Positions 1 through 64,000 of a stretch of DNA of 64,000 nt are shown here, piece after piece. This stretch comes from Sipunculus nudus. Lineage: Eukaryota; Annelida; Sipuncula; Golfingiida; Sipunculidae. The position numbers were made by a program, and so were the translations under genes. Under the pieces are notes generated by a model. It was not told where the DNA came from, made no database searches, and saw only the letters and a list, made by a program, of their open reading frames with translations. How positions within the stretch are numbered: position 1 is the stretch's first letter; each line of letters begins with the position of its first letter. The stretch lies in NCBI GenBank assembly GCA_026874595.1, contig CM049322.1:58557886-58621885 (forward strand), given 5' to 3'.

Positions 1-557
1 AGTCATTTTAAGACAAACGTTTCAACCTATACCTTCGATCTATCATATATGGCTTACCTACCAATAGGGGAAGAACCCTATTGATGTTGAGTTGAAAAGG
101 TCAGAGGTCAAGGTCACAGTACTTAATTGTTCCAAAGGCTTGTGAACATATTTCAAGTTAAAATGTTCATCCCGAACCTTCAGTATTGCAAATATGCCCC
201 ATCTTTGCATCACTCATTTTGATTCAAACTTCATATTTATTGGTCTCTTTGCTTGAAGAAATGACACTGATTTCGGGGCAAGCTGGTCAGGAGGTTAAAG
301 GTTGCGGGTCAAAGTTATTCACACATTGGTTACCAAGTTTTTACTCCAGTTTTAAGTGGTTAGTAGTTTAAGTGATTAGTAGGTACCCATCACTCTAGAA
401 AGAATCAAATTGATATGCCGGCAAAAAGTCATAGGTCAGGGATCTTCAGAACATAAACTGACATTGTAGACCATCTCTGTTTTTCTTGTTTATACCATTG
501 CACTCCAACTGGTACATCTCACTGTGTGGCCGTAATTGTGAGGGACACTTGTGATAT
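1..557. other. Intergenic DNA, no gene seen
   Basis: I see no exon with usable splice sites or family resemblance here. The stretch has short direct repeats of the kind AGGTCAAGGTCA (around 100-115, 290-305 and 428-440), a pattern that also occurs inside the tandem-repeat transposons further right, so this may be an old fragment of one. The short reading frames are not convincing. Confidence 0.5.
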
Positions 558-806
558 AAAAAAAAATTATAAACTTATTTATTTTACATGGATTGTTCAA
601 ATAGTTATTATAACTAATCGAGGCACTCTCCATGGCTCCGGTGATGGCGTTCGGTAGTCTGCAGAGGTGGAGGAAACCGGAGTACCCGGAGAAAACCACC
701 GGCCTTGGACGGGCAACTACAACACACTCTCATAGCCACGCCGGGGATCGAACCCGGGTCGCCAGCGGAGATAGCCAAGCGTTTTACCACTCAGCTGTCC
801 AGGCTG
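558..806 (-). mobile_element. tRNA-derived SINE
   Basis: Read on the minus strand, the element starts with a tRNA-like head: an A-box-like stretch (CAGCTGAGTGGTAAAACGC) and a clear B box (GGGTTCGATCCCC). A central domain follows with CTCCGGGTACTCCGGTTTCC, a motif I know from conserved SINE cores in many animals. The 3' end runs into an A/T-rich tail near 550-570. The anticodon region does not fold like a working tRNA, so this is a SINE and not a tRNA gene. A decayed relative lies at 23190-23295. Confidence 0.8.
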
Positions 807-1254
807 AATCCCTTTGTATGATATGAACATGATAAGTGCATAACTAAAACACTCTGTTGCCCGAAGTATTACTTAATTCTTCAGCTACAGATTTAAAAGA
901 TGAACGGAACATTTTGCAGTTTATTTTATGGAATCGTAGCAATAAACTTAGTTTTCTAGATATCTAATATTTTGTATACAAATTTTAAGATATAACATCA
1001 AGTGTGTGTTCTGATAATTTGTCGATCTGTACTGGATTTGGATTGCTTTGTTTGTTTGACAAGACTTTAAGTGATGCTTTCTGCATTTCTTTTCTTTCAA
1101 TTAAAACATATTGGACTTATATTTTTTTAAATTTTTTGCATGTCCATAAATCGGATATGAGAGTTTTCTGCCCTGATCGTGCCTTTCGAATTGCTTATGA
1201 CATTCATTACTGTAACATTATATAGAGCAATTGCCACAAGTTTTGTCTCTTATT

Positions 1255-1445
1255 GGAGACTGTGTGATATCAAGTGTCAGACTTGTCAGAAATCTATTAT
1301 GTCTGCCAGGTAGCCATCTTAGAAATCCTCTTGTCAGTGTAGTTCTCTGATTTTTTTAATGATTAGTCCCTTTAGGAGAAGTTTATTGTCGGATTCCAGA
1401 CCTGTCAGGAATCCAATATAGCCATCAGGTAGCCAGCTTTAAATT
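1255..1445. repeat. Diverged tandem duplication, about 125 bp
   Basis: Two adjacent imperfect copies share the order GTCAGAC(T/C)TGTCAG, AATC, a CAGGTAGCCA block and then AAAT(C/T)CT. Copy one is about 1255-1340 and copy two about 1375-1455. No gene link is visible. Confidence 0.4.
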
Positions 1446-2621
1446 CCTTTTGAACATATTTATCAAGAACTTTTAAAGTGAATGCAGTGGTTAGTATAAT
1501 GATGTAATCTTGCAAAGGATCGGGTCAAAGATTTCTTTTAAAATATGACCATCAATTATGAAAGTTCAGTGCAGTTGGTTTGTATTGAATACAAATTCAT
1601 ACAGAGGTACCCGTTTCTCAAAAATTCTTGCATGGATTTCATTGAATCCCATCAAGCAAGCTATGGGATTAGTTCCTGTAAGCTCAACAACCATACAAAT
1701 TGCCTCAGACCATCATGCAACCAGACATGTGATATATATTTCTGTCATCGTAGAAAGTTTCAACAAATAGACCATTTCAGCATCTCACGACTCGCAATGC
1801 ATGCTAGTCAGGGTCAAAGGTCACCATTACCAAAACACGTTCCTAGAGCAGACACGTGCAAGGCAGAAATGGCGGAACGTCACGTTCCAACCCTTTCTAT
1901 ATATCTATTAATATTTTCAGTCGACGCCTCCCATAGACAATTGCATCCTTAATAAGTGTTACACATTGCCCCTAAGCAGGTTAGAGCTTTTCTGCTGGCC
2001 TTTTTCAACAAAATGTAACAAATACGGCACTTGTGCAGTCGCTCACTCCATGTGGCTCACAGAATCACACTTGTGAAATATTCAAGTGGACCATTGACGG
2101 TGCTTCACATTTAACTTATTTATATGTAGAAATGTCTTTGTCAACACTTTGATATGAAGGTTAGTAACCATTTACAAATCATGAGTATTTAAATTAGATG
2201 TCCTTTTTTTTTTTTCTCGAAATGCATCTTTATAACTTTCTCAAATTTCATTGTCCTGATTCCTGTGTCAATAACACTACAGTTTATTATAACACTGTTA
2301 ATGTGTTATGTTGAAGGCCTGTGTTTCAAGACATAATTCCCTTTAGTCCAGATAATGCTTTTATATTTTTATATTTCCTAATAATAATCCACACTAAATC
2401 ACTGAAGAAATAATTAATAATTATAACTCAATGACCCTGTCATGGACAAACGGAAATGTTTCATTTAATGTTTCACGTAAATGTTCACAGTTCAGCATGC
2501 AAAACTGCTGGACAAGATTATTGTTATTTCAAAATTACAAAAAGGTCTGTATGAAGCATATAAGGGCAGTTTCCTTGGAACATATTAAATATTGTCTGCA
2601 TAAATCACACAAAAATACCAT

Positions 2622-2674
2622 TTATATATATATATATATACATGTATATATATGTATGTATGTATATATATATG

Positions 2675-2735
<61 letters not shown>
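2622..2735. repeat. Compound (TA)n/(TG)n microsatellite
   Basis: Uninterrupted alternating TA with interleaved TATG and a (TG)8 block. The reading frame across it (Ile/Tyr/Val runs) is an artefact. Confidence 0.95.
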
Positions 2736-2736
<1 letters not shown>

Positions 2737-3174
2737 AAGCCATTTATTATAATATGTTAATATAGACATATACATTGAAGTTTATATCTTTCAGCTTTAA
2801 AATTCATTAAAATAATTCTATCATAAACAAAAGTAGGGGGGCACTTGCTGCCGCTTCTCTTTACAGAGGTATGTGTCAAGTACTGGTTCTACATTATTAA
2901 AAATAGAGCTGAAATATTATATCATAATAGATATGGGTGTAAAAGGTGCAATATATTTCTCTCAAGTGTTACTTAATCATTTGTACTTCTACTGATCCAC
3001 TACCTACAGAAATTTGGCAGATTAGTAAAAATGTCAAGAGTATGCCATTTAAATCTAATTAATTCGAATCAATGGCACAGGCCAGAAAAAAATATAGCTT
3101 TTTATACATTGTAATTTTGATGCATGGCACATAATTGTTATTTAGAGGATGTTGCAATGAAGCTTTTTTCTCAT

Positions 3175-3290
3175 CACCCCCCCCCCCCCCCCCGCCCTTC
3201 CCCATAGGTATCAAATAGCTAACTTTACCAAAACTTGGCATCAGGCATAACTTAATAAGACTTGTCTGACCCCCCCCCCCCCCCCCCCCC
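3175..3290. repeat. Two poly-C tracts
   Basis: Runs of about 16-20 C sit near 3177-3194 and 3271-3290, with coding-like but meaningless glycine or proline runs in the reading frames. Similar poly-C tracts lie at 5783-5795, 42505-42517, 45632-45647, 45710-45726 and 47026-47037. Confidence 0.9.
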
Positions 3291-3660
3291 GTAGTATTCC
3301 CATTTGCGTTTGAATGCCTATGAGACAAACTGTTTAAAACTAATGGTAAAAATTTTTGATGTTTCCTAGGGTCCATTTTTCATCAAATATCTTGCATAAT
3401 CAGACAGGCACTCCTGTTTCTTGCTTTTCATCAACTGTACATCTGTTTTGTAATATTTAATGTTTTTAGGTGAGATACTTTTATTGTTGCAAGTGACATA
3501 TTTGTTTTTGTTAAATATCAACTATTACCATTTAACTAACAGTTGTTATTGCTGAGTGTGATAGTTTTATTAATCATAACGAGGAGCTAAAGGGCAGTGT
3601 CCACACCTTTAAGAAACAAAATAAAACATACATAAAAGATGGGAAATACATATTGATATC

Positions 3661-3673
3661 TCTCTATATATAT

Positions 3674-3709
<36 letters not shown>

Positions 3710-4085
3710 CTATAAAACTCCAATCTACTGCACTTTTTATAATATTAATAATATAGTTCAATATTAATTATATAAAAAATATCCTAATATAGTTTATAGT
3801 AATATGTTTATTTTAAATTAATAAAAATAATGAATTAATTAGCTAAAGCTAAATTAATTGCCAATAGGTTCATGTAACAAGAATAAATAAATATATATAT
3901 ATATATATATATTTAATTAATAGTATTAGTAGCTGTAAAATAATAGATTATAGCGAGTAAAAAATTGTCAAGAAGTACATGTAACAAGAATATATACTAA
4001 CGGCTAGGTGTGTGTGTGTATATATATATATATTAAAATATTTATATATATATGCATATATAATAATTATTATAATATATATCTG
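3661..4085. repeat. Cluster of (TA)n microsatellites
   Basis: Three TA-rich tracts (about 3661-3710, 3890-3912 and 4016-4080) are separated by very AT-rich DNA. No gene is seen in 2740-4780. Confidence 0.85.
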
Positions 4086-4790
4086 ATTATATATTTCTTT
4101 TCTATGTTACGAAAGAGAGGCAGGCTCAAAGTATTACTAATACTAATCGTAATGCTGTTATAAGACTTCATTAATATTAACTATTAAACTAAACGTAGCC
4201 ACACAACTTATTTGGACAGAAATCCCTGTGTGAAATTGTTTATGTCCGCACCGTTCTGCTGGCAACTTGCACCCACATGCGCGTGACTCGGCCTTGGTGC
4301 CTTCGTTCACTGGTCAGAACTCGCACAACGCACGTGTTGTTTCCTGTGTTTTTTCACAGACTAGCTGGCTCTGTTTTCACAAACCATGTGTACCATTGAT
4401 ACAATGTTTCACGACATCGTTTGGGACGAGGCATGTTAAACCCGGAGAAACAAGTAACACAGTGTATCTGCTGCGTCTTACAAAGGAAGCGGCAGAAGTT
4501 GGCAGGACCGCATGTAGTTTGTTTTGGTAATGGTGACCTTTCACCTTGGGCTCAAGGTCGGTCATCGCACATGCGCGCCTGTAATGCTGAAATGGTCTAT
4601 TGGCAAATAGGTTCTTCAAAAATTCACAAAGTAGTTTGGGGACCTCTGAAATTATTAAATATGAGTGGATTCCAGAGAATTTAATTCTGCTGAGAAACTC
4701 TAAATTAGTAAACTTGACTTTCATGAAGATCCATCATATTCCTAGTAAGTTGTTACCGCGACGCCACAGAGTAGCCAGGCGACCACTGAC

Positions 4791-5246
4791 CGGTCCTACT
4801 AAATACCGGAATACCCCAAAATACCCCGGAATAACAGAATAAATGTGTAAATTCTTCTAATATTTCACAAACAACATGATAAGATATGACATTCTGACCA
4901 TATTCTTAGGGTTTTGTGACATAGGAAAGTTTTCCAGCTTTATTCCAGTTAGTGTGGCAAATAGAACAGACGGTAATCAGGTAGGCCGAATATTCCATGG
5001 GGCTGAAAGGAGCGGCGGTGTCACGGAAATAAAATGTCACATAAACTTGCACCCTTGCAAACCTCTTGAGTTGGGCCTCACTTTAACATAACAAATATAT
5101 AAATTATGAAAAATAATTTATTCATTTTAAATACAAAAACAAGCAACATATATTTTACAGAATATTTTAACATTAAGAAGGGAAATAAAGCGATATTCCG
5201 GGGTATTTTGGGGTATTCCGGGGTATTTCGGTATTTAGTAGGACCC
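4791..5246. mobile_element. Short TIR transposon with 9-bp target duplication
   Basis: Both ends carry an inverted repeat of about 45-50 bp built from GGTCCTACTAAATACCG followed by repeated AATACCCC blocks. The 9-bp direct repeat ACCACTGAC sits immediately outside each end (4782-4790 and 5247-5255). Long TIRs, about 455 bp, no transposase and a 9-10 bp duplication fit a non-autonomous Mutator-like element. The ends and the duplication are read directly; the superfamily is inference. Confidence 0.8.
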
Positions 5247-5639
5247 ACCACTGACCTTATTAAATTTGTGGATTTTGCCTTTTATTGAATTTGTGCGAGA
5301 TAATCTATTGTTAAGCTTAAGTGGTTACGATGATATTCAGGAAATTGCATCAAAACCCTTGTGAGTTTTCGTGGAGACACTAAAAATTAACGGGCGGCAT
5401 GACGGACGGACTGTGGGAATACTGCGACACCTCCCGTCGTATATTTATATATATATAGGGGTTAGGCCTATATATCCCCAGTTTTCAGAACGTGATAACA
5501 CTGATTAACCCTAAGACCATCCAGCTATTCAGAGAATGAGATTTATATATTATAAATGAATTAGTATTAATAATTAGTATGACAGACTGATTCCATGTCT
5601 GCCTTTTTGCTAGCTGGACACACACACACACACGCACAT

Positions 5640-5647
5640 ATATATGC

Positions 5648-5700
<53 letters not shown>

Positions 5701-5729
5701 CATATATATATATATATTTATATATACTC
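5640..5729. repeat. (TA)n microsatellite
   Basis: About 90 bp of near-perfect TA, preceded by a short (CA)n tract at 5617-5636. Confidence 0.95.
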
Positions 5730-6462
5730 TACACGGGAAAAGATATTTATGGGTGTTTTTAACAAAATTCGACTAACCTACCGCCCCCCCCCCCCACACA
5801 CACACACTTACAGACCACTAGGCCACTAAAATCAGTCCCGTATAAGACTAGACGAGGGCATAAAATAGCCGGCTTGTGCTGGAGCTTTGCAAGTGTACTA
5901 TATATGGAACAGGAGCATAAATATGGTTACGTGATAAGTTAACTTTTCTAAACATTGCACCACAAACTGACATTTGGAAATCAAGCCTTTGACTTGGTGG
6001 ACGCATTAAATAAAAAAAATGTACATTTCAGATAAGATTACGTTATACTTGATCAAATTTTTGTATCTGGTCATGTTTAGATCAACTGAGTTATGATTAC
6101 AGTGAAGAAGAGGCTGCTTTACTGTGTCTTTGCTCATTGACCTTTCTCATGAATATTAATATGACCCTGTGTAACCTGTATGTACACGGAGTGGCAACAG
6201 GAGTGAAGCCACTTCTTCTGGGAAATCCATTTTGGAAATACCACTCAATGATAACAGACGAGCACTTACCTTTGACCAGGTGTGAGGAATACTGCCTTCA
6301 TAGTTATTGCTACTTAAACCGAGTGGAGCAAAGTGCAGGTACGTGCAACGGATTGAAATATACGACATTCATGGCGGACTTGAATGTATGATTATCTCTA
6401 AGATGTTTCATTTTCTTGAAATACCAATGTGAAGGGTATTGCTATGCGGTACAGCTACATAG

Positions 6463-6491
6463 TTATATATATATATATATATATATATATA
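6463..6491. repeat. (TA)n microsatellite
   Basis: Short perfect TA tract. The region 5730-8160 around it has no exon I can confirm; weak candidates are listed among the rejected items. Confidence 0.9.
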
Positions 6492-7439
6492 CTCTCATGT
6501 ACATCAAATTTACATTTTATTAATGTAAATGTATGCATAATTAATTTATACCGATATTAAAGGAGTTCGATAGCGTCAGTTAATTCTCTCTCTGTTTAAA
6601 TGTTTAATATGAAATCCTAAATATTTCGATAAATCATGATACTGTATACTATATCAATAGCTATATAAATATTCCGTAAATGTATTTTGAAACCAGTTAT
6701 TTACGTGCCTTTAGCAGAAAAACAGAAAATACCAGAGCAATGAGTGGGCTGAGAAGACGGACTCCGGGTGATCGGCCATGTATAGCTAATATGAACACCC
6801 CTGTGGGCAGCAGTCAGCCATCCACCAATGAACGAAGACCAGAGCCTGACTTTCTCTAAACAGTGCGACTCACGGCATACAGCTGTTTTAAATCTGCCAG
6901 GGACTGTTACAGACTTGTCGATTTGTGTTTTAAGAAGATATATTTCGTGGTATGTTGATTCTGTCACATTTTTTAAATAATATTTATAACCTCTGTATCA
7001 GCATTAAATGAGTGATGTTAGTAAATGTGTATACAGGCTGATGATGGCAGGAATAATCGATTGATTTTATTTACATTATTTACACACGTTTTAAAAATGT
7101 ATCATCGGGGAAGAGACAACAGGCTACACATATTTTTTGCAAAGATTCATTGTCAATATACAAATATGAACATGTATGTCCGTCTCCCTCTATCTCACGT
7201 TTTGTGTATATTTGCAAACAAATTTATGAATCTAAATGGCTTTGCGTAGATTCATAATACCAAAAAGTAGCCATATTTTATCATATCTTCTTCAGATCTC
7301 TCTGTTTATAATGCCTGCCCGTGATACCACAACTGAAGATATTGGAGATATGTTGAGAGAGGAAAACCAATCGATAATTGTGAAGCTGGGCCACTGGATT
7401 GCCTATCGTTGTAGTACAATTACTACAGAGCTATTTATG

Positions 7440-7880
7440 TAATATTTATAACAGTATACCACAGAAATTTAAATTTATATGTATACTACAAAACTATATG
7501 TTTTATGTATTACAGTATCCTACAGAACTATATAGGTATGGTGCAAAACAATAATGCTATTTGTACGCTACAGACATACATATGTGTTATTTGTATACTA
7601 TAGAACTATATATTTTATATGTATAATACAGAAATTTTTGTTATATGAATACTTCATAACTATAATTGTGTATGTCCACTACAAATCTCTATATGTTATA
7701 CGTATACTGCAGAATTATATATGTTATATATATGTATATATACACTAAAGAGCTATAATGCAATATGTATAGGTCCAGCTACAGTGCTTTATATTTTATA
7801 TGTATACTACAGAACTATAATTTATAGATTATACTGCAGAACAAAATATATAGATACACTACAAATCTATTATTTATTTT
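7440..7880. repeat. Diverged tandem array, unit about 40-45 bp
   Basis: The block TATGTATACTACAGAACTAT recurs with changes roughly every 40-50 bp (for example near 7480, 7520, 7595, 7700 and 7800). The copies are well decayed, so this is an old satellite-like array. The Tyr/Ile-rich reading frames across it are not genes. Confidence 0.7.
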
Positions 7881-8169
7881 CTATAATCTTTTTGGTTGTT
7901 CAGTCTTAATATTACTCACTGTATACATACATTTAATTACGCGTAATATCATATACCTTATGACACAGATTGAAAATGATATAACCACATTTGCATCCTC
8001 GTTCATGATCCGACCCTGCAAATAGCAGGAGTATACACAATATGGTAATAATATATAAATAAACACATTCCAAATGTATTAGAATTATTCACTTTCTTAT
8101 AGTCCATGTACAATATTCAGAAACGGTACTTATCTTATAACCTTCAACTTTACTATGCTTATTTTTCAG

Positions 8170-8271
8170 AACGTGTGTTTTAACACTGTCGTGGTCTTCA
8201 TTTTTCCAAAGATGTTTTCAGTTGGTGAATTGTTCGGGAATTTGGTGTGTTATTGCATGTTTCATTTACTG
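8170..8271 (+). CDS. Candidate upstream exon of the CARD-like gene
   Basis: This 102-base stretch has a good acceptor (TTTTTCAG) and a consensus donor (GTAAGT). It is open for 34 codons, ends at a codon boundary and would run straight into the exon at 10053. It contains an internal ATG at 8212 (MFSVGELFGNLVCYCMFHLL), a hydrophobic stretch that would make an N-terminal extension. A second frame is also open, but it hits a stop in the next exon. No protein family is recognised. It may equally be a 5' untranslated exon or chance. Confidence 0.35.
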
Positions 8272-8448
8272 GTAAGTACCTTTCTTAATTTAGTTTATAG
8301 GCACATTAATCTATGGTTGGTAATGGAGATTTTTATCATTCAATCACGCTCAGACATAAACCATATGTAAACCTTTTTGTTCTTCTTTTAAGACTACAAA
8401 GACATGGCTTCAAACAAAGCCGGTTGATCGTTAGATGAGAGCACACTG

Positions 8449-8452
<4 letters not shown>

Positions 8453-8497
<45 letters not shown>

Positions 8498-8660
8498 AAC
8501 CTACTGATGGCATTAAAGGGACCTTCCTTTATTTTAGGCATTAGCCAATAACAAAATGTTATTCTAAACTAGACCCTATGGTTGTTAATGACAATGTTTT
8601 TCACTAAACAATAACAAATATGGTCCCCCTAATCTTAAAGATGAGTCTCACTAATGACTA

Positions 8661-8713
<53 letters not shown>

Positions 8714-8844
8714 TTCTATATTCATTTTTTTTCATTACACGTATCCGATTTCAGTATCATCTTATATTGACGCGGACCTATTGCCGAACTGTATATATAA
8801 GACGAATGGTGGTATGTATATAACTATAGTTAGGACTTTATAGA

Positions 8845-8895
<51 letters not shown>
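8453..8895. repeat. Three (TA)n microsatellites
   Basis: Near-perfect TA tracts at about 8453-8493, 8664-8710 and 8849-8895. Confidence 0.95.
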
Positions 8896-9845
8896 ATCGT
8901 CTATTGGAAAGTTTGAATGATCGATTGCCAATACCTTCACAGCACAGGTAATCTGTTTCCACGAGATAAACGGGAATATACGAAGATAACAGGTTTCGGT
9001 TTATCACAGCTAAATTTCTGAAAATGTGGTAGAGTTATATACGGGTCACATATATTTAATAGAGAAGTACTGTAGAATACAACGATCCATCTGTAAATCA
9101 TATTAATAAAATATGAAGGTAATTAGGAACCATGAAATAAGAAATTTAAAATACCCGTTCTGCTGCCACGTATATATATTATAGTTATAGTCCTAAGTAG
9201 GTTTTACAATATAACCTCTGTATGGAGGAGAAATACAGGATATTGCATCACCCACGACAAGTCAATCTTGAACAAGCGTAGTAAATTATATTCAAAACTA
9301 GCTATTATCCGTGCTACGCAAAGTTTATGGCGAGGAGTTAGTTCTGATGTTTATTATCATAGTTGAATGTCTTAGTTGTACAATGTTACCATCATACGAT
9401 CTCTTCAAAGACGACATTTGGTGTAAGTTTTCCGTCTTTGAGTTGACCTTGTGTCTGCAAGCGAGTCTGATCTATCGTGAAGATGGCATTACTGTATGAC
9501 CTAGGCACTTTTTGGGAACGTTGAAAAACGACAGATGGCGAGTCTGTCCTTTGGGACAATAAAAAAAGGTGGAATGTCTTCGGACAAACCCGGAGCATGT
9601 GTATGTCGAAAATCACAGCAATCCGTACGGTGGTATCAGGAGAGATACAGAAAAATCACACAAATCGCATTGAGCTATTAATATATAGCCTAGATGCCTG
9701 AAACCACCGAAGCATGCAAAAGTTAAGTAACATGCTGCAGTAACAGCCGGGTCCCCTACGAGCGTCAGTTATCTGATTATCACCCGTGCCCTATACCGGC
9801 AACGGCCTAGAACTCGGAGCAATAACACGATGCTCGAACGTGCTT

Positions 9846-9849
<4 letters not shown>

Positions 9850-9903
<54 letters not shown>
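9850..9903. repeat. (TA)n microsatellite
   Basis: About 54 bp of TA, 150 bp upstream of the first confirmed exon of the CARD-like gene. No gene is seen in 8900-10050. Confidence 0.95.
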
Positions 9904-10052
9904 GTGTTAAACTTGGGTCACCTTTACCAAGACAAATGGTTAAAAGTAATTATCAGAGAAATCTTATGATCGCCTCTTACAGGAAGACCGTTTTCCTCAC
10001 ATCAGCCTGACACACACAGTCCATCTCACCATGATGTTGTTATGTTTTGTAG

Positions 10053-13000
10053 ATGTCTTTTATAGACATGCAGGAACCATCGGTAGCGGAGCTAGACCTA
10101 CACCATGAGACAATTGTGGAAGAAATATGGAATGACCTCTCAGGGCGCACCCTTCCCTTATTTTCCTATATTTTAGATCAAAGGTATTTTCCCATGGGAG
10201 AAGAGTTTGGAAACTTTCCGCCCTTGGTCAAAGAGGCAAGGTCGCATTTGGCATTTTATAGGATACTTTTCGTGGGATGACCGTTTTTATAGAACGCTCT
10301 CATAGAGCTTTGTGTAAAGAGTAAACTATAGATACAGACTATGATACATCAGGACGTACATAGTACCGTCGTCATGGGAGTTACTTTGAACACTTGGAAA
10401 GTAACATTATATGTCCCTTTACATCGCAGAAAGAATAGTTGTTTAACTATAACAATATAACTTGTTGTATAATTATATAAGACTTTGTAACAACAGTTAT
10501 TGAAGAAGTGTGGAAAGAAATTTCTATTACTGTCAGTGTATAACTTGTATAAATAAAACTATATATATTTTTATATAGTTATCTATATTTTTTCATATAT
10601 AATTCTCTATATAGTTGTAGTAATACAACAAGTTATTATATATGCAACAAAAAGTTATTTAGTTACAGTTATACCACTATTCTTTCTCAGAAATAATAGT
10701 TCAGTGTGAGATATGTGTAATTCTATATATTCACTCCGTGTTTACCCCTCGGTATACCATAATGTGGAACAAATCAACTGACGAGAACTAACTTTTACAA
10801 AAAGACATATGCTTACTGATTTTAGTCATAAACACCACGGCGGTTTATAGTAAACATTTTGACTTTGTTGACCTATTAATTGTAAAATAGAAAAAGAATA
10901 TACTTCTGTTTAATTCAAGCTCTCAAAACTGTATGCGTCACAGTTACACACCAAAAGTAATATATTATTGAATTCAAATATTCTTTTAATTAAATCAACA
11001 TCCAATTTCAACCGAAAATTCATCTAGATTCCACCAAAAACTCCGAAAGATGTGGTTAAGGATATATCCGATTTTATACATTATATTATAATATTCCCTG
11101 AGATCTGACTAATGTATTTTTTTTTGTATGATATGAAGGAATGTTTCAATAATTTACAGCTCTGTTTGTATTTTACAGAGGAACAGACATCGATTTTATC
11201 GTCAGAAGACAAATGAAGCCATCAAATACATAGAGCAACAGACGGATAAGGTACACGCATCGTAAAGTCGACACAGCTGCGTAGTTTTTACAATATCGTT
11301 TTGTTGCCGTAAATGGGTCGTACAAACCACAAGTCACAATGTCGCAAAAGACTTGCACTGATACGTTATACGTGTGATAGCTCGTAAAAAGACAAACATA
11401 AACGGGTACAATCGTTTATATAAATTCCTCAAGAAGCATACAGCCACGCGCAGTCACAATAGTTTCATGATATAACAATACTTGAAATCTATAGGATTTT
11501 ATTCAAATTCAAAGAAGATTTAAAGAAGCATCCCGTCTCAGACTCTTCCTGTTTTAAGTCCATGCATGCAAGTAGTGTTATCTTAATCTCGTAACTATAG
11601 AATATTAAACCTAGTTTGGAGCTCGGTCTAATGGTTTGTGTATCGCGAAGTGTCAGTCATTTGTTCTTCTGACACGTCCTTAGCCCTCGTTTTAACGAGT
11701 TAATATTTAAAACTGCTTAATGGTGTTCTACGAACTGTTTTGCTATTCTACAATGCTTCATTTTAAATATTTAACATAGATTATATTTTATATCATTTAA
11801 TAGAGTGACCTCAGCCTTGCATGGTCAATTATCTTAACTTTAAAATAAGCATGTGATTTTTCATTCAGGCTTGCAGGGCTGCCTTTTATGTGACACCAAG
11901 TACCTTAAAAACTGAACTCGCCCGGTGGCGTGTGACTGCCTTGGAGTGGTTCCTAAGGGAAACGTCAGGCTGTGGAAGAAAGCCTGGGCCGTATCTGGGA
12001 GAGATCGAGGCCGCGTCTCACAAGATTGAAGAATTTTATACAGAGCTGAATGAGCGCAAACTGGTCTTTGTAAGTCTGTGTTCCAAAAGGTTTATGATTT
12101 TTAGAGAACGAGAAAGGCGAAATAGTATGATCTACATCGACATAAATTCGATTAGATAATGTTGGTTATTAACGGGACTGTAACGGCACATTATCGTACT
12201 ATAGGCCTACGATACACGTTTTGCTACTTTTCGTTCAGGGAATGCAGAATACTGAGACACAATATACTATTGATATTATGTTAACTGCCTCCAACTGGAG
12301 AGTATGCGCTCACCCTCTCTCCTGCACGTGTGTGTTTGTCTGTTTGTGTGTTTATTCACGACATAATGCACGCAGTCACGAACGCAATCTCGTAAAATAT
12401 TCACGGCATTTCGTGAATAGGCCTATCAAGAATCCAGATCCGATTTAATAGACGCCATCAAGGGATATTCACAACATTAGAATACTGACAGTTATGTGTA
12501 AGTGTACCAGGGAATATGGGCCGAATAAACGAATACAAACATGGTTTTGAGAGTATCCAACAATAGAGACCCCCACATGGCTTACATTCCTTGAAACACG
12601 GGTTTCTAGTTACAAATCTCCAAAACAAATTGATTTCGAAACAGCCAATCAGATGCCATTCACCTTTAGTTTGACCAATGATATCCCACCTAATATGTCA
12701 CGTGGCACTTAGAGATCATACCATTAAAGTGGGACATTCCTTTCATTGGATGTTAATGTACAGGCATGAGTCACGTTATTTCCCAACTCTTTATACGTTG
12801 CGATGACATGGCCAGAACCTCCCAGGTTGTTCCTTGGCAACAGCCGAGTGGCACCATCTGTCTACCAGAAATTTAGGGACGTGATTTGGCTGCTTCATGT
12901 TGGGCCTTAACAGTATGCAGGCAGAACTACAAGCAGATCCTGGATTACATATAGTCGTATCTTTCCTGTTATCTGAATGAAATAATAACAGGACTTTATA

Positions 13001-13956
13001 ACTACATTGGCACGGTATAGTAGATAATGCACACATACTTTTCACTTTACCAGACGAACAAATATGTCATCCTTAATTAAATAAAAAATAATAAATGGGA
13101 TTTTAATGAAATTTATTGGAGATGGGAGACTTCAGGTTTTGATCAAGTCTTGATCATATTCAGGACGATTACATTGCTAAATTTAGGCCCTCTCCCAGTG
13201 ACTAATGAACAATCTCTTTTATTTATAGACGGCAAGTTCTGAAGAGCTGGGAGTTCAGGGAGAGGAACATTTGTTAATGATAAGAAAGTCTTCTGTCGTC
13301 TTAATACAGAGTCTGAAACTAGATCCATTGTTCGTTGTCTCCCTGGTAAACAAGGGAGTCATCAGTCTGCTCTTCTCTGAATACCTCAAGGTAAGGTACA
13401 CATTCCATTGTTTCACAATCCTGTTTTTTTTTAATTCCGCTGGGAGGTAAATTACGATTTTTTCTGGGTCGGTGCCTTGCTTGGTTAGTGGGTCCCTGTC
13501 AACAACTTTACTGAAAATATATGAAGATATATTGATAGAAACTTTTGTAACATTTAGGGTAACACCTTAAGAACAAATCGTTAAATGTGGGCCAGCAGAA
13601 CACCGTATTGTTTCAAGGATTCATCACCAGTGTGAGACAGGGTAATTTCCTTTGCCTGGTCGAAGCTGAAGTCACTCGCTGCTTTTTTCAGCAAGCATAG
13701 CTAATCCATGGTCAACGCATAGAGTTTATGAACCGTGATAAACATTGTTATCTGAGCAGCAGGCAGCAAATTTTGATTAGTGTCCTGACGGAGGCATTCA
13801 TGTCATCTCAGACTATTTTTCATGTTTTAATATTGCATGAACAGATAATTTTAGCTGGCGTTTTTAATTCAACTGATGGTGGAGTACGCTTTAGCATCAA
13901 CATATCTTATCTTTATTATTATTTTGTCTCCCAACGACTGATCAAATACACACAGA

Positions 13957-14011
<55 letters not shown>

Positions 14012-14651
14012 TAAGGTTGGTTCAAACTATGATTTCTGTCGGGTGATGTATACTCAGGGGACTGGGTATGTATACCTTTTAACGGTCATGGCATCTGCCT
14101 ACCGCTGTACTTTCCACACAAAACTCGTTACATTTGCGTTACAACATATTCACAGCTGTATTCCTATTCACTGGAAACCAATTAAATTTTTATAGTCATT
14201 GAGATTTTATAATTATGAGATAAGCAAGTATGCCGAGAGTGCCCGTAGGCTGTATATGTAACTCTCGCATTAAGTAGTATAGTGTAGAAAACCGTGTGAC
14301 ATGCCGAGTCTTCGGTGTCAAGCATATTATTCTTTTTTTCTAGATTTATAGACCGAAAAAGGAATAAAAATCATAGCTTTAACAAGGTTCTATCAATGAT
14401 ATATTCAACTAATAGCTGTTGAGAATATATTCCTTAGATACTAACAGATGTCCGAATTGATACCGTTGCAGAACGAGTTGATCCCCAGAGCCACCAGGGT
14501 ACAGCAGTTAATAATCAGACTGCTGCAGTATCCGCGGGCTAACTTTGAAGGCTTTAGATCAGCCCTGGAGGAGTGTGACCAGCGACACCTAGCGGATATC
14601 CTGACAATCAGAGACAGTTTCCAGGAACACCAAGAAGGAACAAGAATTTAG
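10053..14651 (+). CDS. CARD-like death-fold protein, 5' end unsure
   Basis: Five exons join in frame: 10053-10183, 11181-11250, 11869-12069, 13229-13390 and 14448-14651, giving 255 residues and a TAG stop. Junctions are phases 2, 0, 0 and 0, with donors GTATTT, GTACAC, GTAAGT and GTAAGG. Residues about 1-134 are charged and helical and match nothing I know. Residues about 150-240 look like a CARD: an N-terminal helix (EEHLLMIRKSSVVLIQSL), then DPLFVVSLVNKGVIS, and in the last exon FEGFRSALEECDQRHLADIL, matching the family's 'F...AL...G...LA..L' ending. CARDs pair with other CARDs in apoptosis and innate immune adaptors. The intron splitting the CARD is at residue 188. The ATG at 10053 directly follows an acceptor-like TTTTGTAG, so this may be an internal exon. 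Exon joining is well supported; the CARD call is moderate and the exact family is unknown. Confidence 0.6.
10427..10690. mobile_element. Small TIR/hairpin element
   Basis: The left end (AGAAAGAATAGTTGTTTAAC) and the reverse complement of the right end (AGAAAGAATAGTGGTATAAC) match over about 50 bp, including AACTTGTTGTAT further in. The 264-bp AT-rich element has no coding capacity and lies in the first confirmed intron of the CARD-like gene. Target duplications are not clear. Confidence 0.6.
13958..14011. repeat. (CA)n(TA)n microsatellite
   Basis: About 33 bp of CA followed by about 20 bp of TA, in the last intron of the CARD-like gene. Confidence 0.95.
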
Positions 14652-17600
14652 ATTAAGTTGCTTGTAGCCAGGGTCTCTCGGCTATCAGTTTTCATCCCCT
14701 GGAAAGGTTGCTCATCAGTATGTAAATTAAAGGACTTAATATGAACTACATGGTTAAATATAAATTCAGTATAGGTCTGTATCTAATGCTGAGACCGGTA
14801 CGTCCGGTTTATATGATATTGTGGAACTACCGTATGTGTAAGATTAACTCTCCTGTAATATGTTTCTAATGTCGTGTTATACCATTGTGTTTTGTTTTTA
14901 TTCCCCAATAAGACGTAACTGTGTGCATGCAACAAATGAGTTTATAAATTCTCCCTTACTGATGGAGCATTTTCCAATTATAATAGTTCCTGATAAAGGT
15001 AATGGGAGAAAACTAGAAACACTTCGTATGTAAACATGGATGTAGCGCTTTTTGTTGAAAAGGTTAATCTATAATAGATGAATAACAGCTTAACATAGAA
15101 ATACCTCCCCAGACAGATAAGCTGCATGTGTAAGTGACAGGCCTAAATCACATTATATTATCAATGAAATTAATAAAAACAGTATTACATAAAAATCTTT
15201 TTTACCATGATGATATATAAAAGAATAATAGTATATGATTTACTTATATATTGTGTGTGTGTCTGTGTGTGTGTGTGTAATTAGGCACAACGAAACCGAT
15301 TTCGCATTATACATAGTAGACTTGTCGGTATATGTTCGAGTATAATAGACCAGGTAGAATTCTGGAAACTACTTCAAAGTGCTGAAGCAGATCGTGTCAA
15401 TTTCTGGCATGCAGTCTTTCCAGTTTCGAGATGTAATGAAGGGTGAATCTCGAAAATATTTACAATGATTGATGGTTTCCCGCGCAACCTGATAAAATTT
15501 GGCAAAACAATAACTGAAAAATAAAGATGCTACTTTATTATTATGTATGACACTACTAGTTGAATTTAATTTTATATTTCGCTATGCGCAAAATAATTAA
15601 TTATGCATTACATTACAAGCCAAAGGAAGTCTTAAAATATTCTTAACGGTGGTTGAATTTTATATTTTTTTGCCAAAAAAGTATAATTTATAAAACCAAC
15701 AATTTTGCAAATATATGCATGCAGCATATTAGGGAAGTTGTGTAATATCTTAATGGAAAAATATTTCATATTGCTTCATTTGAGTAAAGTGACTTAGTCA
15801 CGAAAGGACTAATTTTCTTCCAGCCAGAACATCTCACAGGCCCCTAGCTTTTTTCAATACATGTATATGAATGGTACTGATGTATCCTAAAATTTAAGGT
15901 GCTCAATGATAAACAGATTACTTCTACCAAGGAAAAAATCTTTGTAAAAAAGATTTGGCTTGCTTAATATTGTGTTTGTGAATCCAGCTCTGGATAGATC
16001 GGCAACTACAGCGAAATAAAATTCCCACTTGCAGATTAATTTACTGGGCCGTTTGGCCTCCCAAAAGCCACCGAAAAAAGGCGGTCTGTCCTCTTCGGCT
16101 GAGTTCAGAACTAATTTCTGCTTAAGGTCAGAGTATAATAGTGGAATAACTGGCGTCTTCCACTGACACAACGGTCCAATAGAGAAGGTATAAAAGAAAC
16201 AGAACAAGAAAATAGTAGAATAAAACTTGATTACAAGTCTGCCTCATTATTGTGAAGAGAGAACTCCGAGAGGAGTGGATACTCCAGTAAAGGCAAAAAT
16301 TATGTAAATTAAATAACTGAACAAAGGTTCATTCAGTCTTTGTCAAATTTCAAGTTTTTAAGAGTTCATATCTTGCAGATAATCTGGGGCTATACACACA
16401 AAAAATTCAGACCATGCTGGGAAAAGTTTCCACTGATATGAACTCTTCTAAGCTTCTATTTCAAACACTACACATTTCCCAGCGATTCAGTTTAGATTCA
16501 TGAGACACCTTTCAGACGAATGAGGAGATAAAGCCCTACGGTTCATAAAGACGGGAGTTACAAAAAGGTACGGATTATGTCCTTCACAAAACTTTATTCC
16601 AACTCTTTGCATACATGGTCCACATTATATTATACTAATGAATGTCACACACATATGCATGCAAGATCTATGTGTTCTACATATTTACATCCATAAGCTA
16701 ACAAAAGACATTTATATAAATATATATATATATATATTATACCACATTAAATCGCCAAAGATCAACTAAAAACAAATCATACCATGTTTTAATGAATCAT
16801 TCAGCATTAAATAACTAAATCTTAGTTTTTAGATACATGTATGCATCTTGGCTTGGAGTATGACTTGTCATTGAGGTCGGACAGTAGAAAGCATGGTGGA
16901 TGATGGACATCACTTTTTGGCAAATGACCTCCGCAAGAAAAGTAAAAAAATTGACCGGACATCTTTGGCAGAAGATCATAGCAAATAAGAAGTTATATAA
17001 ATATATATATATATACATATAGTAATATATATTTATATATAAATAATAGTAATACTTATATCCTTGAGCTCATTTTCCATGTGAATTTCACCAAATTATA
17101 AACAAATGAGGTGTATTAAAAGACCAAGGAAATGCACAAGTAAAGATAAAATAGTGTTACAATGTGATAATACTACGTGTGGCGGGTGTAAGTGTAACTT
17201 TTGAAAGATACCGTACATTATTGTTCATGGTGTTGTGCAACAGATAAATTACCGGATTTTTTACATTTATGATGTGGTGTTCAAATGAGTAAAACACTGT
17301 TTAAGGATGGTAAAAAAATGCGTATCATGGTGTGTAGTGATTACAGACAGATAACAGACAGTCCTGTCCATTGTGCTTGATTTCATGAATACTTTCCAGT
17401 GGAATACAACCTGTTATTAGTAACCTATTAGTGGTCTGTGATATCCCTATCTGTAATATTTACACTCATATTTATAAGTATCCTCACATACATGCATACA
17501 TACCAGTACACTCGATATGCCTCGTCCACGCATCATTGTGTGAACCCCTGTGCGCCATGTCACCCTTTATGACATGAAATTCTAATCTTTAAAGAACCTT

Positions 17601-18302
17601 ATTGCCAGCACAGAATTAAAAATCAAACCTACATAACAGTTCAACAAACAGATAATTACATATAATATGGGATAAAAAAATACACGTTATAAAAGGGCTG
17701 CTTTTAATATCATTTGATATTGTCAAAACATATGAAGTTAAAAGATTTCTTCAAGCAGTTTCAATGGTAAGTAAATATGAATAATTTATACTACTATATG
17801 CTAATGTAAAACCAGATATGGGTTTTAGTGTAGCTAGCACTACTGTATGCACGAAATGTGACACGAGTACCATACTTTTAAAGGAGTAGTCTTTTCTTAA
17901 TGTATAAACGCATTTGTGTAACAGTGGACTTATAAAAGTATGATAAAATCAACATCTAAAGCTTTGCATAACAGTGTCATAGAGATATGTTAACCTGTAT
18001 CTTTAAGTGTGACAAAACTGGTATTAGAAGGTCCTAACGTGTAGTGCCATGTGTTATTAATATTCCTTGTTGTCCTTGTATTGGTCGTAATTATAAGACC
18101 AAAGTGATTACAAATCGACTTTAGATCTACATGGTACTATACCAAGTGTAATTATACAATTTATACAGTCACATATATATCTCAGTATTATTATATTATA
18201 AATTGTAGCCTAATTAATATTAACCTTGCGAGTCTCTTGTTGTGACTGTGGTAATGATGAACTAGGTTTCCGTGTGTACATACAAACTGTGATAATGTAG
18301 TT

Positions 18303-18338
<36 letters not shown>

Positions 18339-18340
18339 CA
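14652..18340. other. Intergenic DNA, no gene seen
   Basis: This 3.7-kb AT-rich stretch has scattered short TA tracts (16720-16737, 17002-17040) and a GT tract near 15257-15279. The longest reading frame (106 codons on the minus strand, 15887-16207) has no recognisable domain or splice context and could be a transposon remnant. The minus-strand 3' UTR of the alternative CFAP45 last exon probably occupies its right edge. Confidence 0.5.
18308..18337. repeat. (GT)n microsatellite
   Basis: Perfect GT run of about 28 bp, lying three to five bases past the stop codon of the alternative CFAP45 last exon when read on the minus strand. Confidence 0.95.
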
Positions 18341-18416
18341 CTATGCAGATATATGCTGTGGCTGGTTGATCTTTCTTTCCACCTGCGCCAGGTATTTCTC
18401 ATGAATGCCAGCAGCC
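18341..18416 (-). CDS. CFAP45: Alternative last exon of CFAP45
   Basis: On the minus strand, after an acceptor GTGTTTTCCAG, a 76-base exon accepts the same phase (AG|) as the end of CFAP45 exon 10. It then reads AAGIHEKYLAQVERKINQPQ and HISA before TAG. This is homologous to the other last exon at 20945-21035 (GLGLPQKYVSEIQRKV) and to the C-terminus of vertebrate CFAP45 as I remember it (ATGLPEKYCIEAERK). Phase, acceptor and a shared G-(L/I)-x-(E/Q)-K-Y motif make chance unlikely. It would serve as a distal terminal exon reached by skipping the 21-kb one. Which is used, and whether usage is tissue-specific, cannot be seen here. Confidence 0.72.
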
Positions 18417-18911
18417 CTGGAAAACACAAAACAAACATTTTAACTTTAAGAGAAATTCCTAAAACACAACGGAATATGAAAACGGCACACATACAACAGC
18501 TGTTAATGCCTTCTCTTAAAATGTTCATGTTAACGAATGATGATGCCTGTTGAAGAAAAGTTATTTCAATTACATGTATATCTACTGCACCTACAGTTTG
18601 CACTATGGCTTCTATTATTGTGGCCAATGTACATTAGAATGTTTTTAGGAATACATTACCACAATGTGAATTGAAATACAACACATCAGTGTTATGGTCA
18701 TGATACAAACACTTACCAGGGACACAGCTTGTATGACTTGCAAATAGAAACCATTATGACAAATTGAATTAATGACTGAATTATGTGTGACTATTAATAT
18801 TATAGCCAGGGACTCAAAAGACCATTGTATTTATGAGCTTTGCTACTAATGACCAGAGGTCTCTGATTAATGGTAGGGTCCACAGTCACAGGTCTTCATG
18901 AGTGTGGTAGT

Positions 18912-18914
18912 TTA

Positions 18915-18968
<54 letters not shown>

Positions 18969-19104
18969 ACGAAGACAAATAAATGAGGGCTGATCTGGGA
19001 GTCGAACCCAGGTTGGTGTCGCACAAGTCCGGCGTACCAACTGCTTCGCTAGAAAAGCAAACTTCACTAGCAAGACAGTTTGGTCCGCTTTTATGTCATC
19101 CCGT

Positions 19105-19157
<53 letters not shown>
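18912..19157. repeat. (TA)n tract split by an inserted element
   Basis: Two TA tracts (about 18912-18963 and 19110-19157) flank the 146-bp element described at 18964-19109. The simplest reading is one TA microsatellite interrupted by an insertion. Confidence 0.85.
18964..19109 (-). mobile_element. tRNA-like short element with inverted ends
   Basis: The ends are short inverted repeats (TTGTTACG ... CGTAACAA). Read on the minus strand the inside is tRNA-like: an A-box-like AAGCAGTTGGTACGCCGGAC and a B box GGTTCGACTCC. It is therefore either a tRNA-derived SINE head captured by a TIR element or a short SINE. It sits in (TA)n, so a TA target duplication cannot be distinguished. Confidence 0.6.
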
Positions 19158-19160
<3 letters not shown>

Positions 19161-19292
19161 AATTTATCATATCTCTTGACTATGGCTTCTATATGCAAGC
19201 TTTAGTTTAACTTTCAAATGCCTTTGTAATAACATACATGTGACTATAATGACTATGACATTTGTAATAAACAATATAATGACACATTAATC

Positions 19293-19436
19293 AAGGGGGT
19301 GGGGGGTTTCTTTTTAAGAATTTCAGACCAATTTTGCAGCCTGGACCCCTTTTCTGGAATTAGGGACGTTTTTAGGTTTGTCATTAGTTCCCCTGGGTTG
19401 GACCCCTCCTTTCCTAAATCCTGGATCTGCCCCTGA
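19293..19436 (-). repeat. Interspersed repeat fragment
   Basis: Read on the minus strand it begins GGGGCAGATCCAGGATTTAG, a start I know from common interspersed repeats of marine invertebrates, and ends in a G-rich to C-rich tract. A similar opening (GGCGCGGATACAAGGA) is seen at 46955. It has no coding capacity. Confidence 0.5.
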
Positions 19437-20107
19437 TTACTGTTGGCACAACTCACCTTTGTTACAGTCTGTTGTACTGTAAACAACTATCATAAATTAA
19501 TAAACAGTGGACTATATTTGGGGAGGGCTGGGATATATGTGATGAATCATTTACCAGTACTACAAATTAAATTTCCTATTTTGCATTGAGCTCATAAACA
19601 AACATTATGCTCAACTATTCATTCCTCCTAACTCTATATCACATTGAGTTAATTTGATGATGTTGATCTCTGAAATAACAACTGTTTCTGGACAAAATTA
19701 ACATTTTCCAAACCCCCATTTTTCTCTTCCTTTTTCTGTAACTTAAAAATATATAAAACTTTTGCCTTTAACAGTCCAGCATATAATATCAAATTAACTT
19801 GATATAGTTTCAAAATTATAGCAATATTATTGTACTGAAGCACACAACAAGCAGACGGTAGTGAACAGTCTGACAAAGTGAAAATAAACTCAATTAAAAT
19901 GAAGATTAGTGATGTGTGGTGATTTATCATAAGAAAACCTACAAATATTACCAACAAAAACATATTAAAAAAGGGAAGCAAATGAATATGTGGTATATCA
20001 CTGATACTTTATCTCTAGGTTCTGAAGGTAAACATAAGGAAGGCCTGGCCTATTAGGTGCTCATCTTCTGTGTTATTGTGACCCTCGGGGAGTAAAGGTC
20101 ACTGATA

Positions 20108-20108
<1 letters not shown>

Positions 20109-20170
<62 letters not shown>

Positions 20171-20172
20171 AA
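20109..20172. repeat. (CT)n(TA)n microsatellite
   Basis: Perfect CT run of about 48 bp followed by TA. Confidence 0.95.
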
Positions 20173-20483
20173 TATATTTCTAGCACTTAGATGACACCAT
20201 TAACTGGAATTACAACACCTGGTGTAACATCTTAATTTACATGCAATATGTTCATAATTATAAATATTCATGGATTAAAGGGCATTTGGGGTCACTAGTG
20301 TAAGCATTTACCATCACCAATAAGGAGAACTGGGTAAAAAATTGGGTACAGGGAAAATTAGTTGGGTAGTTAACAGTAACAGAGACAGACAAATAAATAT
20401 ATAACCATATTAAGTATTGTATACAACTTATCCACCATCTTGCAACCCACATTACCTACATTTAAATCAACAATATATTACCG

Positions 20484-20490
20484 TATTTAT
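20484..20490 (-). terminator. Candidate CFAP45 polyadenylation signal
   Basis: TTTATT on the plus strand gives AATAAA on the minus strand, about 460 bases downstream of the proximal CFAP45 stop codon. It is the first canonical signal I found after that stop; the site itself is not confirmed. Confidence 0.3.
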
Positions 20491-20790
20491 TCTAAATATT
20501 TGATCCCTCTAATCATTCAACCACCAACACTTTCATGGCAAATAATATGAATACAAATGAAAGAATCCAAGGAAACACTAATTATAGTCTGTTATAGTAC
20601 ACTCCTGAACCTGGCCAAGAACAATGTATAATTTAAATTGCACTAAATCAACAAGGTAAATCAAGAAAACTTATTTTCTAACCAGTTGTAACAGAATCAC
20701 ACATTTTTGGAGGTTTCATCTTGGAATAGAAATTTGCTATAACAAACAAGTTACCCTGGAACCATTGTTAGTGACCCATCAATTTACATG

Positions 20791-20841
20791 CTTTCTCTCT
20801 CTCTCTCTCTCTCTCTTAAACACACACACACACACACATAA
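20791..20841. repeat. (CT)n and (CA)n microsatellite
   Basis: A CT run followed by a CA run, about 100 bp beyond the stop codon of the proximal CFAP45 last exon, hence probably in its 3' UTR. Confidence 0.95.
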
Positions 20842-20944
20842 AACCCATTACCAGTGTGAGTGACCTGTTACTATATCATGCAGTGTAAAACATAGACATT
20901 ATCCATGCAGAGTCAAGACAAATCTTTACCATATTTTTAACAAT

Positions 20945-23900
20945 TTATGCCACATCTATTGGCAGATTGTCAGTGGAAGTGTGTCTGACTTTTCTCTGGA
21001 TCTCAGACACGTATTTCTGTGGCAAGCCAAGCCCTCTGAAAACATCAAAGTTGTATGCTCAGTGTTATCAAAGGCTGTAATGTAACAATTTCTCACCATT
21101 CATTACTTATACTGACCCTGGGTGATGCTAGACTGCTTTTTTCAATGGATGATTAATTGTTGTCAAGTTTCAACACAGGGACAACTGACAATGCCAATAT
21201 AATATTTGACCATGTTTTGGAATGTATTGAGGTGGGAGAGCTGGTGTAATGGTCAAGGTGCCTGGCATATGATCGAGAGGTTTTGAGTTCGAATCCTGGT
21301 CAGACCCCCACCGTACAAAGACCCTGGGGCAAGGTCCCAACTGCAAGTGTGCCTCTGTCCACCCAGCAGTAGAAATGTATAAAAGTAAGTACTGGGAAGG
21401 TCACCTGCAATGGACAAGCATCCCAACCATGAGGAGTTTGACTCAAAAGTTGCTTCATGCTGCAGAAACCTGGACAAGCTCTGGCCTGATCAGCCAGTAG
21501 GTTCAGGTGTAAAAGCCCAAGCACAATGTACTGGTGTATCACTGCAGCCAAGGTGTTATTACAGAACTGAAAACACCCAGGTAATACCCAGCTGGAGGAT
21601 ACATTTTCAATGGCAAAATTCTTGCCAAAACTATATTTCCTGGAATGTCATGAAAATGCTCTGCAATGATAGAATGGCTGCATATTGTGCCACAGTGTGT
21701 AAATATCTTACCTGTACTGGCTACATGCTACCAAAAGGGCCATGTAATATGGCTGAACTTCACCAACAGAGGGTACACATTTCAGTCTGTTTCTGGTGAA
21801 ACCAGAATAAATTTAAGTAATTTAAACAAATTTCTTCATGTTAAGCTTCTACCTTAAGAAACTTTGATGGTGTTCTCACTCATCACCTCAGGGTTGCAGG
21901 TTTGTCTGATAAGCTGTTCCTCTACACTAGCACACCCTATCATGGGGTTTTAACACAAAATATTTCCTCTACACAAATCTGTTAGTTGGTGGTGAATGCA
22001 TAATGACTGAAAGCAACATTTAAATTCATTATCATGGCCATGTCTTTCACGTAAAAAATCCTTTTTTCAAGGTCTTAACCAGAAGGAGGCTAACTTTTTT
22101 TTCCAAGTTGTGAATAACCACTGAGACTGGATTGAAGAATAAGCTAAATTTAGGAAGTCACCATTCATAATGCAAAAAAAAAAAACAAAGTTTGGTTCCT
22201 GACAGACAGCATCAGAGCAACACAACAATTTCAATGAACCCAACCCCATTAAAAATTTGATATTCAGTAAAGTTTACCCATTTTGAGCTCCAGCTGCTTA
22301 GGCATCTCTTTCAAGATAAGAAAATAACAGACTTTTTCTTTTTCACTTTTACCTGTATAGCAAAAATTCTGTTTTATTTCTGGACATCTTAATGTCCCCT
22401 GGTCATATGTAATTTCTACTAAAAGAACTATATAAAAAACAAGTAAAAATTATTTGCCCACCTGCAGTGATTTCATGTTTTCCTTTCAAAATGTTATTTT
22501 TCACTCAGACACATGACAAAGGTGAACATGACAAGGTCTGCCCTAAGGTTTCAACCAGAGTCAAATAAGTATTGACCTCTGACCAATTACCTCAAGCCAG
22601 CATTAAAGCTGGCATTAGGATACATTTAAATATACTGCCTTAAACGTTACGCTTACATTTTCTATGCGTTGGCGAAAAAACTAAAAAAGTTAAGGCATCT
22701 CACCTGAGCTCTGCAAGTTTCTTCCTCTTCACCTCCTCGAGTCGCTGACGACGGAGTCGCGCCTCTTCATTCAACTTGACGCCCTCGGTGAAGAAAGCGT
22801 TACGTTCTGATACCCGTTGTTGTTCCTTTTCACGGATCTGGTTACGCACATCGTCAGCATATTCCCGGCGTTTTCCCATCTTGGACTCAATTTCTCGCTT
22901 CTCTTTTTCTGCCAGTTCTTGCTGTGCTCTGTAAAAAGAAATTTTTTTTGACATACAAAAGAATTCATGCAGCCAGAAACAGTAACAAGAATCCCTCTAA
23001 ATATATTACTAATAACTACCCATAATAATGGACTAAATATAAAAGTTATGTTCCATGCAAACTGAAGAGGAGAAATAAACATTATTTGGTCTTTACTTAA
23101 ATATAAATGGATATATTTTATAAGAACTGTACAAAAAGCTGATACATAATGCCAGGCAGTCTCCATTGCTAGGCACATGTTGATTTGAGAAGTTTCATGG
23201 GTAGGAGGAAACTGGAGGACATGGAGAACACCCACAAACACTGAATGGGCCACTACGACCAACTCTCATAGTTGGGCTGGGAATTGTCAGGGGAGAGACC
23301 AGAGCTTGTAAACATTTGATTTTCTAGGCAACAGCACTTGCATTTCTGCAAATTTATCCAACAGCTGTTCTTTGACCTGGATATTTTTGTTAAAGTTTTA
23401 ATTTTAAAGCAGTTTTCAGGAACACGTTTGAACAAGAAAGTATATCAGTTTGAAATCAAAATGACACCTAACCCTACACTGATGTATCACTTATCATATA
23501 GTGTGATGGGGACTGTATGGTTACATAATGTATCATAACAGGCAATGAAGTGAAGCTCTTACACTAGAACCCGCTCAAAGTCTGCTCGCTCTCTCTGAGC
23601 CTGGACGGCCAGGAAGTGTTCCTTCTGTTCCATCTGGTGAGAACGAGCCATTTTCAACATGGCTTCCGTCTCTGCCTTCTTACGTGCTTCCTCAGCCTCT
23701 TTCTGGCGCCACTCTCGCTGTGCCTGCTCTTGTGCACGCTTAGCCCTATTAAGAGATATACATTAATTAACACAATTTGACCAACAATCAACAAATACAG
23801 GATCAAACTGAGCAGGTGAATACAGCACCCAGTGTAAACAGACCTTGCAGTCTAGAGGAAAAGAACAATATTTAAATTTCTATGACCACTAAAACATGTT

Positions 23901-26900
23901 GCTATTTAATTGAAAATAAACAGAGGCAGATTTGGATTATTCAGAAAACATTTAATCTAGCTTTACATGTGTATGTCCAGTCAATCTTTACACTTACAAA
24001 TGAACAAGAAAGGCCACATTAACCTCCAAACTTCAAATTTCCAAAATATATTCAAGCTGCTTGTCATTAAAAATCACTCATACACATTCTAAAGCAGAAG
24101 AAATAAAATATCTAAACTTGTTATAAAATGATTTAAGAATTTCATAAGAAGTTCAAATGTGACTTTATAATATTTTATTCTTATACACAGTTGAAGTTTA
24201 TTACAAAAAATTCTGAAATTAATTTAATTTCTTCCCAAAAGCCATTTTTCAATGATGTTCATTTATAACTAATTAATAAGAAAACCAAATAAACTATACC
24301 TCAGTGCATCCCTCTCGGACTGCTCATCACGTGCTCTCTCCTGCAGCGCCCGTAACCTAGCAACCTCTTTTTCTTTCTCAATTCTGATTCTTTCTTGTTC
24401 CTTCTCAAATGCCATTTCTCTCTCCTGAAGATGAATAAACAAAAATATCAAGAGGGCTAATTTCACATGAGAATTTCTAATTTTCTTTTCTTGCTAATTT
24501 TTAAAGTTTTGGTCATGACCTGCAGATGGTTCCACCTCTTAAAATGGAAATGAAAATAACTGTATGGTCACGGAACAAGGATGTCATTACAGCTTTTCAG
24601 GTGCTAGAATGAATAATATTTCTATGCATAGTTTAGTAATAATTATAATTAGAAATAATGTTATTCAGGCAATTCAACAAATTAAAATTTCTCTATGCAA
24701 GAGTATGGAAGTGATCCAGAAGTCATGTTATTTATTCATCAGCAAAATATCTGTGTATTCAGCTGAAAGCTGAAATTCCTTTTTCTGCTTTTTAATATTT
24801 CCATAAATAGATATTTATTATATAAGTTAAAATGAAACCAGAAACGACAAAGTGATTTTATGCTGACGAGTATATGTACAACGACTACAGTAAAATGTTT
24901 TTGGTTACTTGACCAAAAGGAAAATGGTTAAAAATCATTCTCAAGCCCTGCCAGGTACAGGTTTCTTTTGTATCCATGAATATTTGTGTAAAAAAGTAGA
25001 CAAAAAAATACAACAGGTGACTTACAGCCTTTTGTTTCTGGTATTCGAGGACCTTGGCCTCTGCCAGGCGTTCTTGATCTTTGGCAAGTTCTTTTCTTGT
25101 TAAAATCTCTGCGTTGCACTGGTTCAGGTCTTCCTGTGAAAGAAAAATGGAAAAATAAAGTCAAAATATTAACAATGAAACCATTCCACACAAATATACA
25201 CAGATACACTCAGCTTTTTTGTATGCTTTGAATTTTTAGGGTAACATACTGTCAGCTTGAAACAGTGACAGTGAAATTTTAAGTGCAATATCGGAAAGCA
25301 GATAATACAGTAATGCAAAAGAGTACACCGATTATTATATAAGCAAGCAAGACAAAATGGGAAAAACTATAGGTCATTTTAAAGAAATGCTCACAGAAAT
25401 CTATATACTTGTGATAATGATATAAAATATTAGAGTTAATGTAAATATGCTGGTAACACTGATCCAGAGTTAATAAACAACTGATGGAAATTAATGAAAA
25501 GAAATGCAGGAACTGGTAACAAGACATGCATCTTCCAGTGGTATTATAGGTGGTGTCCTGTTCTTGTCAGAGAAAAATTTACATGATCAGATCAGAAGTT
25601 ATAGTTGGCACGTGTTTTTCCACTGGATTCAAGATACTGTACATGGTTACTGACCCTGAGTGGTTTCTGTACACAAATGATTACTTACCCTAAGTGGTTT
25701 CTGAACATTGATGATTACTGACCCTGAGTGGTTTCTGTACATGATTACTGACCCTGTGTGGTTTCTGTACATGATTACTGACCCTGTGTGGTTTCTGTAC
25801 ATGATTACTGACCCTGTGTGGTTTCTGTACATGATTACTGGCCCTGAGTGGTTTCTGTACATGATTACTGACCCTGAGTGGTTTCTGTACATGATTACTG
25901 GCCCTGAGTGGTTTCTGTACATGATTACTGGCCCTGTGTGGTTTCTGTACATGATTACTGGCCCTGAGTGGTTTCTGTACATGATTACTGACCCTGAGTG
26001 GTTTCTGTACATGATTACTGGCCCTGAGTGGTTTCTGTACATGATTACTGGCCCTGAGTGGTTTCTGTACATGATTACTGGCCCTGAGTGGTTTCTGTAC
26101 ATGATTACTGGCCCTGAGTGGTTTCTGTACATGATTACTGGCCCTGAGTGGTTTCTGTACATGATTACTGGCCCTGAGTGGTTTCTGTACATGATTACTG
26201 GCCCTGAGTGGTTTCTGTACATGATTACTGGCCCTGAGTGGTTTCTGTACATGATTACTGGCCCTGAGTGGTTTCTGTACATGATTACTGGCCCTGAGTG
26301 GTTTCTGTACATGATTACTGGCCCTGAGTGGTTTCTGTACATGATTACTGGCCCTGAGTGGTTTCTGTACATGATTACTGGCCCTGAGTGGTTTCTGTAC
26401 ATGATTACTGGCCCTGAGTGGTTTCTGTACATGATTACTGACCCTGAGTGGTTTCTGTACATGATTACTGGCCCTGAGTGGTTTCTGTACATGATTACTG
26501 ACCCTGAGTGGTTTCTGTACATGATTACTGACCCTGAGTGGTTTCTGTACATGATTACTGGCCCTGAGTGGTTTCTGTACATGATTACTGGCCCTGAGTG
26601 GTTTCTGTACATGATTACTGGCCCTGAGTGGTTTCTGTACATGATTACTGACCCTGAGTGGTTTCTGTACATGATTACTGGCCCTGAGTGGTTTCTGTAC
26701 ATGATTACTGGCCCTGAGTGGTTTCTGTACATGATTACTGGCCCTGAGTGGTTTCTGTACATGATTACTGACCCTGAGTGGTTTCTGTACATGATTACTG
26801 GCCCTGAGTGGTTTCTGTACATGATTACTGGCCCTGAGTGGTTTCTGTACATGATTACTGGCCCTGAGTGGTTTCTGTACATGATTACTGGCCCTGAGTG

Positions 26901-29900
26901 GTTTCTGTACATGATTACTGGCCCTGAGTGGTTTCTGTACATGATTACTGGCCCTGAGTGGTTTCTGTACATGATTACTGGCCCTGAGTGGTTTCTGTAC
27001 ATGATTACTGGCCCTGAGTGGTTTCTGTACATGATTACTGGCCCTGAGTGGTTTCTGTACATGATTACTGGCCCTGAGTGGTTTCTGTACATGATTACTG
27101 ACCCTGAGTGGTTTCTGTACATGATTACTGGCCCTGAGTGGTTTCTGTACATGATTACTGACCCTGAGTGGTTTCTGTACATGATTACTGGCCCTGAGTG
27201 GTTTCTGTACATGATTACTGGCCCTGAGTGGTTTCTGTACATGATTACTGGCCCTGAGTGGTTTCTGTACATGATTACTGGCCCTGAGTGGTTTCTGTAC
27301 ATGATTACTGACCCGGAGTGGTTTCTGTACATGATTACTGGCCCTGAGTGGTTTCTGTACATGATTACTGACCCTGAGTGGTTTCTGTACATGATTACTG
27401 ACCCTGAGTGGTTTCTGTACATGATTACTGACCCTGAGTGGTTTCTGTACATGATTACTGGCCCTGAGTGGTTTCTGTACATGATTACTGGCCCTGAGTG
27501 GTTTCTGTACATGATTACTGGCCCTGAGTGGTTTCTGTACATGATTACTGACCCTGAGTGGTTTCTGTACATGATTACTGGCCCTGAGTGGTTTCTGTAC
27601 ATGATTACTGACCCTGAGTGGTTTCTGTACATGATTACTGACCCTGAGTGGTTTCTGTACATGATTACTGACCCTGAGTGGTTTCTGTACATGATTACTG
27701 GCCCTGAGTGGTTTCTGTACATGATTACTGGCCCTGAGTGGTTTCTGTACATGATTACTGACCCTGAGTGGTTTCTGTACATGATTACTGGCCCTGAGTG
27801 GTTTCTGTACATGATTACTGGCCCTGAGTGGTTTCTGTACATGATTACTGACCCTGAGTGGTTTCTGTACATGATTACTGGCCCTGAGTGGTTTCTGTAC
27901 ATGATTACTGACCCTGAGTGGTTTCTGTACATGATTACTGGCCCTGAGTGGTTTCTGTACATGATTACTGGCCCTGAGTGGTTTCTGTACATGATTACTG
28001 GCCCTGAGTGGTTTCTGTACATGATTACTGACCCTGAGTGGTTTCTGTACATGATTACTGACCCTGAGTTTCTTCTGTTCCTCCCTCCTCTTCTCCAGCT
28101 TCTCTGCTTCCTCCTCACACAGCTTGTCCAGGTATTTCTGCATCATCCTGTTCTCCTGGTCCTTACGTTCAAGTTCTAGTAAACGTTCCTGTAAAAAATA
28201 CAGCAGTATATTATCAAGACTTACAGCTCCTGCTATCCTGGTCTTTACGTTCAAGGTCTAATAAACGTTCCTGTAAAACGTACAGCAGTATTAGTAGTAT
28301 CAAGATTATCTGCTTAATTGGTTTGGATAGCTGTACTTGTACATTCTACAAAAGAGCTGAAGGCTTTCAACAGTAACAGGTCTATATAACATTAACTGTT
28401 ATAACTGGAACATGACTGTGCAATGATAAAATATGAGAAAAATTACGCAGTCTAAAAGCAGGAAAGTATAGTAAATTATTGGAGACAATTTTTTTACATC
28501 GGAAAGTTACTAAATCTGCTATTTTGTTATTTTCTCTGTAATTTAAATCCTAGAAAGTACTGGTGTGGTGCCATCGTTATTTAAGTGATCCCTGAGTTAA
28601 GAGTATAAATAATACACTATTACTGGGAGGGGTACGCTCTCTCTGGGCTCTCTCACCTGTTCGTTTTCTTGGATCTGTTCCATGACTTTGTAACATCCCA
28701 GCAGTCTCTCCTGCTTACGTTTCTTCTCGATTTCCTCCTCGACCTGGATAGAGTTCTGACGATCGATCTCCATCATGTTGTCAAGGCGACGCTCCTCTTC
28801 CTGCATCTCCTTAATGATCTGATCCCTCTCCAGGATCTGAGCGTCACGGATCGCGTGGCATTTGGCGTTCAAAATAAGCTGCAGAAAACAATATTAAACA
28901 ATCCTGTTACAGTGCTATTTCTCTTGTCACTGATCGTATAGCATTTGGTTTTGAAAATAGGCTGCCTAATACCAAATAACAATGCTGTTACAGCGCTATT
29001 TCTCTGACTGTGGATTGGGTGGCATTAGTCGTTCAAAATAAGCTGCAGAAAACAAACATAATACTGTGTTATACTGTGCTATTGATTTACTAGTGTTGTG
29101 CCAGTTAATCCATTATATCAATGATTGGTTGGTTTTTTTATAACTTGAGGAATTGTCTCAATTGAAGACTAATGAAATATAAATATCCAGATTAAAAAAA
29201 AACCTAAACTGATATTGAATTTACAACATCCCAATTCTTTCTGCTTTCTTACTATTCAAACCTATTTTACACACAAACTGTGCTGACAGGAAGGCTTTAT
29301 TTTCAGGCTGTTATTATTTGTTTTGTGTGCCTGTCATGTCATATAGGTATGCCATGGGTTCTGACATCTAGTATAAGTATTAAGTAGTATTATAAGGTAG
29401 TTTGGGAGCTGACTTTATTTTATACAAGAATTTCTTTAATTTTTATTTTCAAAAGACTGTACTAGAGGGTACTGCAAAATATAAATTAATATATGTTTAA
29501 ATTTCCTCTTTATCCACAGGGAAGAAGCCTGTTTGGGGGTTATTTTGGATCACTAAAAATGCTATAAAAATGGTGGTGCTTGTCGAGGCATTTCTGTATC
29601 TATTGGGAAAAGCTGCTTATACGTTCATGTCATATATATGTTGGGGTGGATTTTTGAAGGGGGAAATCATGGGAAATTTTTTTGAGCCTACTGAATCTGG
29701 ATAGGCCCCAGTTCATGGCAGGTGAACAAACAATATCCAATGTAAAGTGTCAGATAGAAGTTGCATCAACAAGTATGGGTTACAGCCCAATGGAAATGTT
29801 ATGCAAGCCGTGAGGTTTGCGAGGCTTGTGTCAAACGGCTAGCAAGCCGATTAGGCGATCCTGCCATGATTGACACAAGCCAAGCAAATCTCATGGCTTG

Positions 29901-32900
29901 CTTTACATTTCATTGGGCTATAACTGATTTGTCCCACATGCTCTGCCTCCTTGGTCGAAGGTCACGCAATATTTGGAAAGTCACCATGCAACTTCACTTG
30001 CATGGTCTCTTTTCATGTCCCTGCAAGCAGATTTGAAAGTACAGTTAGAACAAAGGAAAATAGGCCGCATGTGGCACAAATATACTTGCGTGCATAGCTA
30101 TCTCACTACAAACACCCACTAACTCAGCTGGCGGTGCAGGTAACATCCCCTTTCAATGAAAGTAATACCCGCTGGTAGCCATGATTTATAGCTGAAAGTA
30201 AAGTCCGGGCAGGCCAATTGTGTGACATCATTCCCAGGTCCATGTAAGTGACAATATTAACATGGGTTCATGGTCACTTTGCCGCTTCCAAATGAACAAA
30301 TGTTAAGTATCTACTTTAGTAAAGTATTTGCTAATAAGTGCTCATTAGTCTATATAAGTATACCATATATTGACTTTGAGAACCCAAATTACTTTATGCC
30401 AATGGAAAAAAAATACAGGGCTTTCAATAAGAATAAAATTTGAAGAGGCTGGGACGCTTTGGGGAGTCCCATCTGAATTTGGAGCGTGCAAAAATGATAT
30501 GTGTCAAATTCTGAAGGATTTTGTAAAAACTGAATATTTTCATATTTTATATAAATATCATATCATTATATGTTTAGAAAATGTGTAGTTAGATGAATAT
30601 TTGCCTATAGCAAAATATAGGCCTGAGATATCAGAGCAGCATTTAAACAACTGACGGATTGTTAGAAGCATCCCCTGGGTTATGGTCATTGACTGGTCAA
30701 CACAGTACTTAAGGTACTAAAGCCAGAAATTTGCACGTCTCATCAGAAGTGAGCATATTTTAGAGATTTCAAGTGTCAGGTACACTTACCCCCGCACTTA
30801 CGTCCTGAAGGCCCTGAAAAGAGTCATAGATTTTCCTGAAGAAGCCACCAGTTGCGTGATAGCAGGGGAAATTGACAATCAAAAGGAGACCATTTCTGCT
30901 TATTGTAAAATTTGGTCTCTGACAGGCTTAGACCTGCACATAAGTCAACAGCCCCTAATCAAGATTATTTTTTGGAACGAATTTCCCGCCATATATTCAG
31001 CTTTTTAAGGTAATACAGAGATAAGAGCACCTGTGCCATTAATCCACAGTCTACAAGTATATATCACCTCAGATATATAATACAAATATAAGAGCACCTG
31101 ATTAAGGGCCATTTATCCACATTCTACAAGTATATATCACCTCATTCAGATGTTTGATCTCATCCTCCTGCTCTTGTAGCTGCTCGATCGCTTTCTGTCG
31201 GAGATGCTCTCCCTTCATCTTCTCCTCCTCCTCAAGGTCGTTCAGCTTCTCGTTCTGACGACGCTGAAGGTCCTTCATTTTCATATAGTTCTTACGTTCT
31301 TGAACTGCATCCTGGGAAATGTTTAAAATATTTTTAATTAAAATCAATTTTTAAATTGATGTAGGGTTTAACAATGAAGACCACCAGACTTGGCCTGTCA
31401 AACTGATACTGCAGGAAACATGTTAAGCAGAGAAAAATGCAAACTAACAAGTTTGCAAACTAGGATTGACCAACTGCTGGAAAGAGTTGGTTGTAAAATT
31501 GCGCTTTAAATGGCAATAATAAAAGATCAAAGACAGATTCCAAACTTCTTGTGCAAAATTTATTTCTAAACTATATAAATATTCAATTTTGTCACATGGT
31601 TCAGGGAAAAATTATCTGAAACAGACCCTTAGATTGGTTAGCCTTTCTCCTTGTCATGCAGTAATTAACTGACAAATCATCATTCAAATAACATCCAACA
31701 AAAAACATTTTTTCTTACATGGTGCTGACACAGTTTGTTATTTGATGTTGGACATTATATCTCTATTGGATAATAAACAGCATTAACTTATTAACCCAGG
31801 ACATAAGACAGTGATGTTATACTGACTTTAAACCAAAACACATTGATGTAACATTGTACTGTTACAGTCCTAGTGCCTGTAGATTAATAATAAGTTTACT
31901 TATTTCTCAGGTATATACTTCAAGAATACATGATTGTAGCATACATACCAGTATCTCTTCTTTTTCACGCTTCTGTCTCTCCATAACTGCATCCTTTTCC
32001 TGTTTGGTGAGGACACGAGACATGCGCTGGATTCTTTCAAACTCAGCTCGCGTCATGACGATGCTCTGACCTGATGGATCATCTTGTGGTACTCTGGAAT
32101 AAAATACAAAACAAACCCTGATGTTGTAGCCTGCTCTCAACATGAAATACTAAATACTGGGCCTTAAAATTCACCATAAGAAAGGGATTAAGAGTCACTG
32201 CACTAAATTTTATGCATTCTGTAATTCAGCTTGGAGACATGATTCAGTAATGACAAGATAAGAATATAAATGAACAAGAGGCCCATGGGCCATGACGCTC
32301 AGCTGAACTTGAATTACAAGCATGTTTTGCATGCAAAATCTAATGAATATGTAGTCATCAGACATTAGTTTTAACTGGTATTGCAAGAATTAAATTTTGC
32401 TGGTAACAGCATGTTGCGCATACAGACTAGAAATAAAGTGGAACTGCAAGGTTTTTTTTGTTCTGGAATGCACAGACAATGAATAAATGATAAATCAACA
32501 TACCAAACTTGAGCACATAACCTGGTGTTGAGAAAATGGAACAACTATATTTTTTCTAGTGTAAAACAACAAGGCCTCATGGAAACATGTGTAATGGAAT
32601 AAACAGCAGGTTTAGTGCTTGGGTGATATGTGTGTAGAGGAGTTATGTCACACTGGAGGACAGATTGGCATGAAATCAGTTTTATGGGGTTTCAGGATTC
32701 CTGCTGATAAAGCGACATTTTACATTTAAATTTGTATTGACTGTTTTAAAAAAAACACTTAACTTACCATGAAAAGGCATGCCAAGGTGTAGGAACAGTT
32801 GAAGGTTAAAACATGTGTTCCACTTGTAATCTTGCCATCATGCCAAAGTTATTTATGGATGTCTAGAATCTTGATGTGAACTGATGTTGGGATTGTGTGA

Positions 32901-35900
32901 AGGCTATTTATAGAGACTAAAGGTATTGATGAGATCTGGTGTTGTTACTATGTCAAAGAGATTTATAGATACTTTTATCAGTTAGCAAATAGTTATTTTG
33001 TTGAACAAAGTGTTTTTCATGCTAATATATTAACTTTTTTGTATCAATATATTCTGAATATTAATAGATGGCTAGTGAATGAAAAATCAGATACAGAAAT
33101 CTTATTTTTGGAATAATCTTATGTATACATAAACATTAGTTGACTTTGTACAGCATAATAAATATTCATAGAATATTTCAGGTCAGATGTTATATGTTTA
33201 GACAAATAGGCTACAAGGTTGCATGACTAAGGTTAACATCCGATAATTCACTGCAAAATGATTCAAATGGACTGATTAAACTTAATTAAAAGAATTATTA
33301 TTTTGGAGATCATTCTTGAGTAATATGAATCAAATTTAGATTTTGCAGACACAAGGTGGTCATAATAAGATACAGGAAAATAACAAGTTCAGGTTCTTAT
33401 AAAACCAGTTGAAAAGAATGGTTGTAGTTTGCTAATAATTTCAGAATATTATGGTACAGCTAGTGTGCAGTGCTTTAAGCTAAGTTGGGTGAAATATTTA
33501 ACTATTTGGGTAACAGAGACCTTTTTCTAAGTTTCTAAGATGACTTTTAATGGGCCTCCCTGCATGTCAAGAGAGAAGATTCTAGGTCCAGGCGTTACGA
33601 TTTGTGCCCTGTTAACAGATGACCCAATCTTAAGGTCTCACAAATAGAGAAAATAATTCGTAAAAATCGAAAAAATACAGGTGGCGCCACCAGACTGCAG
33701 AAACTGATGAAACATCCCATGATCAATATCCATACAAAGAATCCTGGTGATCAATGCAATAGTTGTTCAGATATTTGAGCTTTTGTATCAAATTTTCCAT
33801 TATTCTGGGGGGTACTTCTGAGCCCCATAGCTCAGAGGTTATGGGTAACAGAGACCTAGTTTCAGGTTTCCAAGGAGACCTTTCATGGGCCTCCCTGCAT
33901 GTCAAGAGAGACGATTCTAGGTCCAGTCATTAGGATTTGTGCCCTGTTAACCGATGACTGCATCTTTTAATGTCTCAAAAATAGAGAAAAAAACATGTAA
34001 AAATCGAAAAAATACAGGTGGCACCACCAGTCTGCAGAAACTGATGAAACACCCCATGATCAAAATCAGTGCAAAGAATCATGATGATCAATGCAATAGT
34101 TGATCAGTTACTTGAACTTTTGTATCAAATTTTCCATTATTCTGGGGGGTAGTTCGGAGCCCCATAGCTCAGAGGTAATGGGTAACAGAGACCTTATTTC
34201 AGGTTTCCAAGGAGACTTTTCATGGGCCTCTCTGCATGTCAAGAGAGAAGATTCTAGGTCCAGTCGTTACGATTTGTGCCCTGTTAACAGATGACTGCAT
34301 CTTCAGAGGTCTCAAAAATAGAGAAAAAAATTCGTAAAAATTGAAAAAAATACAGGTGGCGCCACCAGTCTGCAGAACTGATGAACCACTCCATGATCAA
34401 TATCCATGTAAAAAATCATGACCATCAGTAATGTAGTTAATGAGATATTGAAGTTTTTGTATGAAATTTTTTACTATTCTGGGGGGTACTTCGGGGCCCC
34501 ATAGCTCGAAGGATATCGGTAACAGAGACCTAATTTCTGGTTTCCATAGACATTTTTTCATTGACCTCTCAATGTCTCAAGAATGAAGATTCTAGGTCCA
34601 GTCTTTACAATTTGTGCCTTGTTAAGAGATGTTCACATTTTTAAAGGTCTCAAAAATAGAGAAAAAAATTCGTAAAAATCGAAAAATACAGGTGGCGCCA
34701 CCAGTCTGCAGGAACTGATGGAACATCTCATGATCAATATGCATGCAAAAAATCATGACCATCAGTGATGTAGTTAATGAGATATTGATGTTTTTGTATG
34801 AAATTTTTGACTTTTCTGGGGGGTACTTTTGGGCCCCATAGCTCAAAGGATATGGGTAACAGAGACCTAATTTCTGGTTTCCAAGGAGATTTTTCATGGA
34901 CCTCTCAGAATGCCAAGTTACAAGGTTTTAGGTCCAGCGGTTACGATTTGTGCCTGGTTAACGGACGGACGACGGACAAAGAGTGATCGCTATAGCTCAG
35001 ATGACTTTCAGTCAGCTGAGCTAAAAATCTGTTGGGAAATGAAATACTTTCCTACTGCTGAATGTTATTGAAATTTGTTAGAACTGTGATTAGCTGCATC
35101 ATAGGACAAACTGTATTTACTGCATTGATGTTAAATGACTAAATAGAGAACATTGTACAAAGAAATTAATACAAGCACAAACTATGTTTAACAGTTGGAT
35201 GACCTGGCAATTATAATTCAGGAATTTTTTACTGTGCAATTCTCACAACCAATGCACAGACATGAACAATTGTGTTTTTGATTCAGGTATGCGCAAGTTG
35301 CATTTTTCATACAATTATTTGATACTGTCTCCTGACATGCTATAACAATAACTCATAACTTAATCCTTATTACAACTTTTTTTCAAATCTGCTGTTAAAA
35401 TTAGTTTAGGTGCACCTGTCCACATCAGAATCAATGAACTTACATGAGATTCCTGATAAGGTCTTTAGTGATGACCTGCACCGTCTCCTTTCCGTTGTTT
35501 CGGTTCCCTCTTTTGGCGCTCCTCTGCGCTGCCTCCTTCTCTAGCCGAGTGTTCGGCTCTGTGGCCCACCTTTCCTGTAGCATCTCGTCTCTTTTTGTGG
35601 CGCTGTGTTTGGAGCCAAACAGGGACTCGTCTACTTGTGAGCATGGTGCTACAGCCCTGTACTGTCTTGTTCGTGCTCGGCGAGAGCTGGCTGAGGAGTG
35701 ACTCCCTGAACCTGCGCTGATGGCACTGCCAGGCTGTAATCAGAAAATCACAAGCTGCTCTGCATCAGGTCTTCTTTATTATTGTATATTGACCAGCTTT
35801 AACTGCCCTGAAGCTTCAAGAGGAAGTGTATTTTTTTTTATCAGCTGTTTAAAAAAATTAACAAACATGATGCTGATATATATATAACAGAATAAGCAGG

Positions 35901-38692
35901 CAAGTTGATAATGGTTTGTCCCATCTTTTCATGAATGTGAGCCGTGGTCAGATAAACATACAAGAGGTTGTTGATAAAAAGGATGTGCCATTTTATTTTT
36001 TAAGTAATGTTTTGTTTAGCCTGCCAAGCAAAGCCACAAAGGCTGCCCAAGTGAGACGTGACACTTTTTTGGTAAACCCAAGAAATAATTTTATTAATTG
36101 TAAACCAGTCATATTCTATGGTAAAGGTGCAATCTAGCCAGTAATATCTGCCCCTCGCGCAGGGATTATACACTTATCCTAGATATTGTTTCATGTAACT
36201 GCTGCTTGGCATGACACAGTTCTCCACCCAGGAACACCAGGGCTGCACAGAGTGAAGAATTGTAACAGACCACTGTTATTACATTATGCGGCCAGCACTA
36301 ATTTCAAACATGCAACAACGGCTCTCATTGGTTTGATAACAGCAAAACCATGTTGCAACAGGTAATGGCATGACTGAATATATATAAAAGCAATATATAT
36401 CAGGAGCAAAAATAAATTTTCCCCATTAATGAAGATTTATATTTAAGTACAAAAAGATCAACTATATTTAAGGCAAGTTTTTTTTAAAACCAATGTTATT
36501 TACACTGGTAATTAACGTTTACTTACATCATTTATAAAAAAGGCTTTTTACACTCTTATATTAAAAACCTAAGCAGTGGGGTATCTTAATATGACACTAA
36601 TAATATCAGTGGACACCATGCTTGATAATTAGCACGTTCCTTCGTAGTTTTCCTACTGTCAGCAGCCACTACCTTGTGCTCTGCAGACCCTAGAATGAGC
36701 AGCAGTCCCTGTCATCTATGTCACTGTTCTCAACCATCATCTTTAAAGATGTATCATCTTTATTGCATAATCAATAGCCATTTAGTATTTACTCATGTAG
36801 GCAGGCTACAGGGTGACTTTGGCAGCCTAACTGTCAATAACTAATGGGGTAACAGTGGAGGGTATGAAGGACAATGCCTGAATAACTATGATCTAAGAGA
36901 GACTTCTCCAGTCAGGCTGTAATGAATGGTTGGTTGTCAAATGGTAGCCCACTGTGTCAACTTATACAAATCTTCCTTGCCAGTGCTGAATGGAGCAAAA
37001 AATCACATTACTGGCCCAAACTAGTGAGAAACCAACCGTTGAACAGAAAGTGTTCAAGAATAAAGTATTTTATCATAGGGCTCTAAGCATGAACTCTGAC
37101 ATGGGCAAGTTGCAACTTAGGTCACTGTGCATCAAAATTCAGTTAAATGCAGTAATGACTGGTTTGTTTATATCTCATTCAGATATAAGAATAGATCTTA
37201 CATATATATAGAAATTACATATATGAATGGAATGCTATGACAGGACTAAATGACTGTGGAGTTCAATTAAATTTAAATATACTTATTTACAGTTTTTTAT
37301 ATTAATAACATTTTGCTACAGTTATTTACAGTTTTTCACAGCGTAATGCAAACATTTTTTACTTTAAAAAAAAAGCAACCCTAATGCCATTAATAGATAT
37401 GATTATAGAATTGGTGCCTACTGGATTTATTTAAAGAATAATGTTGAAAAGACCATATGACGAAAAATGGTGACTTTATGATTTACATATCACCATGATA
37501 TACCAATAAATCTGTGTTGCTGTCATTAATATATTGCCCTATATCAGTATAAAAACTATAACCTTCATATAAAATTTCAATTTTCTGGTAAGCACCTTTA
37601 AATAATCGCTCAGAATTATGTTATTACTTAGATAAATCTCAGACACATATTCACAATTTCCTTAAACAAGAATATATAACCGATACAATATGAGTATATA
37701 TAATCTGATAAAGTGATATCATGTTGTCTGTAGACAGTGTAATACAAATAAATATAGATCTATAATGCAGTGAACACTGAGCTTTGTGGTTTCTTTATTC
37801 TTAGCCCCATTGATTCAGACTCTATATTATTAGTCCCTGCCATATATTGAGTCTGATAGCATTACAGTGAGAGTTTCTACAATATAAGCCTCAGACTACA
37901 CGCCACCCAATGCCCTTGTAACCAGTGTTAACAGGTGTTTATTAACCCATGCCTGTGGTCATTCTTCAGAGAAGGGCCCGTTGAAACAAAATGTACAACA
38001 TTTTAGCTGTCAATCACTGGAGTCAGCGAGGCTATCAGTGAGGTTATCAAGTGTGCCTGTTCGACTGTTCTTCTCTGTCCCTACTAAACTCGCTGACATG
38101 CCTCTGGTTAAAAGGTCAGTAAATGTTTAAAAAAGATAATCCAAGTTTGATTTTAGTTGCTATCAAATCCATGAAACACATGCTTATTGGTTTTAAAATG
38201 GTATAATCCTGTGTCTTGTTGTTTGGCAGTAAACAGGCAGTCAAAGAAGATGCAACGGATCTGTTGCATCTTCCATGGCTTATATTGTAGCAACTCTCGC
38301 TGTACCGCTGATGGACTCAATATATGGCAGGGGCTAATAATATTGAGTCCGATTCAATTGGGCTACTCTATTCTATGAAATGGTAACTGGTATTGGTAAA
38401 GCCTAATAAGTAAAAATCATTAAGATTAACAGAGCATCACATCTAATGACGTCTGGGAACATTTGATTAAATATTGGCCAGACCTGCCCTTTAAGTCATA
38501 TAATTTATAAAACACGCATGTCAACACTGGATCTTTTATCAAAATGGTCTTTTGGGAAAATGGCGACTGCATGTTCAACGCCTTGGACATATAGCACAAT
38601 AAAATATTAAGAACAAAACAGATCTAACACTAGTAACAGCATGAACAAACCAGCCGATATGAAGAATAAATGATAGAGAACAGACTTACCAT
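20945..38692 (-). CDS. CFAP45: CFAP45, ciliary microtubule inner protein
   Basis: Eleven coding exons join without a frame break: 38690-38692 (ATG only), 35444-35733, 31949-32093, 31141-31311, 28657-28878, 28063-28188, 25026-25133, 24300-24424, 23563-23745, 22704-22928 and 20945-21035, giving 562 residues (human about 551). Diagnostic stretches are QVDESLFG near the N-terminus, VPQDDPSGQSIVMTRAEFER, LILNAKCHAIRDAQILERDQ, EKEQERIRIEKEKEVARLRA and EVKRKKLAELR near the end. Beyond residue about 100 it is almost all Glu/Lys/Arg/Gln-rich coiled coil. The family (CCDC19/NESG1) lies inside the B-tubule of axonemal doublets with CFAP52 and is reported to bind AMP. Most donors are consensus; exon 6 uses GTCAGT, which seeds the minisatellite at 25648-28067. 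Exon 1 holding only the ATG makes the start firm. A second possible last exon lies at 18341-18416. Confidence 0.96.
21231..21492 (+). mobile_element. tRNA-derived SINE
   Basis: The head is tRNA-like on the plus strand: A-box-like GCTGGTGTAATGGTCAAGGT and B box GAGTTCGAATCC. The body has CCCTGGGGCAAGGTC and CCACCCAGCAGTA and ends near GGCCTGATCAG. The copy at 47757-48025 has the same order (CCCCTGGCGAAGGTC, CCACCCAGGGCTTA, GGCCCTAGATCAG), which defines a family. It lies in the last intron of CFAP45, in antisense orientation to it. Confidence 0.75.
23190..23295 (-). mobile_element. Decayed SINE fragment
   Basis: On the plus strand GGAGGAAACTGGAGGACATG, then GAGAACACCCAC and CAACTCTCATAG parallel the order in the SINE at 558-806 (GGAGGAAACCGGAGTACCCG, GAGAAAACCACC, CACTCTCATAG). 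The B box has decayed. It lies in the CFAP45 intron between exons 9 and 10. Confidence 0.55.
25648..28067 (-). repeat. 30-bp minisatellite seeded by a splice donor
   Basis: About 79 near-identical 30-bp units (plus two decayed ones at 25650-25710) fill the CFAP45 intron next to exon 6. Read with the gene, the unit is CCACTCAGG|G(T/C)CAGTAAT then CATGTACAGAAA. Exon 6 ends at 28063 inside the first unit, at CTCAGG|GTCAGT, so each unit copies the last bases of the exon and the donor. About 26 units keep GTCAGT and about 53 have GCCAGT; a few units at the far end carry a second change (CACACAGG). Units are otherwise nearly identical, which implies recent expansion or homogenisation. At 30 bp the repeat keeps the frame, and in the CFAP45 frame it reads LR(V/A)SNHVQKP. 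Confidence 0.97.
28225..28270 (-). pseudogene. Duplicated start of CFAP45 exon 6 (pseudoexon)
   Basis: Read on the minus strand, TTTTACAG|GAACGTTTATTAGAC copies the exon 6 acceptor and first codons (TTTTTACAG|GAACGTTTACTAGAA), giving ERLLDLERKDQDSRS. It then meets a strong donor, AGCT|GTAAGT. The piece is 46 bases, one more than a multiple of three, so splicing it in would shift the frame. It lies about 82 bp upstream of the real acceptor as a tandem copy. It is probably silent, but it has both splice signals. Confidence 0.7.
28850..29090 (-). repeat. Three-copy tandem repeat over the exon 5 acceptor
   Basis: The boundary of CFAP45 exon 5 (CTGCAG|CTTATTTTGAACGCC on the minus strand) is present three times at a spacing of about 82 bp: the real one at 28878, a decayed copy near 28960 (CCTATTTTCAAAACCAAATG) and one near 29042 (CTTATTTTGAACGACTAATG). 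The second still resembles the exon (PIFKTKCYTISDK against LILNAKCHAIRDA); the third stops after LILND. Only the first is a complete exon. Confidence 0.75.
29779..29924. mobile_element. Near-palindromic short element
   Basis: Two arms of about 55 bp are inverted copies (arm 1 begins GTTACAGCCCAATGG, the complement of arm 2 begins GTTATAGCCCAATG) and both reach TTGTGTCAA at the centre, leaving a loop of about 35 bp. This fits a foldback MITE. It lies in the CFAP45 intron between exons 4 and 5 and would form a hairpin in the pre-mRNA. Confidence 0.7.
32274..35024 (+). mobile_element. Helitron-like / pearl-like repeat element
   Basis: The left end reads ACAAGAGGCCCATGGGCC, then GACGCTCAGCTG. 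The right end is a hairpin (CTCAGATGACT, TTC, AGTCAGCTGAG) followed at once by CTAA. A 3' hairpin next to CTRR is typical of Helitrons. The same two ends bound an element of similar size at 42565-45178 in reverse orientation. The right half is a tandem array of about 335 bp (separate entry). No replicase or helicase is visible, so it is non-autonomous. It lies in the large CFAP45 intron between exons 2 and 3. Class assignment is inference. Confidence 0.65.
33508..34990 (+). repeat. 335-bp tandem array, about 4.4 copies
   Basis: The landmark GGTAACAGAGACC recurs at about 33508, 33843, 34180, 34518 and 34853, with TACAGGTGGCGCCACCAG and GAGCCCCATAGCTC at fixed places in each unit. It is the internal repeat of the element at 32274-35024. 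Copies differ by point changes and small indels. Confidence 0.9.
37804..38363. mobile_element. TIR element with TA target
   Basis: The left end (GCCCCATTGATTCAGACTC) and the complement of the right end (GCCCAATTGAATCGGACTC) match over about 75 bp, including the shared block CCTGCCATATATTGAGTC. TA dinucleotides flank both ends (37802-37803 and 38364-38365). At 560 bp with no transposase it is a non-autonomous TA-targeting DNA transposon. It lies in the first CFAP45 intron. Confidence 0.7.
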
Positions 38693-38821
38693 GTTGATGT
38701 TGTGTTCTTAGTGTGTCAGACTTCAAATTAATGGTAGTATTTCAATGATTTCAATGATAAACAACGAGCCCTGACGTTTAGCCTGGTTGTCATATGCGCA
38801 CAAATGTTTTATTTACACGAC

Positions 38822-38835
38822 GTCTCCTTGGCTAC
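38822..38835 (-). promoter_or_regulatory. Candidate RFX X-box upstream of CFAP45
   Basis: On the minus strand GTAGCCAAGGAGAC matches the RFX palindrome type (GTTGCCATGGNAAC-like, with two departures in the right half). It lies about 130 bases before the CFAP45 ATG. RFX factors drive motile-cilium genes, so the position fits. The sequence match is only moderate. Confidence 0.4.
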
Positions 38836-38880
38836 TGCGCAGGTTCACTGATTGTTGCGCCGCCTAGCGGGTACACGAGT

Positions 38881-38980
38881 TTCATTATTCACATCCCTCG
38901 GCTAAATTCCCTTTATTTACGACAAGTTTTAGAGTCTTTTACATTGAATGTTTCATTATTCACAGCACTCGGCTAAATTT
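38881..38980. repeat. Tandem duplication in the CFAP45 upstream region
   Basis: TTTCATTATTCACA, then CTCGGCTAAATT occurs twice, near 38880 and 38949, about 69 bp apart. Confidence 0.6.
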
Positions 38981-39542
38981 ACTGTGAAATGAATGGCTTT
39001 GGATCAACACGCATTGAATATTTCATTCATGATTTCAAACAACGATTCGTAAATGGGAAATAAAAAATAAATCAGAGTTGATCTAATTCGGAACATTGGA
39101 CATATTTCTTTCCTATCAAACTAATGGACTTGTTACATGTACGAAAACTTTATTTTTAATCAGGGACAAATCAGTCCGCTGACCTCTGACCTTTCAGGAT
39201 ATCCGGTCGGTGACTTTCAGGATCTTGGCCTGGAAGAACACTAGAAAAAAATAACGATGGCTCTCAGAGTGTTGATGCGGCCCGTGTGCCAACATGAAAT
39301 GCATTTAAAACGAGGTATCCATTTGTGTTTTTGTTGATGTATAAAACCCCACAATGCCATTTGTGACGGCATCGTTAACTTTATATTATCCTTGTGTTTC
39401 CTGTAATATCGCCCAGTGTGTCTGTCGTGACGTCTGCCTTCATCAAGTTCATTAGCGGTATCCATACCACACAAGCTAAACTGCTTGTAGTGGTATCTAG
39501 GTACATACACTCCGATATCGAAACAAAAAAGTTAGAACTAAC

Positions 39543-40086
39543 GGAGCCACTATAGAACGCGGGCTTTGCTTCTATTGATTTTATATAAATAAAACTGTCT
39601 CCTGTCGTTCCCTATTTTAACTCCCTGTCTTTCCCTGAAGATGTCCCTACACTCAACTCTCTAATATTAACAACTACTAATCATCACAAGTAGCCTGAAA
39701 CGGGAATCGAACCTACGTTCTCTAGACTAGGAACCCTACACGCTACTAAGAGAGCCGTGAAGACGAGATACCATGAGGAGCGAGTTTTGTTCATTTATAT
39801 CTGCGGTAGAAGCGCCATCTAAAATGGGAAACCATTTACTATTTTAACAGGAAAATAAAGCTTTAGGTGGGGGCTCCGCCCCCACTCTCCCGTTCAGACG
39901 GGGAACCCAGGTTCCCTGGACCCCTCCTCCTCTAATATTATAAACTCCAGCTATGAGCAAAATAAAATACGGGAATTCTGAGGAAAATGATATGTATCGG
40001 CATTTTCCAGGCAACAATTTATTATGCGACACACGTTTTACCAGCGGCCATGCGGTAGGCTGAAGCCCAGTTTCTATAGTTCTGCC
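39543..40086. mobile_element. TIR element with 8-bp target duplication
   Basis: GAACTAAC flanks both ends (39535-39542 and 40087-40094). The ends are imperfect inverted repeats (GGAGCCACTATAGAACGCGG against GGCAGAACTATAGAAACTGG). The other arm of the surrounding inverted duplication shows the site once and without the element, so the boundaries are exact. Inside, the minus strand of about 39690-39760 is tRNA-like (B box GGTTCGATTCCCG, A-box-like region CTTAGTAGCGTGTAGG), and 39868-39885 is a GC palindrome. An 8-bp duplication fits hAT, P or Merlin-type elements; the ends do not decide between them. Confidence 0.85.
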
Positions 40087-40539
40087 GAACTAACTTTTAA
40101 ACTGACAGCTTCTTACCTTTCATTGGGATGATGTCAGCATAAAAAATGCATTTAGTCTGTTTGATTGGTATATCCACAGCAGGTTTACATAATAATTAGT
40201 TGGCTCAAATGTATTATTTTTTGTATATGTAGGTCTTTATCCACATGAGTACTCAGAAACAGCCTGTCATCTGTTCAAACATGGCTGCTTGATTTACATC
40301 TGCTACCACTGCTACTAGGGGGGGCCATTGTGCTATACAAATTAGACTCTTACTCTTCTTCTAGACTTCCAAACTTTAGCTGCCTGCAGCGACGAAACGT
40401 CTTGGACGGTTACCGGACGACTGTTTTGTTGCCTCCCCGTATATATAGTGGTATTTGACCACGATACGATCGTATTTTCCATAAAAGGCAGTTTTATTTT
40501 CAATTTAACTGAAGGGGTGACATTAAAACTTCTTCAACA

Positions 40540-40587
40540 TGGCAAAAGTATCTTATTTTCAATACAACTACAACATAGTGGCAACTG
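40540..40587 (+). other. Possible first exon upstream of MRPL39
   Basis: ATGGCAAAAG opens a 16-codon frame (MAKVSYFQYNYNIVAT) ending at a consensus donor, ACT|GTAAGT, at about the place a promoter-proximal MRPL39 exon should be. The donor is phase 0, but the next confirmed MRPL39 exon needs phase 1. The matching frame across this donor has no ATG back to its stop at 40343. Either a small exon is missing between 40.6 and 46.0 kb or this is a different or non-coding transcript. Confidence 0.3.
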
Positions 40588-40887
40588 TAAGTACATTTTC
40601 CTTCAGTTATTGTAAATTTTGGTCTAAGAAGACACGGGTCGTTCTGCCCATAACCGCCATGACAGAAGCAGTTAGAATGAATATGTAGCGGCGAATATGT
40701 TTTGTGTACTTGTCCCGTTTTATAAAAGTTATAGATTTAATTAAGCAGGGACTTTATGAAATTAGCTTATCATGACAAAATTTTGTCTGAAAAAAATTAG
40801 ATACTCGAGTTACTGAGGAGTTTTCTCCCATGTACAGACACAGATCATACAGAGGTTAGAATCCCATCCAAGTGCATACATGGGGTG

Positions 40888-41090
40888 GTGACTATAAAAT
40901 GTACTCTCAGATATATCCAACATTTTATAGTCACCCTTGGTGGCTATCCAAACTTGAGACTTGGGATGGTTATTTTTTTTGTTCCGGGTATATCCTAAAG
41001 GCTGTTTAGTTCATATTTACATTTAAAGTTTGCATACCATAATAGATCTACCAGGAACAAAAAAATAACCATCCCAAGTCTCAAGTTTGG
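40888..41090. repeat. Two nested palindromes in the inverted-duplication spacer
   Basis: GTGACTATAAAATG and its complement CATTTTATAGTCAC (40888-40933) form one hairpin. CCAAACTTGAGACTTGGGAT (from 40948) and its complement ATCCCAAGTCTCAAGTTTGG (to 41090), extended by a shared AACC/T-run/GTTCC portion, form a second with arms of about 38 bp. Confidence 0.85.
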
Positions 41091-42564
41091 AATTCTAGAA
41101 GAAGAGTAAGGGTCTAATTTGTATAGCACAATGGCGCCCCCTAGTAGCAGTGGTAGCAGATGTAAATCAAGCAGCCATGTTTGAACAGACGACAGGCTGA
41201 TTCTGAGTACTCATGTGGATAAAGACCCACATATACAAAAAATAATACATTTGAGCCAACTTATTATTATGTAAACCTGCTGTAGATATACCAATCAAAC
41301 AGACTAAATGCATTTTTTATGCTGACATCATCCCAATGAAAGGTGAGAAGCTGTCAGTTTAAAAGTTAGTTCTAACTTTTTTGTTTCGATATCGGAGTGT
41401 ATGTACCTAGATACCACTACAAGCAGTTTAGCTTGTGTGGTATGGATACCGCTACAAGTTCATGTGACTCCATTGAGTTGAAATCTAATGATCGTCAGAC
41501 TACCTTTCTTTAATTTATTTTTAAAATCCACATAAAAATGGATTTGAGCCACTATGATTTATCCATATTTGGAATCCTTAGAATATTCTCTTTATAGATA
41601 TATGCACCGTGTCTCAGTTTTTTGCTTTAAAGATTTTAAAATTTTAAATCAATTTTTCTTTAAAAATTTAAACACACTATATCTCACATTTGGCAAAGAT
41701 TATTAATGTAAAATAGTATAAATTCAATCAAATATCTCCAGGTAACTTGTTATTATATTTATATAGTCTTTTTACATATTTAAAGTTATTTTAAATGGTG
41801 TATATCTGCTGTATTGAAAGAGAAATCGGAAAAAAATTTGCATTGGTTTTGGCAGTGTAATGATGGAGCATGGGTTAAATAAGTTACATGGCTTAGTTGG
41901 GTAAAACTTACTGATATAACATGAGGTAATTTCATATTTCATGGCATTTACTTGATACCTCGACCTTTACCAGAAAAGCATGGTATTGACAAAAATTTAG
42001 CGCAGTGAACAAAAATTCTGCTACAGGGGGATTTATATATATTGTAAAATTCAGGGTAAGGGTACCAGGGAAAATGTATGTACTAATTAGAATCAATTAG
42101 CAAGTGCCGGTAATAAGGGTAAGCACTCCCCTGGCTGACTTATGTGCAGCCTAGGCACACCTGTCAATCAAGGATGTACCTGGCACCTCTAGTGAATAGT
42201 TAACCAATCAGCAATTGAATACTCTTGGTTCTCTCTGAGCTGACACCAAGTTCCATATTTACGCCATGTGGGATTGGCATCTCAATTGAAATGCTGTTTT
42301 TCCATTTGATACATTATAATGTCAGAAATGTGTTTTTGTGGCAAGATAGATACAACAAATAAATAAAAGGTCACTGTTCTTTTTTTTTTCATAACCATGT
42401 AAATTTTACAAAATTTTAAAACTGACTGGTATGAAAGCCTGGGACTGTGCAGCCAATGTACAGTCTGCTGCACAGTCACAGTGACAGACATACAGGTTAC
42501 TGACCCCCCCCCCCCCCACCCAACTTACACCACAGGCCAGGGCTGGCAGTTTTAACAGCAGTTA

Positions 42565-45178
42565 TTAGCTCAGCTGACTATAAGTCATCTGAGCTATAGT
42601 TGTGGTCCATTGTCCGTCGTCCGTCCGTCCGTCCGTCCGTAGATGTGGCACGTTTTGAAACCGTAAGACCTAGGAATCCAAAATTCTGCATAATGTTAGA
42701 TGTCCCCAAGATCTCCTACCAAGCCGAAAACTGGGTCTTTGCAAAGTCGTTCCTTTGAGAAATTAAGAAAAAACCTCAATTTTTTATTAAAAACCTATTT
42801 TCACACTTCAGGACTGCCTAATATCAAAACCACTCATCTGTTTTTCCTCATATTTACCATAAATATTCCTCTATATAGTTCCTATGTACATGCCAGAAAT
42901 TATGTCTGTATTATTTAATTTAAAAAAGTTATGGGCCCAAACATAATGCATTTTGTAAAAAATCAGGAAAGATATTTGATCACTTAACACAAAAAATGTT
43001 AAAGCTATCGACCTTTTTTCCAGTAATATAACTGTAATTAATCAAAATAAAATTGTATACCCAAAATTAGATGAAAATCTTTTAAATTTTCTTAAATATT
43101 AATAAAAATAAAAAATTGGTACCTTAAATTTTGCCCAACTTTGACCATGGCACGTTTTTTTCCTGTAAGTACTGTGGATTTAATTTTCACAGCATGTTTT
43201 TGTTAGCATTTCAACTGTTAACACCAAAAATTTGAAACCAGTTGATCAAAAACTGTAGATTTTATTCAAGTTTTCAAGCACCATGTAACATATTGTTTAC
43301 ATCAAGCTAGTGTTATGCAGTTTGCAAGAGCTCAGCTCCCCAGCTTCAGCTCTTAGTTCCTTAAATTCGGCATACAGTTAGATGTCTCCAAAATCCCCTA
43401 CCATGCCAAGAATTTGGTCACTAGGACTTAATACCTTCGAGATATTAATGAAAAACTTCATTTTTCCATTAAAAACCCATTGTTACACTTCAAGACTGCC
43501 TAATATCAAATCACTGATCTGACTTTAATCATAAATAATATACATATTTTTCATTCTTTATGCACATGCCAGAATGATGTCAGTATTGCGTAATTGTTTT
43601 AAGTTATGGGCCCAAACATAATGCACTTTTTAAAAAATCAAGAAATATATTTACTCCCTTAACAAGGGCATTGCTGAAGCTAGAGATTTTTTTGTCAGGG
43701 ATGTAACATTATTTAATCAAGATTCAATTGAATACCCAAAATTAGTTCTGAATTTTTCAAATTTTATAAGTTATTAGTATAAATATAAAATTAGTACCTT
43801 AAATTTTGCCCAACTGTGACCATGGCACGTTTGTGTCCTGTGAGCACTGTTGATATAATTTTCATATCATGACCACATTAGGATTTCAGCTTTTTAGTTT
43901 AGAAAGCTGAAAGAAATTGGCCAAAAATTGTAGCTTTTATTAATGTTTTTTATGAGACCCTGTCAGACTTTGGCTCTCTCCAGCCCCTCTTGAGTCACCT
44001 GTATGTTGACCTTGTTGACCTTTCATCAAATTATGCACGCTTGCGGCGAGGCATACAGGAATCCAGGCAGCTTATGGCCAGCCACAGTTGATCCAGGTGT
44101 CCAACCCAACTCATCTAGTAGTTTTAACCAACAACATAACAATAAACAATAAATTAATAAATTTTTATTGTTTTTTTTTATAACAAATTAAAGAAAAATA
44201 GAAAAGGAATTTGTTAGTTTATAATAACAGGAAATTAACTTGCAGTTACTGATGATATAAGAATCTTGTATCGATGGGTAGAATGTCACATATTCCAAAT
44301 AACACCATGCAGTCACCTATGGCATTTTTCAGTTCAATTTTAATGATAAAGAAGTAAATCATATTATTCATTACTAATCATTAGGGATCATATGAAGGAA
44401 ATTAATGATAGACAAAGATGCAGTTGATAATATTAATCTAGATTCCTACTGTGTCTAGTGTGTAGATTGATGTGAAATTAGTCCAAAATGAATTTTTTAC
44501 AGTTATTTTTTAATATAAATAAAAGCCATTAAACCAGGTACTTATGATCATTATTTAAATGTGTGAATTTTGTATATTCTGGATTCTCAACATCATTGGT
44601 TGGTGAAACTGAATAAATACCAGACATGGGGCGAATACTTTGTAATTGTATTTAAATACGAATATGATTATGTACTCCATTATAAAATTTCTTGCATAAA
44701 GAATAGGAATTCAGGTAAAAATGAAAGTATATGAATACTGGTGCAAATACTTTCAAAATGTATTCATGAATGCATTCATGAATATATTCTTTAATATTAT
44801 TTTAATAATCATATCAGTTATATTTCATTTAAAAAAATCATATGATTCTCTTATTATTTTTTATAAAAATTATATTTGGGACAATATTTGTATTTTTTTT
44901 TAATAAATAGTTAAACTTATATTATATGTTCTGCTTATAAGTTATATGGCCAAGTCAAAATCTGTGTGACAATAGTACTCCATTTGTTGATAAAATAAAT
45001 GAAATCAATCCTCTTCCCTGTCTCCAAAGGTACTATCAAAATCATACATAAGCTAAACAACAACAACTCATAATACAGCTTATATTTATTACCACACAAA
45101 ACCAGCATGTGCCTCATTTCTAAATAATATTTTTTATCATATATAACAGCTGAGCGTCGTGACCCATAGGTCCCTTGT
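42565..45178 (-). mobile_element. Helitron-like / pearl-like repeat element
   Basis: On the minus strand it starts AAACAAGGGACCTATGGGTC, then GACGCTCAGCTG, and ends with the hairpin CTCAGATGACT, TAT, AGTCAGCTGAG, then CTAA, the same ends as the element at 32274-35024. The inside is different: a tandem pair with period about 685 bp (GACCATGGCACGTTT near 43143 and 43825; AGATGTC(C/T)CCAA near 42699 and 43381), plus a short CCGT tract at 42617-42640. No protein is encoded. Confidence 0.65.
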
Positions 45179-45631
45179 TTTATTAATTAATCATTTGGAT
45201 AGATCTGTATCAGGGAGCGACTGTAGAATTGGTGCCTGCACAAAAATGAGGAAAATTGAAATGACTTGTGTGGCTTGCTTTTCCTTATCTGTCACTCTTG
45301 TTACTTAGTTGTTTGTTACATCTATTGTATGTGTTATGTCTTTCTTACATGGTCATGTGTCCTGATGAATTTGATATTTGTAAGAGAACATGAATAAGTA
45401 ACATGAATAGATAAATGTAAACAGGTATTGATGAAATCCAAACCACTGACCTTCCGATCTGGGGCTAGAGGTACATCCTTTATCCTTCAGAGGCTAGGCT
45501 GCTTCATGAGGATGAAAATTGGGTATTTATGTTGATATATATTCAGTGCAGGTCATTCTGCTGCAGCGCCATCTATGAGAGCTTTTGCAAGATATTTCTC
45601 AAAAGGTTCTGGGAGGGATTTGAGGGAGACA

Positions 45632-45726
45632 CCCCCCCCCCCCCCCTTCACAGCAATCAAACACAATGAGAGTAACTGAAGTAGGAAACATAAATAGAAT
45701 CCCTATGGGAACCCCCCCCCCCCCCC
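45632..45726. repeat. Pair of poly-C tracts
   Basis: Two C runs of about 16-18 bases, 70 bp apart, in a repeat-like segment starting near 45605. Glycine-rich reading frames on the minus strand are artefacts. Confidence 0.85.
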
Positions 45727-46060
45727 ATACTTTAGTGATTTCAATGAGCATGGTAGATAGTTTTCTAAACTTTTTCTGACATCGCAAGATGCACAGTGGA
45801 TACAGTTCTTTCTCATTCCTGGATGTCTGGTTGCAATAATAATAGAAGTAACCTAAATTTAAAACATAAGGTACTGTGTAAAGATCAATTATTATTATGG
45901 TAAGTTAGCAAAAAATGGAAACTGGGTGAAACCTTGGAAAAGTAAAAATTCAACAATGCAAATATGAAGCTTAAAATAGTATATTTATTGATTTTTGATT
46001 GACACCCTCAGTTGATTGACAATCCATGGTTCTAAATATTAGAAACTACTCTGATTACAG

Positions 46061-49000
46061 GTTACAGCACAAAGAAGCTGACAAACTCCCAGGTCAGGAA
46101 GAAACGTAATGATTTATTTGGGCAGGAGAAGGCGAGGCAGCTGTCCCTGGTCTCTCGCATAGAGAAGATCAAAGTTGAACACAGAGGGCCCCCGGAGGAA
46201 TGCTCACTGCTCATGAACAAAAACCTGTCCACGCCATTCAACTGTGCAATGCGTAAGTATAACAGATGTGTCATATCCCTAGACCATAATAGGAGGACAG
46301 TTGTAGTTGGCTCTTGATAATTGGCAAGGTTTGGATTGATTATTGATAAATCACAGTTGATTATGAAGATATGTGTAAATTTTATTGATCAGTGATCCAA
46401 GGTAAAAGATAAATATCAATAATTTTTTTAACGGTAAAGTAGATCATCTGACAGTCCATGGAGGCGGTGCAGCCACAATAAAACAGAACCAGAAGACTTT
46501 CCACATGGTGTTGAGTAACTGACAAAAATGCTACATTTCAACTGCATTTATTTGCCATTCAAATATCTTGATAATCTCAACTTAGAATCATTGTTGTGTC
46601 ATTTTCTGTTCCTCGCATTATTAACAATAATCTATAACATGAATGGTTTTTTTTAACAGTCTTACAGTCAGAGCAGTTGATAATCATATCAAACTTTGTC
46701 AGACCCTTGTATAGTCACATTTTGAATTCAGAGCCATCTACAATCAGTTCTGTGGTCTAGCATCAATTTATATTTTGACATATCATGCCAGCCCTACAGT
46801 AAAAAGAGATTTCAAATTTAAGTTTACTTAACTTCAGTTTTTAGATTTTTTGAAAACTAAAAATACACTAGGAGCACATGTACTAGCAATGGGTATAAAG
46901 CTCAGCCGACTATCAATAGTGATGGGCCTTTGTAAAGTTATGAGATGTATGCGCAGGCGCGGATACAAGGACTGGCATGGGGGTGCACCCCCCCGCACCC
47001 CACCATTATGTAAAATCCTTGACACCCCCCCCCCCCAATTGAAAATGGAACCTCCTATATTGCTCTTTGTTGTTTCAGACATCAGTGAATTACTAATGGA
47101 CAGATCAGTGGTGGCTTTGGTAAATGGAGAACCATGGGACATGCACCGCCCCCTGGAGGAGGACTGTGAAGTTAAATTCTTGCATTTTAAAGATGAAGAT
47201 CCAAGCCTCAGTAACCAGGTAAGTTGTTAAGGTCAAAGGTTAAACCACAGGTCAGTTGTTAAGGTCAAAGGTTAAACCACAGGTTGGTGTTTAAGGTTAT
47301 AAATCACAGGTCAGTTGTCAAGGTCCAAGGTTAAACCACATGCAGACAAAGGGCGTTTGGTGATCAGTGTTAACATTGACTGGGTAAACTCAGGTAAATC
47401 TCAGAGTACAGTGTATGCTTTTTTACTGTACTAGAAAATCTTTATAAACCCCCTTGGTGCAGTATTGTGTTGAAATGACCATATTATCATGTAGAAGTTC
47501 ATGTGAAAATGTGTATCGCTGTTAACTTACAGCTTGATGACAGATGACTTGTGGATAAATAACCCAGGGCTGCTAACACTACAGTATATGTTTGGTTGTG
47601 TTTTAACACAATTTATTTTCAGAACAAAACTTTACTTGATATTTCAGACTTTCTGGAGGTCTTGTTCCTTCATGCTGGGCCATGTCCTGGAGACGGCATT
47701 TAAAGATGAACATTATGTTGAGCTCTGCAGCTTCCCAGCTCCAAATGGTAAGACAGTCATGTACCCGTAATGGTTCTGGACGTGAGACCACAAGGTTGTG
47801 GGTTCAAGTCCCATTCAGAAGGCCTTCCTCACTAAGACCCCTGGCGAAGGTCTTTACCACAATGTTGAGTGCTCTCCACCCAGGGCTTATTGGGTACTAG
47901 TCATACATGGGTGACAGGAAAAATGTAGAATATATTATCCAATTGTGTCTATACAAAGGTGTGTGTTTGGCTGTATCCTCCCCAGGGAAATGAGAAAAGC
48001 TACAAGAATGAACAGGCCCTAGATCAGGAAGGCAAATTTTAAAGTCAGATGAGTGAAGTCAGACCATAAACCCCAACCTTTACCTACCATTGAAACTAGC
48101 CTTCATGTAATATTACCAAGTGGACTGATTTGCACTACTGTATTTTACCACATTCTCTTCATAAAATGGAAAATAAAAAATCTTGGTGCTTAATAAATAT
48201 AGAATCAGAATTTCCCAACTATTTTCCTGCTGCATTGAACATGGTCAGGAAGGCTGATTGACAGCTGGAGTTGAGCGATAGTAAAGGATTTTTTAGTATA
48301 TGAACAGTTTTGGTTTAATTTTCAAATATATAACAAAGTTTTATCTTATTTATTGCTTTGAATTTTAAATACTTCAAATATATCTTTGATATGGCTTACA
48401 ACCCCAGAGAAGTGATAAATAATATGGAGACTGATGGGTATGAGGCACCTGTTTTGTTGACCTTGTTTAAAATTGTTGTTATTCGGTTGATGGCACTCTA
48501 TGTGCTGGCACTGGGTAGCAGATTATCTTAGGTGAAAGAAGGTATATAAAAACGTGTATAAAACGTGGGGTCTGGACAGCATTGCTGTGTGAAACATAAA
48601 AAATGAAATACAACAATCCACTTGGTTACAATTTTGATTTTTACTGACTTGAAACAAATACTGCATTTTATATTTAAGTTATTTGTAGATTCCTCAAAGG
48701 TAAAACAGTTATGGCTTAAAGAATCAGCAAAATTTATCCATTGCTGAGAATAGAGTTTGTAATATATATACAAACTTCTAACACTACAACAGAATATGTT
48801 ACCTCTCAGATAATTTATAAAATAATTCCCATAAACATTTAGGGGATTTAGAACAGTTATGGATTTACACTGATGTGCTCATCTTTTCCAGTAAAGAGCG
48901 GGAGTTTTGTGTATGATGCTTTCCTTGACGTAGAAGACTGGAACCCAACAAGCGTAAGTCTGGCTCCACCCGTTGTCAAGTTGGTCAACTAAGAAACGGA

Positions 49001-52000
49001 CATGTCAAATACCATCTCTAACCTTATATCAGGTCAATAAGGAGATTTTAAACATTAGTTACCATGTCACAGACAGACACCATAAATTCATCATTATAGG
49101 CTGCATGACTATTAAAAACCACACCCAGACATATACATCAAATCTTTTAAACCTTCATTCTCTGTGTGCTGGTCTCACTATGTTGCAGTGCTTGAAATAG
49201 CTCACCTCACTGTGTATCAGTAAGGGTGTCTGACAGTGACGTAAATTATTGTTTCTTTTTTTGTCACCAGGAGGAGTTAAACATTATGAGTCGGATCGGA
49301 GGACAGCTAGGCCACCTTAACCAGAAGTTTGAGCGACTGGAAGTCGACGCGTCTCTTGCTCAGACGATGTTTGAAGATAACAGGTTTGTAACAGTGACAC
49401 AAATTTAAATTTGGAAGTTATTTAAAAAAATGAGCTTCTGTTTTGAGCTTGCCTGACTTGGAGTCATTCTGAGCTTTAGAAATGAGTCTTTTGTCTGTCC
49501 TTTTCCCTCTGACTGGATTGCCATTGAGTAACATGACACAGATCGTAACCAGTAAACTTAGAAATGCATTGCATAAAATCCAAGGTCCAGTAACATTCTA
49601 AGGAAACCCAAAATTAGGTCACATAGACCTGTATTCTATCAGTTGTACTGTAAAAACTTGCATTAGATCACCTTAATTCAGTCTTTCAAAGTGCTTAAGG
49701 CTGCTGAAAAAAATGTTTTATGCGGTCACAAATTTCTTAGCCCCATATTAGTGGTGGGAGTCAGTTCCTTTATCATAATCAATCATCAGTTTGAGCAAAC
49801 AGACTGATGATTGATTATTAATCGGTTCAGACAAATATATGCAGTTATCAAAGAAAAATGCAATTATCTGTGAAACTGTACCTGCGTTTCCCCGGCAGAT
49901 ATTCTCCTCTCGTGCATGAGAGTAACAATCTTCCACATATATAGACAAAATCAGACTAATTTTAAGGATCAAATTAAAAGATCGGCAACATCGGGTAATA
50001 TTTTTCATTATGAAAATTAAGAGCAGCTAAGAATGTTAGGCCTATAGAGGGGCTGTTTTTCTAGCACATGAAGGTAGATTTTATGGGCCAAGGTGCGCTT
50101 AGGGCAGATCATACCAAAACAAAAAAAAATTGCAGACTAGTCCAAAAAAAATTCCAGCTGAAATCCAAATACTCGACCAGCCGGGTTAGCCCCAACGAAG
50201 AATTTTTTAAGGACGGCCTAAACAGTGGCACCTGGCATCGGTTAAATAGATTATTTCTAAGAGAATCTCGCAAAATTGGCATAGACCTGGAGAATTTATG
50301 GAGTATTTTAATGCCTTCCCTCCCATATTTTGCAATGTACATTTCGTTAGAAAACTCCCCGCAAATTCTGCAGCTCCCTGCGAGTTCACAGATAATAAGT
50401 TTAATAACTCCTCCTTTCTCGCATCTACCGTGTCATACTCAGTTACATACGGAAGTTATTTGGGAACACAGACTGATTATATGAAGTGCGGAATGTGGTA
50501 AAAAATGAAAGAATCATTTTTGCCCATAACTAAAAGGCATTCTGTAAAGAAACAATCATTATTATGATGTAATCGATAGTTGCCTTTGGTAATCGAGCGC
50601 TTGAAAGTGGCAGCAAACTGACTGACTTTCGATAAAACTCGATGATCGGCCCACCACTACCCCATATACAGATAAAGCACTGTCATTGTGAAAAATTTAG
50701 CAATTTCTGACATGTTTATTTTTATCCTACAAAGTAAGGACAAAATAAATTGTCAAATTATTTCCGTAGCTCTAGACGTGTTATGAATCTTTGCCCTTAA
50801 ATCTTGAATAAGTTTCTGCAAAAATCTCAGATAAGTTCAAAACCTGGTGACCTTGACCTTCATCTTCAAGGTCAAATCTTTAGAATTTTAGGATTTTTAG
50901 AAACCCAAAACATTTGAATTGGTCAATATTTTTTTCCTCAGTTTTGGAGATGGGAGGTCTGTAGAGATATGAGACGTATTTGTTTTGTAACGGCAAAAAC
51001 AAACTCATTCTGCTTTATATTTAATAGCCAGCACATATTTTATGATAATTGATCACCCCAACAAGGATGATGATAATCACTCTCAATTTTTCACTGAATA
51101 TTCAATCCTAGTACCATCGCCACATGTTTTTAAAACCATAATTTAACATCATCATAAACATTATCAAAGCTAATAATAATTTGAAAACAGACATTAGCAC
51201 TAGTTCCTGAAAAGTAACACTGTTGGCTAATTCATTAAATCTTCTAGTAATGCAATGTTTTTACAGTCTCACTATAGCGCACTAAAAGTGGCACATAGAA
51301 CCCCCTCCTGTGCTTACATTCTCTGAGGTCTACCATGTTGTATATTTATATTCAGATCTAAAGATTTCCTTTGTCTCAAAGCAAACCCTCCCTGTAGGAA
51401 ATGTTGAAAATCTGGTAAAGATACAACAAAAGCTGAACTAAGATATAACCTGTAATATAAATTTCAGAAGTGTCAGTATTTGTCTGAAATCTCAAATAAA
51501 TTTAAACAGGAAAGGGTAACACTGAGTGACTTCCCTTATCTTCCAGATTCAAGTCACAACAAGTCCCGCTGATCGCAGCATCTGGTCGTCACGGTCACAC
51601 AGTAACCCTTTACAGAATCGGGGACCACGTTGATATGAGCCGTGGTCCTCTCATGTCAACAACTGGCTTAATATCAAGGTTTGCAATCTCAACAGTAAGT
51701 ATCACGGATATTATATTTTCTTGGAAAAAATGAAAAGTTTTAAAAAAATATTGTTTCTTGAAGGTCTTTGTGTTAAGTCATATAGTATCTGTAAATGTTA
51801 AGTAATTATACTGGGAATGATAGACAATATGGTTGTGTACCTTGTGTGAGTGTTTACCACGTTCAGTTCTGTGTTTGAATGATATTTATGATGCCTGTGA
51901 ATAGATAAATTAGCATGCAGTTAAGTAGGTCCTCATGATAAGATCAGATTGTTTTTATGATAAATTAGTGGTTTACAGTGGTTGCCTTTTTGTTCATGGT

Positions 52001-54791
52001 GGTTTAAAATTTGTGAAATGGAAATTATCAGGTAAATAAAACATTCATGAATAAGACAGGGCTCCCACCCCCCATATAATTCCTATATTTTTGAAAAGTG
52101 TCCTATATATTCCTATATATTTGTAATTTGTCCTATAATTCCTATATTTTTACTAAGTTGCACCGTATGACATTCTACAAATGTCACAAAGGAGCAAATG
52201 CTAGTCCTTTGTGCACCCCAGTGTATTCCAGTTCCCCCCTAGGAGGTTAATGAACCATCCCTAAGGGGTAAATGGCCAAGCCTGCACCCCTTGAAGCCTT
52301 AGTAGGGCGGACTTATCCACCGAGCTGGGAAGGCAGCAAGCTGGGCTACACTGGGGACAAAACACTGGAGAAGGGCACTCAGGAACTTAAAAAAGGGCAA
52401 GTCTTGCTGAAGAATTTGAGCAAGACAGATTTTAGCTGTACAGTAAGCCCTCAGCCTAAAAGCCTAAGCGTTGAAACTAATGGAAAATATGTCACTAATA
52501 TCCAGACTATTACATTTGACATAACGGTAACATTTTATATTTTATTTTTCATGATAGATATTGAAATAATTTAGTAACTATATAAGGGATACATTGAGAT
52601 TTCTGCAAAGAAAATCAGTCTTCAATGCCCAACAACAAACTTAACATACAAACATGACTATACATGGGCATGACACTATTAAGTTTTATTGCAATTATGT
52701 CAATTTGTATGACAATAAATGTTGAAGTAATTTTCTGTTATATGACATCCCTTGCCACTGTCCTATATTTTTGGAAGGAGTTTTTTTTTCAAAATTGAGT
52801 GGGAGCTCGGATAAGAGTTTCCATCATTTGAAGGCAAGAGGAAAGGTTACAACTTGATATTATGAATAATTATAGATCTTGCATGTACATAGATTTGCTA
52901 TTTTATATGACAATCTATATATCAAATTATCCACCATTAATGAACAATAATTTCCATATGTTCAACGTTACCTTTGCTTCTCATTCAATAGATAAGATTT
53001 TGTGCACATATATCTTGATATAATGTATTCCTGTAATAAACATTATAGTTTGTGCAGGTCTTTTGTATGGTAAGATTGAAAAAATGGAATCTTCGGGAAA
53101 CACTAAAAAGGTGAATATTACAAAATTTCCCCCCACAAATATGAATTCAGCTGCAGTATATTTTGTTATTAAAAAATTATGTGAGTGTAGATTAAGGTGG
53201 TTTTTATTGTAGTGACTGTTATTAAAGTGACTTAATTTATTTATCAGATACACAACATAGAAAGTCCAGATTTGGGTCCTCTACAAAGAATCCAAGGAAT
53301 GGCTTTACCAAGACAGTTACCGGTAAGTTGTGATCTTTCTTGTGAGATTAACAAAATTTAAAACATTGTATATTTTATATACAGTGATACCTGTCTTATG
53401 AAACCACCCATGGGACTGCTCCAAAGTGGTCTTAATTCACAGGTGGTCTTATTAGACAGTCAATTTTTACCAATGTGAACGCTTTAGGTTCACCCAAGGG
53501 TGGTCTCAAAAGACGTGGTCTTTAAAACAGGTTCCACTGCAGTGAAACATTTACATTTCTTGGGCAGGTGATACATGAAGTCCATCAAATAACATGCTGT
53601 GTATTGTATAGAAAAATTTAAACATGAGTGAAATTTATTTTAAGCTGAAATTCTTCTATTTATGAGATCTGATTTCAAAGTTTATTCTAAATGTGTAAAA
53701 TTATTTGCTCAAATAACACTAATAGAGAATTGGTTCACAATATATGCATTTGCCATTACATCCAATAAAATTGTCATGATTTTTATTTATATGCATGAAG
53801 ATAATCAAATCCCCTTGCCTGTTTTGTATATACCACAGCATAACTATTTTACAGATGTTGAGGTGACTGTGATCTTTAATGTTTCAGGCGCACTACTGGA
53901 CATATGAGCTGCTGTGCAAGAGGGCAAAACAGTTGGTAAGTATGACATGTTTTGACTTGTGACCTGTTTTTGTTTTACATGGAAAATTTACATCTGGCCA
54001 TACAAATGTGAATTCAAGCTCAGTTTTGTCTATGAAACCTGGTGGCATATTTTGATTTAAGAACTCTTCCTAGAGTTTTGATTTCCAGCTGGTCTGACAA
54101 TCACACCATCAATCATAACTAAATGTTTTAATATGCAAGCAGTTGCACAGCTACAATAATGGTCATCACTGCGTAAGCTAACACAGTATAAATTGTAGAT
54201 AATTATAATCATCCGAGATGTCACCATTGGTCACTAATTATGTGTGTGTGTGTGTATTATATATAAGATGCAGCATCCTTCCATTCTGTTGGCTCTGTAT
54301 GATACGCTAGAATGCTTCCTTATGCTACAAACTTTAACTAAGATTGATTTTCTGAAGAACTCCTCAAACCTGAGATAGGTCATTATGACCTAATTTCTTT
54401 CAGATATTCCACATAATTGTTGCCTGGATTTTTGCCTGAATGTCCCAGACTCTACAGACTTGTTGTTTGTTCAAAGCCCTGACTAAACTACTGATTACTT
54501 AACCTAGAATTGTTATTTCAGAGCATCTCAACAGCCCAGGTCCACTCTGTATATTATATTTTGTGTCCTTGCATTTATGTGATTTGTCGTGTCTCAGTCG
54601 CCAAGATTTTACAAATACTTTCCAATTTACAAATATTATGAATATGAAACCCTTGTGAACCTGTGAGCCAATCACAATAAATATAAACATATATAGAATG
54701 TGTTGTATATTTTGTTTTAAAGAATCCTGCACCTGTTCCTACACTCAAACAAGGTGAAGCCGTCAGCGTCGCCGAAAACCACACCCAGTGA
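46061..54791 (+). CDS. MRPL39: MRPL39, mitochondrial large-subunit ribosomal protein
   Basis: Nine exons join in frame: 46061-46252, 47079-47218, 47648-47747, 48892-48953, 49271-49383, 51547-51694, 53248-53322, 53888-53935 and 54723-54791 (TGA), giving about 315 residues after a missing N-terminus (human about 338). Family signatures are RNDLFGQEKARQLSL, LLMNKNLSTPFNCAMHISEL, ALVNGEPWDMHRPLEEDCEV, FWRSCSFMLGHVLETAFKDE, TVTLYRIGDHVDMSRGPLM and IQGMALPRQLPAHYW. The protein resembles the N-terminal TGS and second additional domains of threonyl-tRNA synthetase without the catalytic core, and is part of the mitochondrial large subunit. The first confirmed exon needs one base from an upstream exon that should carry the start and targeting peptide. 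Two DNA transposons and a pogo-type MITE lie in its introns, and a tandem repeat starts at the donor of the exon ending 47218. Confidence 0.95.
46945..47045 (+). repeat. Interspersed repeat fragment with poly-C
   Basis: Starts GCGCAGGCGCGGATACAAGG and continues into C-rich tracts, like the fragment at 19293-19436. It ends about 35 bp before the acceptor of the MRPL39 exon at 47079, so it has replaced normal intron sequence very close to the branch-point region. Confidence 0.5.
47216..47338 (+). repeat. 32-bp tandem repeat anchored on an MRPL39 donor
   Basis: Four units (47216-47247, 47248-47279, 47280-47306 and 47307-47338) each start with CAGGT and continue TTGTTAAGGTCAAAGGTTAA with changes. 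The first CAG|GTAAGT is the real 5' splice site of the exon ending at 47218. Units two and four read CAG|GTCAGT and unit three CAG|GTTGGT, all donor-like. Confidence 0.9.
47757..48025 (+). mobile_element. tRNA-derived SINE
   Basis: tRNA-like head with B box GGGTTCAAGTCCC after an A-box-like CCCGTAATGGTTCTGGACGT, then CCCCTGGCGAAGGTC and CCACCCAGGGCTTATTGGGT. Same family as the copy at 21231-21492. It begins about 10 bp past the donor of the MRPL39 exon ending at 47747. Confidence 0.7.
49749..50659. mobile_element. Non-autonomous hAT-type element
   Basis: Ends are inverted repeats TAGTGGTGGG ... CCCACCACTA, flanked by the 8-bp direct repeat CCCCATAT (49741-49748 and 50660-50667). TAGTGGTGGG-type ends with 8-bp duplications are usual for hAT transposons. 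Near the left end is a further hairpin (AATCAATCATCAGT with its complement). A 138-codon frame at 50068-50484 has no transposase motif I can recognise. It lies in an MRPL39 intron. Confidence 0.85.
52057..52808. mobile_element. Probable hAT-type element
   Basis: CAGGGCTCCCAC at the left and GTGGGAGCTC at the right are inverted. Flanks GAATAAGA and GGATAAGA agree at 7 of 8 positions, as an 8-bp target duplication would. Inside are several TCCTATAT/TTCCTATATTTTT repeats near both ends. A 100-codon frame at 52272 has no recognised domain. It lies in an MRPL39 intron. Confidence 0.6.
53382..53539. mobile_element. pogo/Tigger-type MITE
   Basis: Ends are inverted repeats: CAGTGATACCTGTCTTATGA at the left, and the complement of the right end, CAGTGGAACCTGTTTTAAAG. 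TA precedes the left end. CAGTG-start ends and the small size (158 bp) fit a non-autonomous Tc1/mariner-superfamily (pogo) element. Confidence 0.75.
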
Positions 54792-55135
54792 TGTGAATAC
54801 AGTGACACCTGGTGGCTGACACAGGAGTGATTCAGTTTATTGTGGTCAGGTCTTTTGTATAAAAGACCAAAAATGATGTCATCATTTCCCAGGAGGCATT
54901 AGAATCCCAGAAATCTCCTGATGTCTCAGAAGACATTGTGAACGCCATCATAATCTCAAAGACTGGCTTTATTTAACAAAAAATCTGCTGTTATTTGACC
55001 TTAAAAGTATTATGGTCCCAAACCTGGAAAAATTGTTAGTCAGGGAGTCTTGTTTTTTAAAGGGTTAGTTTTTCATGACACTATAATATGATTATATGTG
55101 TGGTTAATGTATAACACAAAATAAAATAGATATAA
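54792..55135 (+). other. MRPL39 3' UTR with AATAAA near the end
   Basis: The stretch after the TGA has no further reading frame of interest. An AATAAA lies at about 55120, a plausible polyadenylation signal. Confidence 0.4.
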
Positions 55136-55519
55136 ATTATCAAATTTATTCAACTTAAATGCTTTGATTATTGATGACAGCAAGACAACAACAAATGTCT
55201 TTGTTGGAAGGTTCAGTGAGTCAAAACATCAGTATATGAACACAAAGTTGTAGCTAGTGATTCAATCGGTATGTATTTAATAATTAATGTGTGTATTTAC
55301 TATACAGAGGGCAACTACATAAGGTAGTCATGTGATTAATGCTGGGATATACATGATAACGCTACATCCCGTTACATTCAGACTCCTAAAAATCCTAACA
55401 TAATTTGTGGATTTGGGTGTGGTCATAAAAAAAGGTTTATTCTGTTCCTAAGTTAGCTGATATTAGTCAGTTAACCCCCAAAACCCTCCGCACGGACGAT
55501 GTCCTCAGACTACTTTCAT

Positions 55520-56150
55520 GTCACATACCCACCCAATCATCAAACTCAGACTGTTTTTTTCTTCCAAACATTTCCTGGGGGCTGCCATTTTCCATATAGA
55601 CTAAAACCCGGGAGTCGGAAGCAGGGTAAGAAAGGTCAAAATGTAGAGACTGAAATCAAGCATGAGGGATGCAGCTGCCCTCAGATTCTCCATAATAGCT
55701 CCTACCCCTCTGACTTTGCATGGTCTGCCATTAGTCATGCAAACCAGATGTCAGTAGAATGGTACATTGCTTCATTATTGACAACAAACATGTGGTTCGC
55801 TTTTATTTCTCTTATATTAACATTGCATGCTTTCTTTCCATATCATAAAGTTATCATTGCCGAGATATGGCAGTACTGGCAGTTACAATCTTCCACAATC
55901 ACAATATCACACCAATATATTTCTCCATCATTTGTTTTAACTGCTTTATTTATGTAATCATCACACATGACATAGGTAAGGTCCGCCAGTACAAACTATA
56001 CAGTGAATGCAGGATTCTTTTGTACTCCATACTAGGGGTTCATCCATACTTTCGTTATGCGACCTTTGACATCCAGGTTTAAGTGGGTACACAAAATGAC
56101 AGCCCCCATGAGCAGTTTCAAGAAACTTTGAGAAATAAACCTGTCGGGGT
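55520..56150. mobile_element. Diverged inverted-repeat element
   Basis: The block CCTGGGGGCTGCCATTTTCC at 55573 and the complement of 56090-56125 (ATGGGGGCTGTCATTTTGTG) are matched in inverted orientation, with weaker similarity either side (AAACCCGGGAGTC against AAACCTGGATGTC). The outer boundaries are not clear. Confidence 0.4.
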
Positions 56151-56627
56151 TCCATCAGGCATTGGGGTGTCACAAAAGTATTAGAAGACATTGTCCAGAT
56201 GAGAATCTGTATAGAGAGTCTGGTGGCACGGCAATTGTATTGGCAAAGATGAGAGCGGAAATACTTTTTTTTTTGGACCTTGCAACTTGAACAAACTATA
56301 TCACAATATGTACACATGAAGTTATTTGTTCATACCAACTAATTAGTTTTTATATTTAAGTACACACATATGATACTCAGTGCAAAATGCAGGGGTTGAA
56401 ATACATGTATAAATATTTACACATGGCAGGGATTGAAATATAGAGGTGCAGACCAGTTACAGGTTGTCACATAAAGGTGTATGCAAGGCAGAGGTTTACT
56501 TGAAAATGTTTACACAAGCAGAGATTTAAGTATATAAGCATGTACATAAGGCAGAGGTTGAAATGTAAGTGTACACTAGGCAGGTATTGAAATATGGTAT
56601 AAAAAAGCAAGGGTTGAAATTTAAGAT

Positions 56628-56682
<55 letters not shown>
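56628..56682. repeat. (TA)n microsatellite
   Basis: About 55 bp of perfect TA. The Ile/Tyr frames on both strands are artefacts. Confidence 0.95.
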
Positions 56683-56684
<2 letters not shown>

Positions 56685-59264
56685 TTTGGGGCATGTACAT
56701 ATTGATTTATGCCTGTATATAATTTTTGGTGAAAGCTCACATTATCTTGGTGCTTTTCTAGTGCATGCGTAAAAGCAATAAACCACATCCTTTCACAGCA
56801 GTTGTTTATACAAATAGGTATAGAGACATGTTTGTAATTCAGTATATAATATAATACTGCCAAGAAATCTGTGAAAATAAAAAAAATATATTACAGTGAC
56901 ACAGCTGCAAAAACTGGTCCATCTGTATGACACCACTGTACATTTATGAAGCTTCATGTACAGTTTATTTATATGTCACCTTAAGGGATTTATTGTCAGG
57001 TTTTATTTGCTGTAAGGTAAAATGCAATCTGAAGTTTCCCAACCACGCCACCTAGTGTGTAGATACAGTATAGTACATTGCTGAAAATCTGTGGTTTAGA
57101 TAGTGGTTAACCTTCTTAACCTTGGGAAAATCTATGATATAACACATTTGCAGAGTTTGTGTATTTTTTTGCATAATTCTGAATATTCTTAACTACCCTA
57201 TGCCCTACTACTTGTAGAATCGTACTCAGCGTAGATTTGTGGTAAGTGTACAGCTAAGTGGAAACAAATCAGATATGTTACATATTTTGCTCAAGCCTGT
57301 GCCAAATTTGTCATGTAAGAAGCAGCCACCATTAACATCCAATAGGCCGCTAGAGTGTGTATGTATTTGCACATTTTCAGTGTTTATAATACCTTTTCCT
57401 ATCAGTGTCTTCAAAACTTGTGTCATTTTCTGTGAATACTGCTTGAATGTTGTAAAATTAAATTTACACACTTGAACATCTGTTGTATATAGGGAGGTAT
57501 ACACTCACAGGCCTTCATTCTCCAAATTTGCAAATACATTTTCGCCCAAACTAAACACATGATTTACTTACACGTCACTCATTACATAGAAGCAGCCTGC
57601 ATTAAGGCGGGCAAGAACAAACGTGAGAGCTCACTTTGAAGTCATGAGGTCGTATAAAATGTATTGTACATAAGGCATCTAACATTTATGATTGTCAAGC
57701 ATTCACTGTGGTTCATTCAGGTTTGACCTGTGACATCACATTCCTGTTACAGACAGACTATTCTCGTGGATCTCTGCTAAAAATTGACATATATCAACTG
57801 GTATCTTGCATGGCTACTTACAACAACATTACAACATTGTAACCACATTCAGTTTGATTACCCACATTTCTACAATTTATTTTTTATCTTTTTTTTTCAT
57901 TGCTTGCTGTGAATGGTATTTACTAAATCTGTAAATATAAATACAGAACTCTCGGTCTCTGATGGGGAGGATGGCCACAAATTTCCAGTTGGATACTGCT
58001 GTCCCTGTTGTGAGTCTGAATGATAATATTCATATATTTTTAACTTAACTGGCATTTCTTTCCTCAGAAAGTGATTTATTGCTAAACATGGAAAAATGGA
58101 ATTCCTCATTTAATCTAGAGAGCAGAATGGACAAAGGCCAGAATTTCTATAAAATATAATCAGTGGTTGCTTATTTAATCTTTGGTGAAATATGATGTTT
58201 ATTCTAGTATAATTTTTCTCAGAAAGACACTTCTTTTGTTATCATTTATTGTGCCACAATGGTGCTGCTGGGGATATTTATGATGCTGTGATGAATATGT
58301 AGATAAGACACTTAACTGCTCTTTTGACACCAAGTATTCATAGGCCAGCAAGAAGTTGAGTGTACCTCAGGTCAGATGAACAATCAAAACTACACCTTTA
58401 TTGTCGAGAAAAGAAAAAACTTTAAAAGTATATCAGGATTAATGAAAAGCATGATGAAAGATGCTTGCTAGGTAGGCCTGTCTGTTTTATAGACTGGCCT
58501 TTCGCAAAAATGCAAAATATTATGACTATGAAGTGGCAGATGTGAAGTCATAATTTATGTGAAATCCAGTAGGTGGAAGCACTGGTCACCTTAGTCATGC
58601 ATCTGTGTCATGGAGCGATATCAATATTGATAAGATCTCTTCAGATAGTTATAACTTCATGCATATTTAAGTTTCTACATCAAAGTATTTTGGTATTTTA
58701 TTCTTTTTTTTTTAAGTTTTGTTGATTTATTTAAAACAGATTCACCGCTATATGTTGTGTCGTCATGCTCAGTCATGTTGGAGTCTGTGACTGTGAAATG
58801 TCATTCCATTGGCACATGTATTGTAACATGGTGTACAAGTCACAATTTTGCAGTGGTGTAAGAGTCAAATAATTGAGGTAAATAAAGATTTAGAAAAACA
58901 TTCAGTGGTGGTGTTACTCTGTGACTAGTGTGAGTGCAAGCTCTGAGATGTCTCCCATAACACATTGTTAACTCTATCGCTTAACTCATGATAAATATTA
59001 ATAAAAACATTATTACTTTATTTCAAACATTTTTTTGTGAAAATAGTATATAAATGTGAAGAGTGAATGATAGAACAATTTTATCAACTGGTTATCTTTA
59101 TCTAAAGGTAATGAATATTGTCCAGGCAAGACAAATTTATAGAAGTACATGTACAAGTGAACAGGTCCCTTACACTTGTATGGAAATTGGCTCTTTCTGA
59201 GGTAAAATATCAATCTTTAAATTTCAGTACTGCTGTCGGCTCAATATTAAAAAAAATAAATTGT

Positions 59265-59560
59265 TGCAATGTTGAGCTCGGCACACTATAAAAAGTCATC
59301 TGAGCTATAGTGATGGTAATTTTTGTCCAGCCGGCCATCCATTAACAAGGCACATTTTGAAACTGTTGGGAACTACAAATTCAAAAATCTACATACAGTT
59401 ATAGATGTCCCCAAGTGCTCCTACCATACCTAAAACTGGGTCACTGCAACTTCATTCCTTTGAATAATTTCAGGAAAACCTTTGTTTTTAAGTAAAAACC
59501 TATTGTTACATTTCAAAACTGCCCACTCTGAAAACCACTGGTCAGTGTATTGTGAGGATC
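59265..59560 (-). mobile_element. Fragment of the Helitron-like family
   Basis: Contains AAGTCATCTGAGCTATAG near its plus-strand start, then a body matching 42650-42830 (AGATGTCCCCAAG, CTACCATACCTAAAACTGGG, AACCTATTGTTACA). The terminal hairpin has decayed and the other end was not found. Confidence 0.6.
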
Positions 59561-61412
59561 CACTTTCATTGTTTGACCACACAATTACAGCCTACACCTT
59601 ATCCATAAATTATATTGTCATTTAATATACTCTGAATAATATGACAAGGACCCAAGGGAGCATTGCATGAGTTAATACTCCCTTTCCTTCTTCATAGATA
59701 ATGTGATAGGTCTGATATTATAAACCAGAACAATGTTTTTTTTTAGGGTAGCAACAACTGACCTGTAATTATTTATAAATGAAATCTCAAGATTTTCATA
59801 CAGCTCTGAGGTTTGTACCGGTATATGTTTCCATGACAACACTGGATACATCACCACATTATAACATCAGCAGCTGTTCACTAGAAATTAAGTGAAATCA
59901 GTATATATAAACTAGAAAAGCACTTAGAGAGCTCCACCAAGGCAGCTCATTACCCCCGTACAGCATTTTCAGAAATGCAGCATTTTTCCTTTAAGTCCTG
60001 AATCCAGATATTGATCCAGATCACCCCCAAAATTTAGTTAATTGTTCCTTGTATCATTGCCAAGCTATCCTGAAGATTTAATCTGTTAATCAAATTCTGT
60101 TCATATCTTTTTGATTAATGTTGCCAACAAATAGAAAAACAAGCAGACAAACCAAGGCCGTAAAAATAAACAACTTCCTTGGCAGAGGTAATTATCAATT
60201 TCTCGGTCGTCAGTCAATATTTGAAAAGAATAGTGCCAAGCAGCTTCAGTACTTAAACCTTTGTGAATGAAAAATATGAAATCACTGTATTAAACCCATT
60301 GGAAATCAATACCAGTACACATAAATTGTCATAGTAATTAATCAATGGCTTTGCTTCAAATGGAACATTTTGATATTGGATGTCTTCAGAAATAGTTATA
60401 GACTGCTAGAGTTGCTTTCAATGTCTTCTTCAAAGAAGTTAACAGTGATTTTGAGACCTCTGGGGATGTCATATAATTTTAATATGAAATAGTAGGCCTA
60501 CAAAGAATTGATACAAAACACCATTTTTTTTAAATTCTTGCTATGCTTTGAAATTCTACAGGCTGATTCTACATAAAAGCATGCAGTGCTGTGACCTAAA
60601 ACTTTACATTTAGCAAACACAATTATGGATTATTTATTGTCAGGTCCTAAGAAATGCAGGAAAATGGGATAATTTTTATATTCTAATTTAATCTATGATT
60701 GTCTTATACACCCCTGGTTGTAAAGTTTGCTCAAACATAAAAGAATATTACTGTTAAGTGTAGAGAAAATTGTATATCAGTGATGTATTGGCCTAAAGCT
60801 TTACCTTCATATCAACATTTAATCAATTTGCAAGAAAATGTTAAAAAAAATATATTATTTTAAGTTTTTGAATATTCTTTTTTATTATAAAATTTCCAAC
60901 CAAAACCTCCTGGCCATACCTAAATTGTGACAATTATAGTGCCATTTAACCCTGGAAACATAACTTAGATAAATATGTGATGGTGTTAAGTTAATTAGAT
61001 GTTTCATTGCTCATTTTTAATAAATAAATAAATATAAAATATTTATTACTTATTTATTCATATTTTAAGTTCTAATTTCTTTTTCATTATTAAATATTTG
61101 TGTATTTATATAATGTAATTATTTTTCAATTTACACTGTTATCATTATTTTGTGTTCATTTGTGATTTGTGATAACTGATAAGCAAGGAAAGAGGACTCA
61201 AACAATCCTTAGAATGATAATTATCGATTTAAATATTTCGATCTATATGCGTCTCACTGTTCATATAGTAAAATTATTTTCATATGCGTTCAGCCACTTT
61301 ATGACGTTCTCTTGAATCGATTTGACGCCAAGACTCGATCATGAACCGCGTAAATTCCATGGTCGATACATTAGGAGCATTTATTCCTATGCGACACTCT
61401 CGTTAGCGATAA

Positions 61413-61422
61413 TCTCGCGAGA
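61413..61422. promoter_or_regulatory. TCTCGCGAGA promoter element
   Basis: Perfect 10-bp palindrome about 115 bases upstream of the RSPH1 ATG. This motif is known from CpG-type promoters and is bound by BANP in vertebrates. It sits 8 bases before the X-box. Confidence 0.6.
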
Positions 61423-61429
61423 GTTGTTA

Positions 61430-61442
61430 GTTACTTGGCAAC
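61430..61442 (+). promoter_or_regulatory. RFX X-box upstream of RSPH1
   Basis: GTTACTTGGCAAC is a palindromic X-box with a one-base spacer and intact GTTRC and GGCAAC halves, 94 bases before the ATG. RFX factors activate motile-cilium genes through such sites. The match and position are both good. Confidence 0.7.
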
Positions 61443-61535
61443 GGCTGTTGTCAGAGCATATCTTGGTGTGTTGGAGCGGTTCGTCTGTCAATTTGTTGTG
61501 TTTAAGCCTGTGTTAACCACTTTATTTCTGCCAAA

Positions 61536-63815
61536 ATGTCTGATATCGGATCCGATGAGTATGAAGAGGAACAGGGACCTAACCTGGGGGTAAGTTGGAA
61601 GCTCCTAGACCTTGCCTTTTACATTATTGTTACGATCTGTGGCTTATTATCGTTGATAAACATGCCAGTCTCCTCGAGTCTGACACTGAGACTGGTGACA
61701 GTGTAGACAGAGTGTCCGTCTCTGTAATACAGAGACGGAAAGCACTGCATGCATTCTTGTGGTGCCCTGTCTGATATTACTAGATGTCCCTCCTTTGGCT
61801 AAATTACCAAACATTATCTAGCCAACATACCCTTAACTACGACTCCATACTTGTTTTCTTGCTCAAATTAGAACATAAAACATATAATCCAGGTGCAGAG
61901 TTAAGAAGCAATGCTCGCAGGTTTCTAACCATACATGACATGTTAATTTAGGGTCAAAGACACAGGGAGAAACCAGTTTTCAAAGTCCTTCCTCTTATTG
62001 GTTGTTAGATTTCAGGCTCATTCATAATGGAAATCCAACAATTTTAAGCATAAGATTTACTGCATGGTCCCTAAAATAGTGCCATCTAGTGAATAAATCA
62101 GAAGGTGCAAGTAAAACTATTGTTTCAAGCGAGGCTAGAAGCCACCTGCAAAATTTCTTGTTTTCACTTATTAGAAATGGTTCACACACCCAGTAAAGAC
62201 CCACGTTTTTTTATTTTGAGCTTATTATCTGATTTATCTAATTATCTGTGTCCTTGCTCGCACACTAATATTTTCAATAGAGTGCTCATAAGCCTCACTG
62301 GGAGGCTTACTCAGTAGGCTAGTGACAGTGGTGTTAACACTGCAGTAAAACATGTTGCCCTCCATATGCACTGGCCAGATTCTAGCAGCTGTCTTCAGGT
62401 CTAGAGAATCCAGTATGTGTGACCGCTATGTTTAATCCAGATTTACGTAAATATACCCATTTATTCACTTAAGCTAAACTAGTAAATTAGACACATCTGT
62501 TTTGTAAATCATAATCCCTATTTTCCAGTAGTTTCTCAGGTTCAAAATCAAACCACAGATCGTTGTCATGGTCATGAGTTGACATTGCTTACACAAGTTT
62601 TTAGTGATTTATCACAGGGGCCTGAATCCCTGTTTATAATGAAGTCTTCATACCTCGGATGTTCTTAGAAATACTAGGACAACATCAGGTCAAGCAACCC
62701 AGTAATAAAATGGTAATACCATGTTATCTTTTGTAATATGACAAGGTAGGCTACTCAGCCAAAACCATTCGACCGCGGCCATTCCAGATGGGTCACATAT
62801 GCTCATGCCACTGCACATCACTTAAATATTAAAGAAGGCAGCTTCTGCCACCGTTTGGAATGGAGGATGTCAAAATTCAGACATCACCACGAAAGGTTAT
62901 CCAGGTAGCTTGTATTGATAGTTGAAAACAATGTAAATTGAATAGATTTGATTCTGTAACTCCCGTAGTATTGAACAATTGATTATGGATTACGCATTAA
63001 AGAAAGATGAAGCAAGTTTAAGCGGGTCAAGAACGTACTAACTTCCCTCATTATTGCACAAAAAATTTTGGCCGAGTTGCCTCCCTTGTCATATTACAAG
63101 TGATAACATGGTATTACTGTTTTATTATTGGGTCATTTGACTGACCATCAGATTTCATCGGAGAATTCTGCTGATTGCTGATTTGTTTTTATCCTGGTCA
63201 TAGCCATAGTAGACGTGTGATCAAGTGACCTCCCACATTTTTACTAAATCAGAGACCTGCTTCTGTGGCCTTGGCATAGAGTGCAGGAGATTGTGAATCT
63301 CAGTTTTATTGTAATGCTGCTGAGCTTGTGGCTTTGTATGACTGTCTAGAATACATCTTCAAGCATCTTGTCATGCAGCCAGTGTGTTACTGGACTTGTC
63401 CCAAAACATGCTGCCCTGTGTTTTACAGCCTTAACAGAGTTCTGTTGTCATCTGTGTAAACATGTAGATCTACGTAGTCATAGACCAGTCATTCAAATAT
63501 GAACAGTAATTTCATTGCAACTTTATTATTTTGTTCAGCAAAATTAATTTACTTTGTCAGTTCTAAAATAGATCCAATAAAGTATTTTCTTCATATTTAA
63601 ATTGATTTGAATTGCCATTGTGTATGGTCCTCTACAGTTCCTATTGATTCATCATCACGTCATACAGAAATTACACTTGTTTATTTCCAGAGCTATGAAG
63701 GAGAAAGAAATGAACGAGATGAGCGACATGGCCATGGTAAAGCTACACTACCTAATGGTGACACATACGAGGGGATGTACGAAAATGGCAAAAGAAATGG
63801 TCATGGCACATACAG
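61536..63815 (+). CDS. RSPH1: RSPH1, radial spoke head protein (first two exons)
   Basis: Exon 1 (61536-61589) encodes [18 protein letters not shown] and ends at a consensus donor, GTAAGT. Exon 2 (63691-63815, acceptor TTATTTCCAG, donor GTACAA) continues in frame with [20 protein letters not shown] and [20 protein letters not shown]. The acidic start and two MORN repeats (YEG-x-R-N-x(4)-RHGHG and YEG[11 protein letters not shown]) match RSPH1, which begins MSD/G-S-E-E-rich and has about six MORN repeats in a protein of about 300 residues. It is a component of the radial spoke head in motile axonemes. The gene runs off the window, leaving about 60 residues here. A TCTCGCGAGA element and an X-box lie just upstream. 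Confidence 0.92.
61590..63690 (+). other. RSPH1 intron 1
   Basis: This 2.1-kb intron holds no reading frame or repeat I can name. Short frames at 62022-62317 are unsupported. Confidence 0.6.
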
Positions 63816-64000
63816 GTACAATCATAAGATGATAGAAATATGTTTTTTTCTGTTGCTTCCATATTGTCTACTTTACAAGTCATTCATTCTTTTTAAATTT
63901 AGATGTTTTTGGTATTTTGTTTTTGATCAATAGATATCTCTAGTATATATATATTTCCCCATCTACTTTTACATCTGTATTATCAGTAGATTACTATTAC

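Follow-up and report, generated by a model that had tools for sequence, protein, structure and literature searches.

The locus described here raises the question of how a minisatellite came to share its sequence with the splice donor of a conserved ciliary gene, and what this would mean for the splicing of that gene. It was studied within a window of 64,000 nucleotides of Sipunculus nudus DNA (assembly GCA_026874595.1, contig CM049322.1, positions 58,557,886 to 58,621,885), and all positions given below are those of the window. A sequence-only reading had placed a 30-bp array at this site, beginning inside exon 6 of CFAP45, and both the position of the array and the identity of its host gene were borne out.

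For the gene model, charged open reading frames on the minus strand and their splice boundaries were joined into one protein. The protein joined from 10 exons aligned best to residues 7 to 536 of 8snb (E 2.6e-149), which we take to be sea urchin CFAP45, and had matches at E of ≤1e-20 to ten different CFAP45 sequences of the PDB, with similarity to solved CFAP45 extending over the full length. The next four aligned CFAP45 chains are presumably mammalian, and the higher score of the urchin chain is in keeping with an invertebrate. A 405-residue CFAP45 query gave seven matches in the genome, all inside this gene; by this measure CFAP45 is single copy here, and the same whole-genome query found no retrocopies or paralogues recording past splicing. 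CFAP45 has been described as luminal in the doublet microtubule, with its loss causing a motile ciliopathy in both humans and mice, and with smaller isoforms present in respiratory cells (PMC7606486). Five of the nine CFAP45 introns were 468 to 637 nt in length, and three others were also long without containing this array.

Within the window, TRF reported a minisatellite at 25637-28069 with a period of 30, 80.8 copies, and 97% matches, well beyond the 10 copies taken as the minimum for a short-unit tandem array. On the minus strand it was composed of 78 near-identical 30-bp units, a half-intact unit 79, and two diverged units, running from 28068 to approximately 25638. Units 1 to 78 kept the 30-bp register from 28068 onward, while in unit 79 the first 18 bases alone were intact; the diverged units sat at the intron-end side. 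The array accounted for 83% of the 2,929-nt intron 6, the last base of which (25134) lies about 500 nt past it. The unit reads CTCAGGG(T/C)CAGTAATCATGTACAGAAACCA and contains the junction of exon 6 and intron 6. Exon 6 ends in ...AAACTCAGG at 28063 and is followed by GTCAGT, so the earlier statement that the junction CTCAGG/GTCAGT belongs to the repeat unit was correct when read on the minus strand. Among units 1 to 78, three of the 30 columns were variable: column 8, which is donor position +2 (25 T, 53 C), column 2 (74 T, 4 A), and column 4 (77 A, 1 C). With so few variable columns and near-identical units, the array appears to be young, through recent expansion, or else homogenised. The order of GT and GC units gave no convincing evidence of a higher-order structure (p = 0.046 at lag 8, one of 20 lags tested; p = 0.27 for runs).

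Table 1. Features of the CFAP45 locus and of the nearby MRPL39 exon edge in window coordinates (a slash marks an exon-intron boundary).
Feature	Position	Strand	Remarks
CFAP45 exons 2-11 as modelled	20945..35733	-	Ten exons; first exon outside model
CFAP45 exon 7	25026..25133	-	108 nt encoding 36 residues; both ends in phase 0
Diverged distal units with small insertions	25638..25728	-	In-frame TAG 25692-25690, then AGG/GTAAGT
Units 1-79 of 30-bp minisatellite	25699..28068	-	26 GT, 53 GC at donor place
Unit 2 donor junction	28031..28033	-	Last exonic base 28033; 11-mer identical to exon 6 donor
Exon 6 donor GT (AGG/GTCAGT), unit 1	28061..28062	-	Normal site by protein homology
CFAP45 exon 6	28063..28188	-	126 nt, starts and ends in phase 0; final CTCAGG (6 nt) is part of repeat unit
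Decayed duplicate of exon 6 acceptor side	28225..28270	-	TTTTACAG, 46 nt exon-like, then GTAAGT; inclusion would shift frame
81-bp x 2.5 degenerate repeat across exon 5 acceptor	28848..29055	-	
Single extra copy of exon 4 donor region (GAG/GTGATATATACTTGTAGA), 73 bp into intron	31035..31150	-	
32-bp x 4 array starting at MRPL39 exon donor	47216..47340	+	Exon ends 47218, GT at 47219

The authentic donor was set by homology. In five CFAP45 alignments, of ten sequences matched, the junction of exons 6 and 7 was gapless (...EEQKKLR/EDLNQCN...), by which 28063 is taken to be the normal donor, lying in the first unit of the array, which starts at 28068. Splicing at 28063, with zero added units, is predicted to give the conserved CFAP45 and was taken as the normal event. 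The array had been read as a row of some 79 donor sites, a count that proved too high: at donor positions +1/+2 only 26 of units 1 to 79 have GT, and 53 have GC. Beyond the first unit, donor dinucleotides were thus kept as GT in 25 and as GC in 53 of units 2 to 79, and diverged units 80 and 81 also carry GT at the donor place. GC donors are rare as a general rule, and the weight put here on the GT units rests on that rule.

The calculated U1 pairing of the unit donor AGG/GTCAGT was -7.5 kcal/mol, within the range of the other CFAP45 donors (-5.3 to -11.1 kcal/mol), and the same nine-mer was the best-scoring donor of one kinesin exon (L057). The GC units reached -5.3 kcal/mol, which is not separable from the weakest real CFAP45 donors (-5.3 to -5.5 kcal/mol). 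Within the array, U1 pairing was strongest for AGG/GTAAGT of diverged unit 80 (-11.6 kcal/mol; last exonic base 25689), which lies behind the in-frame stop, so that its use would include the TAG at 25692. The unit donor is only moderate, and unit 2 repeats the exon 6 donor of unit 1 exactly, so the sequence gives no guarantee that donor 1 is used exclusively, and retention of one unit, predicted to add 10 residues, is plausible as a minor form.

The origin of the array was addressed through its unit. A genome-wide pattern search allowing up to two mismatches (1.43 Gb; counts are lower bounds) returned at least 78 matches, every one of them in the CFAP45 array, and the reversed-pattern control gave none. 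A dispersed or transposon-borne satellite was rejected on this result and, as no copy of the unit was found elsewhere in the genome, the unit appears to have been born locally from the exon 6 donor region. Among the 20 of 55 families listed in a direct-repeat search, all were shifted copies of the array, and no RNA families were matched in the window at gathering thresholds. The unit contains the final 6 nt of exon 6 without a mismatch, and the exon end CAGAAGAAACTCAGG and the unit CAGAAACCACTCAGG are identical at 12 of 15 positions. The 9 nt of the exon end beyond CTCAGG match the unit at six of nine positions, a level reached by 1.6% of the 9-mers in the window.

It is therefore local duplication of the donor region, followed by expansion, that we regard as the probable history of the array, with donor 1 remaining normal, minor isoforms arising, and exon 7 possibly affected. 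The starting event would have been a tandem duplication of 30 bp, comprising approximately the final 15 nt of exon 6 plus approximately 15 nt of intron 6, after which slippage or unequal exchange would have brought the array to about 80 copies within intron 6. The first copy would have remained a working donor because the conserved protein requires it, and the other copies would be mostly silent, two thirds of them having GC in place of the GT that donors normally require. The unit 2 donor may be used in a small fraction of transcripts, which would gain 10 residues, and the long array may weaken the splicing of exon 7, as for the human ABCA7 VNTR. The most likely outcome, judged from the sequence, is splicing of most transcripts at donor 1, while forms with 10 added residues or lacking exon 7 may make up a small part. 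We infer the age of the array, its mechanism of growth, the minor isoforms, and the exon 7 effect from these features.

A second reading would treat the array as a neutral intronic satellite without effect on splicing, which touches the exon edge by chance. The genome is rich in tandem arrays: in 20 random 10-kb stretches, five arrays (at least 10 copies, period of at least 12) were found, all in two of the 20 stretches and the longest of 2.8 kb, so that some arrays may be expected to adjoin exons. A chance contact would not, however, explain why the exon end and the donor lie inside the unit itself, which argues that the contact with the edge reflects origin rather than collision. Repeats of this sort were also seldom seen at splice edges tested elsewhere (kinesin genes: 1 of 80 edges versus 5.6% of 800 flank positions), and this reading is considered unlikely.

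Alternatively, the array could act as a working generator of isoforms, in which several of the 26 GT donors would be appreciably used and CFAP45 would be lengthened by 10n residues, perhaps by tissue. The earlier proposal that the use of donor n would preserve the frame held: in the CFAP45 frame the array encodes mostly LR(V/A)SNHVQKP, and the first stop, met on retention of the whole array as had been foreseen near 25690, is the TAG at 25692-25690. The transcript retaining one unit, with donor 1 repeated in unit 2, is open to the normal stop, as is the transcript skipping the 108-nt exon 7, in which the frame is likewise kept. In a known parallel, two downstream repeat units of the human IFI6 minisatellite are said to act as donors (PMC4526556). 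However, two of the three forward frames of the 30-bp unit are open, so the open CFAP45 frame provides no evidence of coding or selection; one unit length in three would be a multiple of three by chance, and the open frame is weak evidence. Each retained unit would add a proline-bearing decapeptide to a protein whose fold is long and helical, and no gap was seen at the junction of exons 6 and 7 in the five alignments. With GC in 53 of 79 units in addition, appreciable use of several donors seems quite improbable, and length-variable CFAP45, which the sequence-only reading had raised, is unlikely as the main outcome. Selection against decoy donors was also considered as the source of the GC variant. 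GT units numbered 15 in units 1 to 39 and 10 in units 40 to 78 (p = 0.33), so no concentration of GC units close to the exon was seen and such selection was unsupported; a proximal excess of GT (15/33 versus 7/42, p = 0.01) was obtained with a cut chosen after inspection of the data.

Several other splice edges of the locus also carry local repeats (Table 1), which raised a more general reading. Each edge was scored as the best match, 15 to 250 bp away, of a 30-base segment that spanned the edge and extended 8 nt or more to either side of it, with a cut-off of 24/30. Among the 18 edges of CFAP45 exons 2 to 10 (exons 1 and 11 fell outside the scoring, and the exon 2 acceptor was one base off), this level was reached by the exon 4 donor (26), the exon 5 acceptor (28), the exon 6 acceptor (28), and the exon 6 donor (29). 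For MRPL39, one donor reached 24/30 among eight edges of four exons; the unit of its array was matched in the genome at the MRPL39 site only. Together this amounts to 5 of 26 edges, the index exon 6 donor included, and the background was 14 of 1,146 window positions outside 25500-28200 and 6.3% of 3,920 random genome positions. Without the index case, 4 of 25 edges exceeded both the kinesin edges (1/80, p = 0.011) and the window positions (p = 0.0004), in a comparison that was post hoc, as the copies at the exon 5 and exon 6 acceptors and the MRPL39 array were known beforehand and only the exon 4 donor was new. At a level of ≥26, 3 of 17 CFAP45 edges compared with the random-genome rate gave p = 0.055. 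The kinesin edges came from 40 of 126 kinesin matches listed and were chosen with a donor matrix and a simple score for acceptors in the open frame of each match, with some misplaced; they were poorer in duplications than the kinesin flanks, which leaves a genome-wide tendency to edge duplication unsupported. The local excess at the CFAP45/MRPL39 locus is therefore suggestive and post hoc. On this basis, it is doubtful, and at best a slim prospect, that tandem duplication recurs preferentially at the splice edges of the locus as local hot spots, with some copies decayed and some fresh. Boundaries transcribed in the germ line might then seed duplication, for example through transcription-linked breaks, and minisatellites carrying in-frame donors would be one outcome. 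If edges truly seed duplications, this would bear on the lengthening of introns and the rise of new splice sites. As a separate observation, a donor motif, considered as a sign of donor-born arrays that needs no annotation, was contained among the arrays listed in minisatellite units only of the MRPL39 array and of one further array (L013; AGGTGAG, minus strand), too few to test; the CFAP45 array itself lacks the set motif, its consensus having GC and a doubled G.

That exon 6 was once longer, with the array as former coding sequence turning intronic and the distal GTAAGT as the old donor, would fit that site being the best U1 match in the array but is very improbable, as an in-frame TAG precedes it and the five aligned CFAP45 chains have no extra residues at the junction of exons 6 and 7. 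A present-day coding tandem-repeat exon was rejected by homology on the same two grounds, the in-frame stop at 25692 and the lack of an insertion in these chains.

Local duplication and expansion, the reading preferred here, can be set beside known systems. The sequence-only reading knew of no described case, which held for CFAP45, as limited literature searches by title or abstract start found no tandem repeat of this sort in the gene, but not for the kind, which has been described in human ABCA7 and IFI6. The array looks like a further example of such donor-spanning VNTRs. The IFI6 (6-16, G1P3) minisatellite reportedly provides multiple splice donors (Turri et al. 1995). Both arrays place several splice donors in a row; in CFAP45 the unit is 30 bp and the use of further donors is predicted, whereas in IFI6 multiple donor use was reported and the unit is of about 12 nt. 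Intronic minisatellites have also been linked to alternative splicing in Caenorhabditis elegans (PMC4039745). In intron gain by tandem genomic duplication, the duplicated stretch contains splice-site sequence, as in CFAP45, but in that case it is said to give rise to a new intron (PMC4974935). The acceptor of intron 6 lies outside the array, which therefore lengthened an existing intron; gain of an intron between two copies, with the donor in one and the acceptor in the next, was rejected because intron 6 ends at 25134, about 500 nt beyond the array.

The closest parallel is the VNTR in ABCA7 intron 18, whose 25-bp unit lies directly on exon 18, with its first two bases forming the exon 18 donor, and whose alleles range from ∼12 to ∼427 units (PMC5954066). 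As in CFAP45, a short-unit array sits on the exon edge with the authentic donor in its first unit. Retention of one unit was described there at 2 ± 1%, independently of length, while skipping of exon 19 increased with VNTR length (PMC5954066). In 90% of BA10 samples the canonical transcript was exceeded by the sum of the alternative ones (PMC5954066), so that largely silent copies are not a given for arrays of this kind. The two systems differ in that one retained ABCA7 unit shifts the frame, whereas the 30-bp CFAP45 unit keeps it; the skipped exon 19 encodes 44 residues compared with 36 for CFAP45 exon 7; and GC in two thirds of the units is a feature of the CFAP45 array. Polymorphism and splicing effects have been demonstrated for ABCA7, whereas the CFAP45 array is known from a single assembly. 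As unit retention and exon 7 skipping are both in frame, effects of the CFAP45 array on the protein would be measurable without masking by nonsense-mediated decay, and donor-spanning VNTRs, described to date in two human genes, would extend to a cilia gene of Sipunculus nudus.

An exon of MRPL39, the gene neighboring CFAP45, ends at 47218, and its donor, CAG|GTAAGT, is where a 32-bp array begins. In the later copies, the place of the donor is taken by CAG|GTCAGT or CAG|GTTGGT. When the genome was searched with this unit, matches were found only within the array itself. The MRPL39 array and the CFAP45 minisatellite spanning the exon 6 donor (25638-28068) were observed to have in common AAACCAC beside the donor and GTCAGT at the donor, a likeness that may be due to chance.

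Copies of further splice edges were also detected in CFAP45. The decayed copy of the exon 6 acceptor side could serve as a frame-shifting cryptic exon, since GTAAGT comes directly after it. Among the 80 kinesin splice edges scored as controls for edge-spanning local duplications, the sole scoring edge was an acceptor (in L068), with a 29/30 copy 152 bp away.

Repeats and positions (window coordinates unless a random stretch, L, is named)
Feature	Position	Strand
Decayed copy of CFAP45 exon 6 acceptor side, then GTAAGT	28225-28270	-
Degenerate repeat of CFAP45 exon 5 acceptor plus initial bases of the exon, ~2.5 copies, 81-bp spacing	28848-29055	-
Single duplicate of CFAP45 exon 4 donor, 73 bp downstream, 26/30 match	31035-31150	-
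337-bp tandem repeat, CFAP45 intron 2	33507-34962	
32-bp x 4 array, first copy at MRPL39 exon donor	47216-47340	+
Short arrays of 32-bp units like ACAGGTCAAGAGTTCACTCAGTGCAGCCAGGT	L013:1226-1312; L019:7269-7329, 7502-7587, 9835-9923	

The intron 2 repeat of CFAP45 resembles a tandem repeat on a different chromosome, in one of the random stretches (L010:639-2161), and therefore appears to be a dispersed satellite or element. The ACAGGTCAAGAGTTCACTCAGTGCAGCCAGGT-like 32-bp unit, present in two random stretches from different chromosomes, is a dispersed minisatellite. Long arrays, with units of 50 bp (57 copies), 35 bp (47 copies), and 39 bp (25 copies), were found in 2/20 random 10-kb stretches (L006 and L020), and the genome therefore seems to be rich in minisatellites.
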